A DNA stretch of 64,000 bases, taken from the NCBI RefSeq assembly GCF_004843725.1, contig NZ_CP039451.1, positions 308,501 to 372,500 of the forward strand, read 5' to 3'. Source of the stretch: Psychroserpens sp. NJDZ02 (GTDB lineage: Bacteria; Bacteroidota; Bacteroidia; Flavobacteriales; Flavobacteriaceae). Below are positions 1 to 64,000 of this stretch, in pieces (position 1 is the stretch's first letter; each line of letters starts with the position of its first letter). Under the pieces are notes generated by a model. It searched no databases. It had not been told where the DNA came from and worked only from the letters and a program-made list of their open reading frames with translations. Made by a program: the position numbers and the translations under genes.

Positions 1-53
1 TATGATATATGAGAGTGATAGAGGCTGCAAAAGCTAATTCAATACTAATTAAC

Positions 54-126
54 AACTTGACTTTGTCTTTTTTTTAAACTAACTTCGTTTAACTTCGAAT
101 AAAACTCATTAAAACGGAATCTTATT
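54..126 (+). repeat. Direct repeat copy A, ahead of the HEPN-like gene
   Basis: This stretch recurs almost base for base at 2114-2186, with about one mismatch; weaker similarity reaches back to about 30 and forward through the GTTATGC core. It includes a T8 run and the phrase AACTTCGTTTAACTTCGAAT. Both copies lie just upstream of unrelated genes and both run into GTTATGC. That is the pattern expected of the 3' half of a cassette recombination site shared across an array, though a mobile promoter or leader element is also possible. Confidence 0.85.
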
Positions 127-134
127 CGCTATAT

Positions 135-141
135 GTTATGC
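135..141 (+). other. attC-like core site (GTTATGC) at the cassette start
   Basis: The heptamer fits the integron core consensus GTTRRRY. With the three following bases it reads GTTATGCTAC. This is the exact reverse complement of GTAGCATAAC, which is re-formed at the other end of the gene once the group II intron is removed. Complementarity between the first bases of a cassette and the inverse core of its own attC is a hallmark of integron gene cassettes. No integrase gene is in the window, so this remains an inference. Confidence 0.55.
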
Positions 142-147
142 TACATT

Positions 148-1029
148 ATGACAGAAACTATTAGATATGGATGTTGGCTAATCGATAATGTTAAATTTTC
201 GGGCGAAGATTTTATCAAAAAAATTGACTTCAATGGTAGAGAAATTGAACTTTTAATTACAAACTACGAAAACTCTAAACATATAGAAGAACCATTTCAA
301 GATTGGATTTATAATAAAATCATAAATGATGGAATGATGAATTCAAGAAATAGTCCTTTACCTATTAAATCAATATTTGTCATAACAAAGAATGGATATG
401 AAAACAAAAACGCTTCGGAATTTTCATTACTCTTTAAATTGTGTTTAAAGCTTGTCTATTTTCAACCAACATTAGTTTCGCACACATCTGAATTTATTCC
501 TAATGCTGCCATTACTATGCCTACTTGGGAAGGTTTTAAAAGTGTTACAACATCTTCTCAAACTGAAATTAATTCAAAAACTTTTGATAAAGTATTATTC
601 TATTTTGATACACTAAATAAATTAAATATTAAACATAGTAGCATTCTTGAGGAAATTTATAAAATATCAGGAATTAATGATGTTTTAATTGAGTTATTAA
701 GTCTTTACTCTTTTATAGAAGGGTTTTGGTGGAACAAAAAAGGAAAATCTAATCTTACAGATAGTTTTTTAGCAATGCTAGGACAAGATTACGCACCAGG
801 ACGAGAAAACAAAACAAAAAGAGAAAATATTAAGAGCATTATAGAAAGTCAAAATGGATTATTGAGAAACCCTAAATTAGACGATATGCGACATATTTTA
901 GCTCACGGAATGTATAAGCAGGAAGAAGATTCTTGGAATGAAAAACAATGGAAAGCTATTTATCAGCAAAGAAATCTATTACTAGAAATTATAATTGACT
1001 CACTAATAAATAAAATTAAAAAAACGTAG
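148..1029 (+). CDS. Hypothetical protein with a HEPN/Apea-like C-terminal motif
   Basis: I do not recognise the family with certainty. The N-terminal two thirds is a mixed alpha/beta region without a clear motif. The C-terminal third is helical and carries DDMRHILAHGMYKQ. This resembles the R-x(3-4)-AHG motif of Apea-like HEPN domains, which occur in phage-defence and toxin RNases. No signal peptide or membrane segment is visible. An in-frame ATG five codons upstream (133) overlaps the GTTATGC core, so I prefer the start at 148. The stop codon lies inside GTAGCATAA, so the gene fills a cassette-like unit, and a group II intron follows five bases later. The HEPN reading rests on one motif. Confidence 0.6.
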   Translation: MTETIRYGCWLIDNVKFSGEDFIKKIDFNGREIELLITNYENSKHIEEPFQDWIYNKIINDGMMNSRNSPLPIKSIFVITKNGYENKNASEFSLLFKLCLKLVYFQPTLVSHTSEFIPNAAITMPTWEGFKSVTTSSQTEINSKTFDKVLFYFDTLNKLNIKHSSILEEIYKISGINDVLIELLSLYSFIEGFWWNKKGKSNLTDSFLAMLGQDYAPGRENKTKRENIKSIIESQNGLLRNPKLDDMRHILAHGMYKQEEDSWNEKQWKAIYQQRNLLLEIIIDSLINKIKKT

Positions 1030-1843
1030 CATAATCGAGTAGACGGCTCCGACTAAAATAGCCGGAGTGCGCCTCTCACACCACCGTACATACGGGTCTC
1101 GTATACGGCGGTTCGTAAATCATCACGCCAAAGCTCTTTTCACCCTTGACACTATCTTCTAATTTAGGCATAGGCTACCACTAGTGCTCCTATGCGAATT
1201 TTGAAGAGAATTACGTTCAGTCCTTCCTTACTTGTGAGACCTTCTGAGGTATTGCCTCAACTCGTTTCCTGTAAGTACTATGACTTCTGCTGACTTCTCC
1301 ATATAGTCAACTCGTAACTTTGGAGACCTCCCCAGGTAATGGCATCCTCTTTCACTCAATCACTGCCGTATCTACATAGTTACCCTTTTGGTACTGTTTG
1401 GGCGTTACAATGATGTGCTTGCTTACCCGAATAACTATGCCTCTGTATACGATTTCTGTTCGTCAGTACCGAGTTTTGTAGTGGTATTTGCTCATTAATC
1501 AATCACAAATAGCCTTCAGATGTAACCTCGCGATTACCACCCTTGCGACTTACTAATGCTTCAAGACGTTACTCCTGCGCATAAGGGACTTGCACCCTCT
1601 AGATTAATTATTTACCTTTCCGTAAATTAAAAGATGCCCATGCTGGGCACACACAATGTATATAAAACATAGCTATTATAGGTTTTACCAAAGGTTTTTG
1701 TGTGTTTTCGGAGACCGCCAAATTTTTAAATTTGGCTTTTAGAACAATAAAGATAAAGAGAAAAATTTAAAAATTTGGCTCGTGTATAATCCGAAACGAT
1801 AGTGTCTTTTAACACGCTACGTTTAAAATACGAGACGTTAAAC
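1026..1843 (+). other. attC-like recombination region, interrupted by the intron
   Basis: Joining the sequence left of 1034 to that right of 1652 gives GTAGCATAACAATG, matching the RYYYAAC inverse core plus the AA that often follows it. Downstream is a strong imperfect hairpin. GCCAAATTT and AAATTTGGC (1717-1736) flank a two-base loop, and an inverted copy of the same block lies at 1763-1779. The region closes with GTTAAAC at 1837-1843, another GTTRRRY heptamer. The size without the intron, about 200 bp, is large for an attC but not outside the known range. No integrase is present to test it. Confidence 0.5.
1034..1652 (-). mobile_element. Group II intron RNA without an open reading frame
   Basis: On the minus strand the 5' end reads GTGTGCCCAGCATGGGC, matching the GUGYG start of group II introns, and GAGGGTGCAAGTCCCT follows in domain I. 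Near the 3' end is a domain V-like hairpin, CCGCCGTATACG paired with CGTATGTACGGTGG. A domain VI-like stem, CTCCGGC/GTCGGAG, follows, and then the end CTACTCGAT. The domain IV region encodes no reverse transcriptase, so mobility or splicing would need a maturase in trans. The 5' exon ends in TTGT and the 3' exon starts TATGC, recreating GTTATGC. That is the target geometry described for introns that invade attC bottom strands. The subclass is not assigned. Confidence 0.8.
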
Positions 1844-1847
1844 GCCC

Positions 1848-2092
1848 CCAAATATCTAATCCACACAAAAAGCAAAAAAGTTAAAATGAAACAAATAACA
1901 TTTTTAATCACAACTTTTTTATCTCAATTTTTGTTTGTCTCAAACGCAAAAAGAGGTCATTAATGGCATAGAATTTAAAATTGTTACTGTTTCAGTGGAT
2001 GAAGATCAGCAAACGGATTTTATTGAATTATACAGAAACAATAAAAAAATATCATACCACACACTTTATGAGCTTGATGGTGATTACAGAAG
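1848..2092 (+). pseudogene. Frameshifted, truncated copy of the secreted protein encoded at 4221
   Basis: The leader and first roughly 70 codons match the intact gene at 4221-4853: same AAAAAGC/GTTAAA leader, same signal peptide, and a nearly identical run around the EEVINGIEF and VSVDEDQQTDF positions. A two-base deletion in the signal-peptide coding region shifts the frame, and similarity stops abruptly after the GDGD-like stretch. The reading would start at ATG 1886. The similarity begins close to the GTTAAAC core at 1837, as if the duplicated unit entered at that site. Confidence 0.85.
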
Positions 2093-2113
2093 CTAATCTA
2101 AACACAAAATAGT

Positions 2114-2186
2114 AACTTGACTTTGTCTTTTTTTTAAACTAACTTCGTTTAACTTCGAATAAAACTCAGTAAAACGGAATCTTATT
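2114..2186 (+). repeat. Direct repeat copy B, ahead of the YARHG gene
   Basis: This is the second copy of the element at 54-126. It again runs directly into a GTTATGC heptamer (2188-2194), here followed by GCTAC, some 14 bases before a start codon. It directly abuts the truncated end of the pseudogene on its left, which suggests the boundary was made by recombination at this element. Confidence 0.85.
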
Positions 2187-2207
2187 TGTTATGCGCTACA
2201 AGCTATT

Positions 2208-2957
2208 ATGAAACAAAAACTATTAATACTCTTATTACTATTTATAACTATAGCTTCTAATGCTCAAAAGTTAGAGAATTGTTCAGAATGCTCTTCTATC
2301 AAATATTCTGAATCAAACATAATAACTAATGAATTGTTTGAACTTAAATTATTGAGAAATGAAATTTTTGCAAGACATAATTTCTCTTTTAAAAACGAAA
2401 GGTTAGAAGAATATTTCTTTAACTATGATTGGTATAAACCTGATTATAAAAATCCAGTAACACAAGTAAATTTAAACGCCATAGAACAATTTAATGTTAC
2501 ACTTTTTAAGAGGAAAGAAGAAGAAATAAAAAGAAACAGAGAATTACTACTTACTGAACTAGGAAAATTAAAAATTGCAATAAAAGAAAACGACAACTCT
2601 TTTATTAGTGATTTTACAAACGGTGTTATAAAAAATGACAACAAATCTTTACTAAAAAAAATAAACTCTATTCTTGAATTAATCGATATAGAGAATATAA
2701 ATTGGCACAAAGGTCAAGCTAAATATGAAATATTGATTGATAATGGATTTTCAATTTCTTCTCAAGGGATATATATCAAGGGAAATTCAATAACCATAAT
2801 GAGCACAGACCCTATGACGCACTCTGATTTAATGAAAAATGATGCTGCTTTTAAATATCCAAGTGACTATTATTCTGAGTTTGAAAACTCAAGTGGAGTT
2901 GAAATTATATTTAAAAATGGTAAGTTAATTGTAGTAAGTCTGATTTTTGCGGGATAA
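2208..2957 (+). CDS. Secreted YARHG-domain protein
   Basis: The first 20 residues (hydrophobic core LLILLLLFITIA, ending SNAQ) form a typical signal peptide, so the protein is exported. Residues about 45-100 form a YARHG domain: LRNEIFARHNFSF is followed by LEEYFFNYDWYKPDY and a downstream NAIEQFN stretch. YARHG domains are extracellular modules, probably cell-wall or peptide binding. The rest (about 105-249) is a charged helical stretch followed by a beta-rich segment of unknown family. There is no lipobox cysteine at the cleavage site. The gene sits alone between cassette-like repeats and may be a cassette gene; its cellular role is unknown. Confidence 0.75.
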   Translation: MKQKLLILLLLFITIASNAQKLENCSECSSIKYSESNIITNELFELKLLRNEIFARHNFSFKNERLEEYFFNYDWYKPDYKNPVTQVNLNAIEQFNVTLFKRKEEEIKRNRELLLTELGKLKIAIKENDNSFISDFTNGVIKNDNKSLLKKINSILELIDIENINWHKGQAKYEILIDNGFSISSQGIYIKGNSITIMSTDPMTHSDLMKNDAAFKYPSDYYSEFENSSGVEIIFKNGKLIVVSLIFAG

Positions 2958-3235
2958 AAAACAAGCTGTAACACGATATAAAAACCCAGGACCGATTAGG
3001 TTAACTTCAAAGTCCTATGTTTATTTACAAAGTCCACTAAATATCAAATTTGACGTTTAAATGAGACAGTGTCCAAAATATTTATCGTTTACTAAGTTAT
3101 AAATCGAAACGATAGCGCTCATCTCCTATCTTACATTTTTCACACTATATGTTACGCCCAATTAAAAGAGAGCAACTTCCTCAAAAAAGTTGATTAAATT
3201 AACTAGACGTTTTTATTTCATAACTATGAAAACAG
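2958..3235. other. Intergenic region with a possible second attC-like site
   Basis: No coding sequence was seen. About ten bases after the YARHG stop the sequence reads GCTGTAACACGATATAAAAA, and near 3150 it reads TATATGTTACGCCC. TGTAACA and TGTTACG are near-complementary ends for an attC-like element of about 190 bp. The internal phrase CGAAACGATAG is shared with the region before the 1837 core (1792-1802). The evidence is weaker than for the site at 1026-1843. Confidence 0.35.
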
Positions 3236-3265
3236 AAAAGAACAATTATTACTAATTGCTCTTTT
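3236..3265 (-). terminator. Hairpin terminator after the 3312 gene
   Basis: AAAAGAACAATTA and TAATTGCTCTTTT pair over 13 bp with one G-U wobble and a short loop. On the minus strand the stem is followed by a T-rich tail. It lies about 45 bp past the stop codon of the minus-strand gene at 3312-3737. Confidence 0.65.
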
Positions 3266-3311
3266 AATTAACTTCTAAGTCAAAAAATTATATAAATTAT
3301 AAACTTCACTA

Positions 3312-3737
3312 TTAATCTACTCCTACCATTGTGGGATGCCCAGAATTGTAATCGACGTAATGATTCCCATTTCTAGGTGTTGAACAGTGATAGGTATCAT
3401 CTGAAACATCTTTAAAAGTAAATCCCCAACCACTCTGATTTGCAAAATGCAATCTATAAGTATATATAAAACCATTATCTTTATTAACATAGCCACCGAC
3501 AATACCATTCTTAATAGCAGCTCTTGATGTATTACTTCCACCATCAGGCACCCAGTTTATGTCTTTAAAACTTGCCAAGTCTCTATTTTGATATGTTTTC
3601 ACAGCATTTGTTAGCTCTTCTTCTATATTATCTAATGTGTAACCTGAATCTTTAGGATAACCAACCTCATATTTATTTCCTGAGTCATTCATAAATTCTA
3701 CAACTACATATTCATCTGTTTCTTTAATATTTTTCAT
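3312..3737 (-). CDS. Hypothetical small protein, family not recognised
   Basis: This 141-residue protein has no signal peptide or membrane segment. The N-terminal half is acidic. The C-terminal half is rich in aromatic residues, glycine, histidine and asparagine (FANQSGWGF, DDTYHCSTPRNGNHYVDY), suggesting a compact beta-rich domain. The minus orientation opposes all its neighbours in the left-hand accessory region. It has its own terminator-like hairpin downstream and nearly 500 bp of non-coding DNA upstream, so it is probably a single-gene transcription unit. Codon use is AT-rich like its neighbours. Function unknown. Confidence 0.55.
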   Translation of the reverse strand: MKNIKETDEYVVVEFMNDSGNKYEVGYPKDSGYTLDNIEEELTNAVKTYQNRDLASFKDINWVPDGGSNTSRAAIKNGIVGGYVNKDNGFIYTYRLHFANQSGWGFTFKDVSDDTYHCSTPRNGNHYVDYNSGHPTMVGVD

Positions 3738-4220
3738 TTGTTTTTAGTTTTAATTTCCTACTCTATTAAATAAAGGCTTTTCAGATTCCACCTTTACCAC
3801 TAAAAGAAAAAATAGTAGCTACTCAATCGAATATTTTTCTTTTAATTACATTATAAATGTATAATGATATTGGATTACTTTTTAGAGTATAAATACCTGA
3901 TTTAAAAAAATGTATTTATACTTAAACCTACTATTTCATATCATTGGACAATTCAGAATTAAGAATTAAGAAATTGAATTATGAAAGCATATCATTAGTG
4001 TTTGATATTTGTAAATGAATGTAAGCATCTTAGCTATAAAAGAAAAAAGAGCATAACAAAAGATAAACTACTATAGCGGTTTAATGCTTTCATTCCAGTT
4101 TTGTATCTTTATCAAAGCGCAATGACTAGTCGAAACATTAAAGCTTTTAATCTCAAAAAAAATCATTAAACAAAACCCTAAATATCGAATCCACTCAAAA
4201 AGCAAAGCAAAAAAGTTAAA
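3738..4220. other. Non-coding intergenic region between divergent genes
   Basis: No gene is visible. A long A/T hairpin lies at about 3802-3843 (TAAAAGAAAAA against TTTTTCTTTTA with AGTAGCTACT in the loop); it could be a terminator or upstream structure. The final 55 bases before 4221 match the leader of the pseudogene copy at 1848, and the similarity starts at TTAAAC (4166-4171). Confidence 0.5.
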
Positions 4221-4853
4221 ATGAAACAAACAACACTTATAATCACAACTTTCCTATGTCTTACTTTTTGTTTTTCTCAAACGCAAAAAGAGGTCATTAA
4301 TGGCATAGAATTTAAAATTGTTACTGTTTCAGTGGATGAAGATCAGCAAACTGACTTTATTGAATTATACAGAAATGATAAAAAACTATTACAGCATACG
4401 CTATATGAAAGTGATGGTGACTGTAGTAGTGAAAATATTGAATTAGGAGCCTATAAAATTATAGATAACAGGTTGATATTCTATTCCTATTGGGCAAGTG
4501 CAGATAGAATGATGAAAAACATCTATCCGTATGGTTTTAGAAAACAGATATATTACGTCACCCCAAAAGGCTCTGTAAGTTTAGAAAGCTCACAGCTTTA
4601 TATCGAAGCATATGTAGACGAATGGAATGTACACCAAGGCATGCAATACTTAAACAACAAACCAAAAACGAACGAAGAAAAAGCATATCTAAAGGACTAC
4701 ATCTTAAAAGCAGAACAAATGTATGATGGTCATTTTGTTATTGGAGAAAACAAATCTATATTAGAAAATGAAATCCGACAAACACTAGCTGAAGCTATTA
4801 CCGAAAACACAAAATATTGGAAAGCTGTTTATGGCGACAATTGCAAAATGTAA
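4221..4853 (+). CDS. Secreted hypothetical protein (intact paralogue of the 1848 pseudogene)
   Basis: The N-terminus (TTLIITTFLCLTFCFSQ) is a clear Sec signal peptide cleaved near residue 20. The mature part of about 190 residues begins with a VINGIEFKIVTV strand and DEDQQTDFIELYRNDKK, and is alpha/beta with many aromatic residues. Residues about 150-205 are helical and charged. I do not recognise a family. A frameshifted, truncated copy with the same leader lies 2.3 kb upstream, so the gene has been duplicated locally and one copy has decayed. It probably acts in the periplasm or at the cell surface. No partner gene is adjacent. Confidence 0.65.
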   Translation: MKQTTLIITTFLCLTFCFSQTQKEVINGIEFKIVTVSVDEDQQTDFIELYRNDKKLLQHTLYESDGDCSSENIELGAYKIIDNRLIFYSYWASADRMMKNIYPYGFRKQIYYVTPKGSVSLESSQLYIEAYVDEWNVHQGMQYLNNKPKTNEEKAYLKDYILKAEQMYDGHFVIGENKSILENEIRQTLAEAITENTKYWKAVYGDNCKM

Positions 4854-5096
4854 AACACTACCAACTAGGCACGCTTTAAAATATATCATCATATACACTG
4901 GTATTCTTAATCACTTTTTGTGTCAATATTATCTAACTTTAAGTTTTATATTTTATTATTCTCAAGTGTTTTTTGATCGTTAAACATGATAGTAGTCAAA
5001 TGTTATTTATAAACAAAAAGGATTGCAAGTCATCAAAAACCATTTATTTTTGAGCCATTATTGTTTTATATTTACATCTTATCTAAATACAAAAAG

Positions 5097-5531
5097 ATGT
5101 TAAAAACTCCGGTTATACACCCTACAATTATGGAAGCGTTGGCGCGCTCAGGTCACTTTGCTCAAGTAGTCATTGCTGATGGTAATTTACCTGTTGGCGC
5201 TATGACAGGCCCAAACTCGACAACAGTACACCTCAACTTCCGTCCTGGATTATTAGATGCCCTTACAGTACTTGAAGGTCTATTAGAAGTTTGCCCTTTT
5301 CAAGCTGCTATTGTTATGGAAAAGCCGGCTGAAGCGAATGCAGATATACATGACGCTTATAAAAAATTACTTGGAGACGTGACATGGGATGAAATGGAAC
5401 GTTGGGCATTTTACGATAAAATTAAAGCACCTGAGACCACTTTAATTATTCAAACGGGCGAGCAACGTCGTTTTGCTAATTTGATTTTAACGGTCGGTGT
5501 TGTAAAAATGGCAGAGGAAAGCGGTTTTTAA
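5097..5531 (+). CDS. RbsD/FucU family sugar mutarotase-like protein
   Basis: The protein matches the RbsD/FucU fold family, whose members interconvert anomers of free ribose or fucose. Diagnostic stretches are HPTIMEALARSGHF near the N-terminus (the catalytic-type histidine lies in the RSGHFAQVVIADGNLP segment), VHLNFRPGLLDALTVLEGLL in the middle, and the C-terminal GEQRRFANLILTVGVV. The length of 144 residues is typical. I start at MLKTP (5097) because the 12 codons upstream (FYIYILSKYKK) have no counterpart in the family and look non-coding. No ribose or fucose uptake or kinase gene is adjacent, so the substrate cannot be fixed from context. Confidence 0.85.
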   Translation: MLKTPVIHPTIMEALARSGHFAQVVIADGNLPVGAMTGPNSTTVHLNFRPGLLDALTVLEGLLEVCPFQAAIVMEKPAEANADIHDAYKKLLGDVTWDEMERWAFYDKIKAPETTLIIQTGEQRRFANLILTVGVVKMAEESGF

Positions 5532-5622
5532 GAAAACCCCATTACTAATTCTCGCTTTACATAACTACAGATCAAAATACTGACACTAAACGAAACCCTA
5601 TAACACCCCCAATCCCAAGACT

Positions 5623-6033
5623 ATGCAAGACCAATTAAAAATATTTAAGATCATCCACTTATCATTAGTAGTAGGTTTAATAGTCGCCTATTTTTTCTTA
5701 GGTAATTTATCAGATTTAAGTCAATTAAAACGACCTACATTAGATAATGACAGCATGCTGTATGTAATACTACCGGTCGCTGCTTTTTTAATCAGCAATC
5801 TGATGTTTAGACTGTTGGTTTCTAAAATTGACAACACACTTAGTTTAAAAGAGAAAATAGTCCCTTACCAAAGCGCATCGATTGTACGCTATGCTATTAT
5901 TGAAGGTACTGCTTTTTTGATTTTAATTATAAAGCCTGACTTTATCATTTTTGGAATCCTTCTTATTGTGTATTTAGCACTTTTAATGCCAACGGAGCAA
6001 CGTATTAAAAAGGATTTAAAGCATTTAGATTAA
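5623..6033 (+). CDS. Small multi-pass membrane protein, conserved hypothetical
   Basis: The 136 residues contain about four hydrophobic helices: roughly 8-27, 45-64, 86-103 and 105-122. The loop between helices 1 and 2 is polar (NLSDLSQLKRPTLDND), and the C-terminus is basic and cytosolic-looking (EQRIKKDLKHLD). Proteins of this layout are common in Flavobacteriaceae without an assigned function; I recognise the type, not a named family. It ends tail to tail with the M23 peptidase gene, overlapping by four bases. Confidence 0.65.
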   Translation: MQDQLKIFKIIHLSLVVGLIVAYFFLGNLSDLSQLKRPTLDNDSMLYVILPVAAFLISNLMFRLLVSKIDNTLSLKEKIVPYQSASIVRYAIIEGTAFLILIIKPDFIIFGILLIVYLALLMPTEQRIKKDLKHLD

Positions 6034-6725
6034 GATTGCAACCCTAAAACAAGCTCAGGATTTATGGTGTTTGATTTATAAAATTCTAAAGTATTTAGAC
6101 TACACACTCCTGGATAATCTCCAGTATTATTTTGTATATCTATTATAATCTGAAAATGTAAATGCGGGGCATAATCTCCGTTAACAGACGCTTCTCCTAA
6201 ATACGCTATCGTTTCGCCTTGAGCGACAGTATTACCCACTTTTAACCCCTCTAAAGAAGCTAAACTTAAATGCCCATACAATGTATAAAAGCTATGGTTA
6301 TTGATGTTATGTTCTAAAATTATAGCTGGACCATAATCCCCAAAATTAGTATTGTTTTTAAAACTATGGATCGTCCCCTCAAAACAAGCCAATACAGGAG
6401 TTTCTGCTGGACACCATAAATCTAAACCTAAATGGATGTTACGTTGTTCTGTTTCGCTTTGCGAAGAAAAATAAGTACTTCTGTTATATAAGTTTCGTTG
6501 TTCTAAATACCCGCCAAAAGCGACTTGCTTGTTTTGACTGTTAAGATAATTAGTAACGTAGTGCTCCCAAGCTTTGGAAGAAGAAATATCAAACGTCTCT
6601 AAATCTAGATTAGCTTTAGATAAATCAATAGCAATATAATCCGTTTTTGGAATAGTCGCATCGATGACGTTTAAGTCTTGCTTGGATAACTGACTTAAGA
6701 TTATAGAACGTGTCTTTGAATTCAT
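6030..6725 (-). CDS. M23 family metallopeptidase
   Basis: This is a lysostaphin-type (LytM) zinc endopeptidase domain. The HxxxD zinc motif is H98-L-G-L-D102, a YGHLS motif places H152 in the active site, and the HLH motif (188-190) supplies the last ligand. Members cleave peptidoglycan cross-links. Unusually for the family, no signal peptide or membrane anchor is visible at the N-terminus, which starts NSKTRSIILSQLSKQD. Either export is non-classical or the protein acts on another substrate. The gene stands alone on the minus strand, 33 bp after the DUF4097 gene, and might be co-transcribed with it. Confidence 0.88.
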   Translation of the reverse strand: MNSKTRSIILSQLSKQDLNVIDATIPKTDYIAIDLSKANLDLETFDISSSKAWEHYVTNYLNSQNKQVAFGGYLEQRNLYNRSTYFSSQSETEQRNIHLGLDLWCPAETPVLACFEGTIHSFKNNTNFGDYGPAIILEHNINNHSFYTLYGHLSLASLEGLKVGNTVAQGETIAYLGEASVNGDYAPHLHFQIIIDIQNNTGDYPGVCSLNTLEFYKSNTINPELVLGLQS

Positions 6726-6758
6726 TTATAATCAAAATTGAACTCAAATTTAAATAAT

Positions 6759-8300
6759 TTATTTAGCAATTACATTACTAAATTTTGCATTTATAACAAT
6801 TGTTTTACTGGTATTACTATTATTATTTGGATAATTTTTAATGGTTTTATTAGACGCTGTCACGTTGTTAAATTTAGACCGATTACCACTGTAAAATAAG
6901 TTATAATCGGTATCTGGCAACTTTAATTTAGCATCACTATTTTCTAAAATAATGTTTAGATTATTAAAATCTGAAGCGATTGTATTAACTAACAAATCTC
7001 CAAAACTCCCATTAATTACAGAGTTACCTGACAAGGTATTAACTTCCACATCAGACGATACTGCATTTAATATTAAATTATTAGCATTCGCGATTATAGC
7101 ATCATCTACATAATTTAATTTTAACTCGCCAGACCTCCAATCTTTAATAGCCACTTTTGCATAAGACACATTAATGGAGGTGTTACCTCCAGTAATGTGA
7201 TTTGCTATAAACGATCCATGAGAAATAGTACCATTGGCATTTTCTAGGACATTAGCTAGCTTTAATTCGCCATGTCTAACGTTTAATTTCAATTTAGCTT
7301 TTTTAGGCATTTTTATAATAATGGTCTTTGTGGTATTATAATCAATAGCTTTAAAAAGTTTATTGCTTTTTTGGTTTCCATTGGCGCCATCACTCTCAAA
7401 TTGCGCTTGCATTTTACGTTCAAACTCTTCGCCAAAACGTTTTCCCCAAGCTTCTAACTTAGGCCCTACCTCTTTTTCAAAACGTTTGCCCCAAGCTTCT
7501 AATTTTGGTGCAATCTCGGATTCAAACTTTTTTTCAAAATTCTCTCCCCATTCTTCCATGCTGTCCTCAAAATCTTCATCAAAAACGTCTTCCAAAACAT
7601 TTCCTATTTGTTTGCCTAAGTTTTCTCCCCAAGCGTCCATCTTTTTTTCAAACTTATCAATATCTTCTTGTTTGATACTTTTAGCCCAAGTACGCATGTC
7701 TTGCTCATACGCTGCCCCGTATTCTTTACGATACTTTTTACTCCATGTATCTAAATAAGATTCGCCTTCTTTTTTATACCTATCATAATCAAAATCGAAA
7801 TTATAATTTCCGTCTGGAGACTTCGGAATACGCAAAGCACTTAACCCTTCAGGTAATCCTTCTAAAAGATCCAATTTTTCAATACCTTCTAATAACGGTG
7901 TTATATTAATATCTAATAATTCAGGAAGACTAGATAATACAGCAATCGATTCTTCATCTAAAATACCAAGGCTCATATCGTCAGACCAAACACCTCTAGA
8001 CCCTTTTGATGCAATAGTTATATAGTCGGAATCGCCTGTTAAAGACACCTCCCAATTATCTAAAGCTTTTTGCATCTCTGCTTTGGACAGGGTTTTACTT
8101 TCTATAAAAGCCTCGACCTCAATATAATCGTTGTTCCAAGTTTCTACAATAATATTAGTATGACTAGTATCTAGGTTTACAACAACGTCTTTATCCGCTC
8201 TTACAGATTGGTCAATTTTACTCAACTTTTGTTGCGCTGTAACACTTACGGTAACTAGCAAAAGGACTAATTTTAAATATATATTTTTAAATAGTTTCAT
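6759..8300 (-). CDS. DUF4097-type exported protein with charged repeat insert
   Basis: A signal peptide (LVLLLVTVSVTAQ, about residues 10-22) is followed by a short beta segment. About 200 residues of very charged, helical sequence come next, with imperfect repeats of the type KLEAWGKRFEKEVGP near residues 240-300. The C-terminal half is a beta-helix-like DUF4097 region (LKLNVRHGELKLANV, then GNTSINVSYAKV, DAIIANANNLILN). DUF4097 proteins are putative adhesins often linked to ECF sigma/anti-sigma pairs, as here: it is third in the cluster after the sigma and anti-sigma genes. The charged repeat inside the protein is unusual. Function is inferred only. Confidence 0.8.
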   Translation of the reverse strand: MKLFKNIYLKLVLLLVTVSVTAQQKLSKIDQSVRADKDVVVNLDTSHTNIIVETWNNDYIEVEAFIESKTLSKAEMQKALDNWEVSLTGDSDYITIASKGSRGVWSDDMSLGILDEESIAVLSSLPELLDINITPLLEGIEKLDLLEGLPEGLSALRIPKSPDGNYNFDFDYDRYKKEGESYLDTWSKKYRKEYGAAYEQDMRTWAKSIKQEDIDKFEKKMDAWGENLGKQIGNVLEDVFDEDFEDSMEEWGENFEKKFESEIAPKLEAWGKRFEKEVGPKLEAWGKRFGEEFERKMQAQFESDGANGNQKSNKLFKAIDYNTTKTIIIKMPKKAKLKLNVRHGELKLANVLENANGTISHGSFIANHITGGNTSINVSYAKVAIKDWRSGELKLNYVDDAIIANANNLILNAVSSDVEVNTLSGNSVINGSFGDLLVNTIASDFNNLNIILENSDAKLKLPDTDYNLFYSGNRSKFNNVTASNKTIKNYPNNNSNTSKTIVINAKFSNVIAK

Positions 8301-8373
8301 TTGTATTGGTTTTAATGAAAATTATAATTCGCCTGCAAAATGTATCAGGTTTATAATTGCTCTAGTTTTACGC

Positions 8374-8955
8374 TTACCCTTGAGATGCGTTTAATGTACT
8401 TAACTCTTTTAGTTGTTCTTTAAGACGGTGCATCAAGTTTAAACGAAATTTCAAATTTTGGATTAATGCATTTACCGTATGCTCATCAGGACCATTTTCG
8501 GTCAACTCTTTTGACAAGCTTTTATATTCTACATTTAATTCTTCTAACTTCAAAACATAGCCATCAAACAACTCTTTGTTGTCTGGTGTCAATTTTAACT
8601 TAGACAATTCTAAATTAATATTGGCGACATAATAATCTTCAACCTTTTTTAAATCCGGAGAGATATCTCCAAGTGTCATGGTCTTTTCATCAGGACTAGT
8701 GTCCGGTTTTGGCATATCAGTATCAACAACTTGTGTTGGTGTCACTTCTTTGTTAAAAAGTGTGTAACTACCAAATCCTAAACCAACGACTAATAGCACG
8801 CTAGCTGCAATATTTAAAAACGACCATCTGGATTGCTTTTTTTGTGGCAATTCTTGATTTAATCTTTCTAAAAACTTAGCCTCATGCCCTTTGGACAGTT
8901 GCTGAGTCATTGCTTTTTTATCGTCGTTAAAAAGCGTTCTAATATCTTTCGCCAT
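8374..8955 (-). CDS. Anti-sigma-factor-like single-pass membrane protein
   Basis: The cytosolic N-terminus (residues 1-40) is charged and helical, as in anti-sigma domains. One membrane helix follows at about 44-66 (FLNIAASVLLVVGLGFGSYTLF). The extracytoplasmic part has a proline/aspartate linker (PKPDTSPDEK) and a helical coiled-coil stretch to the C-terminus. The start overlaps the end of the ECF sigma gene by 17 bp, which indicates translational coupling. This position and topology support the role of sequestering that sigma factor, although no zinc-type HxxxCxxC motif is present. Confidence 0.75.
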   Translation of the reverse strand: MAKDIRTLFNDDKKAMTQQLSKGHEAKFLERLNQELPQKKQSRWSFLNIAASVLLVVGLGFGSYTLFNKEVTPTQVVDTDMPKPDTSPDEKTMTLGDISPDLKKVEDYYVANINLELSKLKLTPDNKELFDGYVLKLEELNVEYKSLSKELTENGPDEHTVNALIQNLKFRLNLMHRLKEQLKELSTLNASQG

Positions 8956-9496
8956 AATGGGTATGTTTTAAAAGGTCTTGCAATTTTACTTTTCCTCTGG
9001 ATAATTGTGTACGCGATGCTATTGCTGTAATATTTAGGATTTCAGAAATTTCTTGATGATCATAACCCTCAATTAAATACAGCATTACCACGTATTTATA
9101 TTTTTCCGGAAGATTGTTAATGGCTTGCTTAATATCGTTTAAAGTTGTACTATCTTCTACTAACCATTTGTCATTTGTGTCCGTATCAATGACTTTCAGA
9201 TGCACCTCATCTAATTCAACTAAACGTTGTTTTTTAGATTTTAAGTAATCAATACTTTTATTAATGACAATACGTTTTAACCAAGCCCCAAAAGTGACAT
9301 CGCCTTTAAATTGATGTAGTTTAGCAAACGCTTTAATAAACGCGTCTTGGACGACATCTTCTGCTTCGGCTGTGTGGTTTACAAACCGCAAAGCGACATG
9401 ATACATAGCATCGCAATATTGCTGATACACCTGTAATTGGGCTTTTCGGTTGTTTTGTTTACACAACTCAATGTTATCTAAAGTAACGACTTTCAC
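8939..9496 (-). CDS. ECF-type RNA polymerase sigma factor (sigma-70 family)
   Basis: Region 2 is recognisable at about residues 25-95 (YHVALRFVNHTAEAEDVVQDAFIKAF and the FGAWLKRIVINKSIDYLKSKK core-binding and -10 segment). Region 4 is at about 125-180 (INNLPEKYKYVVMLYLIEGYDHQEISEILNI, then a helix-turn-helix ending LSRGKVKLQDLL). Region 3 is missing, as in ECF sigma factors, and the length of 185 residues fits. It leads a three-gene cluster with an anti-sigma-like protein and a DUF4097 protein, so it probably controls an envelope response that may include its own operon. Confidence 0.93.
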   Translation of the reverse strand: MKVVTLDNIELCKQNNRKAQLQVYQQYCDAMYHVALRFVNHTAEAEDVVQDAFIKAFAKLHQFKGDVTFGAWLKRIVINKSIDYLKSKKQRLVELDEVHLKVIDTDTNDKWLVEDSTTLNDIKQAINNLPEKYKYVVMLYLIEGYDHQEISEILNITAIASRTQLSRGKVKLQDLLKHTHYGERY

Positions 9497-9681
9497 GTGT
9501 TGGTTTTTGGTTAGTGTTCAGCTTAAAGACGACACAAAAAAAGGAGTGTTGCAAAAAAGATTGGTTTTTTTTTCAATTTAGCATATTAATTTAGAATAAT
9601 TTAAGGTTTATCCTTCTGTAAGTACTAAATTTTCAGTTAATTTTGTGTCTCTATTATTTACACTTTTCAAGTAAAACATAA

Positions 9682-10230
9682 ATGAAAAAATTTATATATC
9701 TATTAATTATAGTCGCTATTGGAGTTTTAGGCTACCAATTTTTTACTAAAACAGGTTTATTTAATCAACCTTTAAGTCCAAAAGATACTGCGGGAATTAA
9801 AATAAATGATTTAACTGTCAGAGTAGTCTACAACAGACCCTCAAAACGAAATAGAGACGTGTTTGGCGCTTTAGTCCCTTTTGATAAAGTATGGCGTACA
9901 GGAGCAAACGAAGCTACTACTTTTGAAACTAATCATGATTTATCTGTAAAAGGTGTTACATTACCTAAAGGAAAATATACGCTTTGGACGGTACCACAGG
10001 CAGACCATTGGAAAGTGATGTTTAATTCTAAACAATATGATTGGGGAGTTAACGAAAAAATGGAACCGAACTGGGATCCTAATTTTGATGTCGTAGAAGT
10101 AGAAGTGCCTGCTCAAAAATTAGATAAAACCGTTGAACAATTTACGGTAGCCTTTGATAATTCTACAGACGATTTAAAAATGACGATGGCTTGGGATAAT
10201 GTAAAAATAGAAGTCCCGCTTAAGGACTAA
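9682..10230 (+). CDS. DUF2911 domain protein, membrane-anchored or exported
   Basis: An N-terminal hydrophobic helix (residues 4-20, IYLLIIVAIGVLGYQFF) precedes a DUF2911 domain covering most of the protein. Typical strings are VRVVYNRPSKRNRDVFG, VPFDKVWRTGANEAT, LPKGKYTLWTVP and WDPNFDVVEVEV. The helix lacks a clear cleavage site, so it may act as an anchor. DUF2911 proteins are widespread in Bacteroidota and of unknown function. A TAATTTTG box about 37 bp before the start codon (9638-9645) is a plausible -7 element. Confidence 0.85.
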   Translation: MKKFIYLLIIVAIGVLGYQFFTKTGLFNQPLSPKDTAGIKINDLTVRVVYNRPSKRNRDVFGALVPFDKVWRTGANEATTFETNHDLSVKGVTLPKGKYTLWTVPQADHWKVMFNSKQYDWGVNEKMEPNWDPNFDVVEVEVPAQKLDKTVEQFTVAFDNSTDDLKMTMAWDNVKIEVPLKD

Positions 10231-10261
10231 TATTGATCTCAGTTATTTATAATTAAACTCG

Positions 10262-10279
10262 TTTTCGCTTACGCGGAAA
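10262..10279. repeat. Variant copy of the TTTCCGCGAAAGCG motif
   Basis: On the minus strand this reads TTTCCGCGTAAGCG followed by AAAA, one base different from the 14-mer found at 37728, 58801 and 61900. It lies in the gap between the DUF2911 gene and meaB and is unusually GC-rich for this DNA. Confidence 0.5.
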
Positions 10280-10291
10280 TTAAAAGCAACC

Positions 10292-11362
10292 ATGTCCAAT
10301 AAAAAAACAGCATTATCAGAAACTGAAGGCGTTTCTTCTCCAGAAATGACCAATGCCGCTGCTGTTTTAAAACTAAAAGCCAAACGTAGATTACAACGGA
10401 CCACTAAAGATTTAGTCAGCGCGATTTTAAACGGAAACATTACCGCTTTAAGTCAAGCCATTACTTTAGTAGAAAGCAAAAACCCAAAACATACCACCCA
10501 AGCTAATGCTATAATTAAAGCTTGCTTACCACATGCCAACCAATCGACTCGAATTGGTATTACTGGTGTGCCTGGTGTTGGAAAAAGCACCTTTATTGAA
10601 GCTTTTGGAACCTATCTAACTACTTTAAACAAAAAAGTGGCAGTCTTAGCTGTCGATCCAAGTAGTAGCATAACAAAAGGGAGTATTCTGGGTGACAAAA
10701 CCAGAATGGAAGATTTGGTTAAAAACAACAATGCGTTTATACGTCCATCCGCTTCTGGAACCTCACTTGGTGGTGTGGCTAGAAAAACAAGAGAAACGAT
10801 TATCCTTTGTGAAGCTGCTGGTTTTGATATGGTAATTATTGAAACCGTAGGTGTTGGACAAAGTGAAACCGCTGTACATAGTATGGTTGACTTTTTTCTG
10901 CTTTTAAAACTAGCAGGTGCCGGAGACGAATTGCAAGGTATTAAACGTGGTATTATTGAAATGGCAGATGCCATAGCCATTAACAAAGCAGATGGAGATA
11001 ATGTAAAACGTGCTAAATTAGCTAAAGTCGAGTTTAACCGTGCCTTACATATGTATCCAATAAAAGACTCGGATTGGCAACCTAAAGTCAGTTTATGTAG
11101 TGCTTTGACTAACGAGGGCATTTCTGATATCTGGAATGTTATTTCGGATTACATCACCCTAACCAAACAAAACAACTACTTTAATACCAAACGTACTGAA
11201 CAAAATAAATTTTGGTTATTGCAAACCATTGAAGAACAACTTAAAAGTGTCTTTTTTAATAATCCTGACATTAAAATAGAACTAAATAAACAATTAGCGT
11301 TGATTGAAGCTAATCAAACCACGCCTTTTGCTGCAGCAGATTATTTGTTGGGATTGGGGTAA
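10292..11362 (+). CDS. meaB: Methylmalonyl-CoA mutase-associated GTPase MeaB
   Basis: This G3E-family P-loop GTPase protects and reactivates B12-dependent methylmalonyl-CoA mutase. The Walker A motif GVPGVGKST is at residues 92-100. Other conserved strings are AVDPSSSITKGSILGDKTRM, the FIRPSASGTSLGG stretch, the switch/Walker B segment DMVIIETVGVGQSE and NKADG for guanine recognition. The length of 356 residues is normal. The mutase genes are not in the window. The last 14 codons plus about 55 bp downstream are duplicated 2.25 kb away at 13569, marking this 3' end as a recombination or insertion point. Confidence 0.95.
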   Translation: MSNKKTALSETEGVSSPEMTNAAAVLKLKAKRRLQRTTKDLVSAILNGNITALSQAITLVESKNPKHTTQANAIIKACLPHANQSTRIGITGVPGVGKSTFIEAFGTYLTTLNKKVAVLAVDPSSSITKGSILGDKTRMEDLVKNNNAFIRPSASGTSLGGVARKTRETIILCEAAGFDMVIIETVGVGQSETAVHSMVDFFLLLKLAGAGDELQGIKRGIIEMADAIAINKADGDNVKRAKLAKVEFNRALHMYPIKDSDWQPKVSLCSALTNEGISDIWNVISDYITLTKQNNYFNTKRTEQNKFWLLQTIEEQLKSVFFNNPDIKIELNKQLALIEANQTTPFAAADYLLGLG

Positions 11363-11416
11363 TTTGTACTTGGTAAATTAGACGTTTGATTTTGTCATTT
11401 GAATCCTATAACTTCG
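11316..11416 (+). repeat. 101-bp direct repeat, left copy (meaB 3' end)
   Basis: It covers the last codons and stop of meaB and the following 54 bp, and matches 13569-13669 with one substitution (G to A in the final meaB codons). The two copies bound a 2.25-kb block holding a metallopeptidase-like lipoprotein gene and an interrupted gene. Left and right repeats ending in a gene's 3' end resemble an att pair or the result of a duplication; no integrase gene lies in the block. Confidence 0.9.
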
Positions 11417-11550
11417 TTTGACTTTAGATAATTTTATCCCAGGAATTGAAATAATCACTATACCATAATTAACTGAAGAGACAAGAATAAGAAAGGTTAT
11501 CTTGTAAACTATTCTACATAAAGCTACCGCAAACTAACTTTTAAATAATT

Positions 11551-12681
11551 ATGAAGATTTTATTATTATTTCCTCTTATATTACTTACAAATTGTACGCA
11601 AAAAAAGAAAATTGAGTCAGAAAAAACATTTGCTGTAGATTACGGAATTCAAGCCTTTTCTAAACTTCATAAAGAAAACGACTTGATAATAACTACATTT
11701 AAAAAGTGTTTTAACTCATATACATATCTTGATTATGCGCAATACTGGCAAGAATCAGATACTTTAATTTTCAAACGTCCATTCGATGATTTATGGCTGT
11801 CGATAGAGGATTATTACCCAGCATATACTCCAACAATAGTATCAATCCAAAAAAAAGAGAAGGATAAATATTTAGTTAAAATAGCAGTAATGGGAAACCC
11901 TGAACAGTTTAATTCCTTACATGCTATTTATAATTTTTATGCCATTCGAGACAATGAAGATATTTTCAAATTTAAAAATGTAATCAACGACAATTTAAAA
12001 CTATGGAATACAAAGACAATAGATAATATTAAATATATATACCCACCTCAAAATACACTTAATAACAACGAGATAAAAAAACAGATTGAATTTGAAAATA
12101 ATTTGATCACAAAATTTGATTTCGATAAAATTAATTACACCTATATAAGCTGCAATTCTGTTTATGAATTTATGAAATTAAGAGGATTTGACTATGAAAA
12201 TTCCATGTTCTTAAATAATCAAAAAGGTGGAGTAGCTTTTACTAATAGTCAATTAATTTTTTCAGGAAATAATTCGGAATTCTATCCTCATGAATTAGTA
12301 CATCTATATACCTACAAATATTTTAAGAATATAAACTCAACTATTAATGAAGGTTTTGCGACTTACCTTGGTGGCTCAATGGAATTAGATTATTTAAGTC
12401 ATATTAAAATTTTAAAAGACTATTTAAAAACTAGCAAAATAGACCTATTTGAATATTTGTTCGACGATGAAAAAAAGTTTACAATAATTGGAAATATATC
12501 TTCAATAAAATATTCCGCCGGCGCACTACTCTGTGATTTAGCTGACAAACAAAATGTGCTCAATCAATTGTTAGATTGTGGAAAAACAGATGAAGAGCTA
12601 ATTTTAGCTATTGAAAGCCTATTTGATATTAATAGAAAAGACTTTAATTCGTTTATCGATAAAAAGTTAATTGATTATTAA
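11551..12681 (+). CDS. Putative gluzincin-type metallopeptidase lipoprotein
   Basis: A short lipoprotein signal ends in LLTNC, with the lipid-anchored cysteine at residue 15. The core has HELVH at 247-251, fitting the zinc motif HExxH, followed after about 15 residues by NEGFATYLGGS with E267 as the likely third ligand, the gluzincin (peptidase MA) arrangement. The N-terminal half resembles an NTF2- or DUF-like beta region but I cannot name it. It should act at the periplasmic side of a membrane. The gene sits inside the block bounded by 101-bp repeats of the meaB 3' end, suggesting acquisition. The peptidase call rests on motifs only. Confidence 0.7.
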   Translation: MKILLLFPLILLTNCTQKKKIESEKTFAVDYGIQAFSKLHKENDLIITTFKKCFNSYTYLDYAQYWQESDTLIFKRPFDDLWLSIEDYYPAYTPTIVSIQKKEKDKYLVKIAVMGNPEQFNSLHAIYNFYAIRDNEDIFKFKNVINDNLKLWNTKTIDNIKYIYPPQNTLNNNEIKKQIEFENNLITKFDFDKINYTYISCNSVYEFMKLRGFDYENSMFLNNQKGGVAFTNSQLIFSGNNSEFYPHELVHLYTYKYFKNINSTINEGFATYLGGSMELDYLSHIKILKDYLKTSKIDLFEYLFDDEKKFTIIGNISSIKYSAGALLCDLADKQNVLNQLLDCGKTDEELILAIESLFDINRKDFNSFIDKKLIDY

Positions 12682-12853
12682 ATAAAACTGTTATAACAAA
12701 ATAAATATACTATCCCTTACTGATTGATAATCATCAAACACTTAACTTAAAAATAATTTTCTCATAAAAAAACTATAACTTCGAATTGTATTTATTCATA
12801 ATCATAATATGACCAATTAGGTTAGAGTAGAAACAATTACAAAGCAGCTAATC

Positions 12854-13456
12854 ATGGGACTATTTGATACTTTAAAAAAGAAGAGGAAGACTTCTCAAAA
12901 TAAAAATTTAGGCCCAACATTTCTTGAGAATAAAGTTGAACAAATAACTAACCCCAAAAAGTTGCATTCACACGAATGGAAAAGAGGATTAAAAACAGAA
13001 TCCGGTGGTACATTTTTCAAAATCAAATATTACGGTCAACGTCAGTCTAAGCATAAAAATCTAATTGTCCAAACCAAATTTGCACCATCTAAAATTTACG
13101 CGGTTGATGTTTCAAATAATGAAGCTTTTTTATTGTTTGATGGCTGTATTCATGGATATAACGCGATGTTCTGTGATAAATATACGAAGCAACAGATAGA
13201 AAATAGATCTGCAGACAAAATCTACACTTCAGAAAATGGAGACAACGAATTTTAAATAATTATTTCCACCTATAACAGAATTGATTACGATGATGAGTTT
13301 AGTGAGCAAGTTGATGCCCACGGAAAACTAGAATTAACATCTAAAGTTAAAATTGACTTTGATGAAGTAAAACGAAATAGGTTTGATGGATTACAGATTT
13401 GGGGGATTAATAAAGCGGGAAATAAAATAGAAATAATTTCAGAAGAATTAGCATAA
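12854..13456 (+). pseudogene. Hypothetical protein gene interrupted by an in-frame TAA
   Basis: The open part from ATG 12854 to TAA 13253-13255 encodes 133 residues with a basic N-terminus (FDTLKKKRKT) and no signal peptide. Reading on in the same frame past that stop gives another 66 sense codons (including YNRIDYDDEFSEQVDAHGK and FDGLQIWGINKAGN) to TAA at 13454. The downstream part has no start codon of its own near its beginning. A single AAA-to-TAA change would explain the interruption, so the ancestral protein was about 200 residues. The shortened product may still be made. The family is not recognised. Confidence 0.65.
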
Positions 13457-13568
13457 AACCCTTAACTACAATATTTTAAATTAATCTTAGACAATTACTA
13501 ATCAATAATACAAACAAAAAAGCACAATCACAAAACTGTATTTTTTTTTATGCTCTTGACTATCAAAA

Positions 13569-13669
13569 AAACCACGCCTTTTGCTGCAGCAGATTATTTG
13601 TTGGGATTGAGGTAATTTGTACTTGGTAAATTAGACGTTTGATTTTGTCATTTGAATCCTATAACTTCG
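13569..13669 (+). repeat. 101-bp direct repeat, right copy (displaced meaB 3' end)
   Basis: This copy of 11316-11416 is out of context: the meaB codons for PFAAADYLLGL are present without the rest of the gene. It ends 25 bp before the start codon of the DUF3239-like gene, so that gene's upstream region derives partly from the repeat. Confidence 0.9.
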
Positions 13670-13693
13670 CTTAATACTAAACAAAAAATAACT

Positions 13694-14404
13694 ATGGAAG
13701 AAAATAAAGCGATTGGAGATCAAGGAGAAGTCTTAAACCTAAGTTCTGCCTCAAGAGCTATGAATACGGAACCCGATGAAGAACAAATAGAACAATTCGA
13801 CGAGTACGAAGCAAAAGCAAGTCCTCTTAAATATGTTGCAATGTTATTGGCTTTTGTTTCTATTAGTCTTTCTATTTATTTATTCTACACGGGGCACTGG
13901 GGTTGGGGCCTTATTCTAATTCCTTTAATACTATTTTTAGGGATGCTCACCTATTCCTTTGGAAAAGCAAACGTAACAAAACAAATTGCTTACGAAAGTG
14001 GGCTCATTATTTCTGCAATAGTAGTAGAAACAAATCCAATTAAAATTATTGCTCTTGCTGACATGCGTTCTTCAACAGATCAAAAAATAATTTGGGGATG
14101 TCAAAAAATGACGGTAGAAAATTTACCAAATCACAAAATAGTAGTTGGCGAAAAAATACCTTGCGTAAGTTTATTTGGAATCGCACTTAAAGGGTATAGA
14201 CGATTTTTTGAACCTAGACCAATATCTTGGGGATACAAGAATCCTGATTTAATATCTAAAACCGTAGCGTTAATAACTAATGACAGTGCTTTAGAATCTG
14301 ATAATGAATGGGCTATTTTAGAACAATTAAACACTAAAATGAAAAATAGCATAGACAAAGAAGTTGTCTTTTTTGATAAAGATTTAAATAAAGTAGAGCT
14401 TTAG
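13694..14404 (+). CDS. DUF3239-like membrane protein
   Basis: An acidic N-terminus of about 40 residues is followed by two adjacent membrane helices (about residues 42-62 and 66-86; the turn between them is TGHWGWG). A cytosolic domain of about 150 residues follows. The order VVETNPIKIIALADM, then VGEKIPCVSLFG, then RPISWGYKNPDLI, then ESDNEWAILEQL resembles DUF3239 proteins; this is a pattern match, not a search result. I start at MEENKAIGD (13694), because the 14 codons before it (from ATG 13652) lie largely in the duplicated meaB repeat. Role unknown. Confidence 0.6.
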   Translation: MEENKAIGDQGEVLNLSSASRAMNTEPDEEQIEQFDEYEAKASPLKYVAMLLAFVSISLSIYLFYTGHWGWGLILIPLILFLGMLTYSFGKANVTKQIAYESGLIISAIVVETNPIKIIALADMRSSTDQKIIWGCQKMTVENLPNHKIVVGEKIPCVSLFGIALKGYRRFFEPRPISWGYKNPDLISKTVALITNDSALESDNEWAILEQLNTKMKNSIDKEVVFFDKDLNKVEL

Positions 14405-14488
14405 AAATCAAACTAATAGATTTCCACAAAAACAATTAACGTTGTTATTACTACTCGATAAAAATTTTAAACGAACCTTACAATACAC

Positions 14489-14525
14489 AAAAAAAAGCAC
14501 AGTTTTAGGACTGTGCTTTTTTTTT
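14489..14525 (+). terminator. Rho-independent terminator
   Basis: AAAAGCACAGT and ACTGTGCTTTT form a perfect stem around a short TTTAGG loop, with a run of nine or more T on the plus side and A on the other. It can end the DUF3239-like transcript and may act in both directions. Confidence 0.85.
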
Positions 14526-14559
14526 ATATATTCTATTATTAGTATTCTTTTAAACAGAC

Positions 14560-14755
14560 TTAACAAAAATTAGCCTTATACTGTTCTACCTGAGCTTTAT
14601 CACCTTCTAATAAGGTCGTCTGAGGATTATAATCTAATAATTTTCGGCCTTATCAATATTAGCTTTAGTACGTAATTGACCGCCTACTCTAGCCTTAACA
14701 TGGTCTATTTTTATAGATTGTCCAATCACATACTCAACCGCCTCAATCCCCTTTT
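14560..14755 (-). pseudogene. 3' remnant of a sugar-nucleotide epimerase gene
   Basis: Read on the minus strand it encodes GIEAVEYVIGQSIKIDHVK and then RTKANIDKA. A one-base deletion breaks the frame, after which DYNPQTTLLEG, EQYKANFC and a stop follow. This is clearly homologous to the last 65 residues of the intact epimerase at 17635-18576. Nothing of the first 240 codons remains. The remnant and the intact gene point the same way and flank the alginate lyase gene. Confidence 0.9.
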
Positions 14756-15060
14756 TTAACTCTATATAAAACAATTAAGAATTGGTTTTGGAGAGATTAT
14801 TTACAAAACCATTGGTTTTAATCACCCATTTATTACTTTTTTTTAAACAATCGTCCTATTCCTCTACTAGAACATAACTAGTCTTTTTTATTTTTAAGAA
14901 GAATTAAGATCAACAATTACAACTGGTTAAATCATTAAACATTTAAAATTATTTAATGTTATTGTTAGTCCAACCATTCTGTCAATTAACAAAAAACCGT
15001 ATTTCATCATCCAAATTAAGACTTTCATCGTATATCCTTCAAACCAAATAAACCTACAAA
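14756..15060. other. Non-coding leader region before the alginate lyase gene
   Basis: No open frame of note was seen. The region is very AT-rich and separates the epimerase remnant from the lyase start codon. No confident promoter box was found. It is long enough to hold the regulatory region of the lyase. Confidence 0.4.
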
Positions 15061-17418
15061 ATGAAACAAAACTTACAAACACCCAAAATCAAAGAAAGAT
15101 TATTAAAACTTTTTATTACCGGGATGTTGGTTTCTGCTACATTTATTTGTCAAGTAAAAGCGCAATCTAATTTAGTGCCCTCTGACTTATTAAATGCATG
15201 GAATTCTAACATATCAGATAATACCACGTATCCACATTGCGAACAATGGAAAATTACTTACCCAACAAGTGAAGAAGACAAAACGTTATGTGGAGAAGAT
15301 AACAACGAATTTTATTATGTAAATTCTACTAATGATGGTATCGTATTTTACGCTCCAGTCCGCTCTGACAATGGTACTACTCCTAATTCTAAAAACATAC
15401 GATCTGAATTAAGAGAAAGAGATATTGATGGCGAATCTGACAAATACTGGACAACAGAAGGTAGACATGTTATATATGTGAAACAAGCAATAACCCACTT
15501 ACCTATTAATGTAAACCAGTTAGTCGCAACACAAATTCATGGAAATAAATCTGAAGGAATTGATGACGCCTTAGTAGTAAGACTAGAAGACGATCATCTT
15601 TTTTTAAGTTTTAATGGTGGAGAACTAAGAAGTAATGTAACCATTACTAATAATTACGCATTAGGAACCTTACACGAAGTTATTTTTGAAGTTCTTGATG
15701 ATAAACATTACGTATATTATAGTGAAGATGGTAATTTAAAAGCAGCTTACCAAAGCGGAAATGCTTCTTCTTATTTAGTAAAAGATAATGGTAATGAAAT
15801 ATTAATGGATATTAATTATGATGATGCTTATTTTAAAGTTGGTAATTACACACAAAGTAATCCAACAAAAGAAGGAGACGATACAGATAACCCTGACAAC
15901 TATGGAGAAGTCGTTGTTTATGACCTGTATGTTGATCATGCAGATGCTGGTATTGTAACACCAATTTCTTGTAATGCAACAGCCCCTTCAGGACTATCCG
16001 TAACTAATGTTTCTACTACTCAAGCGACATTAAGTTGGAATTACAATACTACTATTGACCACTACAATGTAAGATATAAAGAGATTGGTTCTGCTACATG
16101 GATTAACGAGTCTTCAATAACTACAGGAAGTATTACTTTAAATAACCTTTCTACTGATACAGAATACGAATGGCAGATCAGAGCTAAATGTGCTGATGAC
16201 TCTGGATCTGACTACTCAGATGCTCAAGGCGCTAACTTTACAACCAATGTAACAAGTACAACTTGTAATGCAATAGCTCCTTCAGGATTAACTGTTACCG
16301 GTGTTTCAACAACTGAAACCACATTAAACTGGAATTTTGACACTGCTATTGACTACTACGACGTGAGATATAGAAAAGTTGGTAACACTAATTGGAGTTT
16401 TAAATATTCCATTACAGCAGGCAATGTTACGTTAACTAATTTGAATGAAGACACAGATTACGAATGGCAAATTATAGCTAAATGTACTGATGACTCTGGA
16501 TCTAATTATTCTGACGCTGAAGGACCTAGTTTTAAAACCACATCAAACTCATCTTCAATAAACTGCAGTGACACACCAACTGGTTTAAATATTAGTAACT
16601 TAACTAGTAATAGCGTTACTTTAAATTGGAACTATGTTTCAAGTGTAGATCATTATAATGTACGTTATAAAAAACTCGGAGACTCTGATTGGAGATATGT
16701 AAATAGCATCCAAACAGGAAGTGTAACACTAACAGATGTTAATACAAGTTCTACTTATGAATGGCAAATTAGAGCGAAATGTTCTGATGGGTCTGGATCT
16801 AATTATTCTGACGGTCAAGGTCCTGACTTTTTACCATCGTCTTCAAATGACATTTCTATAACACCATCATGTAGCGATACACCTACAGGATTATATATTA
16901 CTAATCTTACAAACAATAGCGTTACTGTTAATTGGGATTACTATTCTAGCGTAGACCATTATAATGTTCGTTACAAAAAAACAGGAGATTCTAACTGGAG
17001 ATACAAAAATAGCATCACTACAGGAAGTATAACACTAACAGATGTCAACACAAGTTCTAGTTACGAATGGCAAATTAGAGCGAAATGTACTGATGGAAGT
17101 GGCTCAGATTATACGGACGGGCAAGGTCCTAATTTTTTACCAACAGCATCAAATAAAAGTGCTCAACCATCTATTAACACCTATACTAACTCATCTAAAA
17201 CTAACTTAATAATTAAAATAGATGACCAAACCAACACTAAAGAAAAACAATCTGTAAAGATATTTAATATTTATGGCAGATTAGTATATGAAAAATCAAA
17301 GATAAGTTCTAATAAAGAAATTGTATTAGATAATAATATTGAAGATGGAATATATGTAATTATGCTATTTAATGAAAATGGAGAAATTATAGAATCTAAA
17401 AAAATCATAAAAAATTAA
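15061..17418 (+). CDS. Secreted alginate lyase (PL7) with four FN3 domains and a T9SS tail
   Basis: After an N-terminal signal peptide (about residues 15-35) comes a polysaccharide lyase family 7 domain, roughly 37-295. It shows the three PL7 signatures: RSELRE (114-119), QIH (158-160) and YFKVGNYTQ (257-265), which together form the active-site cleft for beta-elimination of alginate. Four fibronectin type III-like repeats follow at about 302-395, 401-492, 501-595 and 604-697; each ends in YEWQIxAKC-x-DxSGSxY. The last 80 residues (VKIFNIYGRLVYE to the basic end) are a type A T9SS sorting domain, so the enzyme is exported and surface-bound or released. No other alginate-use genes are adjacent. 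The gene lies between an epimerase remnant and the intact epimerase. Confidence 0.92.
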   Translation: MKQNLQTPKIKERLLKLFITGMLVSATFICQVKAQSNLVPSDLLNAWNSNISDNTTYPHCEQWKITYPTSEEDKTLCGEDNNEFYYVNSTNDGIVFYAPVRSDNGTTPNSKNIRSELRERDIDGESDKYWTTEGRHVIYVKQAITHLPINVNQLVATQIHGNKSEGIDDALVVRLEDDHLFLSFNGGELRSNVTITNNYALGTLHEVIFEVLDDKHYVYYSEDGNLKAAYQSGNASSYLVKDNGNEILMDINYDDAYFKVGNYTQSNPTKEGDDTDNPDNYGEVVVYDLYVDHADAGIVTPISCNATAPSGLSVTNVSTTQATLSWNYNTTIDHYNVRYKEIGSATWINESSITTGSITLNNLSTDTEYEWQIRAKCADDSGSDYSDAQGANFTTNVTSTTCNAIAPSGLTVTGVSTTETTLNWNFDTAIDYYDVRYRKVGNTNWSFKYSITAGNVTLTNLNEDTDYEWQIIAKCTDDSGSNYSDAEGPSFKTTSNSSSINCSDTPTGLNISNLTSNSVTLNWNYVSSVDHYNVRYKKLGDSDWRYVNSIQTGSVTLTDVNTSSTYEWQIRAKCSDGSGSNYSDGQGPDFLPSSSNDISITPSCSDTPTGLYITNLTNNSVTVNWDYYSSVDHYNVRYKKTGDSNWRYKNSITTGSITLTDVNTSSSYEWQIRAKCTDGSGSDYTDGQGPNFLPTASNKSAQPSINTYTNSSKTNLIIKIDDQTNTKEKQSVKIFNIYGRLVYEKSKISSNKEIVLDNNIEDGIYVIMLFNENGEIIESKKIIKN

Positions 17419-17460
17419 GACGTCAAAAATCTTAATATAACAATAGAATACTTTATCAAA

Positions 17461-17499
17461 AAGGTAGATATGTTTTTATAAATATATCTACCTTTTTTA
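17461..17499 (+). terminator. Rho-independent terminator of the alginate lyase gene
   Basis: AAGGTAGATAT and ATATCTACCTT pair perfectly around a 12-base AT loop and are followed by six T. It lies about 40 bp past the lyase stop codon. Confidence 0.85.
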
Positions 17500-17634
17500 A
17501 TTATAATTTCAAAAAGAAATGTTAACCAATTTTTAATATGACCAGGTTAGGACAAACAACTAAATTTTAAAATTATATTAAACTAGAATTCTGAAAAAAG
17601 CCATTTTTAAACAGTTAATTATTACACATAGCGT

Positions 17635-18576
17635 TTACAAAAAATTAGCTTTATACCATTCTACTTGAGCCTTAACACCTTCTAATAAAGTCGTTTGAGG
17701 CTTATAATCTAATAATTTTCTAGCTTTATCAATATTAGCTTTAGTACGTAATTGATCTCCTACTCTAGCTTTAACGTGGTCTATTTTTATAGATTGTCCA
17801 ATCACTTTTTCTACAGCCTCAATCCCCTCTTGTGTCGTGTGTTCTACTTCTGTACCCAAATTAATAATTTCACCATCTACTTTAACTTCATTACCAATCA
17901 CACTAACAATACCATCTACGATATCTCCAACATAGGTAAAACTACGCAAATGTGTTGCACTTCCATCATATAACGGGAACGCGTCCCCATTAAATGCATT
18001 GGCAATTAATTTGGTATACATTTTCTCTGGACGTTCTCTTGGCCCAATCACAGAATACAAACGCAATGAGCAGCTTTTAAATAACTTCTCTCTGCTTTTC
18101 TGTAATACTAATTGCTCAGCTGTTAATTTAGTGACGCCATAATGCGATGCTGGTTCTGGTGCTTTAGTTTCTGGAAAAGTGGCTTCCAAACCATAAATTG
18201 AAGAGGTCCCTATATTTACAAACAACTTTAAATCTTGACACTCTAAAGCGTAATCAATTAAGTTTTTGGTCGCAATAATGTTATTAGTAAAATAATCTTC
18301 AAATGTTGAGCTTGCCGAAATACCTGGTTGTGCTGCAAAATGAAAAATATAGTTAATATCTTTCGGTAAAACTTCGGTTAAATTATCATCTCTTAAATCG
18401 GTCTTAATAATTCTAATTCCTTTTTCTAAAAGTGCTTTTTCGTTTAAAGTTTTCAGCTTTAAGCTGTAATAATCATTAAAATTATCTAAACCAATAACGT
18501 CATGACCTAAATCGTGTAAACGTTCGCATGTGTGAGAGCCTATAAAACCTGCTGCTCCAGTTACTAAAATCTTCAT
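17635..18576 (-). CDS. NAD-dependent sugar-nucleotide epimerase/dehydratase
   Basis: This extended short-chain dehydrogenase/reductase has an N-terminal Rossmann motif, GAAGFIGSH, and the catalytic YGVTK (YxxxK) in the middle. It most resembles UDP-glucuronate 4-epimerase-type enzymes (GLDNFNDYY after the first strands, and FAAQPGISAS). I start at MKILVTGAAG (18576), since the seven codons upstream (YYTNAL) precede the canonical start of the fold. It is transcribed divergently from the ArnC-like/LAB_N/ArnT-like operon and may feed a sugar nucleotide into the same envelope pathway. A broken 3' copy lies 3 kb away. Confidence 0.88.
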   Translation of the reverse strand: MKILVTGAAGFIGSHTCERLHDLGHDVIGLDNFNDYYSLKLKTLNEKALLEKGIRIIKTDLRDDNLTEVLPKDINYIFHFAAQPGISASSTFEDYFTNNIIATKNLIDYALECQDLKLFVNIGTSSIYGLEATFPETKAPEPASHYGVTKLTAEQLVLQKSREKLFKSCSLRLYSVIGPRERPEKMYTKLIANAFNGDAFPLYDGSATHLRSFTYVGDIVDGIVSVIGNEVKVDGEIINLGTEVEHTTQEGIEAVEKVIGQSIKIDHVKARVGDQLRTKANIDKARKLLDYKPQTTLLEGVKAQVEWYKANFL

Positions 18577-18644
18577 AAGTGCATTTGTATAATACAAAGA
18601 AACATATTTTTTTTCGATACCGATTTCAATTCTTTAAAAAACAA

Positions 18645-18652
18645 TACATTTG
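18645..18652 (+). promoter_or_regulatory. TAnnTTTG -7 box of the glycosyltransferase operon
   Basis: TACATTTG lies 18 bp before the ATG at 18671 and fits the Bacteroidota -7 consensus. The matching -33 TTG is not obvious, so it is a candidate only. Confidence 0.35.
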
Positions 18653-18670
18653 TAGCACTAAAAAAGGTTT

Positions 18671-19384
18671 ATGAATTACCAGTTTACCATCATTGTTCCT
18701 GTATATAACGAGGAAGATAATTTACTTAGAGTTGAAAAGGAGTTATTAGCTTACACGCAAATAGCAACCAAAACAACTAAAATATTATTTGTTAATGATG
18801 GCTCAAAAGATAAAAGTCAAGCATTAATTGAAACTATTTGTAGCCGACACGATGCTTTCGACTATATATTATTTAAAGACAATCGTGGTTTAAGTGCTGC
18901 TATTAAAGCAGGCTTTGATTATACTGACACAGAATTGGTTGGTTATATAGACTCTGACTTACAAACTGCTCCGGAAGATTTTAATTTATTACTCGAACAT
19001 ATCGGAGCATTCGATTTAGTTACTGGTGTCCGTTCTAACCGTAAGGATAGTTTTGTAAAAAACATGTCGTCTAAAATTGCAAATGGTATTAGACGTGCTT
19101 TTACAAAAGATGGGATGGACGACACAGGTTGTCCTTTAAAAGTAATCAAAACGGATTATGCTAAACGTATCCCAATGTTTAAAGGGTTACACCGTTTTTT
19201 ACCTGCCATGATTATGTTACAAAATGGTAAGACTAAACAAATTACAGTTCAGCATTTTCCGAGAGTTGCAGGAGAAGCTAAATTTGGCGTTTGGAATAGA
19301 CTTTTAGGCCCGTTAATGGATTGTTTTGCGTATTTATGGATGAAAAAAAAATATATTAACTACGAAGTAGCCAAGAAAAAATAA
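18671..19384 (+). CDS. Family 2 glycosyltransferase, ArnC/DPM1-like
   Basis: A GT-A fold domain begins IIVPVYNEEDNL, continues with FVNDGSKDKSQ and has the metal-binding YIDSDLQTAPEDF motif. No C-terminal membrane helices are present, unlike ArnC or GtrB. At 237 residues it is like DPM1-type enzymes that load a sugar onto a polyprenyl phosphate at the cytosolic face. The stop codon overlaps the next ATG by one base, and the next two genes encode a membrane protein and an ArnT-like transferase. Together they suggest a three-step path: load the sugar on lipid, flip it, and transfer it to an envelope glycolipid. Confidence 0.9.
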   Translation: MNYQFTIIVPVYNEEDNLLRVEKELLAYTQIATKTTKILFVNDGSKDKSQALIETICSRHDAFDYILFKDNRGLSAAIKAGFDYTDTELVGYIDSDLQTAPEDFNLLLEHIGAFDLVTGVRSNRKDSFVKNMSSKIANGIRRAFTKDGMDDTGCPLKVIKTDYAKRIPMFKGLHRFLPAMIMLQNGKTKQITVQHFPRVAGEAKFGVWNRLLGPLMDCFAYLWMKKKYINYEVAKKK

Positions 19385-20007
19385 TGAGTAACTGGATTAT
19401 ACTTAGTATTGGTTTTTTAGCGCAGACTTTATTTTCTTCTCGTTTAATTATCCAATGGATTACTAGCGAGAAGCAAAAACGTGTCATCACTCCAACCTTA
19501 TTTTGGACGCTAAGTTTAATTGCCTCATTCCTCTTATTTATTTATGGGTATTTGCGTGATGATTTTGCCATCATGCTAGGTCAAGGTCTTACATACTATA
19601 TTTATATAAGAAATTTACAACTGCAAAACCAATGGAAAACATTTCCTGTTAGTATCCGATGGATTTTAATATTTATGCCTCTTTTTGTAACGGTATTCTA
19701 TTTTAATAATAATGCTATTGATACAGTCAAGTTATTTAAAAACGAAGCCATTCCTTTATGGCTATTAGTACTTGGCATTGTATCTCAGACTGTATTTACG
19801 CTTCGTTTTGTATACCAATGGCTCTATTCTGAAAAACATAAAGAATCCTCTTTACCGCTTGGCTTTTGGGCTTTAAGTCTAATAGGATCGTTACTAATTT
19901 TAACTTATGCTATTTTGAGAGTAGATTATGTATTATTGGTAGGGCATTCTCTAGGAGCTATTATCTATTTTAGAAATCTGCTAATCTTAAAAAAACAAAA
20001 TGCTTAA
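19384..20007 (+). CDS. Membrane protein with two LAB_N (lipid A biosynthesis N-terminal) domains
   Basis: The protein repeats itself: FLAQTLFSSRLIIQWITSEK...LFWTLSLIASF in the first half is echoed by IVSQTVFTLRFVYQWLYSEK...GFWALSLIGSL in the second. Each half has the LAB_N pattern of helices with the RxxxQW and SExK signature. About six membrane helices result. The family is found fused to, or beside, lipid A and glycosyltransferase enzymes, and a flippase-like role has been suggested. The one-base overlap with the upstream gene and an eight-base overlap with the downstream gene indicate a tightly coupled operon. Confidence 0.85.
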   Translation: MSNWIILSIGFLAQTLFSSRLIIQWITSEKQKRVITPTLFWTLSLIASFLLFIYGYLRDDFAIMLGQGLTYYIYIRNLQLQNQWKTFPVSIRWILIFMPLFVTVFYFNNNAIDTVKLFKNEAIPLWLLVLGIVSQTVFTLRFVYQWLYSEKHKESSLPLGFWALSLIGSLLILTYAILRVDYVLLVGHSLGAIIYFRNLLILKKQNA

Positions 20008-21634
20008 CGTCTTTAAAAATTATCCGCTTAGTAGTATTTGTTTGCTTATTGCAATCGTGTTATTACCCAACTTAGAGACTATACAAGTGACTATTATGGA
20101 AGCACGTAATTTTATTACTGCAAGAGAAATGATACAGGATAACCACTGGCTATTAACGACTATGAATGGTGAAGCACGTTACGAAAAACCACCATTACCA
20201 ACATGGTTAACTGCTATATCTGCATTGCTATTTGGTGTAAAAAGTGTTTTTGGGATGCGCTTACCCGCTATAATTATGATTATGGTATTGGCTTGTTACA
20301 GTTATAAATTATCTAAGACCATATTAAAAAGTAGCGCTCACAGTATAATTAACACCTTGGTTTTAATCACTTCTTTTTATGTTATAGGAATTACAATTGA
20401 AGCACCTTGGGATATTTTTACACATGGATTTATGATGGTTGCCATATACCACTTATTTACTTTTTTAAATTCTGAACACACGCACTGGAAACCAGCTGTA
20501 TTTACTGCCTTTTTTATTGGCTGCTCTATATTAAGCAAAGGTCCTGTTAGTTTTTATGCGCTATTATTACCCTTTTTATTAGCTTATGGTTTTAGCTTTA
20601 AGTATAAAAAAATCAAACCAAAAGTTTTACCAATACTAACCATATTAGTATTAGCCATTGCTATTGGTGGTTGGTGGTACTTTTATGTAAGACTTGAAGA
20701 TCCAGAAACTTTTGCTGCTATAACAAGTAAAGAAACAGGGAATTGGACGAGTTATAATGTTAGACCTTTTTATTATTACTGGAGCTTTTTTACACAAAGT
20801 GGCTTATGGACGATACCTGCTTTTATAAGTTTACTCTATCCTTATTTAAAGACAAGAGTTATAAATCTACAAGCCTATAAATTTACACTACTATGGACTA
20901 TTTTTGCGGTGGTACTATTATCTCTAATTCCTGAGAAAAAGTCACGTTACTTAATGCCAGTTTTAATTCCGTTAGCTTTAAATATTGGGTTTTATATTGA
21001 ATATTTAATCAGAACATTTAAAACCCTAACCGATAAACGTGAAACTATTCCTGTATATTTCAACTTTGGACTTATTGCTTTAATAGGTATTATTGCACCT
21101 TTTGTACTATTCTTTCAGTTTAAAACACAATTAAGTACTAACCTATTTCCATTTTTACTATTTGCTTTAATTGTTTTTGTTTTAGGACTAGCTATACTTT
21201 GGCAATTACTAAAAAAAGAGATGACAAAAGTATTTTTATTAACCACCACTTTTTTCGGAGCTATCTTCTTATTCGGTTTACCATTAGCCAAAACTTTTAC
21301 TAGCACTAATTTTAAACCAATTTCGGGGCTTTTAGACGAGAATACAAAATCTAATATTAGACTGTATAATATCAATCATATTTCACCTGAAGCAATTTGG
21401 CAATATGGCGAAAAAATTCCGCGCATTACTAAAAAAGATAATGTGTTTGGCTTTCCCACGGATTCTGAATTTGTTGTACTAGCTAATGATATTAGTCAAA
21501 AAGATCAAGACAATATAAGTAAAACCTACATTATTGAACAACTTGGAACTTACGATCTAAATGAAAGTGAACCGAACAGTAAACAATATAAAGACAGGTT
21601 AATTAGTAAGTATTATTACTTCAAAAAAAAGTAA
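20000..21634 (+). CDS. ArnT-like family 39 glycosyltransferase
   Basis: This integral membrane transferase of 544 residues has an N-terminal helix, then a periplasmic loop carrying EARNFITAREMIQD and GEARYEKPPLPTW, the family's catalytic-type segment, followed by about ten more membrane helices (to about residue 430) and a small soluble C-terminal domain. The family moves sugars such as 4-amino-4-deoxyarabinose from undecaprenyl phosphate to lipid A or to proteins. The ArnC-like and LAB_N genes upstream supply the matching steps. No aminoarabinose-making genes are present, so the sugar remains unknown. Confidence 0.88.
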   Translation: MLNVFKNYPLSSICLLIAIVLLPNLETIQVTIMEARNFITAREMIQDNHWLLTTMNGEARYEKPPLPTWLTAISALLFGVKSVFGMRLPAIIMIMVLACYSYKLSKTILKSSAHSIINTLVLITSFYVIGITIEAPWDIFTHGFMMVAIYHLFTFLNSEHTHWKPAVFTAFFIGCSILSKGPVSFYALLLPFLLAYGFSFKYKKIKPKVLPILTILVLAIAIGGWWYFYVRLEDPETFAAITSKETGNWTSYNVRPFYYYWSFFTQSGLWTIPAFISLLYPYLKTRVINLQAYKFTLLWTIFAVVLLSLIPEKKSRYLMPVLIPLALNIGFYIEYLIRTFKTLTDKRETIPVYFNFGLIALIGIIAPFVLFFQFKTQLSTNLFPFLLFALIVFVLGLAILWQLLKKEMTKVFLLTTTFFGAIFLFGLPLAKTFTSTNFKPISGLLDENTKSNIRLYNINHISPEAIWQYGEKIPRITKKDNVFGFPTDSEFVVLANDISQKDQDNISKTYIIEQLGTYDLNESEPNSKQYKDRLISKYYYFKKK

Positions 21635-21635
21635 T

Positions 21636-22211
21636 TTACTTGACCTCAAATCTTGATTGCAAGTACTTATCAAGCTTATAAAATAGTAATCCTGATAGTC
21701 CACCAAATAACATTCCGCTAAGCACATCTAATGGGTAGTGTACACCAATATAAATTCTACTATACGCCATAGCTATAGACCAAACAATTAATACATAAAT
21801 TAGATACTTGTATTTGTAACGTAACATTAAACCTGAAAAGATAGCAACCGCCATACTGTTACTGGCGTGTCCAGAAAAGTAACCATATTTACCACCACAC
21901 CAAGACTTAATTAAACGCATAGACTGTACTATATCATCCTCATGACAGGGTCTAGGGCGCTTTACCAAGAAATTTTTGAATAGGTTTGTAATTTGATCTG
22001 TAAATAAAATCATTAAAGCTATTACCACCAATGTTAATACAAACATTTTTGTATTAGACCGTTTGTACATCAAATACGCCAAAATTCCATAAAACGGAAT
22101 CCAGTGTACTTTATCCGTATAAAACATCCAGAAACTATCCCAAGTGGTCGTTCCTAATCCATTTAAGAATAAAAAAAGGTCTTTATCGTATTGTACTAAT
22201 TGGTCTAACAT
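21636..22211 (-). CDS. PAP2-type membrane phosphatase
   Basis: The three phosphatidic acid phosphatase motifs are present: KNFLVKRPRPC (KxxxxxxRP), SGHASNSMA (PSGH-type), and SRIYIGVHYPLDV (SRxxxxxHxxxD). Five or six membrane helices and a length of 191 residues fit the undecaprenyl-pyrophosphate/lipid phosphate phosphatase group. It converges with the ArnT-like gene across one base and leads into a short cluster with the two genes upstream on its strand. Recycling of polyprenyl carrier lipid for the neighbouring glycosyltransferases is a reasonable inference. Confidence 0.9.
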   Translation of the reverse strand: MLDQLVQYDKDLFLFLNGLGTTTWDSFWMFYTDKVHWIPFYGILAYLMYKRSNTKMFVLTLVVIALMILFTDQITNLFKNFLVKRPRPCHEDDIVQSMRLIKSWCGGKYGYFSGHASNSMAVAIFSGLMLRYKYKYLIYVLIVWSIAMAYSRIYIGVHYPLDVLSGMLFGGLSGLLFYKLDKYLQSRFEVK

Positions 22212-22215
22212 ATAA

Positions 22216-22443
22216 TTATTGGTCGTATCGTGCTACTTCTCTATCATAAAAAGCGGAAGCTTCTTCGATTAGATTTTCGGTTTCCATTTCTAATTCCTTT
22301 TCATCGTGTTGGTCAAAATCTTCAAACCACTCCACTTCATCATCTTCTAGATTGATTATAAATCTAGGGAATTCTGTATGAATTACAAAGATAGCGTTTG
22401 GTAAATCGGTATTGTCTCCTAATATAAATTTTGGTAGTTCCAT
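22216..22443 (-). CDS. Small acidic conserved hypothetical protein
   Basis: This 75-residue, strongly acidic, soluble protein begins FILGDNTDLPNAIFVIHTEFPRFIINLEDDEVEW and ends in a helical EEASAFYDREVARY stretch. Small proteins of this type are common in Flavobacteriaceae beside transport or lipid genes, without known function. It lies 7 bp after the MATE gene and 4 bp before the PAP2 gene, so all three probably form one transcript. Confidence 0.7.
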   Translation of the reverse strand: MELPKFILGDNTDLPNAIFVIHTEFPRFIINLEDDEVEWFEDFDQHDEKELEMETENLIEEASAFYDREVARYDQ

Positions 22444-22450
22444 GTTGTAT

Positions 22451-23848
22451 TTAGCTTTTAGCTGTTAAATATTTAGCCGAGTTCAAAATTAACCTTTTAG
22501 TTAGATAATTAAAACGTATAAACAATAAAATAGCTGCCGAGGTCAAACCTGCTATTAAACCTAACCAAATTCCAAAACTACCATACAGCTCTGCTTTACC
22601 AAAATACCAGCTTATTGGAAAACCAATTAACCAATATGATATAAATGTTATCACCGTCGGAATGGTTACATCTTGAAGTCCTCTTAAAGCCCCCAGTGCA
22701 ACAACTTGCAGACTATCACTAATCTGAAATACGGCTGCCGCAATTAATAATTGTGATGCAATGGTAACCACTTCCATATTATCTTTAAAGTTTACTACAT
22801 CATCAAAATCGACATATAATCGTGGTAAAAACTGATTAAATATTAAAAATAAAGAGGCGAAAAGAACCGCAAAAATAAAGCCCATCAAAAATAAGGATAC
22901 TGCAATACGACGTAACTCTAAATATTGATGTAATCCTTTTTGATTACCAACCCTAATCATTGACGCGACACTTAACCCCGTAGCAACCATAAAGGTCATT
23001 GAACTTAAATTTAAAGCTACTTGATTAGCTGCCTGAGGGTTTTTACCTAATAAACCACTTAACCAAATGGCAGCGGTAAAAATAGCGACTTCAAAAAACA
23101 TTTGCATAGCACTTGGCGTCCCTAAATTAATTATCTTTTTTAGCATTACATTTTCTAAAACAAAAAATTTGATATTAGTAACATAAGCTTTTGATTTTTC
23201 TCGTCCTTTTAATAACCACCATAAATAAAACACCATTATAATTCGTGAGACCAAAGTCCCATATGCTGCTCCAACAATTCCTAATTCTGGAAACCCAAAT
23301 TTCCCAAAAATCAACAAATAATTTAATAAGACGTTAATCAAATTGGCTAATATGGTAGCGTACATTGGATATTTAGTTAAAGATAAACCATCACTAAACT
23401 GCTTAAATCCTTGAAATATAATTAATGGTATTAATGAAATAGCGACCAAATCTAAATACGGAATAGCCAGCTCTACAACCTCCATAGGTTGCTTCATTAA
23501 ATACATTAAGGGTTTTGCTAATAAAAGGAGTAAAAACAATAAAACACCTAAAACTGTACACAAAAATAAACCGTGTTTAAAAGCTGATTTTCCTTTTTCA
23601 AAATCGTTAGCACTATCTGCTTCTGCCACTAAGGGGGTAATTGCGGTACTAAATCCAATACCTATTGACATGGCAATAAACATAAAACTATTACCTAGCG
23701 ATACTGCTGCTAACTCTGCAGTCCCCATTTGTCCTACCATAATGTTATCTACAAAACTGACAAAGGTATGTCCCAACATACCTAACATTACTGGCGCAGC
23801 AAGCTGCCAATTATACTTAAATTCTTTAGTGTAGTTACTTAAAACCAT
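22451..23848 (-). CDS. MATE family efflux transporter
   Basis: The protein of 465 residues has twelve membrane helices in two similar halves. The first half opens with AAPVMLGMLGHTFVSFVDNIMVGQMGTAELAAVSLGN, the standard MATE signature; the second opens with GTPSAMQMFFEVAIF. MATE proteins export cationic drugs or metabolites in exchange for Na+ or H+. It heads a three-gene minus-strand unit. A TACTTTTG box on the minus strand about 87 bp upstream (23935-23942) is a candidate promoter element. Confidence 0.93.
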   Translation of the reverse strand: MVLSNYTKEFKYNWQLAAPVMLGMLGHTFVSFVDNIMVGQMGTAELAAVSLGNSFMFIAMSIGIGFSTAITPLVAEADSANDFEKGKSAFKHGLFLCTVLGVLLFLLLLLAKPLMYLMKQPMEVVELAIPYLDLVAISLIPLIIFQGFKQFSDGLSLTKYPMYATILANLINVLLNYLLIFGKFGFPELGIVGAAYGTLVSRIIMVFYLWWLLKGREKSKAYVTNIKFFVLENVMLKKIINLGTPSAMQMFFEVAIFTAAIWLSGLLGKNPQAANQVALNLSSMTFMVATGLSVASMIRVGNQKGLHQYLELRRIAVSLFLMGFIFAVLFASLFLIFNQFLPRLYVDFDDVVNFKDNMEVVTIASQLLIAAAVFQISDSLQVVALGALRGLQDVTIPTVITFISYWLIGFPISWYFGKAELYGSFGIWLGLIAGLTSAAILLFIRFNYLTKRLILNSAKYLTAKS

Positions 23849-23968
23849 TTACGCGTTGTGTTACATTAATAGCATTATATCCTTAGGTTTAAACTTTAAA
23901 ATAAACAGTGTTTTACAAGATATAATTGATGGCGCAAAAGTAGTGTTTTTAGTTTTAGTTTGAAGTAC

Positions 23969-24745
23969 TTATTTGAGATTAGAACGCATGGAAAACACTA
24001 AGTTTTCACCAGATTTGGACTGCTCAAAATCTAATGCATTTAGTCTGTCATTCACTAAATCGGTAACACCTGGCGCATAATTTTCATGAAGCTCTAAAAA
24101 ACCGAATTTAGTTTTGGATAGCCAATATTGATAATTTTGTTCAAAAACAACTTTTTCGGCACCTTCAACATCTATTTTCAGAATATCGATTGTTTTAATA
24201 TCATACTCTAACATAATGGCATCCAAACTATAGCCTCTAAATTCTTTAGAATCATCTAAAGCTTCAACCACTCTAAACGCCCATTTTCCCGCATTCTTAT
24301 CTAAAATTTTTAAATCCGTATTTATATGCCAAAGTCCGCCTTCAACAATATATACATTTTCAAAATGAGCGGTATTCTTTTTAAGAATTTCAATATTTGA
24401 AGGATCAGGTTCTATTGCAATAAGTTTAGCATTTTTAAACTTGTTTTTAAAATAAACTATAGAATACCCACAATTAGAGCCGGCGTCTATAATATTATTA
24501 ACCTCTTCTGGAAATTTGACGTTATAGTCTTCTTCAATAAAAATTTGTTTGAATATTTTAAAATCGGAAGTCTTTGGTCTTAAGTAAATTTCATTTTGAT
24601 AACCTTTCAGTTTTAACCTTAAATAGGGCGTCTTGCTTTTAAGAGTAAACAATAATTTAATGTACTGAATCACACCAAGTAAATATATCCACTTAGGGAT
24701 CCATTTAATTTGTGAAGCTTTAAATATTATTTTTTTGAATATCAT
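23969..24745 (-). CDS. FkbM family SAM-dependent methyltransferase
   Basis: A Rossmann-type methyltransferase fold starts at about residue 85 with IIDAGSNCGYSIVYFK (motif I), followed by LIAIEPDPSNIEILKKN and IDILKIDVEGAEKVVF, the hallmark of the FkbM family. The N-terminal 70 residues are basic and partly hydrophobic (IPKWIYLLGVIQYIKLLF), perhaps membrane-associating. Members methylate hydroxyls on sugars or other secondary metabolites. No sugar-biosynthesis gene is immediately adjacent, so the substrate is unknown. The gene appears to be transcribed alone. Confidence 0.88.
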   Translation of the reverse strand: MIFKKIIFKASQIKWIPKWIYLLGVIQYIKLLFTLKSKTPYLRLKLKGYQNEIYLRPKTSDFKIFKQIFIEEDYNVKFPEEVNNIIDAGSNCGYSIVYFKNKFKNAKLIAIEPDPSNIEILKKNTAHFENVYIVEGGLWHINTDLKILDKNAGKWAFRVVEALDDSKEFRGYSLDAIMLEYDIKTIDILKIDVEGAEKVVFEQNYQYWLSKTKFGFLELHENYAPGVTDLVNDRLNALDFEQSKSGENLVFSMRSNLK

Positions 24746-24775
24746 TTGTATTATTAAAAGTATAACCTCTACTTT

Positions 24776-25717
24776 TTAAAGCTTAATAATACTCCTTTTA
24801 GCCTCCTCAAACTCAGTAACCATGTCTTTAACAATCTCAGCCACTGGTTTTATATCGTGAATTAATCCTGCTATTTGACCAATCTCTAGTTCTCCATCGT
24901 CTAAGTCTCCTTCAAACATACCTTTTTTAGCACGTGCACGACCTAAAAATGCTTTAAGTTCTTCGGTTGTTGGTCCTGTTTTATAAAAATCTTCAAGTTG
25001 TTGGTAAAACTTATTTTTAATTAATCTTACTGGCGCTAATTCTTTTAACGTTAACTGGGTGTCACCTTCCTTAGTATCAACCACGACTTGCTTAAACGCC
25101 TGATGCGCACTACTTTCTGTACTAGCGACAAATCGACTTCCGACTTGCACACCATCTGCTCCTAAAACTAAACAAGCTAACATTGCTTTTCCTGTGGCAA
25201 TACCACCTGCAGCTATTAACGGAATATCCAATTGCTCAGCAACCATTGGTATTAAAGTTAGCGTCGTCGTTTCGTCACGACCATTATGTCCTCCTGCTTC
25301 AAAACCTTCTGCAACAATAGCATCCACACCTGCTCCTTGCGCTTTTAAAGCAAACTTAACACTACTAACCACATGCACCACTGTTATCCCTTTGTCTTGC
25401 AACCATTTGGTCCACGTTTTTGGGTTTCCTGCAGAAGTAAATACAATCTTAACCTCTTCTTCCACGATAATATTCATGATTTCTTCAATGTTAGGATATA
25501 ACATTGGAACATTAACACCAAAAGGTTTATCTGTTGCTTTTTTACATTTTTGAATATGATCTCTTAACACGTCTGGATACATACTTCCGGCACCAATCAA
25601 TCCTAATATTCCAGAATTACTTGCTGCTGACGCTAATTTCCAACCACTATTCCAAATCATTCCTGCTTGAATAATTGGATGTTTAATATTGAAGAGTCTT
25701 GTTATTTTATTTTGCAT
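24776..25717 (-). CDS. Nitronate monooxygenase / FabK-like flavoprotein
   Basis: This TIM-barrel FMN protein of the 2-nitropropane dioxygenase family starts HPIIQAGMIWNSGWKLASAASNSGILGLIGAG. The phosphate-binding region reads AAGGIATGKAMLACLVLGADGVQVGSRF, and AEGFEAGGHNGR provides the usual catalytic-type histidine region. FabK enoyl-ACP reductases and nitronate monooxygenases share this fold; from sequence alone I cannot decide between them, though the length of 313 and AGGHNGR favour the nitronate monooxygenase group. It is followed closely by a T9SS subtilase but has no evident functional link to it. Confidence 0.88.
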   Translation of the reverse strand: MQNKITRLFNIKHPIIQAGMIWNSGWKLASAASNSGILGLIGAGSMYPDVLRDHIQKCKKATDKPFGVNVPMLYPNIEEIMNIIVEEEVKIVFTSAGNPKTWTKWLQDKGITVVHVVSSVKFALKAQGAGVDAIVAEGFEAGGHNGRDETTTLTLIPMVAEQLDIPLIAAGGIATGKAMLACLVLGADGVQVGSRFVASTESSAHQAFKQVVVDTKEGDTQLTLKELAPVRLIKNKFYQQLEDFYKTGPTTEELKAFLGRARAKKGMFEGDLDDGELEIGQIAGLIHDIKPVAEIVKDMVTEFEEAKRSIIKL

Positions 25718-25764
25718 TATTAAAATGTTGAATATTAAATTTATGACTTAAAACTTATGACCGC

Positions 25765-27399
25765 TTATTTTTTTATAATCTTTCTAGTGACGGATAAATA
25801 TTGAGCTTCTATTTTCATTAAATACACGCCTTTAGCTAAAGCGGATGTATTAATACTTTTATGACTTGTTGTTATTTTACTATCCATGACCTGCTTTCCT
25901 AAGACATCATATAATCGTACGCTAGCGTCTTTAAATCGACTAGATAATTGTATATTTAATTGTTCCGCTACAGGATTAGGATACACTTTAAGTGTAGTAC
26001 TTTCGGCTTCAAAATTATCTACAGATAATAGCCCGTCTGCTAATGCTAAACTTAAATCAGGAATACCATATCCTAAAAAATAATCTGGCGTAGTGTATTG
26101 CGAAGCTGACTCACGTACTAATTGCATAATTTCTGCATTTGACTTTGTGGGTAAGGCTTGCCATAAACAGACAATACCTCCAGCTAAAATTGGCGAACTA
26201 AACGAAGTTCCATTTAACGTTATAATAGCATCATTAGTACCTATCACGTAACTAGCTTGGCCTTGAGCTACAACATCCGGCTTTTGAGTGGGTTGTGTAC
26301 TGTTTCCTGTACTGCTAAATGACGCATACATACCATTAGCTTGCACAGCACCAATACTAAAAACTCCTGCAGCATCCGCTGGTGCCCCAACAATCTGCCA
26401 ACTACCTCCTCCAAAATTTCCTGCAGAGTTAACCACTAAAATTCCTTTTTCGAAAGCAATATTAGCTCCTTTTGTAATATATGCCGTGTTTCCATCCATC
26501 TGAGCTGGTGTATAACTATAATTAGGATTATCAAAGGTGGTATACCCTAAAGATGAATTAATAACATCAACCCCTAAACTATCCGCACGTTCTGCTGCTT
26601 CTACCCAAAGACTTTCTTCCAAAGGTGTTTCTGTCTCAGCATTTTCTGTTCTGAATAAATAATAATTAGCATCTGGAGCAGTACCTACAAATTGATCTTG
26701 AATAAAACCCGCCATATCACTAAGCACCCAAGTCCCATGAGAATTACCGGTGTAGGCATAGACATCGGTATTGCGATCTACAAAATCATAACCTCCTAAA
26801 ATTCCGTTAGCATCTCTTAAACGTTGAAACCCATTCATGGTATTTACACTAGGAAAACCAGCATCTATGACAGCAACGGTCATACCAGTTCCAGTATAGT
26901 CATCACTATGTTGATGTAAGTCGTCTACGCCTATCATACGCACCTGATTTGTAGCATTACCATATGTGAAGTCTGTTAAACTAGCTTCAAAATCATGTTT
27001 ATTTTGATTTGCACCTGGTCTAGCATTTAAACTAGCATCTGCATAAGTTATGCTACTAACAACTAAATCACCATTAACGGTGACCGTTAATAAAGCATTT
27101 ATATCAGCTTGTGTTCCTAGTACATGTAAGGCATTAAACCATTTTGATTTTGAAACCACAGTAATACCTGTTTGAGATTTTATGGAAGTAATATAAGTCT
27201 CATCCACAGGTACATCTCTAAAATCCACACTAACGTTATGTGCGGCTTTTCTATCCAATGCCTTTTGAGTTAAAATTGAAATAGGATTAGCTAATGCTGT
27301 TACACTATCCGGTTTACCCGTTAAATAAACCCAAGCATGCTCTTGAGCACACAAACAAGACGAGTAAATGACTAGTATTAAAAAGTAAACGTGTTTCAT
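25765..27399 (-). CDS. Subtilisin-like (S8) protease with a T9SS sorting domain
   Basis: After a signal peptide (residues 1-18, ending CLCAQ) and a pro-region of about 130 residues lies an S8 catalytic domain. It has D179 in VAVIDAGFP, H221 in NSHGTWV and the serine in LNGTSFSSPILAGG near residue 400; the oxyanion asparagine is in VVNSAGNFGG. The C-terminal 75 residues (LKVYPNPVAEQLNIQL, then VRLYDVLGKQVMDS and a basic end) are a type A T9SS signal. It is therefore secreted across the outer membrane. The substrate is unknown; degradation of external protein is likely. Confidence 0.93.
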   Translation of the reverse strand: MKHVYFLILVIYSSCLCAQEHAWVYLTGKPDSVTALANPISILTQKALDRKAAHNVSVDFRDVPVDETYITSIKSQTGITVVSKSKWFNALHVLGTQADINALLTVTVNGDLVVSSITYADASLNARPGANQNKHDFEASLTDFTYGNATNQVRMIGVDDLHQHSDDYTGTGMTVAVIDAGFPSVNTMNGFQRLRDANGILGGYDFVDRNTDVYAYTGNSHGTWVLSDMAGFIQDQFVGTAPDANYYLFRTENAETETPLEESLWVEAAERADSLGVDVINSSLGYTTFDNPNYSYTPAQMDGNTAYITKGANIAFEKGILVVNSAGNFGGGSWQIVGAPADAAGVFSIGAVQANGMYASFSSTGNSTQPTQKPDVVAQGQASYVIGTNDAIITLNGTSFSSPILAGGIVCLWQALPTKSNAEIMQLVRESASQYTTPDYFLGYGIPDLSLALADGLLSVDNFEAESTTLKVYPNPVAEQLNIQLSSRFKDASVRLYDVLGKQVMDSKITTSHKSINTSALAKGVYLMKIEAQYLSVTRKIIKK

Positions 27400-27424
27400 A
27401 GCAGTAACATTTAGTTACTGCAAT

Positions 27425-28615
27425 TTAAGAAATTACACCTGAACCAACTAATTCTTCATCCAAATACCAAGCTACAAACTGCCCTTCCGTTATGGCCGAC
27501 TGCGGGTTTTCAAATTCGACATACAAACCTGATTCTAATTTATGTAAGGTTGCATTTTCTAAAGGCTGTCTATATCTAATCCTTGCTAAAACAGACATTG
27601 TTTCGCCTGTTTTTAAGGCTAAATCTTCTCGCACCCAATGCAATTCTTCATTAGAGACAAACAATGCACTTTTGTATAATCCAGGGTGAGATGTTCCTTG
27701 ACCTGTATAAATAACATTCTCTTTTACATCTGTATCAATAACAAATAATGGTTCTACTGTTCCACCCACTGCTAATCCTTTACGTTGTCCTTTAGTAAAA
27801 TAATGTGCGCCTTGATGTTTACCCATTATTTTTCCTTGAGACACTTCATAACTAGGCTTTCTTGAGTGGTATTGTAAAGCTTCTAATTTAGAATTAAAGC
27901 TTGGAACTGTTTCATTATAAAACGCATTATCCCTTGGAATTTCTACAATAACACCTTCCTTTGGTTTAAGTTGTTGTTGTAAAAATTCTGGTAATCTTAC
28001 TTTTCCTATAAAACATAACCCTTGAGAATCTTTTTTATCTGCGGTAGTCAGTTCTTGCTCTTTTGCTATTGCTCTCACTTGAGGTTTCAACAATTCCCCA
28101 ACAGGAAACAGCGCTTTTGCTAGTTGCTCCTGAGATAATTGACATAAAAAATAAGATTGATCTTTATTTGGATCTTGACCAGCCAATAGCTGATGTACTT
28201 CTTTACCATCCTTGGTAATTGTTGTTTTTCTGCAATAATGACCTGTTGCTACATAATCGGCACCTAAGTCTAATGCTATTTTCATAAAGACATCAAATTT
28301 GATCTCTCTATTACATAACACATCAGGATTTGGAGTGCGTCCTTTTTCATACTCGTCAAACATATAGTCCACAATACGTTCTTTATATTGCTCGCTTAAA
28401 TCTACGGTTTGAAATGGAATCCCTAATTTTTCTGCAACCAACATTGCATCATTACTATCATCTAACCAAGGACATTCGTCAGAAATAGTAACTGAGTCAT
28501 CATGCCAGTTTTTCATAAAAAGTCCAATAACCTCATATCCTTGTTCCTGTAATAAATAAGCAGCAACACTAGAATCTACACCTCCTGACAAACCAACAAT
28601 AACTCTCTTTTTCAT
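27425..28615 (-). CDS. mnmA: tRNA-uridine 2-sulfurtransferase MnmA
   Basis: MnmA thiolates U34 of tRNAs for Lys, Glu and Gln. The PP-loop motif is [12 protein letters not shown] near the N-terminus. The first catalytic cysteine is in [12 protein letters not shown] and the second in [10 protein letters not shown], with HYCRK between them. The C-terminal beta barrel ends in a normal position. A longer frame opens at TTG 28669, but I start at ATG 28615. The extra 18 codons are not conserved-looking, and the TATCTTTG promoter box falls inside them. Confidence 0.95.
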
Positions 28616-28635
28616 GACTACATTTAAATAAAGTG

Positions 28636-28669
28636 CAAAGATAAGTCTTTCTTGAAAATTTACTACCAA
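28636..28669 (-). promoter_or_regulatory. Candidate promoter of mnmA
   Basis: TATCTTTG (28643-28636 on the minus strand) fits TAnnTTTG, and TTG lies 23 bp further upstream. The -7 box is about 21 bp from the ATG at 28615. Confidence 0.4.
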
Positions 28670-28761
28670 TTACATCGTATTGGATTACCACACTAACCTG
28701 CTAAAAAACAATTATTTAAAAATTTTAACAAATCTTTAAATAATTATGTTTAATCTTTTTA

Positions 28762-28769
28762 TAGATTTG
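28762..28769 (+). promoter_or_regulatory. TAnnTTTG -7 box of the fasciclin gene
   Basis: TAGATTTG lies 27 bp before the ATG at 28797. It falls inside an upstream frame extension that starts at 28746, which supports the shorter reading. No clear -33 box was found. Confidence 0.4.
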
Positions 28770-28796
28770 TTAAACAAACAGTATAAAATAATTTTT

Positions 28797-29771
28797 ATGA
28801 AAACAATCAAAAATTTATCCCTCGTATTTTTAGCATTTGTTACATTATGGTCTTGTAGTGACGATGACGATGCAACAACACCGACAACAACACAAGAATT
28901 GAATATTGTCGAAACCGCACAAGCAACTCCAAGCCTAAGTATTTTAGTAGAAGCTGTTGTGCAAGCAGGATTAGTAGACGCCCTATCGGCTTCAGGAAGT
29001 CGTACCGTATTAGCACCAACCAATGACGCTTTTACCGCATTTTTACAAGCAAATGGTTTTGCTACACTTGCAGATGTTCCAAATGACGTATTACAAGAAA
29101 TTTTATTAAATCATGTTATTGATGATGCAAACATCATGTCTTCAGACTTAGCAGGAGCGACAGGTTACACCAATACATTAGCTTCAGGACCTAATAGCAC
29201 AAATCTGAGTATCTTTTGGGACGGAACAGACGGTGTCACTTTTAATGGTGCATCAAGCGTGGCACTAGCAGACATTTCTACATCAAACGGAATTGTACAT
29301 GTCGTGGATGCCGTAATTGATTTACCAACTATTGCAACTTTTGCAACAACAAACCCAGCGTTAACTAACTTGGTTGCAGCATTACAATATGCAGATACAG
29401 GTATGCCAACAGTACCTTACATTGACACTGTATCAGATGCAACAGCTGGACCATTTACAGTATTTGCGCCAACTGATGCTGCTTTTGGTAACCTATTAGT
29501 AGAATTAGAAGTTGATGCATTAACAGATATAGCTACATCAACTATAGATGCCGCATTAACCTATCATATTGTAAACGCTAACGTGCAATCATCAATGTTA
29601 GCTAGTGGACCAGTAACGACTCTTGGAGGCGATCTCACTGCCGATGCGACACTTTTTACACTTACAGATGTAAATGATAGAGTTAGTAATATAGTTACAA
29701 CATTAGTGGATATTCAAGCTGTAAACGGTGTAGTACATGTTATAGATAACGTATTATTACCGCAATTATAA
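28797..29771 (+). CDS. Fasciclin (FAS1) domain lipoprotein
   Basis: The signal peptide ends in LWSCSDDDD, with the lipobox cysteine followed by aspartates, a surface-export-like signal in Bacteroidota lipoproteins. Two FAS1 domains follow. The first has TVLAPTNDAFTAFLQANG and then GIVHVVDAVIDLP; the second has FTVFAPTDAAFGNLL and then GVVHVIDNVLLP. FAS1 domains mediate adhesion to surfaces or carbohydrates. I start at MKTIKNLSLV because it begins the lipoprotein signal. The gene is monocistronic, with a strong hairpin terminator downstream. Confidence 0.93.
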   Translation: MKTIKNLSLVFLAFVTLWSCSDDDDATTPTTTQELNIVETAQATPSLSILVEAVVQAGLVDALSASGSRTVLAPTNDAFTAFLQANGFATLADVPNDVLQEILLNHVIDDANIMSSDLAGATGYTNTLASGPNSTNLSIFWDGTDGVTFNGASSVALADISTSNGIVHVVDAVIDLPTIATFATTNPALTNLVAALQYADTGMPTVPYIDTVSDATAGPFTVFAPTDAAFGNLLVELEVDALTDIATSTIDAALTYHIVNANVQSSMLASGPVTTLGGDLTADATLFTLTDVNDRVSNIVTTLVDIQAVNGVVHVIDNVLLPQL

Positions 29772-29811
29772 AAGACACATGTTTTAACAATCTACTAGTT
29801 TGACTAAATAG

Positions 29812-29846
29812 AAAAACGCCTTAATGATATATTAAGGCGTTTTTTA
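29812..29846. terminator. Bidirectional terminator between convergent genes
   Basis: AAAAACGCCTTAAT pairs with ATTAAGGCGTTTTT around a five-base loop. A runs on the left and T runs on the right let it stop both the fasciclin and the MORN-like transcripts. Confidence 0.88.
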
Positions 29847-29866
29847 TATTTTATTACCAGTTTACG

Positions 29867-30550
29867 TTATCCTTTTTTATCCAAATCCTTTTCTTCAACC
29901 AATTTACCAGTCTTATACCGTTTCCAAACACAACATTTAACATCGTCTCTATATTGCCCTTCTGTTGCAATTACCCCTTCTTTATTATAAGTTTTGTAAG
30001 CACCATCAAACTTATCTAATTTAAAAGTTGCACTTTTAAGCAACGTTCCATTTTCCGCATACCACTTAGATTCTCCATGTAACAATCCATCTTGATACTG
30101 CGCGTCCTCCGCTACCTGTCCATTTAAATAATACACTAAACGTTGTCCTTCTAAGGTTCCTTTATCGTTATATAACTCCTCCGTCATGACTTGGTCTGAC
30201 TTATTATGAAAAATCACCCATTTACCAATATGGTTACGACCTCGCATTCGGCCTTCACTAATTTTTTTTCCAGTACTAGCAAAAAAAACAACTTCTGCTA
30301 ATTCGTTATCATTATTAAATATTTTGGTCGCCGTTAATACTGGTTTATTATCAATGTTTTTGTAAAACTTAAAGGTTCCGATTTCTTTACCATGATCAAA
30401 TGCGCCTTCATATCTCACTACCTTTGTTTTAGTAAAATTCTTTTTCCATTGTCCATGACGTTGTCCATTAGCATCAAACTGATTTAAATTTTGTGCAAAT
30501 AATACAGTATTGGTTATTAAAACAATACATAGAATAATTAGTTTTTTCAT
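29867..30550 (-). CDS. Exported MORN-like/YwqK-type repeat protein
   Basis: A signal peptide (IILCIVLITNTVLFAQ) is followed by repeated beta-hairpin units with G-x-x-x-G-x-W/Y or NGQ patterns: ANGQRHGQWKKN, GKKISEGRMRGRNHIGKW, NGQVAEDAQYQDGLLHGE, GVIATEGQYRDD. This is the MORN-like repeat of the YwqK (toxin_YwqK) family, common as secreted or envelope proteins in Bacteroidota. No cognate toxin is present, so the database label antitoxin should not be taken literally. Single gene on the minus strand. Confidence 0.85.
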   Translation of the reverse strand: MKKLIILCIVLITNTVLFAQNLNQFDANGQRHGQWKKNFTKTKVVRYEGAFDHGKEIGTFKFYKNIDNKPVLTATKIFNNDNELAEVVFFASTGKKISEGRMRGRNHIGKWVIFHNKSDQVMTEELYNDKGTLEGQRLVYYLNGQVAEDAQYQDGLLHGESKWYAENGTLLKSATFKLDKFDGAYKTYNKEGVIATEGQYRDDVKCCVWKRYKTGKLVEEKDLDKKG

Positions 30551-30566
30551 TTTAAAAAATTTTATG

Positions 30567-30580
30567 GCGCTTTCGCGAAA
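30567..30580 (-). repeat. TTTCGCGAAAGCGC motif copy
   Basis: On the minus strand the site reads TTTCGCGAAAGCGC. It is closely related to the 14-mer at 37728, 58801 and 61900 and lies in the short gap upstream of the MORN-like gene. It is GC-rich against an AT-rich background. Confidence 0.55.
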
Positions 30581-30625
30581 ATCTTGCCTAATGGCTTAAC
30601 GTTAATACTTTAGATTTGTTATAAC

Positions 30626-30663
30626 AAAAAAGCTGCCAAACTAAAATTATAGTAGACAGCTTT
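30626..30663 (-). terminator. Terminator downstream of yidC
   Basis: On the minus strand AAAGCTGTC pairs with GGCAGCTTT, followed by six T. It lies about 20 bp past the yidC stop. Confidence 0.75.
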
Positions 30664-30683
30664 ATAAGTTCTATATAAAAAAA

Positions 30684-32594
30684 TTACTTTTTCTTATTCT
30701 TTTGTTGTGCTTGCGCTTGTTTTTGTTTTTCAGCTTGCTCCATCATTGTTTTCATTTTTTGCTGAAATTTACTTTCCTTTTTCGGTTTTGCTTTCTGAAC
30801 CTGAATATTAGCATGAATCTTATCTTCATCTAAAATAAAATTCTTGATCACTAATAAAATACCGATACTAATTAAGTTAGAGACAAAGTAATATAAACTT
30901 AAACCTGACGCATATTGGTTAAAGAAGATAAGCATCATAATTGGTGCAAAGTAAATCATGTACTTCATCATCTTAGCCATATCAGGCATCCCTTCTTGTG
31001 TTGGTGCTGACATTTGGTTTTGACCAGTCGTTAACTTCATGTAAAAGAAAATAGCGATGGCTGCTAAAATAGGGAACAAACTTACGTGATCTCCGTATAA
31101 TGGAATATGGAACGGTAATTCTGCTACAACATCATAAGATGATAAATCTTCTGCCCATAAAAACTTTTTCTGTCTTAAAGCAAAGGCAATTGGGAAAAAC
31201 ATAAATAACGCATAAAATACAGGCATTTGTATTAAAGCTGGTAAACATCCAGCCATAGGACTTGCCCCAGCTTTATTTTGAAGCGCCATAGTCTCTTGTT
31301 GCGCTTTCATTTTGTTATCCTTGTGCTTCTCTCTAATAGCATCCAATTCTGGCTTTAACACCTTCAGTTTCATCTGAGATAAGTACTGCTTGTACTGCAC
31401 AAAACTCATGGCTAACTTAATTAAGATTGTCATTACAATAATGGCAACACCATAAGGTAAGAATGAACTTAAGAAACCAAATAATGGGAAAAATAAATAC
31501 TTATTAATCCAACCAAAAATTCCCCATCCAAATTGTACACTCTCTGCTAAGTTATTATCGTATTGTTTTAAGATCTCACTATCTGTAGGACCATAATACA
31601 ACTTTAAATTGTTATTGATATTTGCCCCACTTAAAGCTAACGTTGTTTTTGAAGAAAACTGTTTAGTAAAAATAGAATCTTTAGCTTCATCTTCTACTAA
31701 ATTTTTAGAAGAAAAATCTACACTCTTAAACGGTTTGTCCGTCGTTAAAATAGAACTAAAAAAGTGTTGTCTATAAGATAACCAATCCACATCAGCTTCT
31801 GTCTCATCATCATCTCCTCCTTGAGATAATTTATCAACATCACCTTCTGCTTGATACGTTAGACGTGTATATCTATTTTCAAAGCTAATACTTTGATCAT
31901 GTCTATATGCTTTTTGAGTCCACTCTAAATTAATCGGAGCAGATGTATTTATTGCTGTTTCTAAACCTTGAGATTTCATAGTAAAATCTACCATGTATTG
32001 CTTAGGCTTAATCACATAGTTATATTCTAAAAAATTATTTTCAGCAGTTTTCAACTTCATTGATACAATAGTGTTGTCTCCACTTTTGCTTACTGTAGGT
32101 TGAAAATATAAATCTTTTGTATTTAAAGTTCTATTATCATTAGTTTGGAAATTGATATTAAAAATTGCATTTCCATTTTTCACTAAATAGATTGGAACAG
32201 AATCAAAATCTACAAAGTTTTTAAGCTTTACTTCTGATAAATGCCCCCCTTTAGTGTTAAACTTTAATTCTAAAACATCGTTACTAACCGTTAAATCATC
32301 ACCATTAAAAGTTGATGTTGCTGCAGAATAAGCAAAAGCCCCAATCTTAGATTGTAATGCCGCTACTTGAGCAGAATCTGTTGGTTTTGCGTAATCTAAG
32401 GCAGTTGTTGTTTTAGTATCTGTTTGTGCACTAGCTTCTGCTTTTTTATTAGCTTCAATTTGCGCTTTCTTTTCTGCTTCTTGTACTAGTCTTTCTTCTT
32501 CACTTGGCTGGTTTTGCCACATCATGAATAACAAGATTCCGAATATTAATACAAAACCTATTATCGACTTAACGTCTAGTTTTTTTTCTTCCAT
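30684..32594 (-). CDS. yidC: Membrane protein insertase YidC
   Basis: YidC inserts and folds inner-membrane proteins with or without SecYEG. It starts with a membrane helix (SIIGFVLIFGILLFMMW) and a charged linker, then a large periplasmic beta domain (about 75-350) as in Gram-negative YidC. The conserved 60KD_IMP core follows from about 370 to 590 (YGVAIIVMTILIKL, then GCLPALIQMPVFYALF and LYYFVSNLISI). The C-terminus is basic and glutamine/lysine-rich, a possible ribosome contact. It lies 82 bp downstream of pyrG on the same strand, an arrangement common in this family. Confidence 0.97.
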   Translation of the reverse strand: MEEKKLDVKSIIGFVLIFGILLFMMWQNQPSEEERLVQEAEKKAQIEANKKAEASAQTDTKTTTALDYAKPTDSAQVAALQSKIGAFAYSAATSTFNGDDLTVSNDVLELKFNTKGGHLSEVKLKNFVDFDSVPIYLVKNGNAIFNINFQTNDNRTLNTKDLYFQPTVSKSGDNTIVSMKLKTAENNFLEYNYVIKPKQYMVDFTMKSQGLETAINTSAPINLEWTQKAYRHDQSISFENRYTRLTYQAEGDVDKLSQGGDDDETEADVDWLSYRQHFFSSILTTDKPFKSVDFSSKNLVEDEAKDSIFTKQFSSKTTLALSGANINNNLKLYYGPTDSEILKQYDNNLAESVQFGWGIFGWINKYLFFPLFGFLSSFLPYGVAIIVMTILIKLAMSFVQYKQYLSQMKLKVLKPELDAIREKHKDNKMKAQQETMALQNKAGASPMAGCLPALIQMPVFYALFMFFPIAFALRQKKFLWAEDLSSYDVVAELPFHIPLYGDHVSLFPILAAIAIFFYMKLTTGQNQMSAPTQEGMPDMAKMMKYMIYFAPIMMLIFFNQYASGLSLYYFVSNLISIGILLVIKNFILDEDKIHANIQVQKAKPKKESKFQQKMKTMMEQAEKQKQAQAQQKNKKK

Positions 32595-32636
32595 AATTGT
32601 CTGGTTCCTCTTATTTGCAAGGAATAATTAATTAGT

Positions 32637-32669
32637 CAAATATACGACCACTTTTAAATAGGTGTCAAA
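32637..32669 (-). promoter_or_regulatory. Candidate promoter of yidC
   Basis: On the minus strand TTTG (32669-32666) and TATATTTG (32644-32637) are separated by 21 bp, matching the Bacteroidota -33/-7 pattern. The -33 box overlaps a short palindrome (GTGTCA/TGACAC) just after the pyrG stop, which could be a weak terminator or a control site. Confidence 0.55.
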
Positions 32670-32676
32670 TTGACAC

Positions 32677-34302
<1,626 letters not shown>

Positions 34303-34516
34303 TTAAACGCTTGCAAATTTATGGTTTTTAGTTGAAACTAAACCTGTTTACCGTTTTATTTTTGGAAGAATTTGGAATCCGCTTTTAAACGACGACTAGC
34401 TCAATAACAGCTTTAATTTTCTTGTTTATTTGAGTTAACTTCGTTTGATACTTGATATATAGTATTGCAAACGTAATATCAAAAAAAAATAACCCTTAGA
34501 CAAAAAAAACAAAAAC

Positions 34517-34991
34517 GTGCTTATCGACTTTCAAAATATCGCCTATTTAGAAACGGTAACGAAAGACAAAGACTTGCTTTTTCAGAAACAAAGAAGTTAA
34601 AAATTTTAAACAAGCTAAAACATTACGATACTAACTGGAACTATTCCAATCGAAATAGACTTACCTGAAAGCGATTTAGATACAATCTGTCAATGTGAAA
34701 ATAATAATACATTGCAACGTTATTTCTTCAAAAATTTTTCACACGAAAAAAATTTTAAAGTCTATTTAACAAAATGGAATTGAATCAACTATTGGAGAAT
34801 TTAAAACTGAAAAACAAAATGCCCATCGACATATGATTGTTGAATATCAAATTTTAAAAGAAAAGAATGTTGAGTTTAAGCAAAGAAACAAAAACTTAAA
34901 ATCTAATGGAATAAAAACCGAAACTACATTTGCTCAATTACTAGGAGTGCACGGAGATCCTTATCTTGAATTATTTAAGTTGGAAAACTAA
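34517..34991 (+). pseudogene. DUF4269 domain protein pseudogene
   Basis: Fragments in different frames line up with the DUF4269 family: LIDFQNIAYLETVTKDKDLLF first, then GTIPIEIDLPESDLDTICQC, then YFFKNFSHEKNFKVYLTK, and finally KQNAHRHMIVEYQILKEKN and FAQLLGVHGDPYLELFKLEN before a stop. At least two frameshifts and a missing segment in the middle prevent a continuous product. DUF4269 proteins are small cytosolic nucleotidyltransferase-like proteins of uncertain function. The remnant lies alone between pyrG and DUF3820. Confidence 0.85.
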
Positions 34992-35036
34992 TATCAAAAT
35001 GAATATCAAAAAAAAAATAACTACCTAAGACATCAC

Positions 35037-35273
35037 TTACCTAGGTTTTGGATACTGTTTCTTAATATTTCTAATCAAATCTTCCAACCCGTTAAGTTTA
35101 ACGGTATAAATAGTATCTAGCATCTCTCCTAGTTTTCCTTTTGGGAAGCCTTTGTTGTGATACCAAACCACGTAATATTCTGGTAAATCTATTAAAAAAC
35201 GGTCCTTATATTTCCCGAATGGCATTTTAGTGTGTGCCAATTTAATTAGAAACTCTTTATCTGGTTGTAGCAA
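35037..35273 (-). CDS. DUF3820 family protein
   Basis: The 78-residue protein has the DUF3820 signature KMPFGKYKDRFLIDLPEYYVVWYHNKGFPKGKLG. The family is small and predicted to bind nucleic acid or act as a quality-control module; the motif also occurs at the end of DnaQ-type exonucleases, as in the gene at 54961. It begins 2 bp after the DUF922 gene on the same strand, so the two are probably co-transcribed with the LysM gene upstream. Confidence 0.9.
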   Translation of the reverse strand: MLQPDKEFLIKLAHTKMPFGKYKDRFLIDLPEYYVVWYHNKGFPKGKLGEMLDTIYTVKLNGLEDLIRNIKKQYPKPR

Positions 35274-35275
35274 AA

Positions 35276-35818
35276 TTATCCTTTGGATTTAAATTTATCA
35301 AGCGCTTTTAGTCGGATAGCAATACTATCTTTCCATTTTTTTTGTCCTTCAACATTAATAGAATACGCACTTTCACTATCGTAATTATGCTGCATATCCG
35401 CTAATTCACGATCAATAGCAGCATGCATCTCTTGAAATATCTGAGCTAAACTGTCGCTAAGCACAACCTTTGTTATACGCTGCCTAAATAGTCTAGCATG
35501 CAACTCGGTTATATCAAAATGAAGTTGCTCATGTCCTAAAACATGTGTATTAACTTTTTCCGCCTTATACCAGGAATGCTCTGGATAAAAAAAGGCTTTA
35601 ATTACAGTTTTAAAGCCTTCTATTTTTTTATTTCGTCGTTGTAATGAGTAGCTAAAGGTAATACCCGATGCTGTTACCGCAACCGCAGCTGCTTCTGGAT
35701 TAGGTTGTCCCTTAAAATCATGCCAAGCTAATTTATAATTTGCATTCCATTCTAATTCTTCCATCGCATCGCTTTGCAATAAGAAAAACCCAACGCACAT
35801 AAATAGATACTTTAGCAT
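35276..35818 (-). CDS. DUF922 family exported zinc-protease-like protein
   Basis: A short signal (LKYLFMCVGFFLLQSDA) precedes a domain with WNANYKLAWHDFKGQPN and the key HVLGHEQLHFDITELHARLF segment. HEQLH is an HExxH-type zinc site followed by FDI, the DUF922 signature. The length of 180 fits. It probably acts in the periplasm. The gene lies 29 bp after the LysM/periplasmic-binding-protein gene and 2 bp before DUF3820. Confidence 0.85.
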   Translation of the reverse strand: MLKYLFMCVGFFLLQSDAMEELEWNANYKLAWHDFKGQPNPEAAAVAVTASGITFSYSLQRRNKKIEGFKTVIKAFFYPEHSWYKAEKVNTHVLGHEQLHFDITELHARLFRQRITKVVLSDSLAQIFQEMHAAIDRELADMQHNYDSESAYSINVEGQKKWKDSIAIRLKALDKFKSKG

Positions 35819-35847
35819 ACACCTGAAAAACGTTAACCTGTTGTCTA

Positions 35848-37791
35848 TTATTTTTCTACTTCGACTACCTTCAAGTCTTGATACTTCACTAAATAAACAG
35901 TGTTATTAAAATATCCTCCGAACAATTTCTTTTTATAAGCAAATTTATTTTCAACATAAGTCGTTAATGGAGATTCGATTGCTGACAAATATAAATCCTC
36001 TGATGTTACCAATCTTAGTACTACATCCATTGTCAAATCAAATCCTCTAACAGCATACTTGTTTGGTGTTTCACTATACAATGCCTTGTAACGTTTACCA
36101 AAACTATTATTATCATCCTCACTAAATGACTTATTAATAGATCCGTAAGTAAAACTTAAATTAGATAAATGCGTATTTCTAACCTCATCATCCTCAAATG
36201 CCTTGTTTTTATCTGAAGTTGTTAAAACAATTTCAATATTTGGTTTAATTTTAGAATTTAAAATACTAGAGACATTAGATATAAATCCTGGATTAGCAGT
36301 TTCTAAAAACACTACATTTTTACCTGATTTTAACACACGAACCATATCACCATCTAAAATATAATACGAATCGGCCCCTGTTTTCTTAACTTTCCTAGAC
36401 ATTACCAAAGCGGCTTTAGGAAATGTTTTTTTAAGCTCTGTAGCTCTCTCTTTATTTTTCATATCAGAAATGATAATAAAATTTGCGGTACTATCTGCTT
36501 TAAAATAATTAAGTAATGCTTGTTCTATTAAATCTTCTGATGGTATTGATTGAAACACATTATCACTTAAATTAATCGTCTTTGTAATTGGAGAAATTAA
36601 AGGAATGTTTTTGCTTTTTAAAGAGGCCGATGCTATATTAAATAATTTTGGCATTATAGGTCCTATAACCGCATGTACATCATCAAAAGCATTTGACTGC
36701 AATAAAGAGGTTACCTGACTTTCTCTGTTTTCTGTATCATATACATCTACTTTTAAGTTAACACCCAAAGTTGATAAGCTATCTAAAGCAATTTTAACAC
36801 CAGAATAAAAATCTAACGATATACTGGAATAAGGATCATCTGTAATAAACTTTTTAGTATCATAAGCAGATTCCGAATTAATTTCATTTAACTTAAACGG
36901 TAGCATTATTGCTATATGCTTAGTTTCTGAATCCAAATCACGAGAGGTCAAATCTGAAGAAGGTAAATCCTCTCCGATAGTTAAAGGTCCAGAACCTTCG
37001 TTGATGGACCTTATATTAGCATCATATGGTATTTTTAAAACCATACCTTCCTTTAAACCTGTAGTTAATAAGTCTGGATTTAACTTTTCTAACTCCTCTT
37101 GAGTCAAACCTGTTTTTACTTTTAATCTATAAAAACCTTCTGATTTTAAAACGGTATGATAGCTATATTTTTCGTCAAAATCTTTAACTTCTTCAACCTT
37201 TAAATTAGGCACTGTAATAACAGATCCTGGTTGTAAAACGTCTTCCATATCAGGATTTAAAGATTCTAACTCCTGAACCGTAATTCCGTATTGATACGCT
37301 ATACGCCATTTACCTTCTTTAGGTTTAACGGTGTAAGACGTTGTTACTCCTTCTGCCTCGACCACTTCCTTAGTCACTTTGTAAATAGGAATTTTAATCT
37401 TATCGCCCTTACGCAAGTTATTAGCGTATAAATCTGGATTATGCTTTTTAATATCCTCTTGGTCTACATTATACTTTTTAGCTAAACTATAAAGCGTTTC
37501 CTTACGCTTTACTTTATGCTTTTTAAACCCTTCTAAAGCTTTAACTTCTGAAACAGAAGGTCTATTAGGAACAACTGAATCGTTTGGAATTATTAAAACC
37601 GAATCTGGTTTAATATCCTTTCTAGCATCTGGATTTAAAGCATAAATCTGTGATTTTGTAACACTATATTTAGTGGCAATCTGCTCTATAGTTTCTCCTA
37701 CTTGTACTTTGTGCGTCTTGTAGTTCTGCGCTTTCGCGGAAACACAGCCGAACAATGCGACTAGACTTAAGATATATATTAATTTTCTCAT
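35848..37791 (-). CDS. LysM protein with a periplasmic-binding-protein-like domain
   Basis: A signal peptide is followed by four LysM modules (about residues 24-68, 90-135, 149-193 and 211-255), each with the TVKxGETxxxIAxKYxV-like pattern and a VIxIP end. The second half (about 290-640) resembles a type 1 periplasmic binding protein (IAIMLPFKLNEIN, FYSGVKIALDSL, VHAVIGPIMPKLFN), as in LpoA/leucine-binding-type proteins. It probably binds peptidoglycan and senses or organises something in the periplasm. The signal-peptide codons contain a copy of the TTTCCGCGAAAGCGC motif. Confidence 0.88.
   Translation of the reverse strand: MRKLIYILSLVALFGCVSAKAQNYKTHKVQVGETIEQIATKYSVTKSQIYALNPDARKDIKPDSVLIIPNDSVVPNRPSVSEVKALEGFKKHKVKRKETLYSLAKKYNVDQEDIKKHNPDLYANNLRKGDKIKIPIYKVTKEVVEAEGVTTSYTVKPKEGKWRIAYQYGITVQELESLNPDMEDVLQPGSVITVPNLKVEEVKDFDEKYSYHTVLKSEGFYRLKVKTGLTQEELEKLNPDLLTTGLKEGMVLKIPYDANIRSINEGSGPLTIGEDLPSSDLTSRDLDSETKHIAIMLPFKLNEINSESAYDTKKFITDDPYSSISLDFYSGVKIALDSLSTLGVNLKVDVYDTENRESQVTSLLQSNAFDDVHAVIGPIMPKLFNIASASLKSKNIPLISPITKTINLSDNVFQSIPSEDLIEQALLNYFKADSTANFIIISDMKNKERATELKKTFPKAALVMSRKVKKTGADSYYILDGDMVRVLKSGKNVVFLETANPGFISNVSSILNSKIKPNIEIVLTTSDKNKAFEDDEVRNTHLSNLSFTYGSINKSFSEDDNNSFGKRYKALYSETPNKYAVRGFDLTMDVVLRLVTSEDLYLSAIESPLTTYVENKFAYKKKLFGGYFNNTVYLVKYQDLKVVEVEK
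37728..37742 (-). repeat. TTTCCGCGAAAGCGC motif copy
   Basis: This is an exact copy on the minus strand. It lies inside the coding region for the signal peptidase site of the LysM protein, encoding part of SAKAQ with GCG and CGC-type codons that the neighbouring codons avoid. Confidence 0.6.
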
Positions 37792-37837
37792 ATGTTATTT
37801 ATACGTTTCAAACTGCGTTAGCGGTTGTAATGGCATC

Positions 37838-37869
37838 CTTTTTTTTGCTGCCATATATGGCAAAAAAAA
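37838..37869. terminator. Bidirectional terminator between guaA and the LysM gene
   Basis: A self-complementary GCCATATATGGC is flanked by T8 on the left and A8 on the right, so it forms a hairpin with a T tail when read on the minus strand after guaA. Confidence 0.7.
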
Positions 37870-37936
37870 GATATAATGAAAAACGCGACCCTTGTGGTAA
37901 CGCCCTAAATTTACTTTGATTATTATAAGCCTTTTT

Positions 37937-39469
37937 TTATTCCCACTCTATTGTTGCTGGTGGCTTACTACTAATGTCATATACTACTCTATTAACGCCT
38001 TTTACTTTATTTATTATATCATTACTTGTTTTTTGTAAAAACTCGTATGGTAAATTTACCCAGTCAGCAGTCATACCATCGGTGCTTTCCACAGCTCTTA
38101 ATGCGACACATTTCTCATAAGTACGCTCGTCTCCCATTACTCCTACACTATTTACTGGTAGTAAAATAGCACCTGCTTGCCATACTTTATCGTATAATCC
38201 TGCGTCGCGTAAGCCGTTAATAAATACAGCGTCTACATCTTGTAAAATTTGCACTTTCTCTGCTGTGATGTCTCCTAAAATTCTGATTGCTAAACCTGGT
38301 CCTGGAAATGGATGACGTCCTAAAAGGTCTTTATCCATACCCATACTTGCACCGACACGTCTTACTTCGTCCTTAAACAACGCGCGAAGTGGCTCTACAA
38401 TTTTTAATTTCATGTAGTCTGGTAATCCACCTACATTATGATGACTTTTTATTGTTGCACTTGGTCCTCCCGTTGCACTTACACTTTCTATCACATCCGG
38501 ATAAATAGTCCCTTGTGCTAACCATTTTACATCTTCGATTAGATTTGCTTCTTGGTCAAACACCTCGATAAAAGCATTACCTATGGCTTTACGCTTTTTT
38601 TCTGGATCGCTCAGTCCTGCTAAGGCATCCAAAAAGCGTGCCGAAGCGTCTACACCTTTTACATTTAAGCCCATCCCTTTGTATTGTTCTAATACTTCCG
38701 TGAATTCATTTTTACGTAATAAGCCGTTATTTACAAATATGCAATATAGATTTTTACCTATTGCTTTGTGCAGTAACATGGCTGCTACTGACGAGTCTAC
38801 TCCACCTGATAAGCCTAGAACAACTTTATCGTCTCCTAGTTTTTCTTGTAAGTCGTCCACCGTTTCTTGTACAAATGCATTTGGTGTCCAATCTGGATTT
38901 ACATTTGCTATAGCGACTAAAAAGTTTTCTAATAATTGTTTTCCATCTTTAGAATGGTATACTTCTGGATGAAATTGAATCGCGTAAGTTGATTCTCCTT
39001 CAATTTTAAAAGCTGCATTTTTCACATCATGTGTACTGGCTAATAATTTACCATTTGTTGGTAAATTTTTAATCGTATCACTATGACTCATCCACACCTG
39101 ACTACCTACTGTTATGTTTTTGAAAAAGGCATCCTCTTCCACAAAACTCAAGTTGGCACGTCCGTATTCGCGTGTGTTTGATTCGGCGACTTCACCTCCA
39201 GAAAAATGTGCTAAATATTGTGCACCGTAACAAACAGCAAGCATTGGCTTTTTGCCTCTAATCTCTGATAAGTCAGGATGAAAAGCATCTTCTGATCTTA
39301 CAGACATTGGACTACCAGAAAGTATTACTGCTTTGTAATCGTCTACGTTTTTTGGTGGTTTATTAAATGGGTGTATTTCGGAATAGATGTTAAGCTCTCT
39401 AACTCTGCGCGCAATTAGTTGTGTGTATTGCGATCCGAAATCTAAAATAAGTACTTTGTCGTGTTGCAT
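37937..39469 (-). CDS. guaA: GMP synthase (glutamine-hydrolysing)
   Basis: GuaA converts XMP to GMP. The N-terminal amidotransferase domain has [10 protein letters not shown], the nucleophile in [17 protein letters not shown] and the His/Glu pair in QFHPEVYHS. The ATP-pyrophosphatase domain has the PP-loop [12 protein letters not shown], and the dimerisation domain has [13 protein letters not shown] and ends in TIEWE. The length of 511 is standard. I start at the ATG at 39469, because the two codons upstream begin at a TTG that overlaps a TATTTTTG sequence. Confidence 0.97.
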
Positions 39470-39560
39470 GCACAAAAATACTAATTGCTTTGAAAATTAC
39501 TAATTCTAAACGTGAATTTTTATTCATTTTTTTCAACAAAAAAAAACAACGAACAAAAAA

Positions 39561-40622
39561 TTAAATTTTGACCAACTTTATACTTTTTTGAGCGGTTTGT
39601 GTTGTCATTTTCAGAAGATAAATCCCGGCATCAAAACTTGACAAATCCAAGCTATAACCACTACCATTAAACTGTAATGGTTGTATTGTTTTTGAAAGCA
39701 CTTCTTTTCCTAAAATATTATATAATTTAAGACCTACAGTTCCTGTTGCATTTTCAAAATAAATAGACGTTTGCGATTGTACTGGATTTGGAGCGATTGT
39801 AAATAATGGTTTACTAATAGCTTGAATACTCAAAGTATTTTCGCCCAAAGCCCATAGCGTCGCATTTTCTAGCATAGTTCTAAAATTACTAGTATCAGAA
39901 TAATTATTTCCAAAATGCCCTAAAGCAGTATAAAAAGATCGTATTCCTGATAAATTAGTACTGACACCATTATCATCATAAGTTATTGCTTCTTTATACC
40001 ACGTTATTGGCCTAGCCAAATCATAACTATTACTTCCCGTTTGTTCAACCTCTAGCAAGACTGTATTATCAGTACTTAATTGTCCTCCATTCAATTCCCA
40101 ATAATAATATTCTTCATTTTTATTCCAAACCGTTTCGACTGGACCTAAAAAATCGATAATCTCATGACTTTCTACAACCGTCATGTCCGCATTATAATTA
40201 TTACTGGTATGATTTGGACCTGTTTGTACAATACCGCCGACAAGTTGATTATAAAAATCCCAACTGCCATCTACATACGTATCCGTTGCTGCATGAATAC
40301 CAATAAATCCTTTTCCACTAGCTATAAAATTTTCTAAACCAACTTTTTCTTCTACAGTTAATAAATCATTTCCTGAAGTATTTAAAAAGACTACCGCATC
40401 ATAATTAGTTGAAAAATTAGACTCTGAAAACACACTAGAATCCTGAGAATCTATAACTGTAAACCCATTATCAGAAGCAAATTCTTGAAACATAGCAATA
40501 CCAGCCTCTATAGCTTGCGTATGCCTATAACCATTGGTTTCATGAAAAACTAAAAGGTTTTTAGTTTGAGAAAAATTTAAAAATGAAATAAGAAAAATTG
40601 AAAGCGTAAATAATTGCTTCAT
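39561..40622 (-). CDS. ThuA-domain protein with a T9SS sorting domain
   Basis: A signal peptide (LFTLSIFLISFLNFSQ) precedes a ThuA-type domain (class I amidotransferase-like fold): LLVFHETNGYRHTQAIEAGI, then GFIGIHAATDTY, NEEYYYWE and TALGHFGN. ThuA proteins are linked to trehalose or other glycoside use. The C-terminal 75 residues (LFTIAPNPVQSQTSIYF, KLYNILGKEVLSK, a basic end) are a type A T9SS signal, so the protein is exported. I start at MKQLFT, since the 12 residues upstream are not part of a signal peptide. Substrate unknown. Confidence 0.88.
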   Translation of the reverse strand: MKQLFTLSIFLISFLNFSQTKNLLVFHETNGYRHTQAIEAGIAMFQEFASDNGFTVIDSQDSSVFSESNFSTNYDAVVFLNTSGNDLLTVEEKVGLENFIASGKGFIGIHAATDTYVDGSWDFYNQLVGGIVQTGPNHTSNNYNADMTVVESHEIIDFLGPVETVWNKNEEYYYWELNGGQLSTDNTVLLEVEQTGSNSYDLARPITWYKEAITYDDNGVSTNLSGIRSFYTALGHFGNNYSDTSNFRTMLENATLWALGENTLSIQAISKPLFTIAPNPVQSQTSIYFENATGTVGLKLYNILGKEVLSKTIQPLQFNGSGYSLDLSSFDAGIYLLKMTTQTAQKSIKLVKI

Positions 40623-40723
40623 ACTAATATTGATTAAAATCCAATTAATATACGCCAATTACGCTCTAATGGATTTTTTCGAATGCAATAATCCACTGTC
40701 TTATTTTAAACGAATTATAAATA

Positions 40724-42097
40724 CTATGCCATAGACTCCAAAATAGCCTTAATATCTTGCTCTGTTGTATCGGGGTTTATAAAGCAAAAACGAGATACAG
40801 TTTCAAAACTTTCTCCTGTTTTCCATTTGGTTGGTGTTACTAATGCAAATCCTTTGTCGTGGTTAGCAAATGTCCAGTCTCTGTAGTCGTCTGGCGACCA
40901 TCCTTTACGTCTGTATAACACACATGACAAACTCGGCTCCCTAACCAACTCAACATGATCCATCTCTTTTATTAATTGTCCTGCAATGGTTGCTAGTTCC
41001 AAACCTCTTTCTACTGCTTCCTTGTATCTATCCGTACCGTGAGTGGCTAGACTAAACCACAAAGGTAACCCGCGTACACGACGTGTTAATTGTATTTGGT
41101 AATCTGTTGGATTAAAACCATGTGCACCTTCGTCTTTAAAAATATCTAGGTACGAGCCTTCTTGCGAGTGTGCTTTTTTAGCTAATTCTGGCTGCTTGTA
41201 TATTACAGCACCACAATCATACGGTGAAAACATCCACTTATGTGGATCGATAGTAATACTGTCCGCTTTTTCAATCCCCTTAAATAAATGCCTAACAGAA
41301 TCTGCTGCTAATGCTCCTCCACCATAAGCTGCATCGACGTGCAACCATAAGTGTTCTGTCTCGCAAATCGCTGCAATCCCTTCTAAGTCATCAATAATAC
41401 CAGCATTAGTTGTTCCTCCTGTAGCTACTACTGCAAATAAACGCTCTTTCTGGTGTACTGTTAAACCGTCTATGGTTTGCTGTAATGCAGATCCTTTTAA
41501 ACGGTCTTCTGTATCTACTAATAACACATCTACATCAACCACTTTAGCCATTGCTTTTATTGAGGAGTGTGCTCCGATAGATGTGATTATTAAACCTTTT
41601 CTATTTTTATTCTCGTCGTTTAAACTTCTCCAATACTCACGTGCAGTAACAATTGCTGATAAGTTTGCAGCCGTACCACCGCTTGTAAAAACACCGAATG
41701 CGCCTTGAGGTAATCCTGTTAGTGATACGATCCATTTCATAGCTTCGTTCTCACAAAAAATCCCTCCTGCTCCTTCCATCCAATACGCACCATGAATACT
41801 TGATGCGGATGTTACTAAATCAAATAAAATAGAGGCTCTGGTTGGTGCTGCTGGTACAAATGCTAAATGACGTGGATGGTCAATTTTTACGTTTGCATGC
41901 ATTAAATGTTGCTTCCATAGATTAAAAGCGACCTCTCCTCCAATACCTTTATCTGTTACCGTTTCTCCCACTAAGGCTTTTAATGTTTCCGCTTTTTGTG
42001 GTTTACCTATAACATCTTCCGTTTTTGAAATACGATCAATAGTATATTTCATGACGTCTAGCGTCATTTCGACTAAATCTAAATCTATCTTATGCAT
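40724..42097 (-). CDS. PLP-dependent group II decarboxylase
   Basis: This belongs to the fold type I family of aromatic-amino-acid/glutamate decarboxylases. It has GVFTSGGTAANLSAI (PLP phosphate binding), WLHVDAAYGGG (the Asp that contacts the pyridine) and DSITIDPHKWMFSP with the Schiff-base lysine. The length of 457 is typical. The amino-acid substrate cannot be fixed; related entries are labelled aspartate, tyrosine or tryptophan decarboxylase-like. It lies 3 bp after bshC and is probably co-transcribed with it. An aspartate decarboxylase role for pantothenate is possible but not shown. Confidence 0.88.
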   Translation of the reverse strand: MHKIDLDLVEMTLDVMKYTIDRISKTEDVIGKPQKAETLKALVGETVTDKGIGGEVAFNLWKQHLMHANVKIDHPRHLAFVPAAPTRASILFDLVTSASSIHGAYWMEGAGGIFCENEAMKWIVSLTGLPQGAFGVFTSGGTAANLSAIVTAREYWRSLNDENKNRKGLIITSIGAHSSIKAMAKVVDVDVLLVDTEDRLKGSALQQTIDGLTVHQKERLFAVVATGGTTNAGIIDDLEGIAAICETEHLWLHVDAAYGGGALAADSVRHLFKGIEKADSITIDPHKWMFSPYDCGAVIYKQPELAKKAHSQEGSYLDIFKDEGAHGFNPTDYQIQLTRRVRGLPLWFSLATHGTDRYKEAVERGLELATIAGQLIKEMDHVELVREPSLSCVLYRRKGWSPDDYRDWTFANHDKGFALVTPTKWKTGESFETVSRFCFINPDTTEQDIKAILESMA

Positions 42098-42100
42098 AAC

Positions 42101-43702
42101 TTATAATTCAACAATTAAAAATTGACCTTGCAAAGGTTTCAAATTTTTAATTAAATGAGGTATTAATTCCGAACCAAATTCTAAATATAATTCTGAAAAA
42201 TTGGTATTGCGTTCTTGCAAACTATAATTAGGAAACAATTGGTATTGTAAAGCAGTCATACGGGCAACTTGATCCTTTAATTTACGTTTCTGCGCCGTAA
42301 GCAAACGTTTTTCTAAATGTTCTAATCCATTGATTTGTTTCTTTTCTTGCGATGCTACCGCACCAACAAAAGACTGATCTGTTTGTTCTGCTAACAAGTA
42401 CAAGTCCTTAAACTGCGCTTTTAAATGCTTGATTTGTTCAGAGAAATCGATATCTATATTTGAAATCTCTCTTACCTTTTTGTTAATAAAGCTATTCCGT
42501 TTCAAGAATAAATCTTTATCAGAAATCCCTAATTTATCTAGTTTTTCGGTTTGTTGTTTTGTTTTTATTAAAACGGAATTCCGTAATAATAAGATTGGGA
42601 ACGTCACCTGATTAGCTTCAAAATTAGTTTGTAATTGAAACCAATACGCTAGCTCTCCACCACCACCAATATAGCACAAATTTGGTAATATAACCTCCTG
42701 GTATAATGGACGCATAATTACATTTGGACTAAAACGTTCTGGATGGTCCTGGACTTCTTTTTCTATCTCGTCTTTATTCCAAACAACAGTTGTATTTAAA
42801 GCTTTATAGGTATTGTTTTCAAAAACAATGCGCTCTCTGACGCCTTTTGTAATATAAAATAAGTTAATCTCCCTTGGGTTAACTTGTATGTTATAGTTAT
42901 CAGAAACTTGACTTAATTGTTTTGAAGTTTTAGTTACAGCTTCAAAAGATGTGTTATTGAATAACTCTGTTTTGATTTGCGGAATAAACAGTTGTTTTAA
43001 TGCTTTTTTATTAGCATCGATAATTACTAAACCTTGCTCGCCAAACAACTCATTGGCTAAATAATGTGTGGCCTCGGCTAAATTATCGTGTTTTAAATAG
43101 GCGTTTTCAAAAAGTCCTTTTAAATATTTAGCATTAGTACCAATACCTAGCTCTTTAGTAAATAATTCAAAAACCTCTTTTAAACCTTCTGTATCTAACT
43201 CCCCAACTGCTCCCGACGCTTTTTTATTCCAACGTATCTTTTTACCTCTGAAATTAAAATAATTGATTTCTTCAAAATCGTGATCCTCCGATGCCATCCA
43301 ATAGATAGGCACAAAATTATACTCTGGATAAGCGACCTTTAATTCCTTAGTCAGGTTTATGGTCGAAATAATTTTATGTAAAAAATATAACGGACCAGTA
43401 AATAAGTTAAGCTGGTGTCCTGTCGTAATGGTAAATGTTTTACTATCTGCTAGTAACTTAATATTAGTGTCTGTTGCATCTGACGTGTCAAGTAGTTTGT
43501 ATTGTTCTTCAAGTGCATTAACTAATACATTTCTATTGTCATTATTAAACGACTCTTGCTTTTCTTTGATTTGGGCTTTAAAATTCTGAATATTAGGAAA
43601 CCTATTATAAAACGGTTTTAACGTTTTAGCTTCAGCTAAATAATCGCAAATTAATTGAGAAAAATATCCAGTGTCTTTAAATGAAATACAGTGTGTTGGC
43701 AT
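42101..43702 (-). CDS. bshC: Bacillithiol biosynthesis cysteine-adding enzyme BshC
   Basis: BshC catalyses the last step of bacillithiol synthesis, adding cysteine to GlcN-malate. Family markers are TITTGHQLNLFTGPLYFLHKI and VPIYWMASEDHDFEEIN near the N-terminus, PNVIMRPLYQEVILPNLCYIGGGGELAYWFQL in the middle and a coiled-coil C-terminal domain with LEKRLLTAQKRK. The length of 533 is normal. Bacillithiol genes occur in many Flavobacteriaceae. bshA and bshB are not in the window. Confidence 0.95.
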   Translation of the reverse strand: MPTHCISFKDTGYFSQLICDYLAEAKTLKPFYNRFPNIQNFKAQIKEKQESFNNDNRNVLVNALEEQYKLLDTSDATDTNIKLLADSKTFTITTGHQLNLFTGPLYFLHKIISTINLTKELKVAYPEYNFVPIYWMASEDHDFEEINYFNFRGKKIRWNKKASGAVGELDTEGLKEVFELFTKELGIGTNAKYLKGLFENAYLKHDNLAEATHYLANELFGEQGLVIIDANKKALKQLFIPQIKTELFNNTSFEAVTKTSKQLSQVSDNYNIQVNPREINLFYITKGVRERIVFENNTYKALNTTVVWNKDEIEKEVQDHPERFSPNVIMRPLYQEVILPNLCYIGGGGELAYWFQLQTNFEANQVTFPILLLRNSVLIKTKQQTEKLDKLGISDKDLFLKRNSFINKKVREISNIDIDFSEQIKHLKAQFKDLYLLAEQTDQSFVGAVASQEKKQINGLEHLEKRLLTAQKRKLKDQVARMTALQYQLFPNYSLQERNTNFSELYLEFGSELIPHLIKNLKPLQGQFLIVEL

Positions 43703-43835
43703 AGTTACAGATAAATCTTGCGTAAAGATAAGGCAGTTTGCGCTTTAGTATGTCTTAAAATTAACATAAATCCTTACAGAAAAGTGTCTACTTTTGATTA
43801 AATTGAAACAGTGAACCCTTAACACAATTATAGTC

Positions 43836-45086
43836 ATGAATCAAATAGTTAATAAAAATTTAAAACTAACAGTCACTTTGTTAATTTTAATAAGTTGCGT
43901 CTTTACTTTTGCACAAAACACCCAAGAATTTAAAGGTCAAATATTAGACAAAAACACTAACAAACCCCTTGCTCTAGCCGACTTAACAATAACAAATTCT
44001 AATATAAGTACGGTTTCTAATAGTGAAGGTGAGTTTAGTCTTAAAGTGCCTGAAAATCTTAGAAACAATAGCGTGATGGTGTCATATTTAGGCTATCAAA
44101 AACTAGAATTTAAATTATTAGATTTAAAAACTAACACTACAATTTATTTAGAACAAGCACCAACAGTACTCGCCGAAATAGATTTAGTTACTCCACAAGA
44201 CGCAGCTGCTTTAGTAAAAAAAACATTTGCCTTAAAAGGAGACAATTATTTTAATGAAACTATTTTTATGACTGGATTTTATAGAGAAACCATAAAAAAA
44301 AGAAATAGGAATGCGTCACTATCGGAAGCTTTAGTCACAATAAAAAAACAATCCTACACGACCAATAAAAGTGACGAGATCACCCTTATTAAAGCAAGGA
44401 AAAACACCAATTACGCTAGACTAGATACCCTTGCCTTAAAATTACAAGGCGGTCCTTTTAGTAGTTTATATACAGATATGATTAAATATCCTAAGTTTAT
44501 TTTTAACAATAGTACGATAGCCAACTATGACTTTACCTTTGGGCGTTCTACACAAATTGATAATAGGCTAATTTATGTGGTTAACTTTATCCAAAAGAAA
44601 AATATAAGCAGCCCAATGTATTATGGAGCGTTGTATATCGATGCGCAAACCAATGCTCTCACTAGTGCTAGTTATAATTTAAATGTTGAAAACAGAGAAG
44701 AAGCGACAAAGCTTTTTGTTAGGAAAAAACCATTAACTGCTAAAGTGTATCCCACTGAAGCTTTTTACCGTGTAAACTATAGAACCAAAGATGGTAAATG
44801 GTATTATGCATACAGTAATATATTATTGACTTTTAAAGTCAATTGGAAAAACCGCTGGTTTAATAGTAAGTATACTCTGCAAAGTGAAATGGCAATAACA
44901 GATTGGGAAATCAACGAAAAAACAGTAAAAACTAAGACACAAAAATTACGACCAAATTCAATTTTACAAAATAAAGCCTCCGGTTTTTCTGATCCAGATT
45001 TTTGGGGTGCCTATAATATTATTGAGCCTGAAAAATCAATTGAAAATGCGATTAATAAAATTAGCAAGCAATTAAAAAAAGAATAA
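43836..45086 (+). CDS. Exported carboxypeptidase-regulatory-like domain protein
   Basis: A signal peptide (LTVTLLILISCVFTFAQ) is followed by a CarboxypepD_reg-like beta-sandwich (FKGQILDKNTNKPLALADLTI and SNSEGEFSLKVPE, ending in SYLGYQKLEF). From about residue 130 a larger beta-rich region starts (AAALVKKTFALKGDNYFNETIFMTGFYRET) and runs to the end, as in exported Bacteroidota proteins that resemble TonB-receptor N-termini without a barrel. A TACTTTTG box (43789-43796) lies 40 bp before the ATG. Probably periplasmic or outer-membrane associated; function unknown. Confidence 0.8.
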   Translation: MNQIVNKNLKLTVTLLILISCVFTFAQNTQEFKGQILDKNTNKPLALADLTITNSNISTVSNSEGEFSLKVPENLRNNSVMVSYLGYQKLEFKLLDLKTNTTIYLEQAPTVLAEIDLVTPQDAAALVKKTFALKGDNYFNETIFMTGFYRETIKKRNRNASLSEALVTIKKQSYTTNKSDEITLIKARKNTNYARLDTLALKLQGGPFSSLYTDMIKYPKFIFNNSTIANYDFTFGRSTQIDNRLIYVVNFIQKKNISSPMYYGALYIDAQTNALTSASYNLNVENREEATKLFVRKKPLTAKVYPTEAFYRVNYRTKDGKWYYAYSNILLTFKVNWKNRWFNSKYTLQSEMAITDWEINEKTVKTKTQKLRPNSILQNKASGFSDPDFWGAYNIIEPEKSIENAINKISKQLKKE

Positions 45087-45147
45087 CAGACTACTTTTTA
45101 GTCCTACTCTTTCTGTTCAGTCAATATTTTTAGAAATCGGGACTTTA

Positions 45148-45783
45148 TTATTGTTGATGATTGATTATAATATCAAAATAATTAGGATCGTAAAACGTCC
45201 GAAGTGTATTGTATTTCTCCTCATCAGTCAAGGTATCAGACACTTTTAATATTTTAAGATTATGCTCGTAAATACGCCATATTAACTCAGAACAATAATG
45301 CTCTGTTGTGTCTTTATAATTAAAACTATGATCAAAAGGTAATTGCTTTTTATAGTAATAATCGATTTGACTTATCACTTTTTGCTGTTTTACCGAATCT
45401 ATATTTTTTAATCGGGTCACTAATATTGTACGATCATGAGAATTATGTACAAAGGAATCTATGGCTTGTAAACGCAAGCCGTCTTGATTAGATACACTAC
45501 TAGATAATGCATGTGCTATTTTTAAAGTATCATTTTGTCGAACCACCATCCCTAAGTGTGTCACATCATAATCCTCGTTCATCATTTTTAAAATCATGGT
45601 ACTGACTAAACCATAACCGCGACGTAAAATAATGTCACCATTTTGGAGTTTAGCCTTTTCCTTAGCATTTAATTTATACAAAAAAGACGATTCATACGGT
45701 CGGTTTGAATCGTCTTTTAAAAATCTATATGCTAAAAAAAGAATACTAACAACTAGTATAATTTTAATAGTTATTTTTAACAT
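45148..45783 (-). CDS. YiiX/YebB-like NlpC/P60 cysteine hydrolase
   Basis: An N-terminal hydrophobic helix (IILVVSILFLAYRFL) precedes a permuted NlpC/P60 domain. LQNGDIILRRG is the first strand, DVTHLGMVV supplies the catalytic-type histidine, and EHYCSELIWRIYE carries the nucleophilic cysteine. Members hydrolyse amide or ester bonds in cell-wall peptides or lipids; the substrate is not known. The gene starts directly after the stop of the DUF4878 lipoprotein gene with no spacer, so they form one transcript. Confidence 0.88.
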   Translation of the reverse strand: MLKITIKIILVVSILFLAYRFLKDDSNRPYESSFLYKLNAKEKAKLQNGDIILRRGYGLVSTMILKMMNEDYDVTHLGMVVRQNDTLKIAHALSSSVSNQDGLRLQAIDSFVHNSHDRTILVTRLKNIDSVKQQKVISQIDYYYKKQLPFDHSFNYKDTTEHYCSELIWRIYEHNLKILKVSDTLTDEEKYNTLRTFYDPNYFDIIINHQQ

Positions 45784-46311
45784 TTACTCTTGAACTTCAG
45801 TTTCTTCCTCTATAACTTCTTCTTCTATAGTTTCTTCTTCCGTGTCATTATCAGAATCCATATCATCATCAGAATTTAAATCAGGGTTACCTGTTTCTTT
45901 ACTCTGATTCCCCATACCTTCTTTATTCATAGACTCTTTATCCATGCTCACTAACCATTTTCCGTCTACTTTTTCAAGATTAATTGGCATGTTTTGATCA
46001 CCTTCTTCTTTACCACTTGTCATTTTTACAGTACAAACAGCTTTATCACCATCAATTTTAGTTTCCACAACTTCAAAATCCATATCTGCTTCTCCCATTT
46101 TTTCAGCAAACTGATCTTTTGCCCCAAAAGACTCTAACATAGATAACATTGATTTAGTATCTGTAGTTGCATATTCTTTAGCCGTTTTAAAATCTCCTGA
46201 GTACATACTCTCTAAAAATTTTATTGTTGCACCTTCAGGTCCACCTCCTCCACAGGCAGTTAACATAAAAAAGCATGAGACTAGAATTGTTTTTAAAATT
46301 TGTGTTTTCAT
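45784..46311 (-). CDS. DUF4878-type lipoprotein
   Basis: The signal peptide ends in FMLTACGGGG, with the lipidated cysteine near residue 20. An NTF2-like DUF4878 domain follows: ATIKFLESMYSGDFKTAKEYATTDTKSML and then VDGKWLVSMDKES. The C-terminal 45 residues are an acidic, low-complexity tail of Glu, Asp and Ser. The family is found at the periplasmic face, with no catalytic role shown. It leads a two-gene unit with the NlpC/P60-like hydrolase. Confidence 0.9.
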   Translation of the reverse strand: MKTQILKTILVSCFFMLTACGGGGPEGATIKFLESMYSGDFKTAKEYATTDTKSMLSMLESFGAKDQFAEKMGEADMDFEVVETKIDGDKAVCTVKMTSGKEEGDQNMPINLEKVDGKWLVSMDKESMNKEGMGNQSKETGNPDLNSDDDMDSDNDTEEETIEEEVIEEETEVQE

Positions 46312-46620
46312 TATTGATTGGTTTTTATTATATTTTGTAAATATACTTTATTAGAGGTTATAAACAAATCTTATTTAAAATCATTCAATGATAAAAATTG
46401 TGTGTAAACACCAATCACAACTGCTATAACAAGAAACCCGCTTAACATTAAATCGAATACGTTTTAAGCTATACATCGATTATTTATAAGTTCGAATAAA
46501 TTAAATTTAACGCTAGATATTTAATTATCTATAGTTTTAAATTGTATTATGTTACCGTTATGTAGATAAAATGAATTAAAAACCAAGAACAAATCATTGC
46601 CAAATAAATAAAAACCAAAT
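46312..46620. other. AT-rich non-coding gap between divergent genes
   Basis: I see no gene or clear repeat. It must contain the promoters of the DUF4878 gene and the VanW-like gene; no box is convincing enough to place. Confidence 0.4.
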
Positions 46621-47433
46621 TTGAACGAAATAAAAAAACCAATAGAAAGAGGTCAATTAAGACAAGTTTTAGGGAAAGAATACTTTATTCTTAAACGACA
46701 ATGGGATTGGTTCTTTTCTGACAAAACCTATTCAAAACAATCTTTAACTTCGGATTGCAATCATTCCGTATTTAAACATAGCTCTTTAGTTTTGAGACCA
46801 TTGAAAGATGTGGACATGTATCTTCAAGAAAATAAAAGGACCAATCTTAAAATTGCCATCCAACATTTAAATGACATAGAAATTAAACCTAATGAATACT
46901 TTTCGCTGTGGAAACTAGTTGGTAGACCTACTAAAAGAAAAGGCTATTTAGAAGGATTAGTTTTAAAGAGTGGGAAAATTGATAAAGATACAGGAGGCGG
47001 ACTTTGCCAACTTGGAAATCTTTTATTTTGGATTTTTGCACATAGTCCATTAACTGTGAAAGAACGTTATAGACATGGGTTTGATGTTTTTCCTGATATC
47101 AATAGGAAAGTCCCTTTTGGAGCTGGAGCCACTTTATCTTATAACTATATAGATTTGCAGATTAAAAATGAAACAAAAAATAGTTTTGTTATCAAGTTAT
47201 GGATGGATGACACGCATTTAAATGGTGAATTATTTTCAAAAGACAAACTAGAAGACTCTTTTAAAGTTGAAGAAAGAAACCATCAAATTAAACAACAATT
47301 TTGGGGTGGTTACTCCAGACATAATCAGATTTTTAAAATTATTACATCTCCACATTCTATAACAGAGAAAATGATCGTAGAAAACCATGCTATCATGATG
47401 TATGATCCTTTTCTTAGCGAGAAAACTAAGTAA
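46621..47433 (+). CDS. VanW-like protein
   Basis: The VanW signature is clear: NEYFSLWKLVGRPTKRKGYLEGLVLKSGKIDKDTGGGLCQLGNLLFWIFAHSP is the core and RYRHGFDVFPD follows (described in pieces: FSLWKLVGRP, GGGLCQLGN, RHGFDVFPD). The family name comes from a gene in vancomycin-resistance clusters, but its biochemical role is not known and VanW-like genes occur widely outside them. No resistance genes are here. The start codon appears to be TTG, because no ATG precedes the conserved part in frame. No signal peptide was seen. Confidence 0.85.
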   Translation: MNEIKKPIERGQLRQVLGKEYFILKRQWDWFFSDKTYSKQSLTSDCNHSVFKHSSLVLRPLKDVDMYLQENKRTNLKIAIQHLNDIEIKPNEYFSLWKLVGRPTKRKGYLEGLVLKSGKIDKDTGGGLCQLGNLLFWIFAHSPLTVKERYRHGFDVFPDINRKVPFGAGATLSYNYIDLQIKNETKNSFVIKLWMDDTHLNGELFSKDKLEDSFKVEERNHQIKQQFWGGYSRHNQIFKIITSPHSITEKMIVENHAIMMYDPFLSEKTK

Positions 47434-47440
47434 ACAAAAT

Positions 47441-47484
47441 ATAAAGTATACGCGCTATTACAATCATTAGTGCGTATACTTTAT
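47441..47484. terminator. Bidirectional terminator between convergent genes
   Basis: ATAAAGTATACGCGCT pairs with AGTGCGTATACTTTAT (one G-U) around a 12-base loop, between the convergent VanW-like and rimO genes. Confidence 0.8.
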
Positions 47485-47495
47485 TTAAATAAAAA

Positions 47496-48800
47496 TTACT
47501 TAACTAATTCTCCGTACAAGTCAAAGTCTTCAGCTTCTGTAACTTTAATATTATAATACTCTCCAGTTTTTAAATACGTCTCGGTAGCATCAATTAACAC
47601 TTCGTTATCTACATCTGGACTATCAAATTCCGTACGACCAACAAAATATGTGCCTTCTTTACGATCGATAACGACATTAAAGGTCTCTCCAATTTTTTCT
47701 TGATTTAATTCCCAAGAAATTTGAGATTGAATTTCCATAATTTGGTTCGCTCTATCTTGCTTCACCTCTTGTGGCACATCATCCTCTAATTTATAAGCAT
47801 GTGTGTTTTCTTCATGAGAATACGTAAAGCATCCTAAACGCTCAAAACGCATGTCTTTAACCCATTGTTTTAACTCTTGAAAATGTGCTTCCGTTTCACC
47901 TGGATACCCAACAATTAATGTCGTTCTGATAGTCATTTCTGGAACTATAGCTCTAAACTCTTCTATTAGCTTAGTTGTTTTTGCCTTTGTAGTACCACGA
48001 CGCATACTTTTTAATAAATCGTCACTAATATGTTGTAATGGAATATCTAGATAATTACAAATTTTAGGTTCGCGTTTCATTAAATCTAAAACATCCATCG
48101 GGAAACCTGTTGGAAATGCATAATGTAATCTTATCCACTCTATACCTTCAACTTTTACTAAGTTTTCAAGTAACTCTGCAAGGTTACGTTTTTTATAAAT
48201 ATCTAAACCGTAGTATGTTAAATCTTGAGCAATTAAGATCAATTCTTTAACACCATTGGCTGCTAATTTTTCAGCTTCAATAACTAAATTTTCGATTGGT
48301 GTCGATTTGTGTTTTCCTCTCATTATAGGAATTGCACAAAAACTACAAGGTCTATCACAACCTTCTGCGATCTTTAAATACGCATAATTTTTTGGCGTTG
48401 TTGTTAGACGCTCTCCAATTAACTCATGTTTATAATCTGCACCTAAAGCTTTAAGTAGTCCAGGTAATTCTGTAGTTCCAAAATACTGATCAACATTAGG
48501 GATATCCTTTTGTAATTCTGGCTTATATCGTTCACTTAAACAACCAGTTACAAATACTTTATCAACCTCTCCATCTTCCTTTTTTTGCATGTACTCTAAA
48601 ATAGTGTTCACGCTTTCCTCCTTGGCATTATTGATAAAACCACACGTATTAATCACAACGACATTACCTTCCTCTTCATGCACAACTTCTTTTCCGTTAG
48701 CCTTTAATTGTCCCATTAGGACTTCGCTATCGTAAACGTTTTTACTACAACCTAAAGTTATTACGTTGATTTTGTTCTTTTTAAGTGACTTTGTTCTCAT
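47496..48800 (-). CDS. rimO: Ribosomal protein S12 methylthiotransferase RimO
   Basis: This radical-SAM enzyme methylthiolates an aspartate of S12. The N-terminal UPF0004 domain has TLGCSKNVYDSE, VVINTCGFI and VTGCLSERY with the cysteines of the auxiliary cluster. The radical-SAM motif is CDRPCSFC, and a TRAM domain lies at the C-terminus (about 365-434). S12 itself is not nearby. A TATCTTTG box lies 18 bp upstream. The gene is near rpmB-rpmG and ftsY, as in related genomes. Confidence 0.96.
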   Translation of the reverse strand: MRTKSLKKNKINVITLGCSKNVYDSEVLMGQLKANGKEVVHEEEGNVVVINTCGFINNAKEESVNTILEYMQKKEDGEVDKVFVTGCLSERYKPELQKDIPNVDQYFGTTELPGLLKALGADYKHELIGERLTTTPKNYAYLKIAEGCDRPCSFCAIPIMRGKHKSTPIENLVIEAEKLAANGVKELILIAQDLTYYGLDIYKKRNLAELLENLVKVEGIEWIRLHYAFPTGFPMDVLDLMKREPKICNYLDIPLQHISDDLLKSMRRGTTKAKTTKLIEEFRAIVPEMTIRTTLIVGYPGETEAHFQELKQWVKDMRFERLGCFTYSHEENTHAYKLEDDVPQEVKQDRANQIMEIQSQISWELNQEKIGETFNVVIDRKEGTYFVGRTEFDSPDVDNEVLIDATETYLKTGEYYNIKVTEAEDFDLYGELVK

Positions 48801-49114
48801 ACCTCATTTTTGGACTGCAAAGATACTATCTAATTTTAATATATCAGATATTAAACCCTTATGATTTATATTAGTCAAATAGAAATACCAACACCATTAC
48901 AACATGCACTTCTCTTTTTAGTGTAATAGTTATAAGCATTATAAATTTTGCTTCTAAAAATGAAAGCGTTTCTATTACCCAATCTGCTTACGATGTTATT
49001 TATTTACTTCCAATAAATTTAAAGATATGAAGCAATGCTTCTCCTACTTAGCAAAATTGAAAGAGCATCAAACTATGATAATTTACTTTGGGAGCACAAA
49101 AAGACTGTTATAGA
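48801..49114. other. Non-coding gap upstream of rimO
   Basis: No gene was recognised. On the minus strand TATCTTTG (48825-48818) is a good -7 candidate for rimO, with a leader of about 10 bases. The rest, including short frames near 49020, does not resemble coding DNA. Confidence 0.45.
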
Positions 49115-50764
49115 CTAATCGTATTTTACAGGTGCTATTCTTTTTTTAGAAGCTTGCTCGTACAAATAGGCATATTCCAATATTTCTTTTTCCGAATCGC
49201 CAATTATGGTTAATCCTTTTGGCTCACCCATTATAGCATATCCCATAGGGATTGTAATTGCCGGAATTTCAGCTACAGCTGCATATCCTGCATGATAATT
49301 ATTTATTGATAGAAAAGCATCTAAATTGTGTTGTTGTTTTACAGAATAAAAATACGATGTTCCATTAATTTTTAATTGTTTTTTTATGTCTATAAATTCC
49401 TTCTCCGTCGCTGTATCTGCCACTATACCTTTAAATAAGTTTTGACCGTAAGGCATTCTTTTTATAGAATCTTGCAAATTAAAAGCCATAACATCTTCCA
49501 CTGATTTTAAACCTAAAGAGGGAGCTCCATATTTAGCAAAATATTCTGGTAGATCTTTTTTCATATCTAAATTAAGTAACCTTAAAAAATCTGGTAGTTG
49601 ATACGCTTTAGGTTCAAACTCGATAATCGTTGCTCCCTGTAATTTTAACTCTGAAATCGCTTTAACATATAATGAATCTTCAAGCAAAGCCTTAAAAGCA
49701 CCAAATGTTTTACCTCTAAGTGATGCATTTTTAAACTTTGAATAATTAATATCGCCCTGTTTTAAGTCTTTTGATTTGAAAGATTTAGCATCTTCTGAAT
49801 CATAGCCATAAATAGCATCTAATACAATAGACGTATCCATAACGTTTTTAGCAATAGGCCCACCAGTATCTAATGTCGATGAAATTGGAATAATACCACC
49901 ACGACTAACTAATCCTATTTTTGGTTTTAAACCCACTACCGAATTTTGGCTAGATGGGGACAGTATCGATCCTGACGTTTCGCTACCAATTGCAGCGACA
50001 CAAAAATTAGCTGCAACTGCTACTGCACTTCCAGAACTAGAACCACCTGTATCTATAGTTTTGCGACCATAAGGATTTAAAGTTTGCCCTCCAATAGCAC
50101 TATAACCACTTGGGCAGTCTCCACAAAAGAAATAGGCCCACTCACTTAAATTAGCTTTACCTAAAATTAAAGCATTATTAGATTTAAGCTTAGTAACTAT
50201 AAATGCATCTTGGGTCGTATTATCTTTAAGTGCAACCGCACCTGCTGTCGTTGGCATATTAGCAGTATTGATATTATCTTTCAATAAAATAGGCATTCCA
50301 AAAAGTGATACTTGTAATTCTTTAGTATCACTTAAAGTGCTACGCAAACTATCTTTACGTTTTGCTTCTTTAATAATATTAGGATTAATTGCTATTACAG
50401 AATTTAATGAGAGTTCATTTTCTCTATCAAATTTTCTGATCCTAAATAAATAAAACTTAGTTAAAACTTCATAACTCAAAAGACCATTAGTCACATGCTG
50501 TTGCAAAGTTGGAATGTCTTGCTCTAAAATTAATGGTTTTAAAGTATTGTAGTCTTCTTCGTTAAAATCTTCTAATTGCACATTTAAATCTTCCCACATT
50601 TTAGTTTTAGACAAATATTTAGAGTCCAACACCTTAAACTCTCTAAAGGGTTTGATTGCTATGTCACTAGCTGCTTCGGTATCAATATCAGCAATTACCG
50701 TTTGCTTATTGTTTTTACAACCCGTTAGAATTATTAGTAAGAAAAAGACTTGAACTAATTTCAT
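49115..50764 (-). CDS. Amidase signature family lipoprotein
   Basis: The signal ends in LIILTGCKNN, so the protein is lipid-anchored. The amidase-signature Ser-Ser-Lys triad is visible: the lysine in LLKDNINTANMPTTAGAVAL, the serines in DTGGSSSGSAVAVAA and SETSGSILSPSSQN. The length of 549 fits the family. The likely location is the periplasm, where it could cleave amide bonds in peptides or small molecules; the substrate is unknown. Downstream of ftsY on the same strand but separated by a terminator, so it is probably independent. Confidence 0.92.
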   Translation of the reverse strand: MKLVQVFFLLIILTGCKNNKQTVIADIDTEAASDIAIKPFREFKVLDSKYLSKTKMWEDLNVQLEDFNEEDYNTLKPLILEQDIPTLQQHVTNGLLSYEVLTKFYLFRIRKFDRENELSLNSVIAINPNIIKEAKRKDSLRSTLSDTKELQVSLFGMPILLKDNINTANMPTTAGAVALKDNTTQDAFIVTKLKSNNALILGKANLSEWAYFFCGDCPSGYSAIGGQTLNPYGRKTIDTGGSSSGSAVAVAANFCVAAIGSETSGSILSPSSQNSVVGLKPKIGLVSRGGIIPISSTLDTGGPIAKNVMDTSIVLDAIYGYDSEDAKSFKSKDLKQGDINYSKFKNASLRGKTFGAFKALLEDSLYVKAISELKLQGATIIEFEPKAYQLPDFLRLLNLDMKKDLPEYFAKYGAPSLGLKSVEDVMAFNLQDSIKRMPYGQNLFKGIVADTATEKEFIDIKKQLKINGTSYFYSVKQQHNLDAFLSINNYHAGYAAVAEIPAITIPMGYAIMGEPKGLTIIGDSEKEILEYAYLYEQASKKRIAPVKYD

Positions 50765-50794
50765 GTGCTATTTTTTCTTAAAAATACAAAATAA

Positions 50795-50823
50795 AAAAGG
50801 AGTGCAAAAAATGCACTCCTTTT
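50795..50823 (-). terminator. Terminator downstream of ftsY
   Basis: AAAAGGAGTGCA and TGCACTCCTTTT pair perfectly around five bases. On the minus strand a T-rich run follows. Confidence 0.85.
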
Positions 50824-50847
50824 AAGATATATATTATGTCTCTGTTT

Positions 50848-51822
50848 TTATTTAAAGAACGAATCTACAAATTCGAATTTATTAAACACTTGTAAGTCTT
50901 CAATGCCCTCTCCTACGCCAATATACTTGACAGGTATCTGAAATTGGTCACTAATACCAATAACAACACCACCTTTTGCTGTACCGTCTAATTTAGTAAC
51001 AGCCAAAGTTGTAACTTCTGTCGCTGCCGTAAATTGCTTTGCTTGTTCAAAAGCATTCTGACCTGTACTACCATCCAAAACCAATAAAACATCATGAGGT
51101 GCGTCCCCAATCACTTTTTGCATAACACGTTTAACCTTGGTTAACTCGTTCATTAAGTTAATCTTGTTATGTAAACGTCCTGCCGTATCAATTATAATAA
51201 CATCTGCGTCTTGGGTCACACCAGATTCTAATGCATCAAAAGCTACAGATGCTGGATCTGATCCCATATCTTGACGGACCATAGGTACATCTACACGATC
51301 GGCCCATACTTGTAATTGATCAATTGCTGCCGCTCTAAAGGTATCTGCTGCACCTAGAACAACTTTTAAGCCCTGCTTTTTAAATTGATATGCTAATTTA
51401 CCAATGGTTGTCGTTTTACCAACACCATTAACGCCAACGACCATTAAAACATATGGTGTTTTTGACCCATCGGCTTGTTTTGGTAATTCTGGAATTTTAT
51501 ATTCTGTATCTTCACCAGAGTTGGTTTCAGATAATAATCCTGCGATCTCTTCTCGCAAAATCTTATTAAGCTCGTCAGTACCCAAATATTTGTCCTTAGA
51601 AACTCTATCTTCAATACGGTTAATAATTTTTAGTGTTGTACTAACACCAACATCACTAGACACTAAAATCTCTTCTAGGTTATCTAAGACTGCATCATCT
51701 ACCTTAGATTTCCCTGCTACCGCTTTACTTAGTTTTCCTAAAAAACTAGTACTTGATTTTTCTAAACCTTTATCTAAGGTTTCTTTTTTCTCTGAAGAAA
51801 ATATTTTTTTAAAAAAACTCAT
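50848..51822 (-). CDS. ftsY: Signal recognition particle receptor FtsY
   Basis: FtsY receives SRP-ribosome complexes at the inner membrane. The N domain helices (about 20-100) are followed by the G domain with Walker A GVNGVGKTTTIGKLA, the DTFRAAAIDQLQVWA stretch, DTAGRLHNK, TKLDGTAKGG and the C-terminal YIGVGEGIEDLQVF. The acidic N-terminal extension is short, usual in this group. The gene lies downstream of rpmB-rpmG-DUF4295 but behind a terminator, and has a perfect inverted repeat 66 bp upstream. Confidence 0.97.
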   Translation of the reverse strand: MSFFKKIFSSEKKETLDKGLEKSSTSFLGKLSKAVAGKSKVDDAVLDNLEEILVSSDVGVSTTLKIINRIEDRVSKDKYLGTDELNKILREEIAGLLSETNSGEDTEYKIPELPKQADGSKTPYVLMVVGVNGVGKTTTIGKLAYQFKKQGLKVVLGAADTFRAAAIDQLQVWADRVDVPMVRQDMGSDPASVAFDALESGVTQDADVIIIDTAGRLHNKINLMNELTKVKRVMQKVIGDAPHDVLLVLDGSTGQNAFEQAKQFTAATEVTTLAVTKLDGTAKGGVVIGISDQFQIPVKYIGVGEGIEDLQVFNKFEFVDSFFK

Positions 51823-51887
51823 CTGTTTTTTATTGGTTTTTATTGATTAGCCTATTACAATTATAGCGCCTAATTTAAAGGTCTGCT

Positions 51888-51910
51888 ACATTGTCATAGT
51901 ATGACAATGT
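51888..51910. promoter_or_regulatory. Perfect inverted repeat upstream of ftsY
   Basis: ACATTGTCAT and ATGACAATGT are exact inverted arms with a three-base spacer. No T run follows on the minus strand, so it is more likely an operator or an RNA leader hairpin than a terminator. It lies between the DUF4295 terminator and the ftsY start. Confidence 0.55.
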
Positions 51911-51936
51911 AAAGTAACGTAATATTTTAACAACAA

Positions 51937-51967
51937 AAAAGCCACTCTCCATTAGAAAGTAGCTTTT
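51937..51967 (-). terminator. Terminator of the rpmB-rpmG-DUF4295 operon
   Basis: On the minus strand AAAAGCTACTTTC pairs over 13 bp with GAGAGTGGCTTTT (two G-U pairs) and is followed by a T run. It sits about 20 bp past the DUF4295 stop. Confidence 0.82.
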
Positions 51968-51989
51968 GTATACTGTAAATTTCTGAAGA

Positions 51990-52142
51990 CTATTTGTCTT
52001 TCATGAAATCGCTAACAAATTCTGGTGCCATGATTGCTTCCACAAACATGTAAGCTCCTGTTTTTGGAGACTTCACCATTTTTATTGCTTTTGATAATCT
52101 TTTAGACGACGTCTGTAAAGATGCTACGGTTTTCTTTGCCAT
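51990..52142 (-). CDS. DUF4295 small basic protein (50 aa)
   Basis: Translation of the minus strand gives a 50-residue, lysine-rich protein beginning MAKKTVASLQTSSKRL. It contains KMVKSPKTGAYMFVEAIM and ends in SDFMKDK. This is DUF4295, a Bacteroidota-specific family always found next to rpmG and probably ribosome-associated. It follows rpmG by 35 bp and ends just before a strong terminator. The gene is easy to miss because of its size. Confidence 0.93.
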   Translation of the reverse strand: MAKKTVASLQTSSKRLSKAIKMVKSPKTGAYMFVEAIMAPEFVSDFMKDK

Positions 52143-52177
52143 GACTTATATGGTTTTAGTATTCCTTTAAAGGAATA

Positions 52178-52360
52178 TTATTTAATTTCTTTGTGAACGG
52201 TCATTTTCTTCAAGATAGGATTGAATTTCTTAATTTCCATTCTATCTGGAGTATTCTTTTTGTTCTTCGTTGTAATATAACGAGACGTTCCTGGCTTTCC
52301 AGACTCCTTGTGCTCTGTGCACTCTAATATTACTTGTACTCTATTACCTCTCTTTGCCAT
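52178..52360 (-). CDS. rpmG: 50S ribosomal protein L33
   Basis: The protein has 60 residues with the L33 pattern [39 protein letters not shown] and the end VHKEIK. Only the first cysteine (ILECTEH) is present, with no CxxC pairs, so this is the zinc-free form. Middle gene of the rpmB-rpmG-DUF4295 operon, 27 bp after rpmB. Confidence 0.96.
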
Positions 52361-52387
52361 AATTATTATACTTTACCTTTTGGGCAA

Positions 52388-52624
52388 TTATTTTACAAAT
52401 CCGTTAGCTCTTGCTCTTTTTAACGTAGCAGAGATACCGATTTTATTAATAGTTTTTAACGCTGATGTAGATATTTTTAAAGTTACCCACTTATCTTCTT
52501 CAGGAATATAAAAACGTTTTTTAATCAAATTAGCATCAAATGTACGCTTAGTTCTATTCTTTGCGTGAGACACGTTGTTTCCAACCATTGCCTTCTTTCC
52601 TGTAAGTTCACAAACTCTTGACAT
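52388..52624 (-). CDS. rpmB: 50S ribosomal protein L28
   Basis: L28 begins MSRVCELTGKKAMVGNNVSHAKNRTKR, and has WVTLKISTSALKTINKIG toward the C-terminus. The length of 78 is typical. It is the first gene of a ribosomal operon with a well-formed -33/-7 promoter upstream. L28 is a component of the large subunit near the tRNA exit region. Confidence 0.96.
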   Translation of the reverse strand: MSRVCELTGKKAMVGNNVSHAKNRTKRTFDANLIKKRFYIPEEDKWVTLKISTSALKTINKIGISATLKRARANGFVK

Positions 52625-52664
52625 TACTTTATAACTTTAAAATATGTTATTAAAAATCGAGGTG

Positions 52665-52694
52665 CAAATATACTAATTATTTACTATTTAACAA
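52665..52694 (-). promoter_or_regulatory. Candidate promoter of rpmB-rpmG-DUF4295
   Basis: On the minus strand TTG (52694-52692) and TATATTTG (52672-52665) lie 19 bp apart, close to the Bacteroidota consensus. The -7 box is about 40 bp before the rpmB ATG. Confidence 0.6.
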
Positions 52695-52705
52695 CAGGTT
52701 AATAA

Positions 52706-53956
52706 TTAATTTTTAAAAATTTCTTTTTGAAGCAGCTCGAAAGCCTTATTTACGGCTTTATTTATAACCCTTTCGCGATGGTTTCCCATGTTAAATTCAT
52801 GAGCCTCAACACCGTTTTTTGTAGCTATTGCTATAAAAACGGTTCCTACCTCTGCATCAGAGTCTCCTTTTGTTGGTCCAGCATTACCTGTAGTCGCAAT
52901 TGCAAAATCTGATTTAAATTTTTCTCTAACATTGGTCGCCATAGCCATTGCAACTTGCGAACTAACAACAGAATGCTCCCTAATTAGCTGTTCAGAAACG
53001 CCTAAAACGTCAATTTTTGCTTGGGTTGCATAACTCACAATTCCACCTTTAAAAAAAGCAGAAGCTCCTGAATGTGATGTAAATTGCTCTGCTAATTTTC
53101 CGCCAGTACAACTTTCTGCCAAAGCTAATGTTTTACCTTTTTCGGTTAATTGCTTCCCGATAATTAGTTCTAATCCTTCATTATTATCTTGAAAACCAAC
53201 AAAAACATCTTCAATTAGCGGTAGTATCTGATCTATTTCTGTTTGAATCTCTTGCTTAAGCAGATCTTCGTCTTCTCCAATAGCTGACAAGCGCAATCTA
53301 ACGCTTCCAATGCTTGGCAAGTAAGCTAATTTAATATGCTTTGGTAAAGCGTCCTCAACAGCTTCTAAACGATCTGCAATGACACTTTCTCCCAAACCAT
53401 AGGTTAAAAGTGTTTTGTGTATAATAAATGGGCGCTTGTATTTTAAAACTAACTTAGGAAGTACTTCAAACTCTATTAACGCCCTCATTTCATAAGGCAC
53501 CCCTGGAAGGGATATAAACGTTTTTTTACCCTTTTCAAACCACATCCCCGGCGCTGTTCCAAAACGATTGGTTAACACCTTAGCTTGAGAAGGTACTAAG
53601 GCCTGTGTCCTGTTACTCTCGGAAATTGGATGATCTACATATTGTTTAAACAAGTCTTCAACATGTTGTAAAACTGCTTCGTTTTTAACTAAAGTATCAT
53701 TAAAATACGTCGCTAAAGTATGTTTTGTTATATCGTCTTTTGTAGGTCCTAATCCACCCGTAATAATTATGATATCTGCATTAACTTCCGCTTCAGCAAA
53801 CGCTTTTAACAGATGTGATTTATCATCCTGAATAGACGTGATTTGATACACTGACACCCCTATAGAATTTAATGCTTTACCAATAAATGCTGAGTTTGTA
53901 TCCACTACTTGACCGATTAAAATTTCATCGCCAATAGTAATTATTTCTGCTTTCAT
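52706..53956 (-). CDS. cinA: CinA family protein (NMN deamidase-related)
   Basis: The N-terminal half is a MoCF-like domain ([39 protein letters not shown]). The C-terminal half is a CinA domain with [23 protein letters not shown] and [23 protein letters not shown], the site that deamidates nicotinamide mononucleotide. Length 416. The start overlaps the end of the Hpt gene by four bases (ATGA), so the two are translationally coupled. Confidence 0.95.
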
Positions 53957-54297
53957 TCTAAATTAAAATCTTCAATAAGTTCATTAGTTGCTCTTTCTAC
54001 AGCAGCTAATACTTTATTTAATTTATCTGTAATATCCTTTTCTGTTTGTTCCAGTTTTCCCCAATCTTGTACTTCAATCAAATCGTCTAAAATCCCTAAT
54101 TCAAACATATCTACTGTTGGCTTCATCTTATGAGCGGTTTGATACGTTTGGAGATAATTTTTTTCCGCGACAGCTATTTTAAGTACTCTAGCGTCTTCTG
54201 GAACTTCTTCAATAAATGTCGAAGCTAATGCTAATAAAAATTCTTGATCATTATCAGCTAATTCTTTTAATCTATGTAATTTGTAGTGTATTTCCAT
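53953..54297 (-). CDS. Hpt (histidine phosphotransfer) domain protein
   Basis: This single-domain four-helix protein of 114 residues has the phospho-accepting histidine in [16 protein letters not shown], matching HxxKP. Such proteins relay phosphate between hybrid kinases and response regulators. No kinase or regulator is in the window. It sits between the FAH gene, which ends at the base before it starts, and cinA, forming a compact operon without obvious functional unity. Confidence 0.9.
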
Positions 54298-54909
54298 TTA
54301 TTTTACTGTTATTGAAAAAAGTTCTCTATCCTCAAGAAATCCTTTTAGTCTATCGTTAGCAATTACCTTACCAACGCCTGCAGGTGTTCCCGTAAATATA
54401 ATATCTCCGATCTTTAAAGTAAAATATTTTGACACATATTCTATCAATTCGTCAATTTTCCACAACATTAAATTAGTATTTGCGGTTTGAACCACACTTG
54501 AATTTTTTTCCAATCTAAAATTCAGATTATCCACGTCAGAAAATTCTGTCTTATCAATCCATTTACCAATAACAGCTGCACCATCAAAAGATTTTGCTTT
54601 TTCCCAAGGCAACCCCTTATCTTTTAATTGTTTTTGCACATCTCGAGCGGTAAAATCAATCCCCAAACCGACTTGGTCATAATATTTATGTGCAAATTTT
54701 TTATCTATATGCTTCCCTAGTTTGTTTATTTTAATTAAAACTTCCACTTCATAATGTACATCATCCGAAAAATCAGGAATAAAAAAGGGTTGCTTTTTTA
54801 ACAATATGGCATTATCAGATTTGATAAAAACAACAGGATCTGTAGGTTTTTCGTTTTCTAACTCTTTAATATGGTCTGTATAATTACGACCTATGCAGAT
54901 TAATTTCAT
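54298..54909 (-). CDS. Fumarylacetoacetate hydrolase family protein
   Basis: This is a short FAH-fold enzyme (203 residues). Metal-binding residues lie in DVHYEVEVLIKINKLG (ExE) and the downstream aspartate in GLGIDFTARDVQ; GDIIFTGTPAGVGKV is the C-terminal signature. Related proteins act as acylpyruvases or oxaloacetate-decarboxylase/tautomerase enzymes; the exact substrate cannot be told. First gene after the exonuclease on this strand, with no gap to the Hpt gene. Confidence 0.92.
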   Translation of the reverse strand: MKLICIGRNYTDHIKELENEKPTDPVVFIKSDNAILLKKQPFFIPDFSDDVHYEVEVLIKINKLGKHIDKKFAHKYYDQVGLGIDFTARDVQKQLKDKGLPWEKAKSFDGAAVIGKWIDKTEFSDVDNLNFRLEKNSSVVQTANTNLMLWKIDELIEYVSKYFTLKIGDIIFTGTPAGVGKVIANDRLKGFLEDRELFSITVK

Positions 54910-54960
54910 ATTCAGTATTTTCTATTATTCAATTTACGATAACAGTTAACGCTCAAACCA

Positions 54961-55734
54961 TCAAAACTTATTATTCAAGGCACTTAACTTTATTGCTGTC
55001 AACACTTTTTTAGTGTACAACGGAAAATCGGCATTAAGCAACCAGCCAAAATATCCTGGTTCTTTCTCTAACACGTCTAAGACCAACTTCCCTTTGTGTT
55101 TCCCAAAAGCAAACACTTCTTTATCGTCTTTATTATAGCCAATAAAACCGGCAAAATCAGCAAATTTTCTGTGCGAACTAAACTCAGCTAAAAATTTAGT
55201 ATCATTCTCAAGCTCGTCATAACGCTCTACTTGCGCTTTTAACACTTCGTAGGTTGCCAAAGTATCCGCTTCGGCTGTATGCGCATTTTCTAAACTCTGA
55301 TTACAATAAAATTGATACGCTGCTCCTAAGGTACGCTTTTCCATTTTATGAAAAATAGTTTGCACATCCACTGCAACACGCCCTTTCATGTCAAAATCAA
55401 ATTCTGCACGCAACATTTCTTCAGCTAAAAGCGGAATATCAAAACGGTTAGAATTAAAACCTGCTAAATCGGCATCTTTAATCATAGCACTAATTTCTGG
55501 CGCTAATTGTTTAAAAGTAGGCTCATTTGCAACTCTCTCGTCAGTAACACCATGTATTGCTGACACTACTGCTGGAATAGGCATTTCTGGATTAACAAGC
55601 CATGTTTTACTTTCTTTATTTCCGTTTGGAAACACTTTTAAAATAGAAATTTCTACGACTCTATCTGATGTTATATTGATTCCTGTAGTTTCTAAATCGA
55701 AAAAACAGATAGGTTTTGTTAAGTTTAAAGACAT
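54961..55734 (-). CDS. 3'-5' exonuclease (DnaQ-like) with a DUF3820-type tail
   Basis: The DEDD exonuclease motifs are Exo I FFDLETTGIN, Exo II FNSNRFDIPLL and Exo III AHTAEADTLATYEV (DEDDh type, with the catalytic histidine). It resembles the proofreading epsilon subunit or a stand-alone DnaQ homologue. The C-terminal 60 residues (VFAFGKHKGKLVLDVLEKEPGYFGWLL) repeat the DUF3820 motif seen as a separate protein at 35037. A cytosolic DNA or RNA exonuclease is likely. Confidence 0.92.
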   Translation of the reverse strand: MSLNLTKPICFFDLETTGINITSDRVVEISILKVFPNGNKESKTWLVNPEMPIPAVVSAIHGVTDERVANEPTFKQLAPEISAMIKDADLAGFNSNRFDIPLLAEEMLRAEFDFDMKGRVAVDVQTIFHKMEKRTLGAAYQFYCNQSLENAHTAEADTLATYEVLKAQVERYDELENDTKFLAEFSSHRKFADFAGFIGYNKDDKEVFAFGKHKGKLVLDVLEKEPGYFGWLLNADFPLYTKKVLTAIKLSALNNKF

Positions 55735-55881
55735 AAAATTTTTGGTTTACACCTGAAATTGAATGAATTAAATATAATAAAAAATTATTATTTGCTTTTA
55801 GCTAAATCCAAACATATTTCGGTATGATTTATGCAAATATAAATCTAATCTGTTACTTTTACTTTGTAATACTTTTAAAAA

Positions 55882-56520
55882 ATGATTAGAAACCTTACAC
55901 TACTATTAATCACTCTACTATCACAAACTGCTTTTGGTCAGAACGAACACAAGCATGTTAAACTCCAAGAAGAAATTAAAGGCAAGCGTTATGAGTTATT
56001 TATAGAAAACACAGATTCTATTTCCTACGATATCTTTTTAAAAGTTGAGACTAATGACTTTAGACGCAGCAGCGAACGTCCTATTTTACAAACTATAAAA
56101 GGCAACAGTCGCGTCCGTGTTTTAACGATGGTTAAACTAAATGGTAAACCCGGGAAATACACGCATATATTGGTCGTTAACGAAGTGTCTTACGCTTTAG
56201 AAATTGATAAAGACTTTGAGATTATTGACTTTAAGCTAGACAAAGAGCTGCACAATAAAACAGTAACACTTTACACCAAAGACGATTGCACGATCTGCCC
56301 TGACGCTAAACATATTTTAACTAAAAACAAAATTACCTACACAGAATACAACCTAGATAAAGACTCAACAAATTATAGCCGAATTATCAAAGAATTTAAA
56401 GCTATAAAACCAAAAAGTGAGTATAATCATATTCCAATCTTAAAGATTGAAGATCAACTTTATAACAACATTGAAAGCCTAGAAGACTTTATACAAGCGC
56501 TACGTGAAGGTTTTAACTAA
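55882..56520 (+). CDS. Exported glutaredoxin-like protein
   Basis: A signal peptide (TLLLITLLSQTAFGQ) is followed by a beta-sandwich-like stretch. A C-terminal glutaredoxin/thioredoxin-fold domain from about residue 130 has VTLYTKDDCTICPDAKHIL with the redox CxxC and the cis-proline in YNHIPILKIEDQL. Exported glutaredoxins are unusual because periplasmic disulfide work is normally done by thioredoxin-like proteins. It may reduce or isomerise disulfides in the periplasm. The spacing of 61 bp to the next gene allows co-transcription. Confidence 0.82.
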   Translation: MIRNLTLLLITLLSQTAFGQNEHKHVKLQEEIKGKRYELFIENTDSISYDIFLKVETNDFRRSSERPILQTIKGNSRVRVLTMVKLNGKPGKYTHILVVNEVSYALEIDKDFEIIDFKLDKELHNKTVTLYTKDDCTICPDAKHILTKNKITYTEYNLDKDSTNYSRIIKEFKAIKPKSEYNHIPILKIEDQLYNNIESLEDFIQALREGFN

Positions 56521-56581
56521 TACAAACCTCTGCATTTAAAGAACAAAAACATTTAAATTTAGTGCTATACTGTATTTTAAA

Positions 56582-56986
56582 ATGAAGTACATAATAACTA
56601 AACCGACGCCTATGAATGAAAAAATGAAAGCAAATGCTATTGCGTTTTATAAAATGGCCTACGAAGGAAACCCAAGACAAGCGACTGCATTATACGTAGG
56701 AGATGACTATATCCAACACAACCCTGATGTTGCTAATGGAACTGAAGGTTTTATAGACTACTTTGAACGTATGCAAGCCGAATACCCTAAAAAATCAATT
56801 GAATTTGTACGTATCATTTCTGAAAATGATTTAGTAGCATTGCACACCCATCAAGTTTGGCCTGACAATGACGAATACGTCACCATGGACTTTTTTAGAT
56901 TTGATGCCAATGCTAAAATTGTTGAACATTGGGATGCCATACAACAAATACCAAAACACGCTGCTAACAAAAATAAGATGTATTAA
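56582..56986 (+). CDS. NTF2-like / SnoaL-type protein
   Basis: The protein has 134 residues with the NTF2-like pattern MKANAIAFYKMAYEGNPRQATALYVGDDYIQHNPDVANG and then DLVALHTHQVWPDNDEYVTMDFFRF and EHWDAIQQIP at the end (described in short pieces: IQHNPDVANG, VALHTHQVWP, EHWDAIQQIP). It resembles SnoaL-like polyketide-cyclase-fold proteins common in Bacteroidota. The start could be at 56582 or at the internal MNEKMK (56615). Enzymatic role unknown. Confidence 0.85.
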   Translation: MKYIITKPTPMNEKMKANAIAFYKMAYEGNPRQATALYVGDDYIQHNPDVANGTEGFIDYFERMQAEYPKKSIEFVRIISENDLVALHTHQVWPDNDEYVTMDFFRFDANAKIVEHWDAIQQIPKHAANKNKMY

Positions 56987-57020
56987 TAGGACCTATACTT
57001 ATCATTCAATATAAAACATA

Positions 57021-57052
57021 AAAAAAGCACAATCCTCAGATTGTGCTTTTTT
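57021..57052. terminator. Bidirectional terminator
   Basis: AAAAAAGCACAATC and GATTGTGCTTTTTT pair perfectly around a four-base loop, between the convergent NTF2-like and E2 genes. Confidence 0.88.
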
Positions 57053-57121
57053 ATTACTCTATTTTATATTTAGTTCTATATTGAAATGTTCACTACATCC
57101 TAAGTGACAAATAACTAAACT

Positions 57122-58426
57122 TTAAATTTCTCTGTTCTTATCCCAAGCTTCTAAGTAATCCTTAACCGCTTTTACAAACTGACCTCCTAACGCGCCATTT
57201 ACAACACGGTGATCATAACTGTGTGATAAATACATCTTATAACGGATACCAATAAAATCACCATCTGGAGTCTCAATAACTGCAGGAACTTTACGAATTG
57301 CTCCTAAAGCCAAAATACCTACTTGTGGTTGATTAATAATTGGTGTCCCCATGATACTTCCAAAAGTACCAACATTAGTTACAGTATACGTCCCTCCTTG
57401 CACATCATCCGGAGATAATTTACCGTCTCTAGCACGTCCAGCTAAATCATTAACCGCTTTAGTCATGCCAACCAAATTAAGTTGATCTGCATTTTTAATA
57501 ACAGGCACAATAAGGTTACCATCAGGTAAAGCAGCTGCCATACCAAGGTTTATATTTTTCTTTTTAATGATCGTATCTCCTTGTAAAGAGATATTCATCA
57601 TTGGAAACTCACGTAATGCTCTCGCAATAGCTTCCATAAATATTGGTGTAAACGTTAAATTTTGACCTTCGCGCTTTGCAAAACCATCTTTAACCTTTTT
57701 ACGCCAATTCCAGATATTAGTAACATCTGCTTCTATAAAACTTTGCACATGCGCACTAGTTTGAACAGATTGTACCATATGATGAGAAATCATTTTTCCC
57801 ATTCTAGTTAATTCGATAATCTCATCTCCGCCAGACACAGCTACTGGTGTCGATGCCTTTGGAGCTGCTTTCGCTGCTGGAGCACTTGGTGCTGCAACTG
57901 CTTTTGCAGGTTGACTACTTCTATCTTTTAAATAGGTAATCATATCGTTTTTAGTAACACGACCATCTTTACCTGTTCCAGCAATAGCATCTAACTCTGA
58001 TTGAGCAATACCTTCTGCTTTAGCCATATTTTTTACTAAAGGCGAATAAAAACGCTCATCACTAGAAGCAATAGCTGCTGTAGTTTCTTTTGCTACCTCA
58101 ACCGTTTTAGAAACATCTTGAGCCGCAACTGCTACTTCAGGTTTTGCTTCAGCCTTAGGTGCTTCGGTAGTTGTACCAGCATCACCATCCGTTTCAATTA
58201 TTGCTATGGTTTGACCAACTTGTACAACATCATCTACGTTAAATAGTTTTTCAACTAAAACGCCATCAACTTCACTTGGTACTTCACTATCGACTTTATC
58301 TGTTGCAATTTCTAAAACTGCTTCATCTGCTTCAATAGTATCTCCAACTTCTTTCAACCATGAGGTTAGTGTCGCTTCTGCAACGCTTTCTCCCATTTTA
58401 GGTAACTTAAGTTCAAATCTTGCCAT
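57122..58426 (-). CDS. Lipoyl-dependent acyltransferase E2 (2-oxo acid dehydrogenase)
   Basis: The N-terminal lipoyl domain carries the attachment lysine in EIATDKVDSEVPSE. A proline/alanine-rich linker leads to a peripheral-subunit-binding domain (FYSPLVKNMAKAEGIAQSELDAIAGTGKDGRVTKNDM). The catalytic acyltransferase domain ends with SHSYDHRVVNGALGG, an HxxxD-type active site. The order matches E2 of branched-chain or 2-oxoglutarate complexes; the E1 and E3 genes are not here. The N-terminus ARFELKLPKMGESVAEAT is the typical branched-chain/mixed type. Confidence 0.93.
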   Translation of the reverse strand: MARFELKLPKMGESVAEATLTSWLKEVGDTIEADEAVLEIATDKVDSEVPSEVDGVLVEKLFNVDDVVQVGQTIAIIETDGDAGTTTEAPKAEAKPEVAVAAQDVSKTVEVAKETTAAIASSDERFYSPLVKNMAKAEGIAQSELDAIAGTGKDGRVTKNDMITYLKDRSSQPAKAVAAPSAPAAKAAPKASTPVAVSGGDEIIELTRMGKMISHHMVQSVQTSAHVQSFIEADVTNIWNWRKKVKDGFAKREGQNLTFTPIFMEAIARALREFPMMNISLQGDTIIKKKNINLGMAAALPDGNLIVPVIKNADQLNLVGMTKAVNDLAGRARDGKLSPDDVQGGTYTVTNVGTFGSIMGTPIINQPQVGILALGAIRKVPAVIETPDGDFIGIRYKMYLSHSYDHRVVNGALGGQFVKAVKDYLEAWDKNREI

Positions 58427-58505
58427 ATTAATAATTTAATAGTCTTTTTAATGTGTTGAATTGCAAAATTAATAAAAAATAAGAGCTTTTGCTACTTATT
58501 CATCA

Positions 58506-59618
58506 TCATTTTACAAGCGCTTTAAAGTGAAGCACTTCGCCTCTACTTTTTGACGAATCACTTCCGACCATAAAATTAGAGTTTTTTGGAAGAATTCTAA
58601 AGCTAATATTTTTATTTTTTTCAGATTTTATTACCGTATCAATAATTGCTTTGAAACTTAAATAGTTAGCATCCAAAACAACCTGAGTATTTGCTTCAAT
58701 TTTTGATACTTCTAAAACCTGATGTAATGTATTGGGTAATTTATTTTCTAAATCTGGATAGTTTTTATCGGAAACTAGCGTATAATTTAAAACAGGCTGA
58801 TTTTCCGCGAAAGCGTTATTATTGAAACGCCTAACAACGTTTACACCTAACCAAACGATAGTGTCAAAAGCTAAATTACGTCTAAAATGTTTTTTATAAA
58901 AAATCTGCATCGCTCCATGAAATCGGGTAGCATATGCCTTATTTTTTAATGTACTTTCTCCTTTAAAATGAATCACTTTTATAGGACCGTAATACATGTT
59001 ATCAAATCCGGATTTTACAATTTTATAGGATAAATCGATATCTTCTCCATACATAAAATAGTCTTCATCAAATCCACCTACTTTTAGGTAAATCTCCTTT
59101 TTAACCATCATAAAAGCGCCGACTAAAATAGGTACAATACCTGTGGAATTTAATTTTAAATCAGATACATAATACGATTTATCAAACCCAAACACCTTTT
59201 TAATAGCGACTCCTGGTGTTGGAATTTGTCGTTTACTTTCCGGTAAAAAAGCACCTTTACCATCTACTAATCGACAAGCAAAGAGCCCTAAATCATTTTT
59301 AATTTTAGAAAACTCGAATAGCTCTTGAAAACAATCTTCTGGCACCACAGTATCAGGATTTAATATACATAGATATTCCCCTTTTGCACGAGCCACTCCG
59401 ATATTATTACCTTTTGAAAACCCAAAATTAGTCTTGTTTTCAATCAAAATCACATTCGGAAACCGCTCTTTTATCATAGCACAACTATCATCCTTAGAGT
59501 TGTTATCTACCACAATAATTTCCGCTTCTAGATTTGTAATTGCAGCTTCTACACTCTGCAAGCACAACTCTAAAAAATAGCGCACGTTGTAATTTAAAAT
59601 AATAATAGAAAGCTTCAT
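58506..59618 (-). CDS. Family 2 glycosyltransferase
   Basis: GT-A fold with LSIIILNYNVRYFLELCL at the N-terminus, VVDNNSKDDSC, and the metal-binding NPDTVVPEDCF. The middle carries GGFDEDYFMYGEDIDLSYKIVKSGF and HFKGEST, as in rhamnosyl- and other dTDP-sugar transferases. No membrane helices. It lies 6 bp after recR on the same strand, so co-transcription is likely. The sugar and acceptor are unknown. The coding region contains a copy of the TTTCCGCGAAAGCG motif in codons for AFAEN. Confidence 0.9.
   Translation of the reverse strand: MKLSIIILNYNVRYFLELCLQSVEAAITNLEAEIIVVDNNSKDDSCAMIKERFPNVILIENKTNFGFSKGNNIGVARAKGEYLCILNPDTVVPEDCFQELFEFSKIKNDLGLFACRLVDGKGAFLPESKRQIPTPGVAIKKVFGFDKSYYVSDLKLNSTGIVPILVGAFMMVKKEIYLKVGGFDEDYFMYGEDIDLSYKIVKSGFDNMYYGPIKVIHFKGESTLKNKAYATRFHGAMQIFYKKHFRRNLAFDTIVWLGVNVVRRFNNNAFAENQPVLNYTLVSDKNYPDLENKLPNTLHQVLEVSKIEANTQVVLDANYLSFKAIIDTVIKSEKNKNISFRILPKNSNFMVGSDSSKSRGEVLHFKALVK
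58801..58815 (+). repeat. TTTCCGCGAAAGCG motif copy
   Basis: An exact copy on the plus strand, preceded by one more T. It lies inside the glycosyltransferase coding region, where GCG and CGC codons are otherwise scarce. Confidence 0.6.
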
Positions 59619-59624
59619 TAACGA

Positions 59625-60242
59625 TTATAGTTTTAATGAAGATTCAAATGGAATTCTATTTAATATACTACGTCCTAAAGTAATTTCGTCGGCATACTCC
59701 AATTCATCTCCAACCGAAATTCCTCTGGCTATAGTCGATGTCTCAATACTAAACTCTTTAATTTGTTTATAGATATAAAAGTTAGTTGTATCGCCTTCCA
59801 TAGTTGGGCTTAAAGCAAAAATCAGTTCTTTAATATGTCCTAATTTCACTTTTTCCACTAAACTCGTAATATTTAAGTCGTGTGGACCAATGCCATCCAT
59901 TGGCGATATTTTACCTCCTAAAACATGATATAATCCTTTATGTGATGCTGTGTTTTCAATAGCCATAACATCTCTAATATCTTCGACTACGCAAATAACA
60001 TCTGCTTTACGCAATGGATTTGAGCAAATATCACACAACTCGTTATCACTAATATTATTACAGGAAGCGCAGAGCTTTAAATCGTTAACCATAGTATTTA
60101 AGGCATGACTTAAACCATGGGTATGCTCCTTTGGTTGACGTAATAAATGTAATGCTAAACGTAATGCTGTACGCTTACCGATGCCTGGCAATTGCGAGAT
60201 TTCGCTTACTGCGTTTTCAAGAAGTTTTGAAGAAAATTCCAT
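59625..60242 (-). CDS. recR: Recombination protein RecR
   Basis: RecR acts with RecF/RecO to load RecA at gaps. The N-terminal helix-hairpin-helix reads [17 protein letters not shown], the zinc motif is [16 protein letters not shown], and the Toprim domain has [18 protein letters not shown] start at the [11 protein letters not shown] position, because the 13 residues before it ([12 protein letters not shown]) are not part of RecR. Length 205, typical. The downstream glycosyltransferase gene is 6 bp away. Confidence 0.96.
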
Positions 60243-60386
60243 AAGTTGCAAAATTAATGCTTTTGCCATTACTTTTAGCATTTATTTCAAGTCTAATTAT
60301 GTTAATAAAATCTATATGTTTTGGCATAAAACGTAAACAACGCTCCAATCCGTTTGAAACTAAAGTCAGTTATAATTTTCTGTTTA

Positions 60387-60420
60387 TTGTCAAATAACTT
60401 TTATCTAAATACTAATTTTG
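60387..60420 (+). promoter_or_regulatory. Candidate promoter of the symporter gene
   Basis: TTG (60387-60389) and TAATTTTG (60413-60420) are 23 bp apart, and the ATG is 27 bp beyond, a good fit to the Bacteroidota pattern. Confidence 0.5.
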
Positions 60421-60446
60421 TATTTTGGCTTTGTTAAATAACGACT

Positions 60447-61934
60447 ATGACTTCTATACAGATCCTATTATTAATTGCAGCCTATTTTGGTGTACTAATT
60501 TTAATCTCATATTTCACAGGAAAAGACGACTCTAATGACGCCTTTTTTAAAGGAAAAAAACAATCACCTTGGTATGTGGTGGCTTTTGGGATGATTGGCG
60601 CATCACTATCTGGTGTTACTTTTATATCTGTCCCTGGTTTGATAGAAGGACAACAGTTTGCGTATATGCAAGGTGTGTTTGGTTTTTTTGTTGGCTACTT
60701 AGTAGTACTTTTTGTGCTGCTTCCTTTATACTATAAATTAAACGTCACCTCTATCTATCAGTATTTAGAACAACGCTTTGGCACTGTTAGTTATAAAACT
60801 GGCGCTTTTTTCTTTTTATTATCTCGAGTAACAGGTGCGGCTTTTAGATTATTTTTAGTGGCTTTAGCCATGCAATATATTGTATTTGAAACATTAGGTG
60901 TTCCGTTTTGGCTAACTGTAGTTCTCTCAATACTTTTAATTTGGTTGTATACTAATCGTGGCGGTATTAAAACCATTGTTTGGACAGATACTTTACAAAC
61001 TTTAGCCATGCTGACCGCTGTTGTTGTTGCTATAATTTTAATAGTTAACAGATTGAATTGGACTATTACAGAAGTCTTTAGCAAAGAGACTTTTATAGCC
61101 AAAAGTAAAGTCTTCTTTTTTGAGGATGTAAACAGTAAGATTTATTTCTGGAAATACTTTATCGGAGGTCTATTTATAACTATTGCGATGACTGGCTTAG
61201 ACCAAGATATGATGCAAAAAAACTTAACATGTAAAAACCCTTCCGACGCTAAGAAAAATATGTTTAGCATGTCTGTTTTATTAGTTTTTGTAAACGTGAT
61301 ATTTCTATCCTTGGGGGCTTTATTATTTATATATTCTGAACAATTTGGAGTCTCTATCCCTGTAGTAGATGATAAAGTGAGAACCGATTTATTATTCCCA
61401 GAAATAGCAATGAATCAAGGGTTAGGGCTTGGACTGCAAATCACCTTTTTAATAGGATTAATTGCTGCAGCTTATAGTAGTGCGGATAGTGCGTTAACGT
61501 CTTTAACAACGTCTTTTTCTATTGATTTTTTAAATATTGAAAAATTACCAATAGCACAACAAAAACCACTACGTAAAAAAGTACATATTGGCGTATCGGT
61601 ATTATTAATCGTAGTTGTCGTTATTTTTAATGAATTAGAAGGGAGCGTTGTCAGTAACCTATTTAAATTCGCCACCTTTACTTATGGTCCTTTATTAGGT
61701 TTGTTTGCGTTTGGAATACTGACCAAGCGTTCTATTAAAGACAACTTTGCTTGGGTCATCGGTTTAGCGTCTATTATAATCACTTATTTTATTACAGAAT
61801 TACCTGTAAACTTTCCTGATAGCTTTATCGGAAAATACGTATTCCATTGGGAAATTCTTCCTTTAAATGGATTAATAACCTTTATAGGACTGCTTTTAAT
61901 TTCCGCGAAAGCGAAACCTAATACTGATCTGTAG
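60447..61934 (+). CDS. Sodium:solute symporter (SSS family)
   Basis: About thirteen membrane helices run through 495 residues. The pattern MIGASLSGVTFISVPGLI and the downstream AAAYSSADSALTSLTTSFSIDF are SSS family signatures, the latter holding the Na2-site serines. Members use the sodium gradient to import sugars, amino acids or vitamins. The substrate cannot be inferred. The last codons contain a copy of the TTTCCGCGAAAGCG motif, encoding SAKA, and the gene overlaps the convergent CoA-binding protein gene by 17 bp. Confidence 0.92.
   Translation: MTSIQILLLIAAYFGVLILISYFTGKDDSNDAFFKGKKQSPWYVVAFGMIGASLSGVTFISVPGLIEGQQFAYMQGVFGFFVGYLVVLFVLLPLYYKLNVTSIYQYLEQRFGTVSYKTGAFFFLLSRVTGAAFRLFLVALAMQYIVFETLGVPFWLTVVLSILLIWLYTNRGGIKTIVWTDTLQTLAMLTAVVVAIILIVNRLNWTITEVFSKETFIAKSKVFFFEDVNSKIYFWKYFIGGLFITIAMTGLDQDMMQKNLTCKNPSDAKKNMFSMSVLLVFVNVIFLSLGALLFIYSEQFGVSIPVVDDKVRTDLLFPEIAMNQGLGLGLQITFLIGLIAAAYSSADSALTSLTTSFSIDFLNIEKLPIAQQKPLRKKVHIGVSVLLIVVVVIFNELEGSVVSNLFKFATFTYGPLLGLFAFGILTKRSIKDNFAWVIGLASIIITYFITELPVNFPDSFIGKYVFHWEILPLNGLITFIGLLLISAKAKPNTDL
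61900..61913 (+). repeat. TTTCCGCGAAAGCG motif copy
   Basis: An exact copy on the plus strand inside the last codons of the symporter gene, three bases before the overlap with the next gene. It uses GCG AAA GCG codons, unusual in this AT-rich gene. Confidence 0.6.
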
Positions 61935-62280
61935 ATAACAACACTAAAGTACAAGCGACTTCAAAGTCAATCTTATTTTCTTTTAAAAGAGCATACAATT
62001 CAGGGTTTTCTGTCCCTGGATTAAAAATCACGCGTTTAGGATGTAAACCGATTATATAATTGTAATATTCTTTTTGTCGTGTTGGATTTAAATATAGTGT
62101 AACCGTATCTATATCTTGATATTGCTGTAATTCTTTAGCAATAGTAACACCAACGACTTCTCCTGCTTTCATCCCGAAAGCAACCGTATCATGGCCATAA
62201 TTCACCAATTTACGTAGTGCAATATTACTATATCTATCTAATTTTAGTGATGCCCCAAGGACTAACGTTTTCTTGCTCAT
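61918..62280 (-). CDS. CoA-binding (YccU-like) protein
   Basis: A CoA-binding Rossmann domain of about 120 residues starts KTLVLGASLKLDRYSNIALRKLVNYGHDT and contains VTLYLNPTRQKEYYNYI and FNPGTENPEL. It resembles the stand-alone domain of succinyl-CoA synthetase alpha and YccU. Small size and no other domain suggest a binding or regulatory role. It converges with the symporter gene with a 17-bp overlap of the reading frames. Confidence 0.9.
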   Translation of the reverse strand: MSKKTLVLGASLKLDRYSNIALRKLVNYGHDTVAFGMKAGEVVGVTIAKELQQYQDIDTVTLYLNPTRQKEYYNYIIGLHPKRVIFNPGTENPELYALLKENKIDFEVACTLVLLSTDQY

Positions 62281-62371
62281 AAATGTTAAAATTTAAAAAT
62301 AATATAAATATACAGTAACAGTTTCTAAAATAAGACGTCTTTATAATAGAAGTAAAATACATCAATCAAAT

Positions 62372-64000
<1,629 letters not shown>

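Follow-up and report, generated by a model that had tools for sequence, protein, structure and literature searches.

ORF-less group IIC introns at the attC-like sites of an integron-like cassette system in the flavobacterium Psychroserpens sp. NJDZ02

A 64,000-nt stretch of the Psychroserpens sp. NJDZ02 genome (hereafter the window; positions 308501-372500 of a single contig of 4.32 Mb) contains a short intron lodged at the end of a gene, and raises the question of whether an intron lacking a protein of its own has settled in the recombination site of a gene cassette and, if so, what could move either of them. Window coordinates are used below for this locus and genome coordinates for all others. 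A re-check of 1034-1652 and its flanks gave the sequence as described in the initial annotation. The unit begins at 135..144 (+) with the core GTT and 7 cassette-specific bases (GTTATGCTAC), and its gene follows at 148..1029 (+); the open reading frame is listed from 133, and the ATG at 148 avoids the core site. The first part of R'' (GTAGCATA, 1026..1033, +) is followed by the intron (1034..1652, -), past which an AC at 1653-1654 continues R''. The remainder of the attC-like site (1653..1836, +) comprises an L'' side, variable hairpins at 1717-1779 and an L' side, and the core GTTAAAC that starts the next unit lies at 1837..1843 (+). With the intron taken out, the plus strand reads GTAGCATA plus AC, which complements GTTATGCTAC (135-144) without a mismatch, so that the claimed restoration of GTTATGC, and with it of a 10-bp complement to the cassette start, is exact at the sequence level. 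Besides this pair, a 16.6-kb scan around the locus gave three exact 10/10 start-end pairs, two of which are T-rich runs. R1, a model of attC-like sites built from sites other than that of the window, matches 1645-1846 (+; 31.1 bits, E 6.7e-5), and this match together with an inverted repeat (I2) backs the remainder of the site.

The reconstruction agrees with intron-free relatives of the same cassette. The window gene has relatives of 90% aa identity in Meridianimaribacter flavus (L154), 74% in a Fluviicola MAG (L155) and 49% in a partial sequence (L156), and the first two are intron-free (GTTATGCTAC...GTAGCATAAC and GTTATGCTAA...GTAGCATAAC, respectively) with GTTATGC intact. In M. flavus the cassette, with both of its 10-bp ends, lies downstream of a chromosomal gene (L154 3998-4900), and an R1-type attC body was found on neither side of it. 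The Fluviicola MAG has the window cassette with a different attC body, as does another cassette at a further locus (L119). Judging from these three loci, joint travel of the gene ends and the attC body is not universal. As to whether the unit consists of ends and gene without the body, one pair moves with the body, and another pair (79% identity, in another genome) shares the ends and the gene only.

At the cut-offs used, NCBIfam, Pfam and PADLOC had no family for the gene itself, and its earlier label 'HEPN-like' was dropped on that account. Ahead of it stands a 117-nt leader repeat (41..157, +) with a second copy at 2101-2217 (84%) and 11 matches in the genome, counting both window copies. 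A second cassette-like unit (2188..2957, +; core GTTATGCGCTAC) carries a YARHG-domain gene (2208-2957), and a search for its matching end found none. Between the two units, 1850-2092 repeats the beginning of the gene at 4221-4853 in truncated form (82-88%), and the end of a similar fragment sits ahead of the leader repeat at genome position 305760. The window also contains a DUF805b RNA (3755-3794, -) and a Flavo-1 RNA (37807-37894, +), both above the Rfam gathering score. The window array is degenerate on its left: R1 does not recognise the left side of the cassette, where a different repeat is found, and at E < 0.01 the model has one match in the window (1645-1846) and one at genome position 304635, the sites being degenerate. 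No recombinase of the 393-aa kind described below was found at genome positions 290-372 kb.

Group II introns are recognised by conserved domains I-VI, a GUGYG 5' end and an AY 3' end. The window intron (619 nt, minus strand; GTGTGCCC from 1652...CTACTCGAT to 1034) carries this end signature (GTGTG...GAT), and three Rfam models tile the interval 1034-1652 that had been read as a group II intron: RF02001 (1340-1537, 112.7 bits), RF01998 (1220-1318, 41.9 bits) and, for domains V-VI, RF00029 (1034-1113, 38.6 bits, just below the 40-bit cut-off), whose match ends at base 1034. Domains V and VI thus located (1034..1113, -) include a bulged A in domain VI (ACUCGAU end), and the last 81 nt of the intron fold at -39.9 kcal/mol (z -5.1). 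With a longest open frame of 43 codons, the intron is indeed without an ORF. Group IIC introns encode a class C intron-encoded protein (IEP) that has RT and X domains but lacks an endonuclease domain. The RT, which is present in relatives and not in the window copy and was classed by its nearest structures, shows RVT_1 and GIIM domains only, has TIGR04416 as its best family (344 bits) and is nearest to the GsI-IIC RT (308 bits), then to chain D of 7uim (297 bits), which we take to be class C, and to LtrA (122 bits). The domain V fold, read by eye, has a CGC triad and a central G.U; CGC, not AGC, is the triad given for group IIC in the accessible part of PMC7923331. Because class C enzymes are the closest to the RT and domain V has the CGC triad, any class other than C is ruled out, and the reservation in the initial annotation that the intron might not be class C falls away. 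The window intron is a complete, ORF-less class C group II intron.

How such an intron could move was approached through its relatives in the same genome, in 437.5 kb of stretches lying mostly around matches. These held 43 related 5' ends and 59 related 3' ends. Among the 41 copies with both ends, 31 are ORF-less (546-716 nt, no frame above 87 codons) and 6 (1851-1855 nt) have an intact class C RT, with an uninterrupted 436-codon frame containing YADD; one copy of 1794 nt has no frame above 62 codons, and three are short or decayed (174, 291 and 453 nt). The ORF-less copies might all be dead, having arisen by separate RT-gene deletions or by passive copying along with cassettes, and be immobile. 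The short or decayed copies would fit this explanation, as would the few duplications of host cassettes and the description of IEP-less introns, in the accessible part of PMC4424553, as rare in bacteria and devoid of retromobility. However, the full length of the window intron, short domain IV included, is matched at 82-100% by 28 of the ORF-less copies, which occupy many different cassettes. Moreover, a FastTree phylogeny of 38 copies, rooted at the midpoint only, groups these 28 on mostly short branches and keeps them separate from the 6 RT copies, which lie on another branch (0.976) together with a second, long-branched trio of ORF-less copies. One cassette is present twice (971473-972511 and 1221937-1222973; 99.7%), in one array with a 644-nt ORF-less intron and in the other with a 1852-nt RT intron at the same place. 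This twin also speaks against dead copies and could reflect a separate insertion, although replacement could give the same result. We therefore consider it unlikely that the ORF-less copies are dead. The family of 28 looks recently spread, and its mobilisation in trans by the RT copies would be the simplest reading. The proposal that the RT must be supplied in trans was strengthened insofar as six intact RT-bearing relatives in the same genome rule out the need for an RT from outside; that they act in trans is what we infer from this arrangement.

The junctions of the copies pointed to a common target, with ...TATACACG(G/T)TGT as the usual 5' exon: the last four bases are GTGT at 20, TTGT at 16, ATGT at 3 and other at 4 of the 43 5' junctions, 39 of which end in TGT. 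At the 3' side, T follows the intron at 58 of 59 junctions, one 3' exon having no T start. For pairing with 3-5 bases of the 5' exon, a loop reading CACAUC or CACACC is a candidate EBS1. Intron 5' ends occur at 28 of the 87 R1 sites found in the genome, all of them on the strand opposite to the cassettes and none on the same strand, which extends to all 28 copies the orientation first noticed in the window. The remaining 15 of the 43 5' ends lie off R1 sites, several of them at sites that are longer (~185 nt) or degenerate and of a type from which R1 was not built. The lineage was found in 20 of 149 genomes of the family, this one counted and other genera included, and at 11 of 19 loci with related introns elsewhere the R1 match ends at the intron 5' end. 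Class C introns have T-runs as their other known target, and one relative in another genus (L138 1501) has a T-run, and no attC-like site, in front of it.

The sites themselves have the layout of an integron attC, that is, a palindrome with R and L boxes and GTT/AAC cores, as judged from alignment and folding. They come in two sizes, ~124 and ~185 nt, with a consensus of their own, which for the short type is R'' - AAC ACC GTRTATAAT...TTGC - variable part - GCAACTAA...ATACAC...ACG - GTT R'. For the 17 base pairs proposed in the R and L boxes, an alignment of 22 sites has standard pairing in 87.4% of cells, as compared with 78.2 (sd 1.4) after shuffling and 22.7-34.5% after sliding. Ten of the 17 pairs have two-sided changes, and these are compensatory in both helices; together with the R1 match, this bore out the attC-like target that had been proposed for the window intron. 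Two intron-free sites, folded as bottom-strand DNA, gave z values of -2.9 and -2.3. A two-part PWM returned 61 rows, corresponding to 57 distinct sites, and 0 in one shuffle. R1 sites are present in 129 of the 149 sampled genomes of the family and in 50 of 295 genomes in the class.

We then asked what could recombine these sites. The integron integrase model TIGR02249 matches three places in the genome. Two of these were assigned to XerD, at 335.5 bits and above the cut-off of that assignment, and to a XerC-like gene, whose 302.7 bits fall short of it. A tyrosine recombinase of 393 aa (1217661-1218839, +), which precedes an array, reaches 195.6 bits against TIGR02249 (cut-off 265), with model positions 178-238 unmatched: the IntI insertion is absent, residues 182-244 of IntI4 facing 18 residues of the 393-aa protein, and the same short loop without the insertion was seen in 26 correctly extracted members of the recombinase family, this one included. 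The enzyme is accordingly not an IntI-type integrase with the additional domain that characterises integrons. Its nearest relatives by sequence and fold are archaeal XerA-type enzymes (4a8e, 5hxy), IntI4 being third; it differs from XerA-type recombinases in its linkage to cassette arrays and its extra N-terminal part, and the genome has XerD and the XerC-like gene separately. R231, K256, H320, R323, H346 and Y355, presumably the catalytic residues, are invariant in 15 aligned members. Recombinase homologues (E 1e-40 or better) were found in 100 of 149 genomes of the family. In 18 of 20 recombinase neighbourhoods, picked for long contigs after several links had already been noticed, the gene is followed by same-strand arrays, with a total of 166 R1 sites listed on the strand of the recombinase; the two neighbourhoods with no R1 site were L121 and L134, the latter of 4.3 kb only.

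An attI-like site was found by sequence beside the recombinase gene at 14 of the 18 loci, or in 14 of the 20 neighbourhoods picked, as well as in this genome: a GTT start 36-235 nt past the gene matches R'' of the first cassette at 9-10 of 10 positions. Three of the 18 loci give 6-7 of 10 only, and at one the site lies 1952 nt away; the chance of such a best match was put by a simple estimate at ~1.5-11% per locus. A core resembling ATATAACYA followed by GTT is common to 11 of 15 loci. In the 437.5 kb covered of this genome, six attI-like cores (ATATAACTA followed by GTT) start arrays, 0.45 being expected in shuffles, and the end of the first cassette matches at 9-10 of 10 positions at each of the six. 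A stretch resembling the end of the recombinase gene precedes five of the six cores; the gene itself stands beside one only. The cores without the gene lie at 29380, 568352, 956680, 3856101 and 4256623, and the first four follow such a stretch. Arrays seem to have spread with their own attI, and one recombinase may serve them all. The platform is called integron-like because its attC, attI and cassette features are those of integrons and its recombinase lacks the IntI domain. As an integron in the strict sense it is incomplete, the only candidate integrase found not being of IntI type.

CALINs are clusters of two or more attC sites that lack a neighbouring integrase, and the arrays could be ordinary CALINs derived from a canonical IntI integron elsewhere, with the Xer-like recombinase as a bystander. 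It should be considered that, XerC-like gene and XerD apart, no recombinase gene was detected outside the 1218-kb cluster in the stretches fetched, and that integrons are on record in Bacteroidota or the Bacteroidetes/Chlorobi group in the accessible parts of PMC8618304 and PMC2426708. However, the same-strand arrays after the Xer-like gene in 18 of the 20 neighbourhoods, the attI-like core with its closely matching first cassette end in 14 of 18, and the gene-end stretch before five of the six cores, as if left over from full platforms, all point to the Xer-like recombinase. A search for canonical IntI pointed the same way, giving no TIGR02249 match at E 1e-60 or over cut-off in 149 genomes of the family, with the proviso that the control matched nowhere and absence is thus unproven. 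The bystander explanation appears quite improbable to us.

In integrons, the start of a cassette (TTRRRY) is complementary to its own R''. Here, 33 of 63 pairings of an end with its nearest start match at 6-8 of 9 positions, as against 6.6% for all pairs (mean 5.27 vs 3.12, sd 0.17), and other genomes, in the neighbourhoods covered, have 6-7 of 7 positions matching for 104 of 135 pairs, as against 3.3% for all pairs (mean 5.66 vs 2.54, sd 0.12); this accords with the flavobacterial cassette array that had been proposed. Pairings remained unmatched in 30 of 63 cases here, part of them because attI starts are absent from the start list, and in 31 of 135 elsewhere. One cassette is duplicated: 960717-961109 is identical to 29389-29781, the homology begins at GTT, takes in the gene end and the attC body with no mismatch as far as the next core, GTTGGC, and fades within ~30 nt past it. 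To the left the two copies are unrelated, one being preceded by an attC-like site and the other by an attI-like core. The boundaries of this cassette are of the integron type. By sequence, the units are gene cassettes with G^TT boundaries and complementary R''/R', and they would be mobile. A chance origin of the cassette ends is ruled out by the pairing statistics and the duplicated boundaries, and it is hardly credible that the sites are chance or house-keeping repeats, such as promoters or terminators, with coincidentally inverted ends, even if their hairpins could serve as terminators, which IIC introns favour (PMC4424553, accessible part), and the leader repeat stands ahead of two genes here, since the complementarity is cassette-specific, the duplicated cassette begins exactly at the core and changes are compensatory in both helices.

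Taken together, these results make it very probable that the window intron and its relatives are non-autonomous group IIC-attC introns, mobilised in trans, in a little-recognised flavobacterial integron-like system, whose splicing, mobility and recombination are predicted from sequence features. The intron RNA would be transcribed in the direction opposite to that of the cassette genes; with the RT of the six relatives it would splice and reverse-splice, recognise the folded bottom strand of an attC-like site together with a short IBS1 (usually GTGT or TTGT), and insert at R'', after TGT and before T. The same site would serve a real cassette of an integron-like array for recombination, the platform comprising a tyrosine recombinase that resembles XerA, an attI-like site close behind the recombinase gene, and arrays whose cassettes carry attC-like sites. 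Since the inserted intron parts R'' from L'', the cassette would be locked until the intron is lost. The family would then be an apparent case of a bacterial group II intron spreading without its own protein, whose trans-mobilisation is directly testable.

Group IIC-attC introns are described in PMC7923331, in its accessible part, as inserting at R'' of the attC bottom strand (TTGT/T), opposite to the cassette genes. Ours resemble them in the class C RT of the RT-bearing copies, the hairpin target, the R'' bottom-strand site, the orientation and the occurrence in arrays without a neighbouring integrase. They differ in being mostly RT-less, with 28 forming a family of their own, in numbering tens of copies in one genome, in their flavobacterial host, in having GTGT as IBS1 as often as TTGT, and in a recombinase that is not IntI. 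With bacterial ORF-less group II introns, as far as the available text of PMC4424553 goes, they share the lack of an IEP and the presence of RT-bearing relatives in the same genome; unlike those, which are called rare and non-retromobile, they make up 31 of the 41 copies with both ends here and are near full size. From the accessible parts of PMC8618304, PMC9024848 and PMC9668308, the platform is like integrons, including sedentary chromosomal ones, in its tyrosine recombinase, attI-like site, one-orientation arrays of short genes, palindromic attC-like sites with variable R''/R' and conserved L boxes, and complementary cassette ends. It is unlike them in a recombinase without the IntI insertion, with an extra N-terminal part of ~95 residues and transcribed toward the array, and in its attI-like core and its ~124/~185-nt sites with their own consensus. 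New to us are the swarm of RT-less introns, the flavobacterial host and the platform without an IntI-type recombinase. Among the matches listed from the open-licence literature, by titles and the starts of abstracts, there was no description of flavobacterial cassette arrays with such introns, and no open-licence paper was found that has Bacteroidetes integron attC and group II introns together. The accessible part of PMC8352920 describes attC models built for 11 taxa, Bacteroidetes not among them; that of PMC3552965 does not mention attC; and that of PMC9024848 gives only In0 for Bacteroidetes before one complete integron in Salinibacter ruber.

We further lean, with less assurance, towards the wider view that most Flavobacteriaceae harbour an unrecognised class of integrons, with a XerA-derived recombinase without the IntI insertion, whose sites would feed an autonomous IIC intron, the RT-less derivatives that it mobilises, in a SINE-LINE-like relationship, and insertion sequences. 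If this is true, recombination of folded single-strand sites arose, or is feasible, in a second way without the IntI domain. If the system is active, it would be a large and little-noticed route of gene exchange in Flavobacteriaceae and a natural test of the need for the IntI insertion.

Other elements also lie at the sites. A second element ends at the same attC-like point as the intron, on the side examined, at 33633, 572517, 963905, 1228628, 3251383 and 3498500; the one copy read carries a DDE transposase (PF13751), and we take the element to be IS1182-like. At a further locus, a transposase gene of the IS110 family (PF02371, PF01548; L043 8472-9464, -) sits inside the L' half of an attC-like site, within an element that is presumably IS1111-attC-like. 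Three sites of the Psychroserpens genome, near 965.5k, 973.3k and 3551k, break off with the same letters as this insertion.
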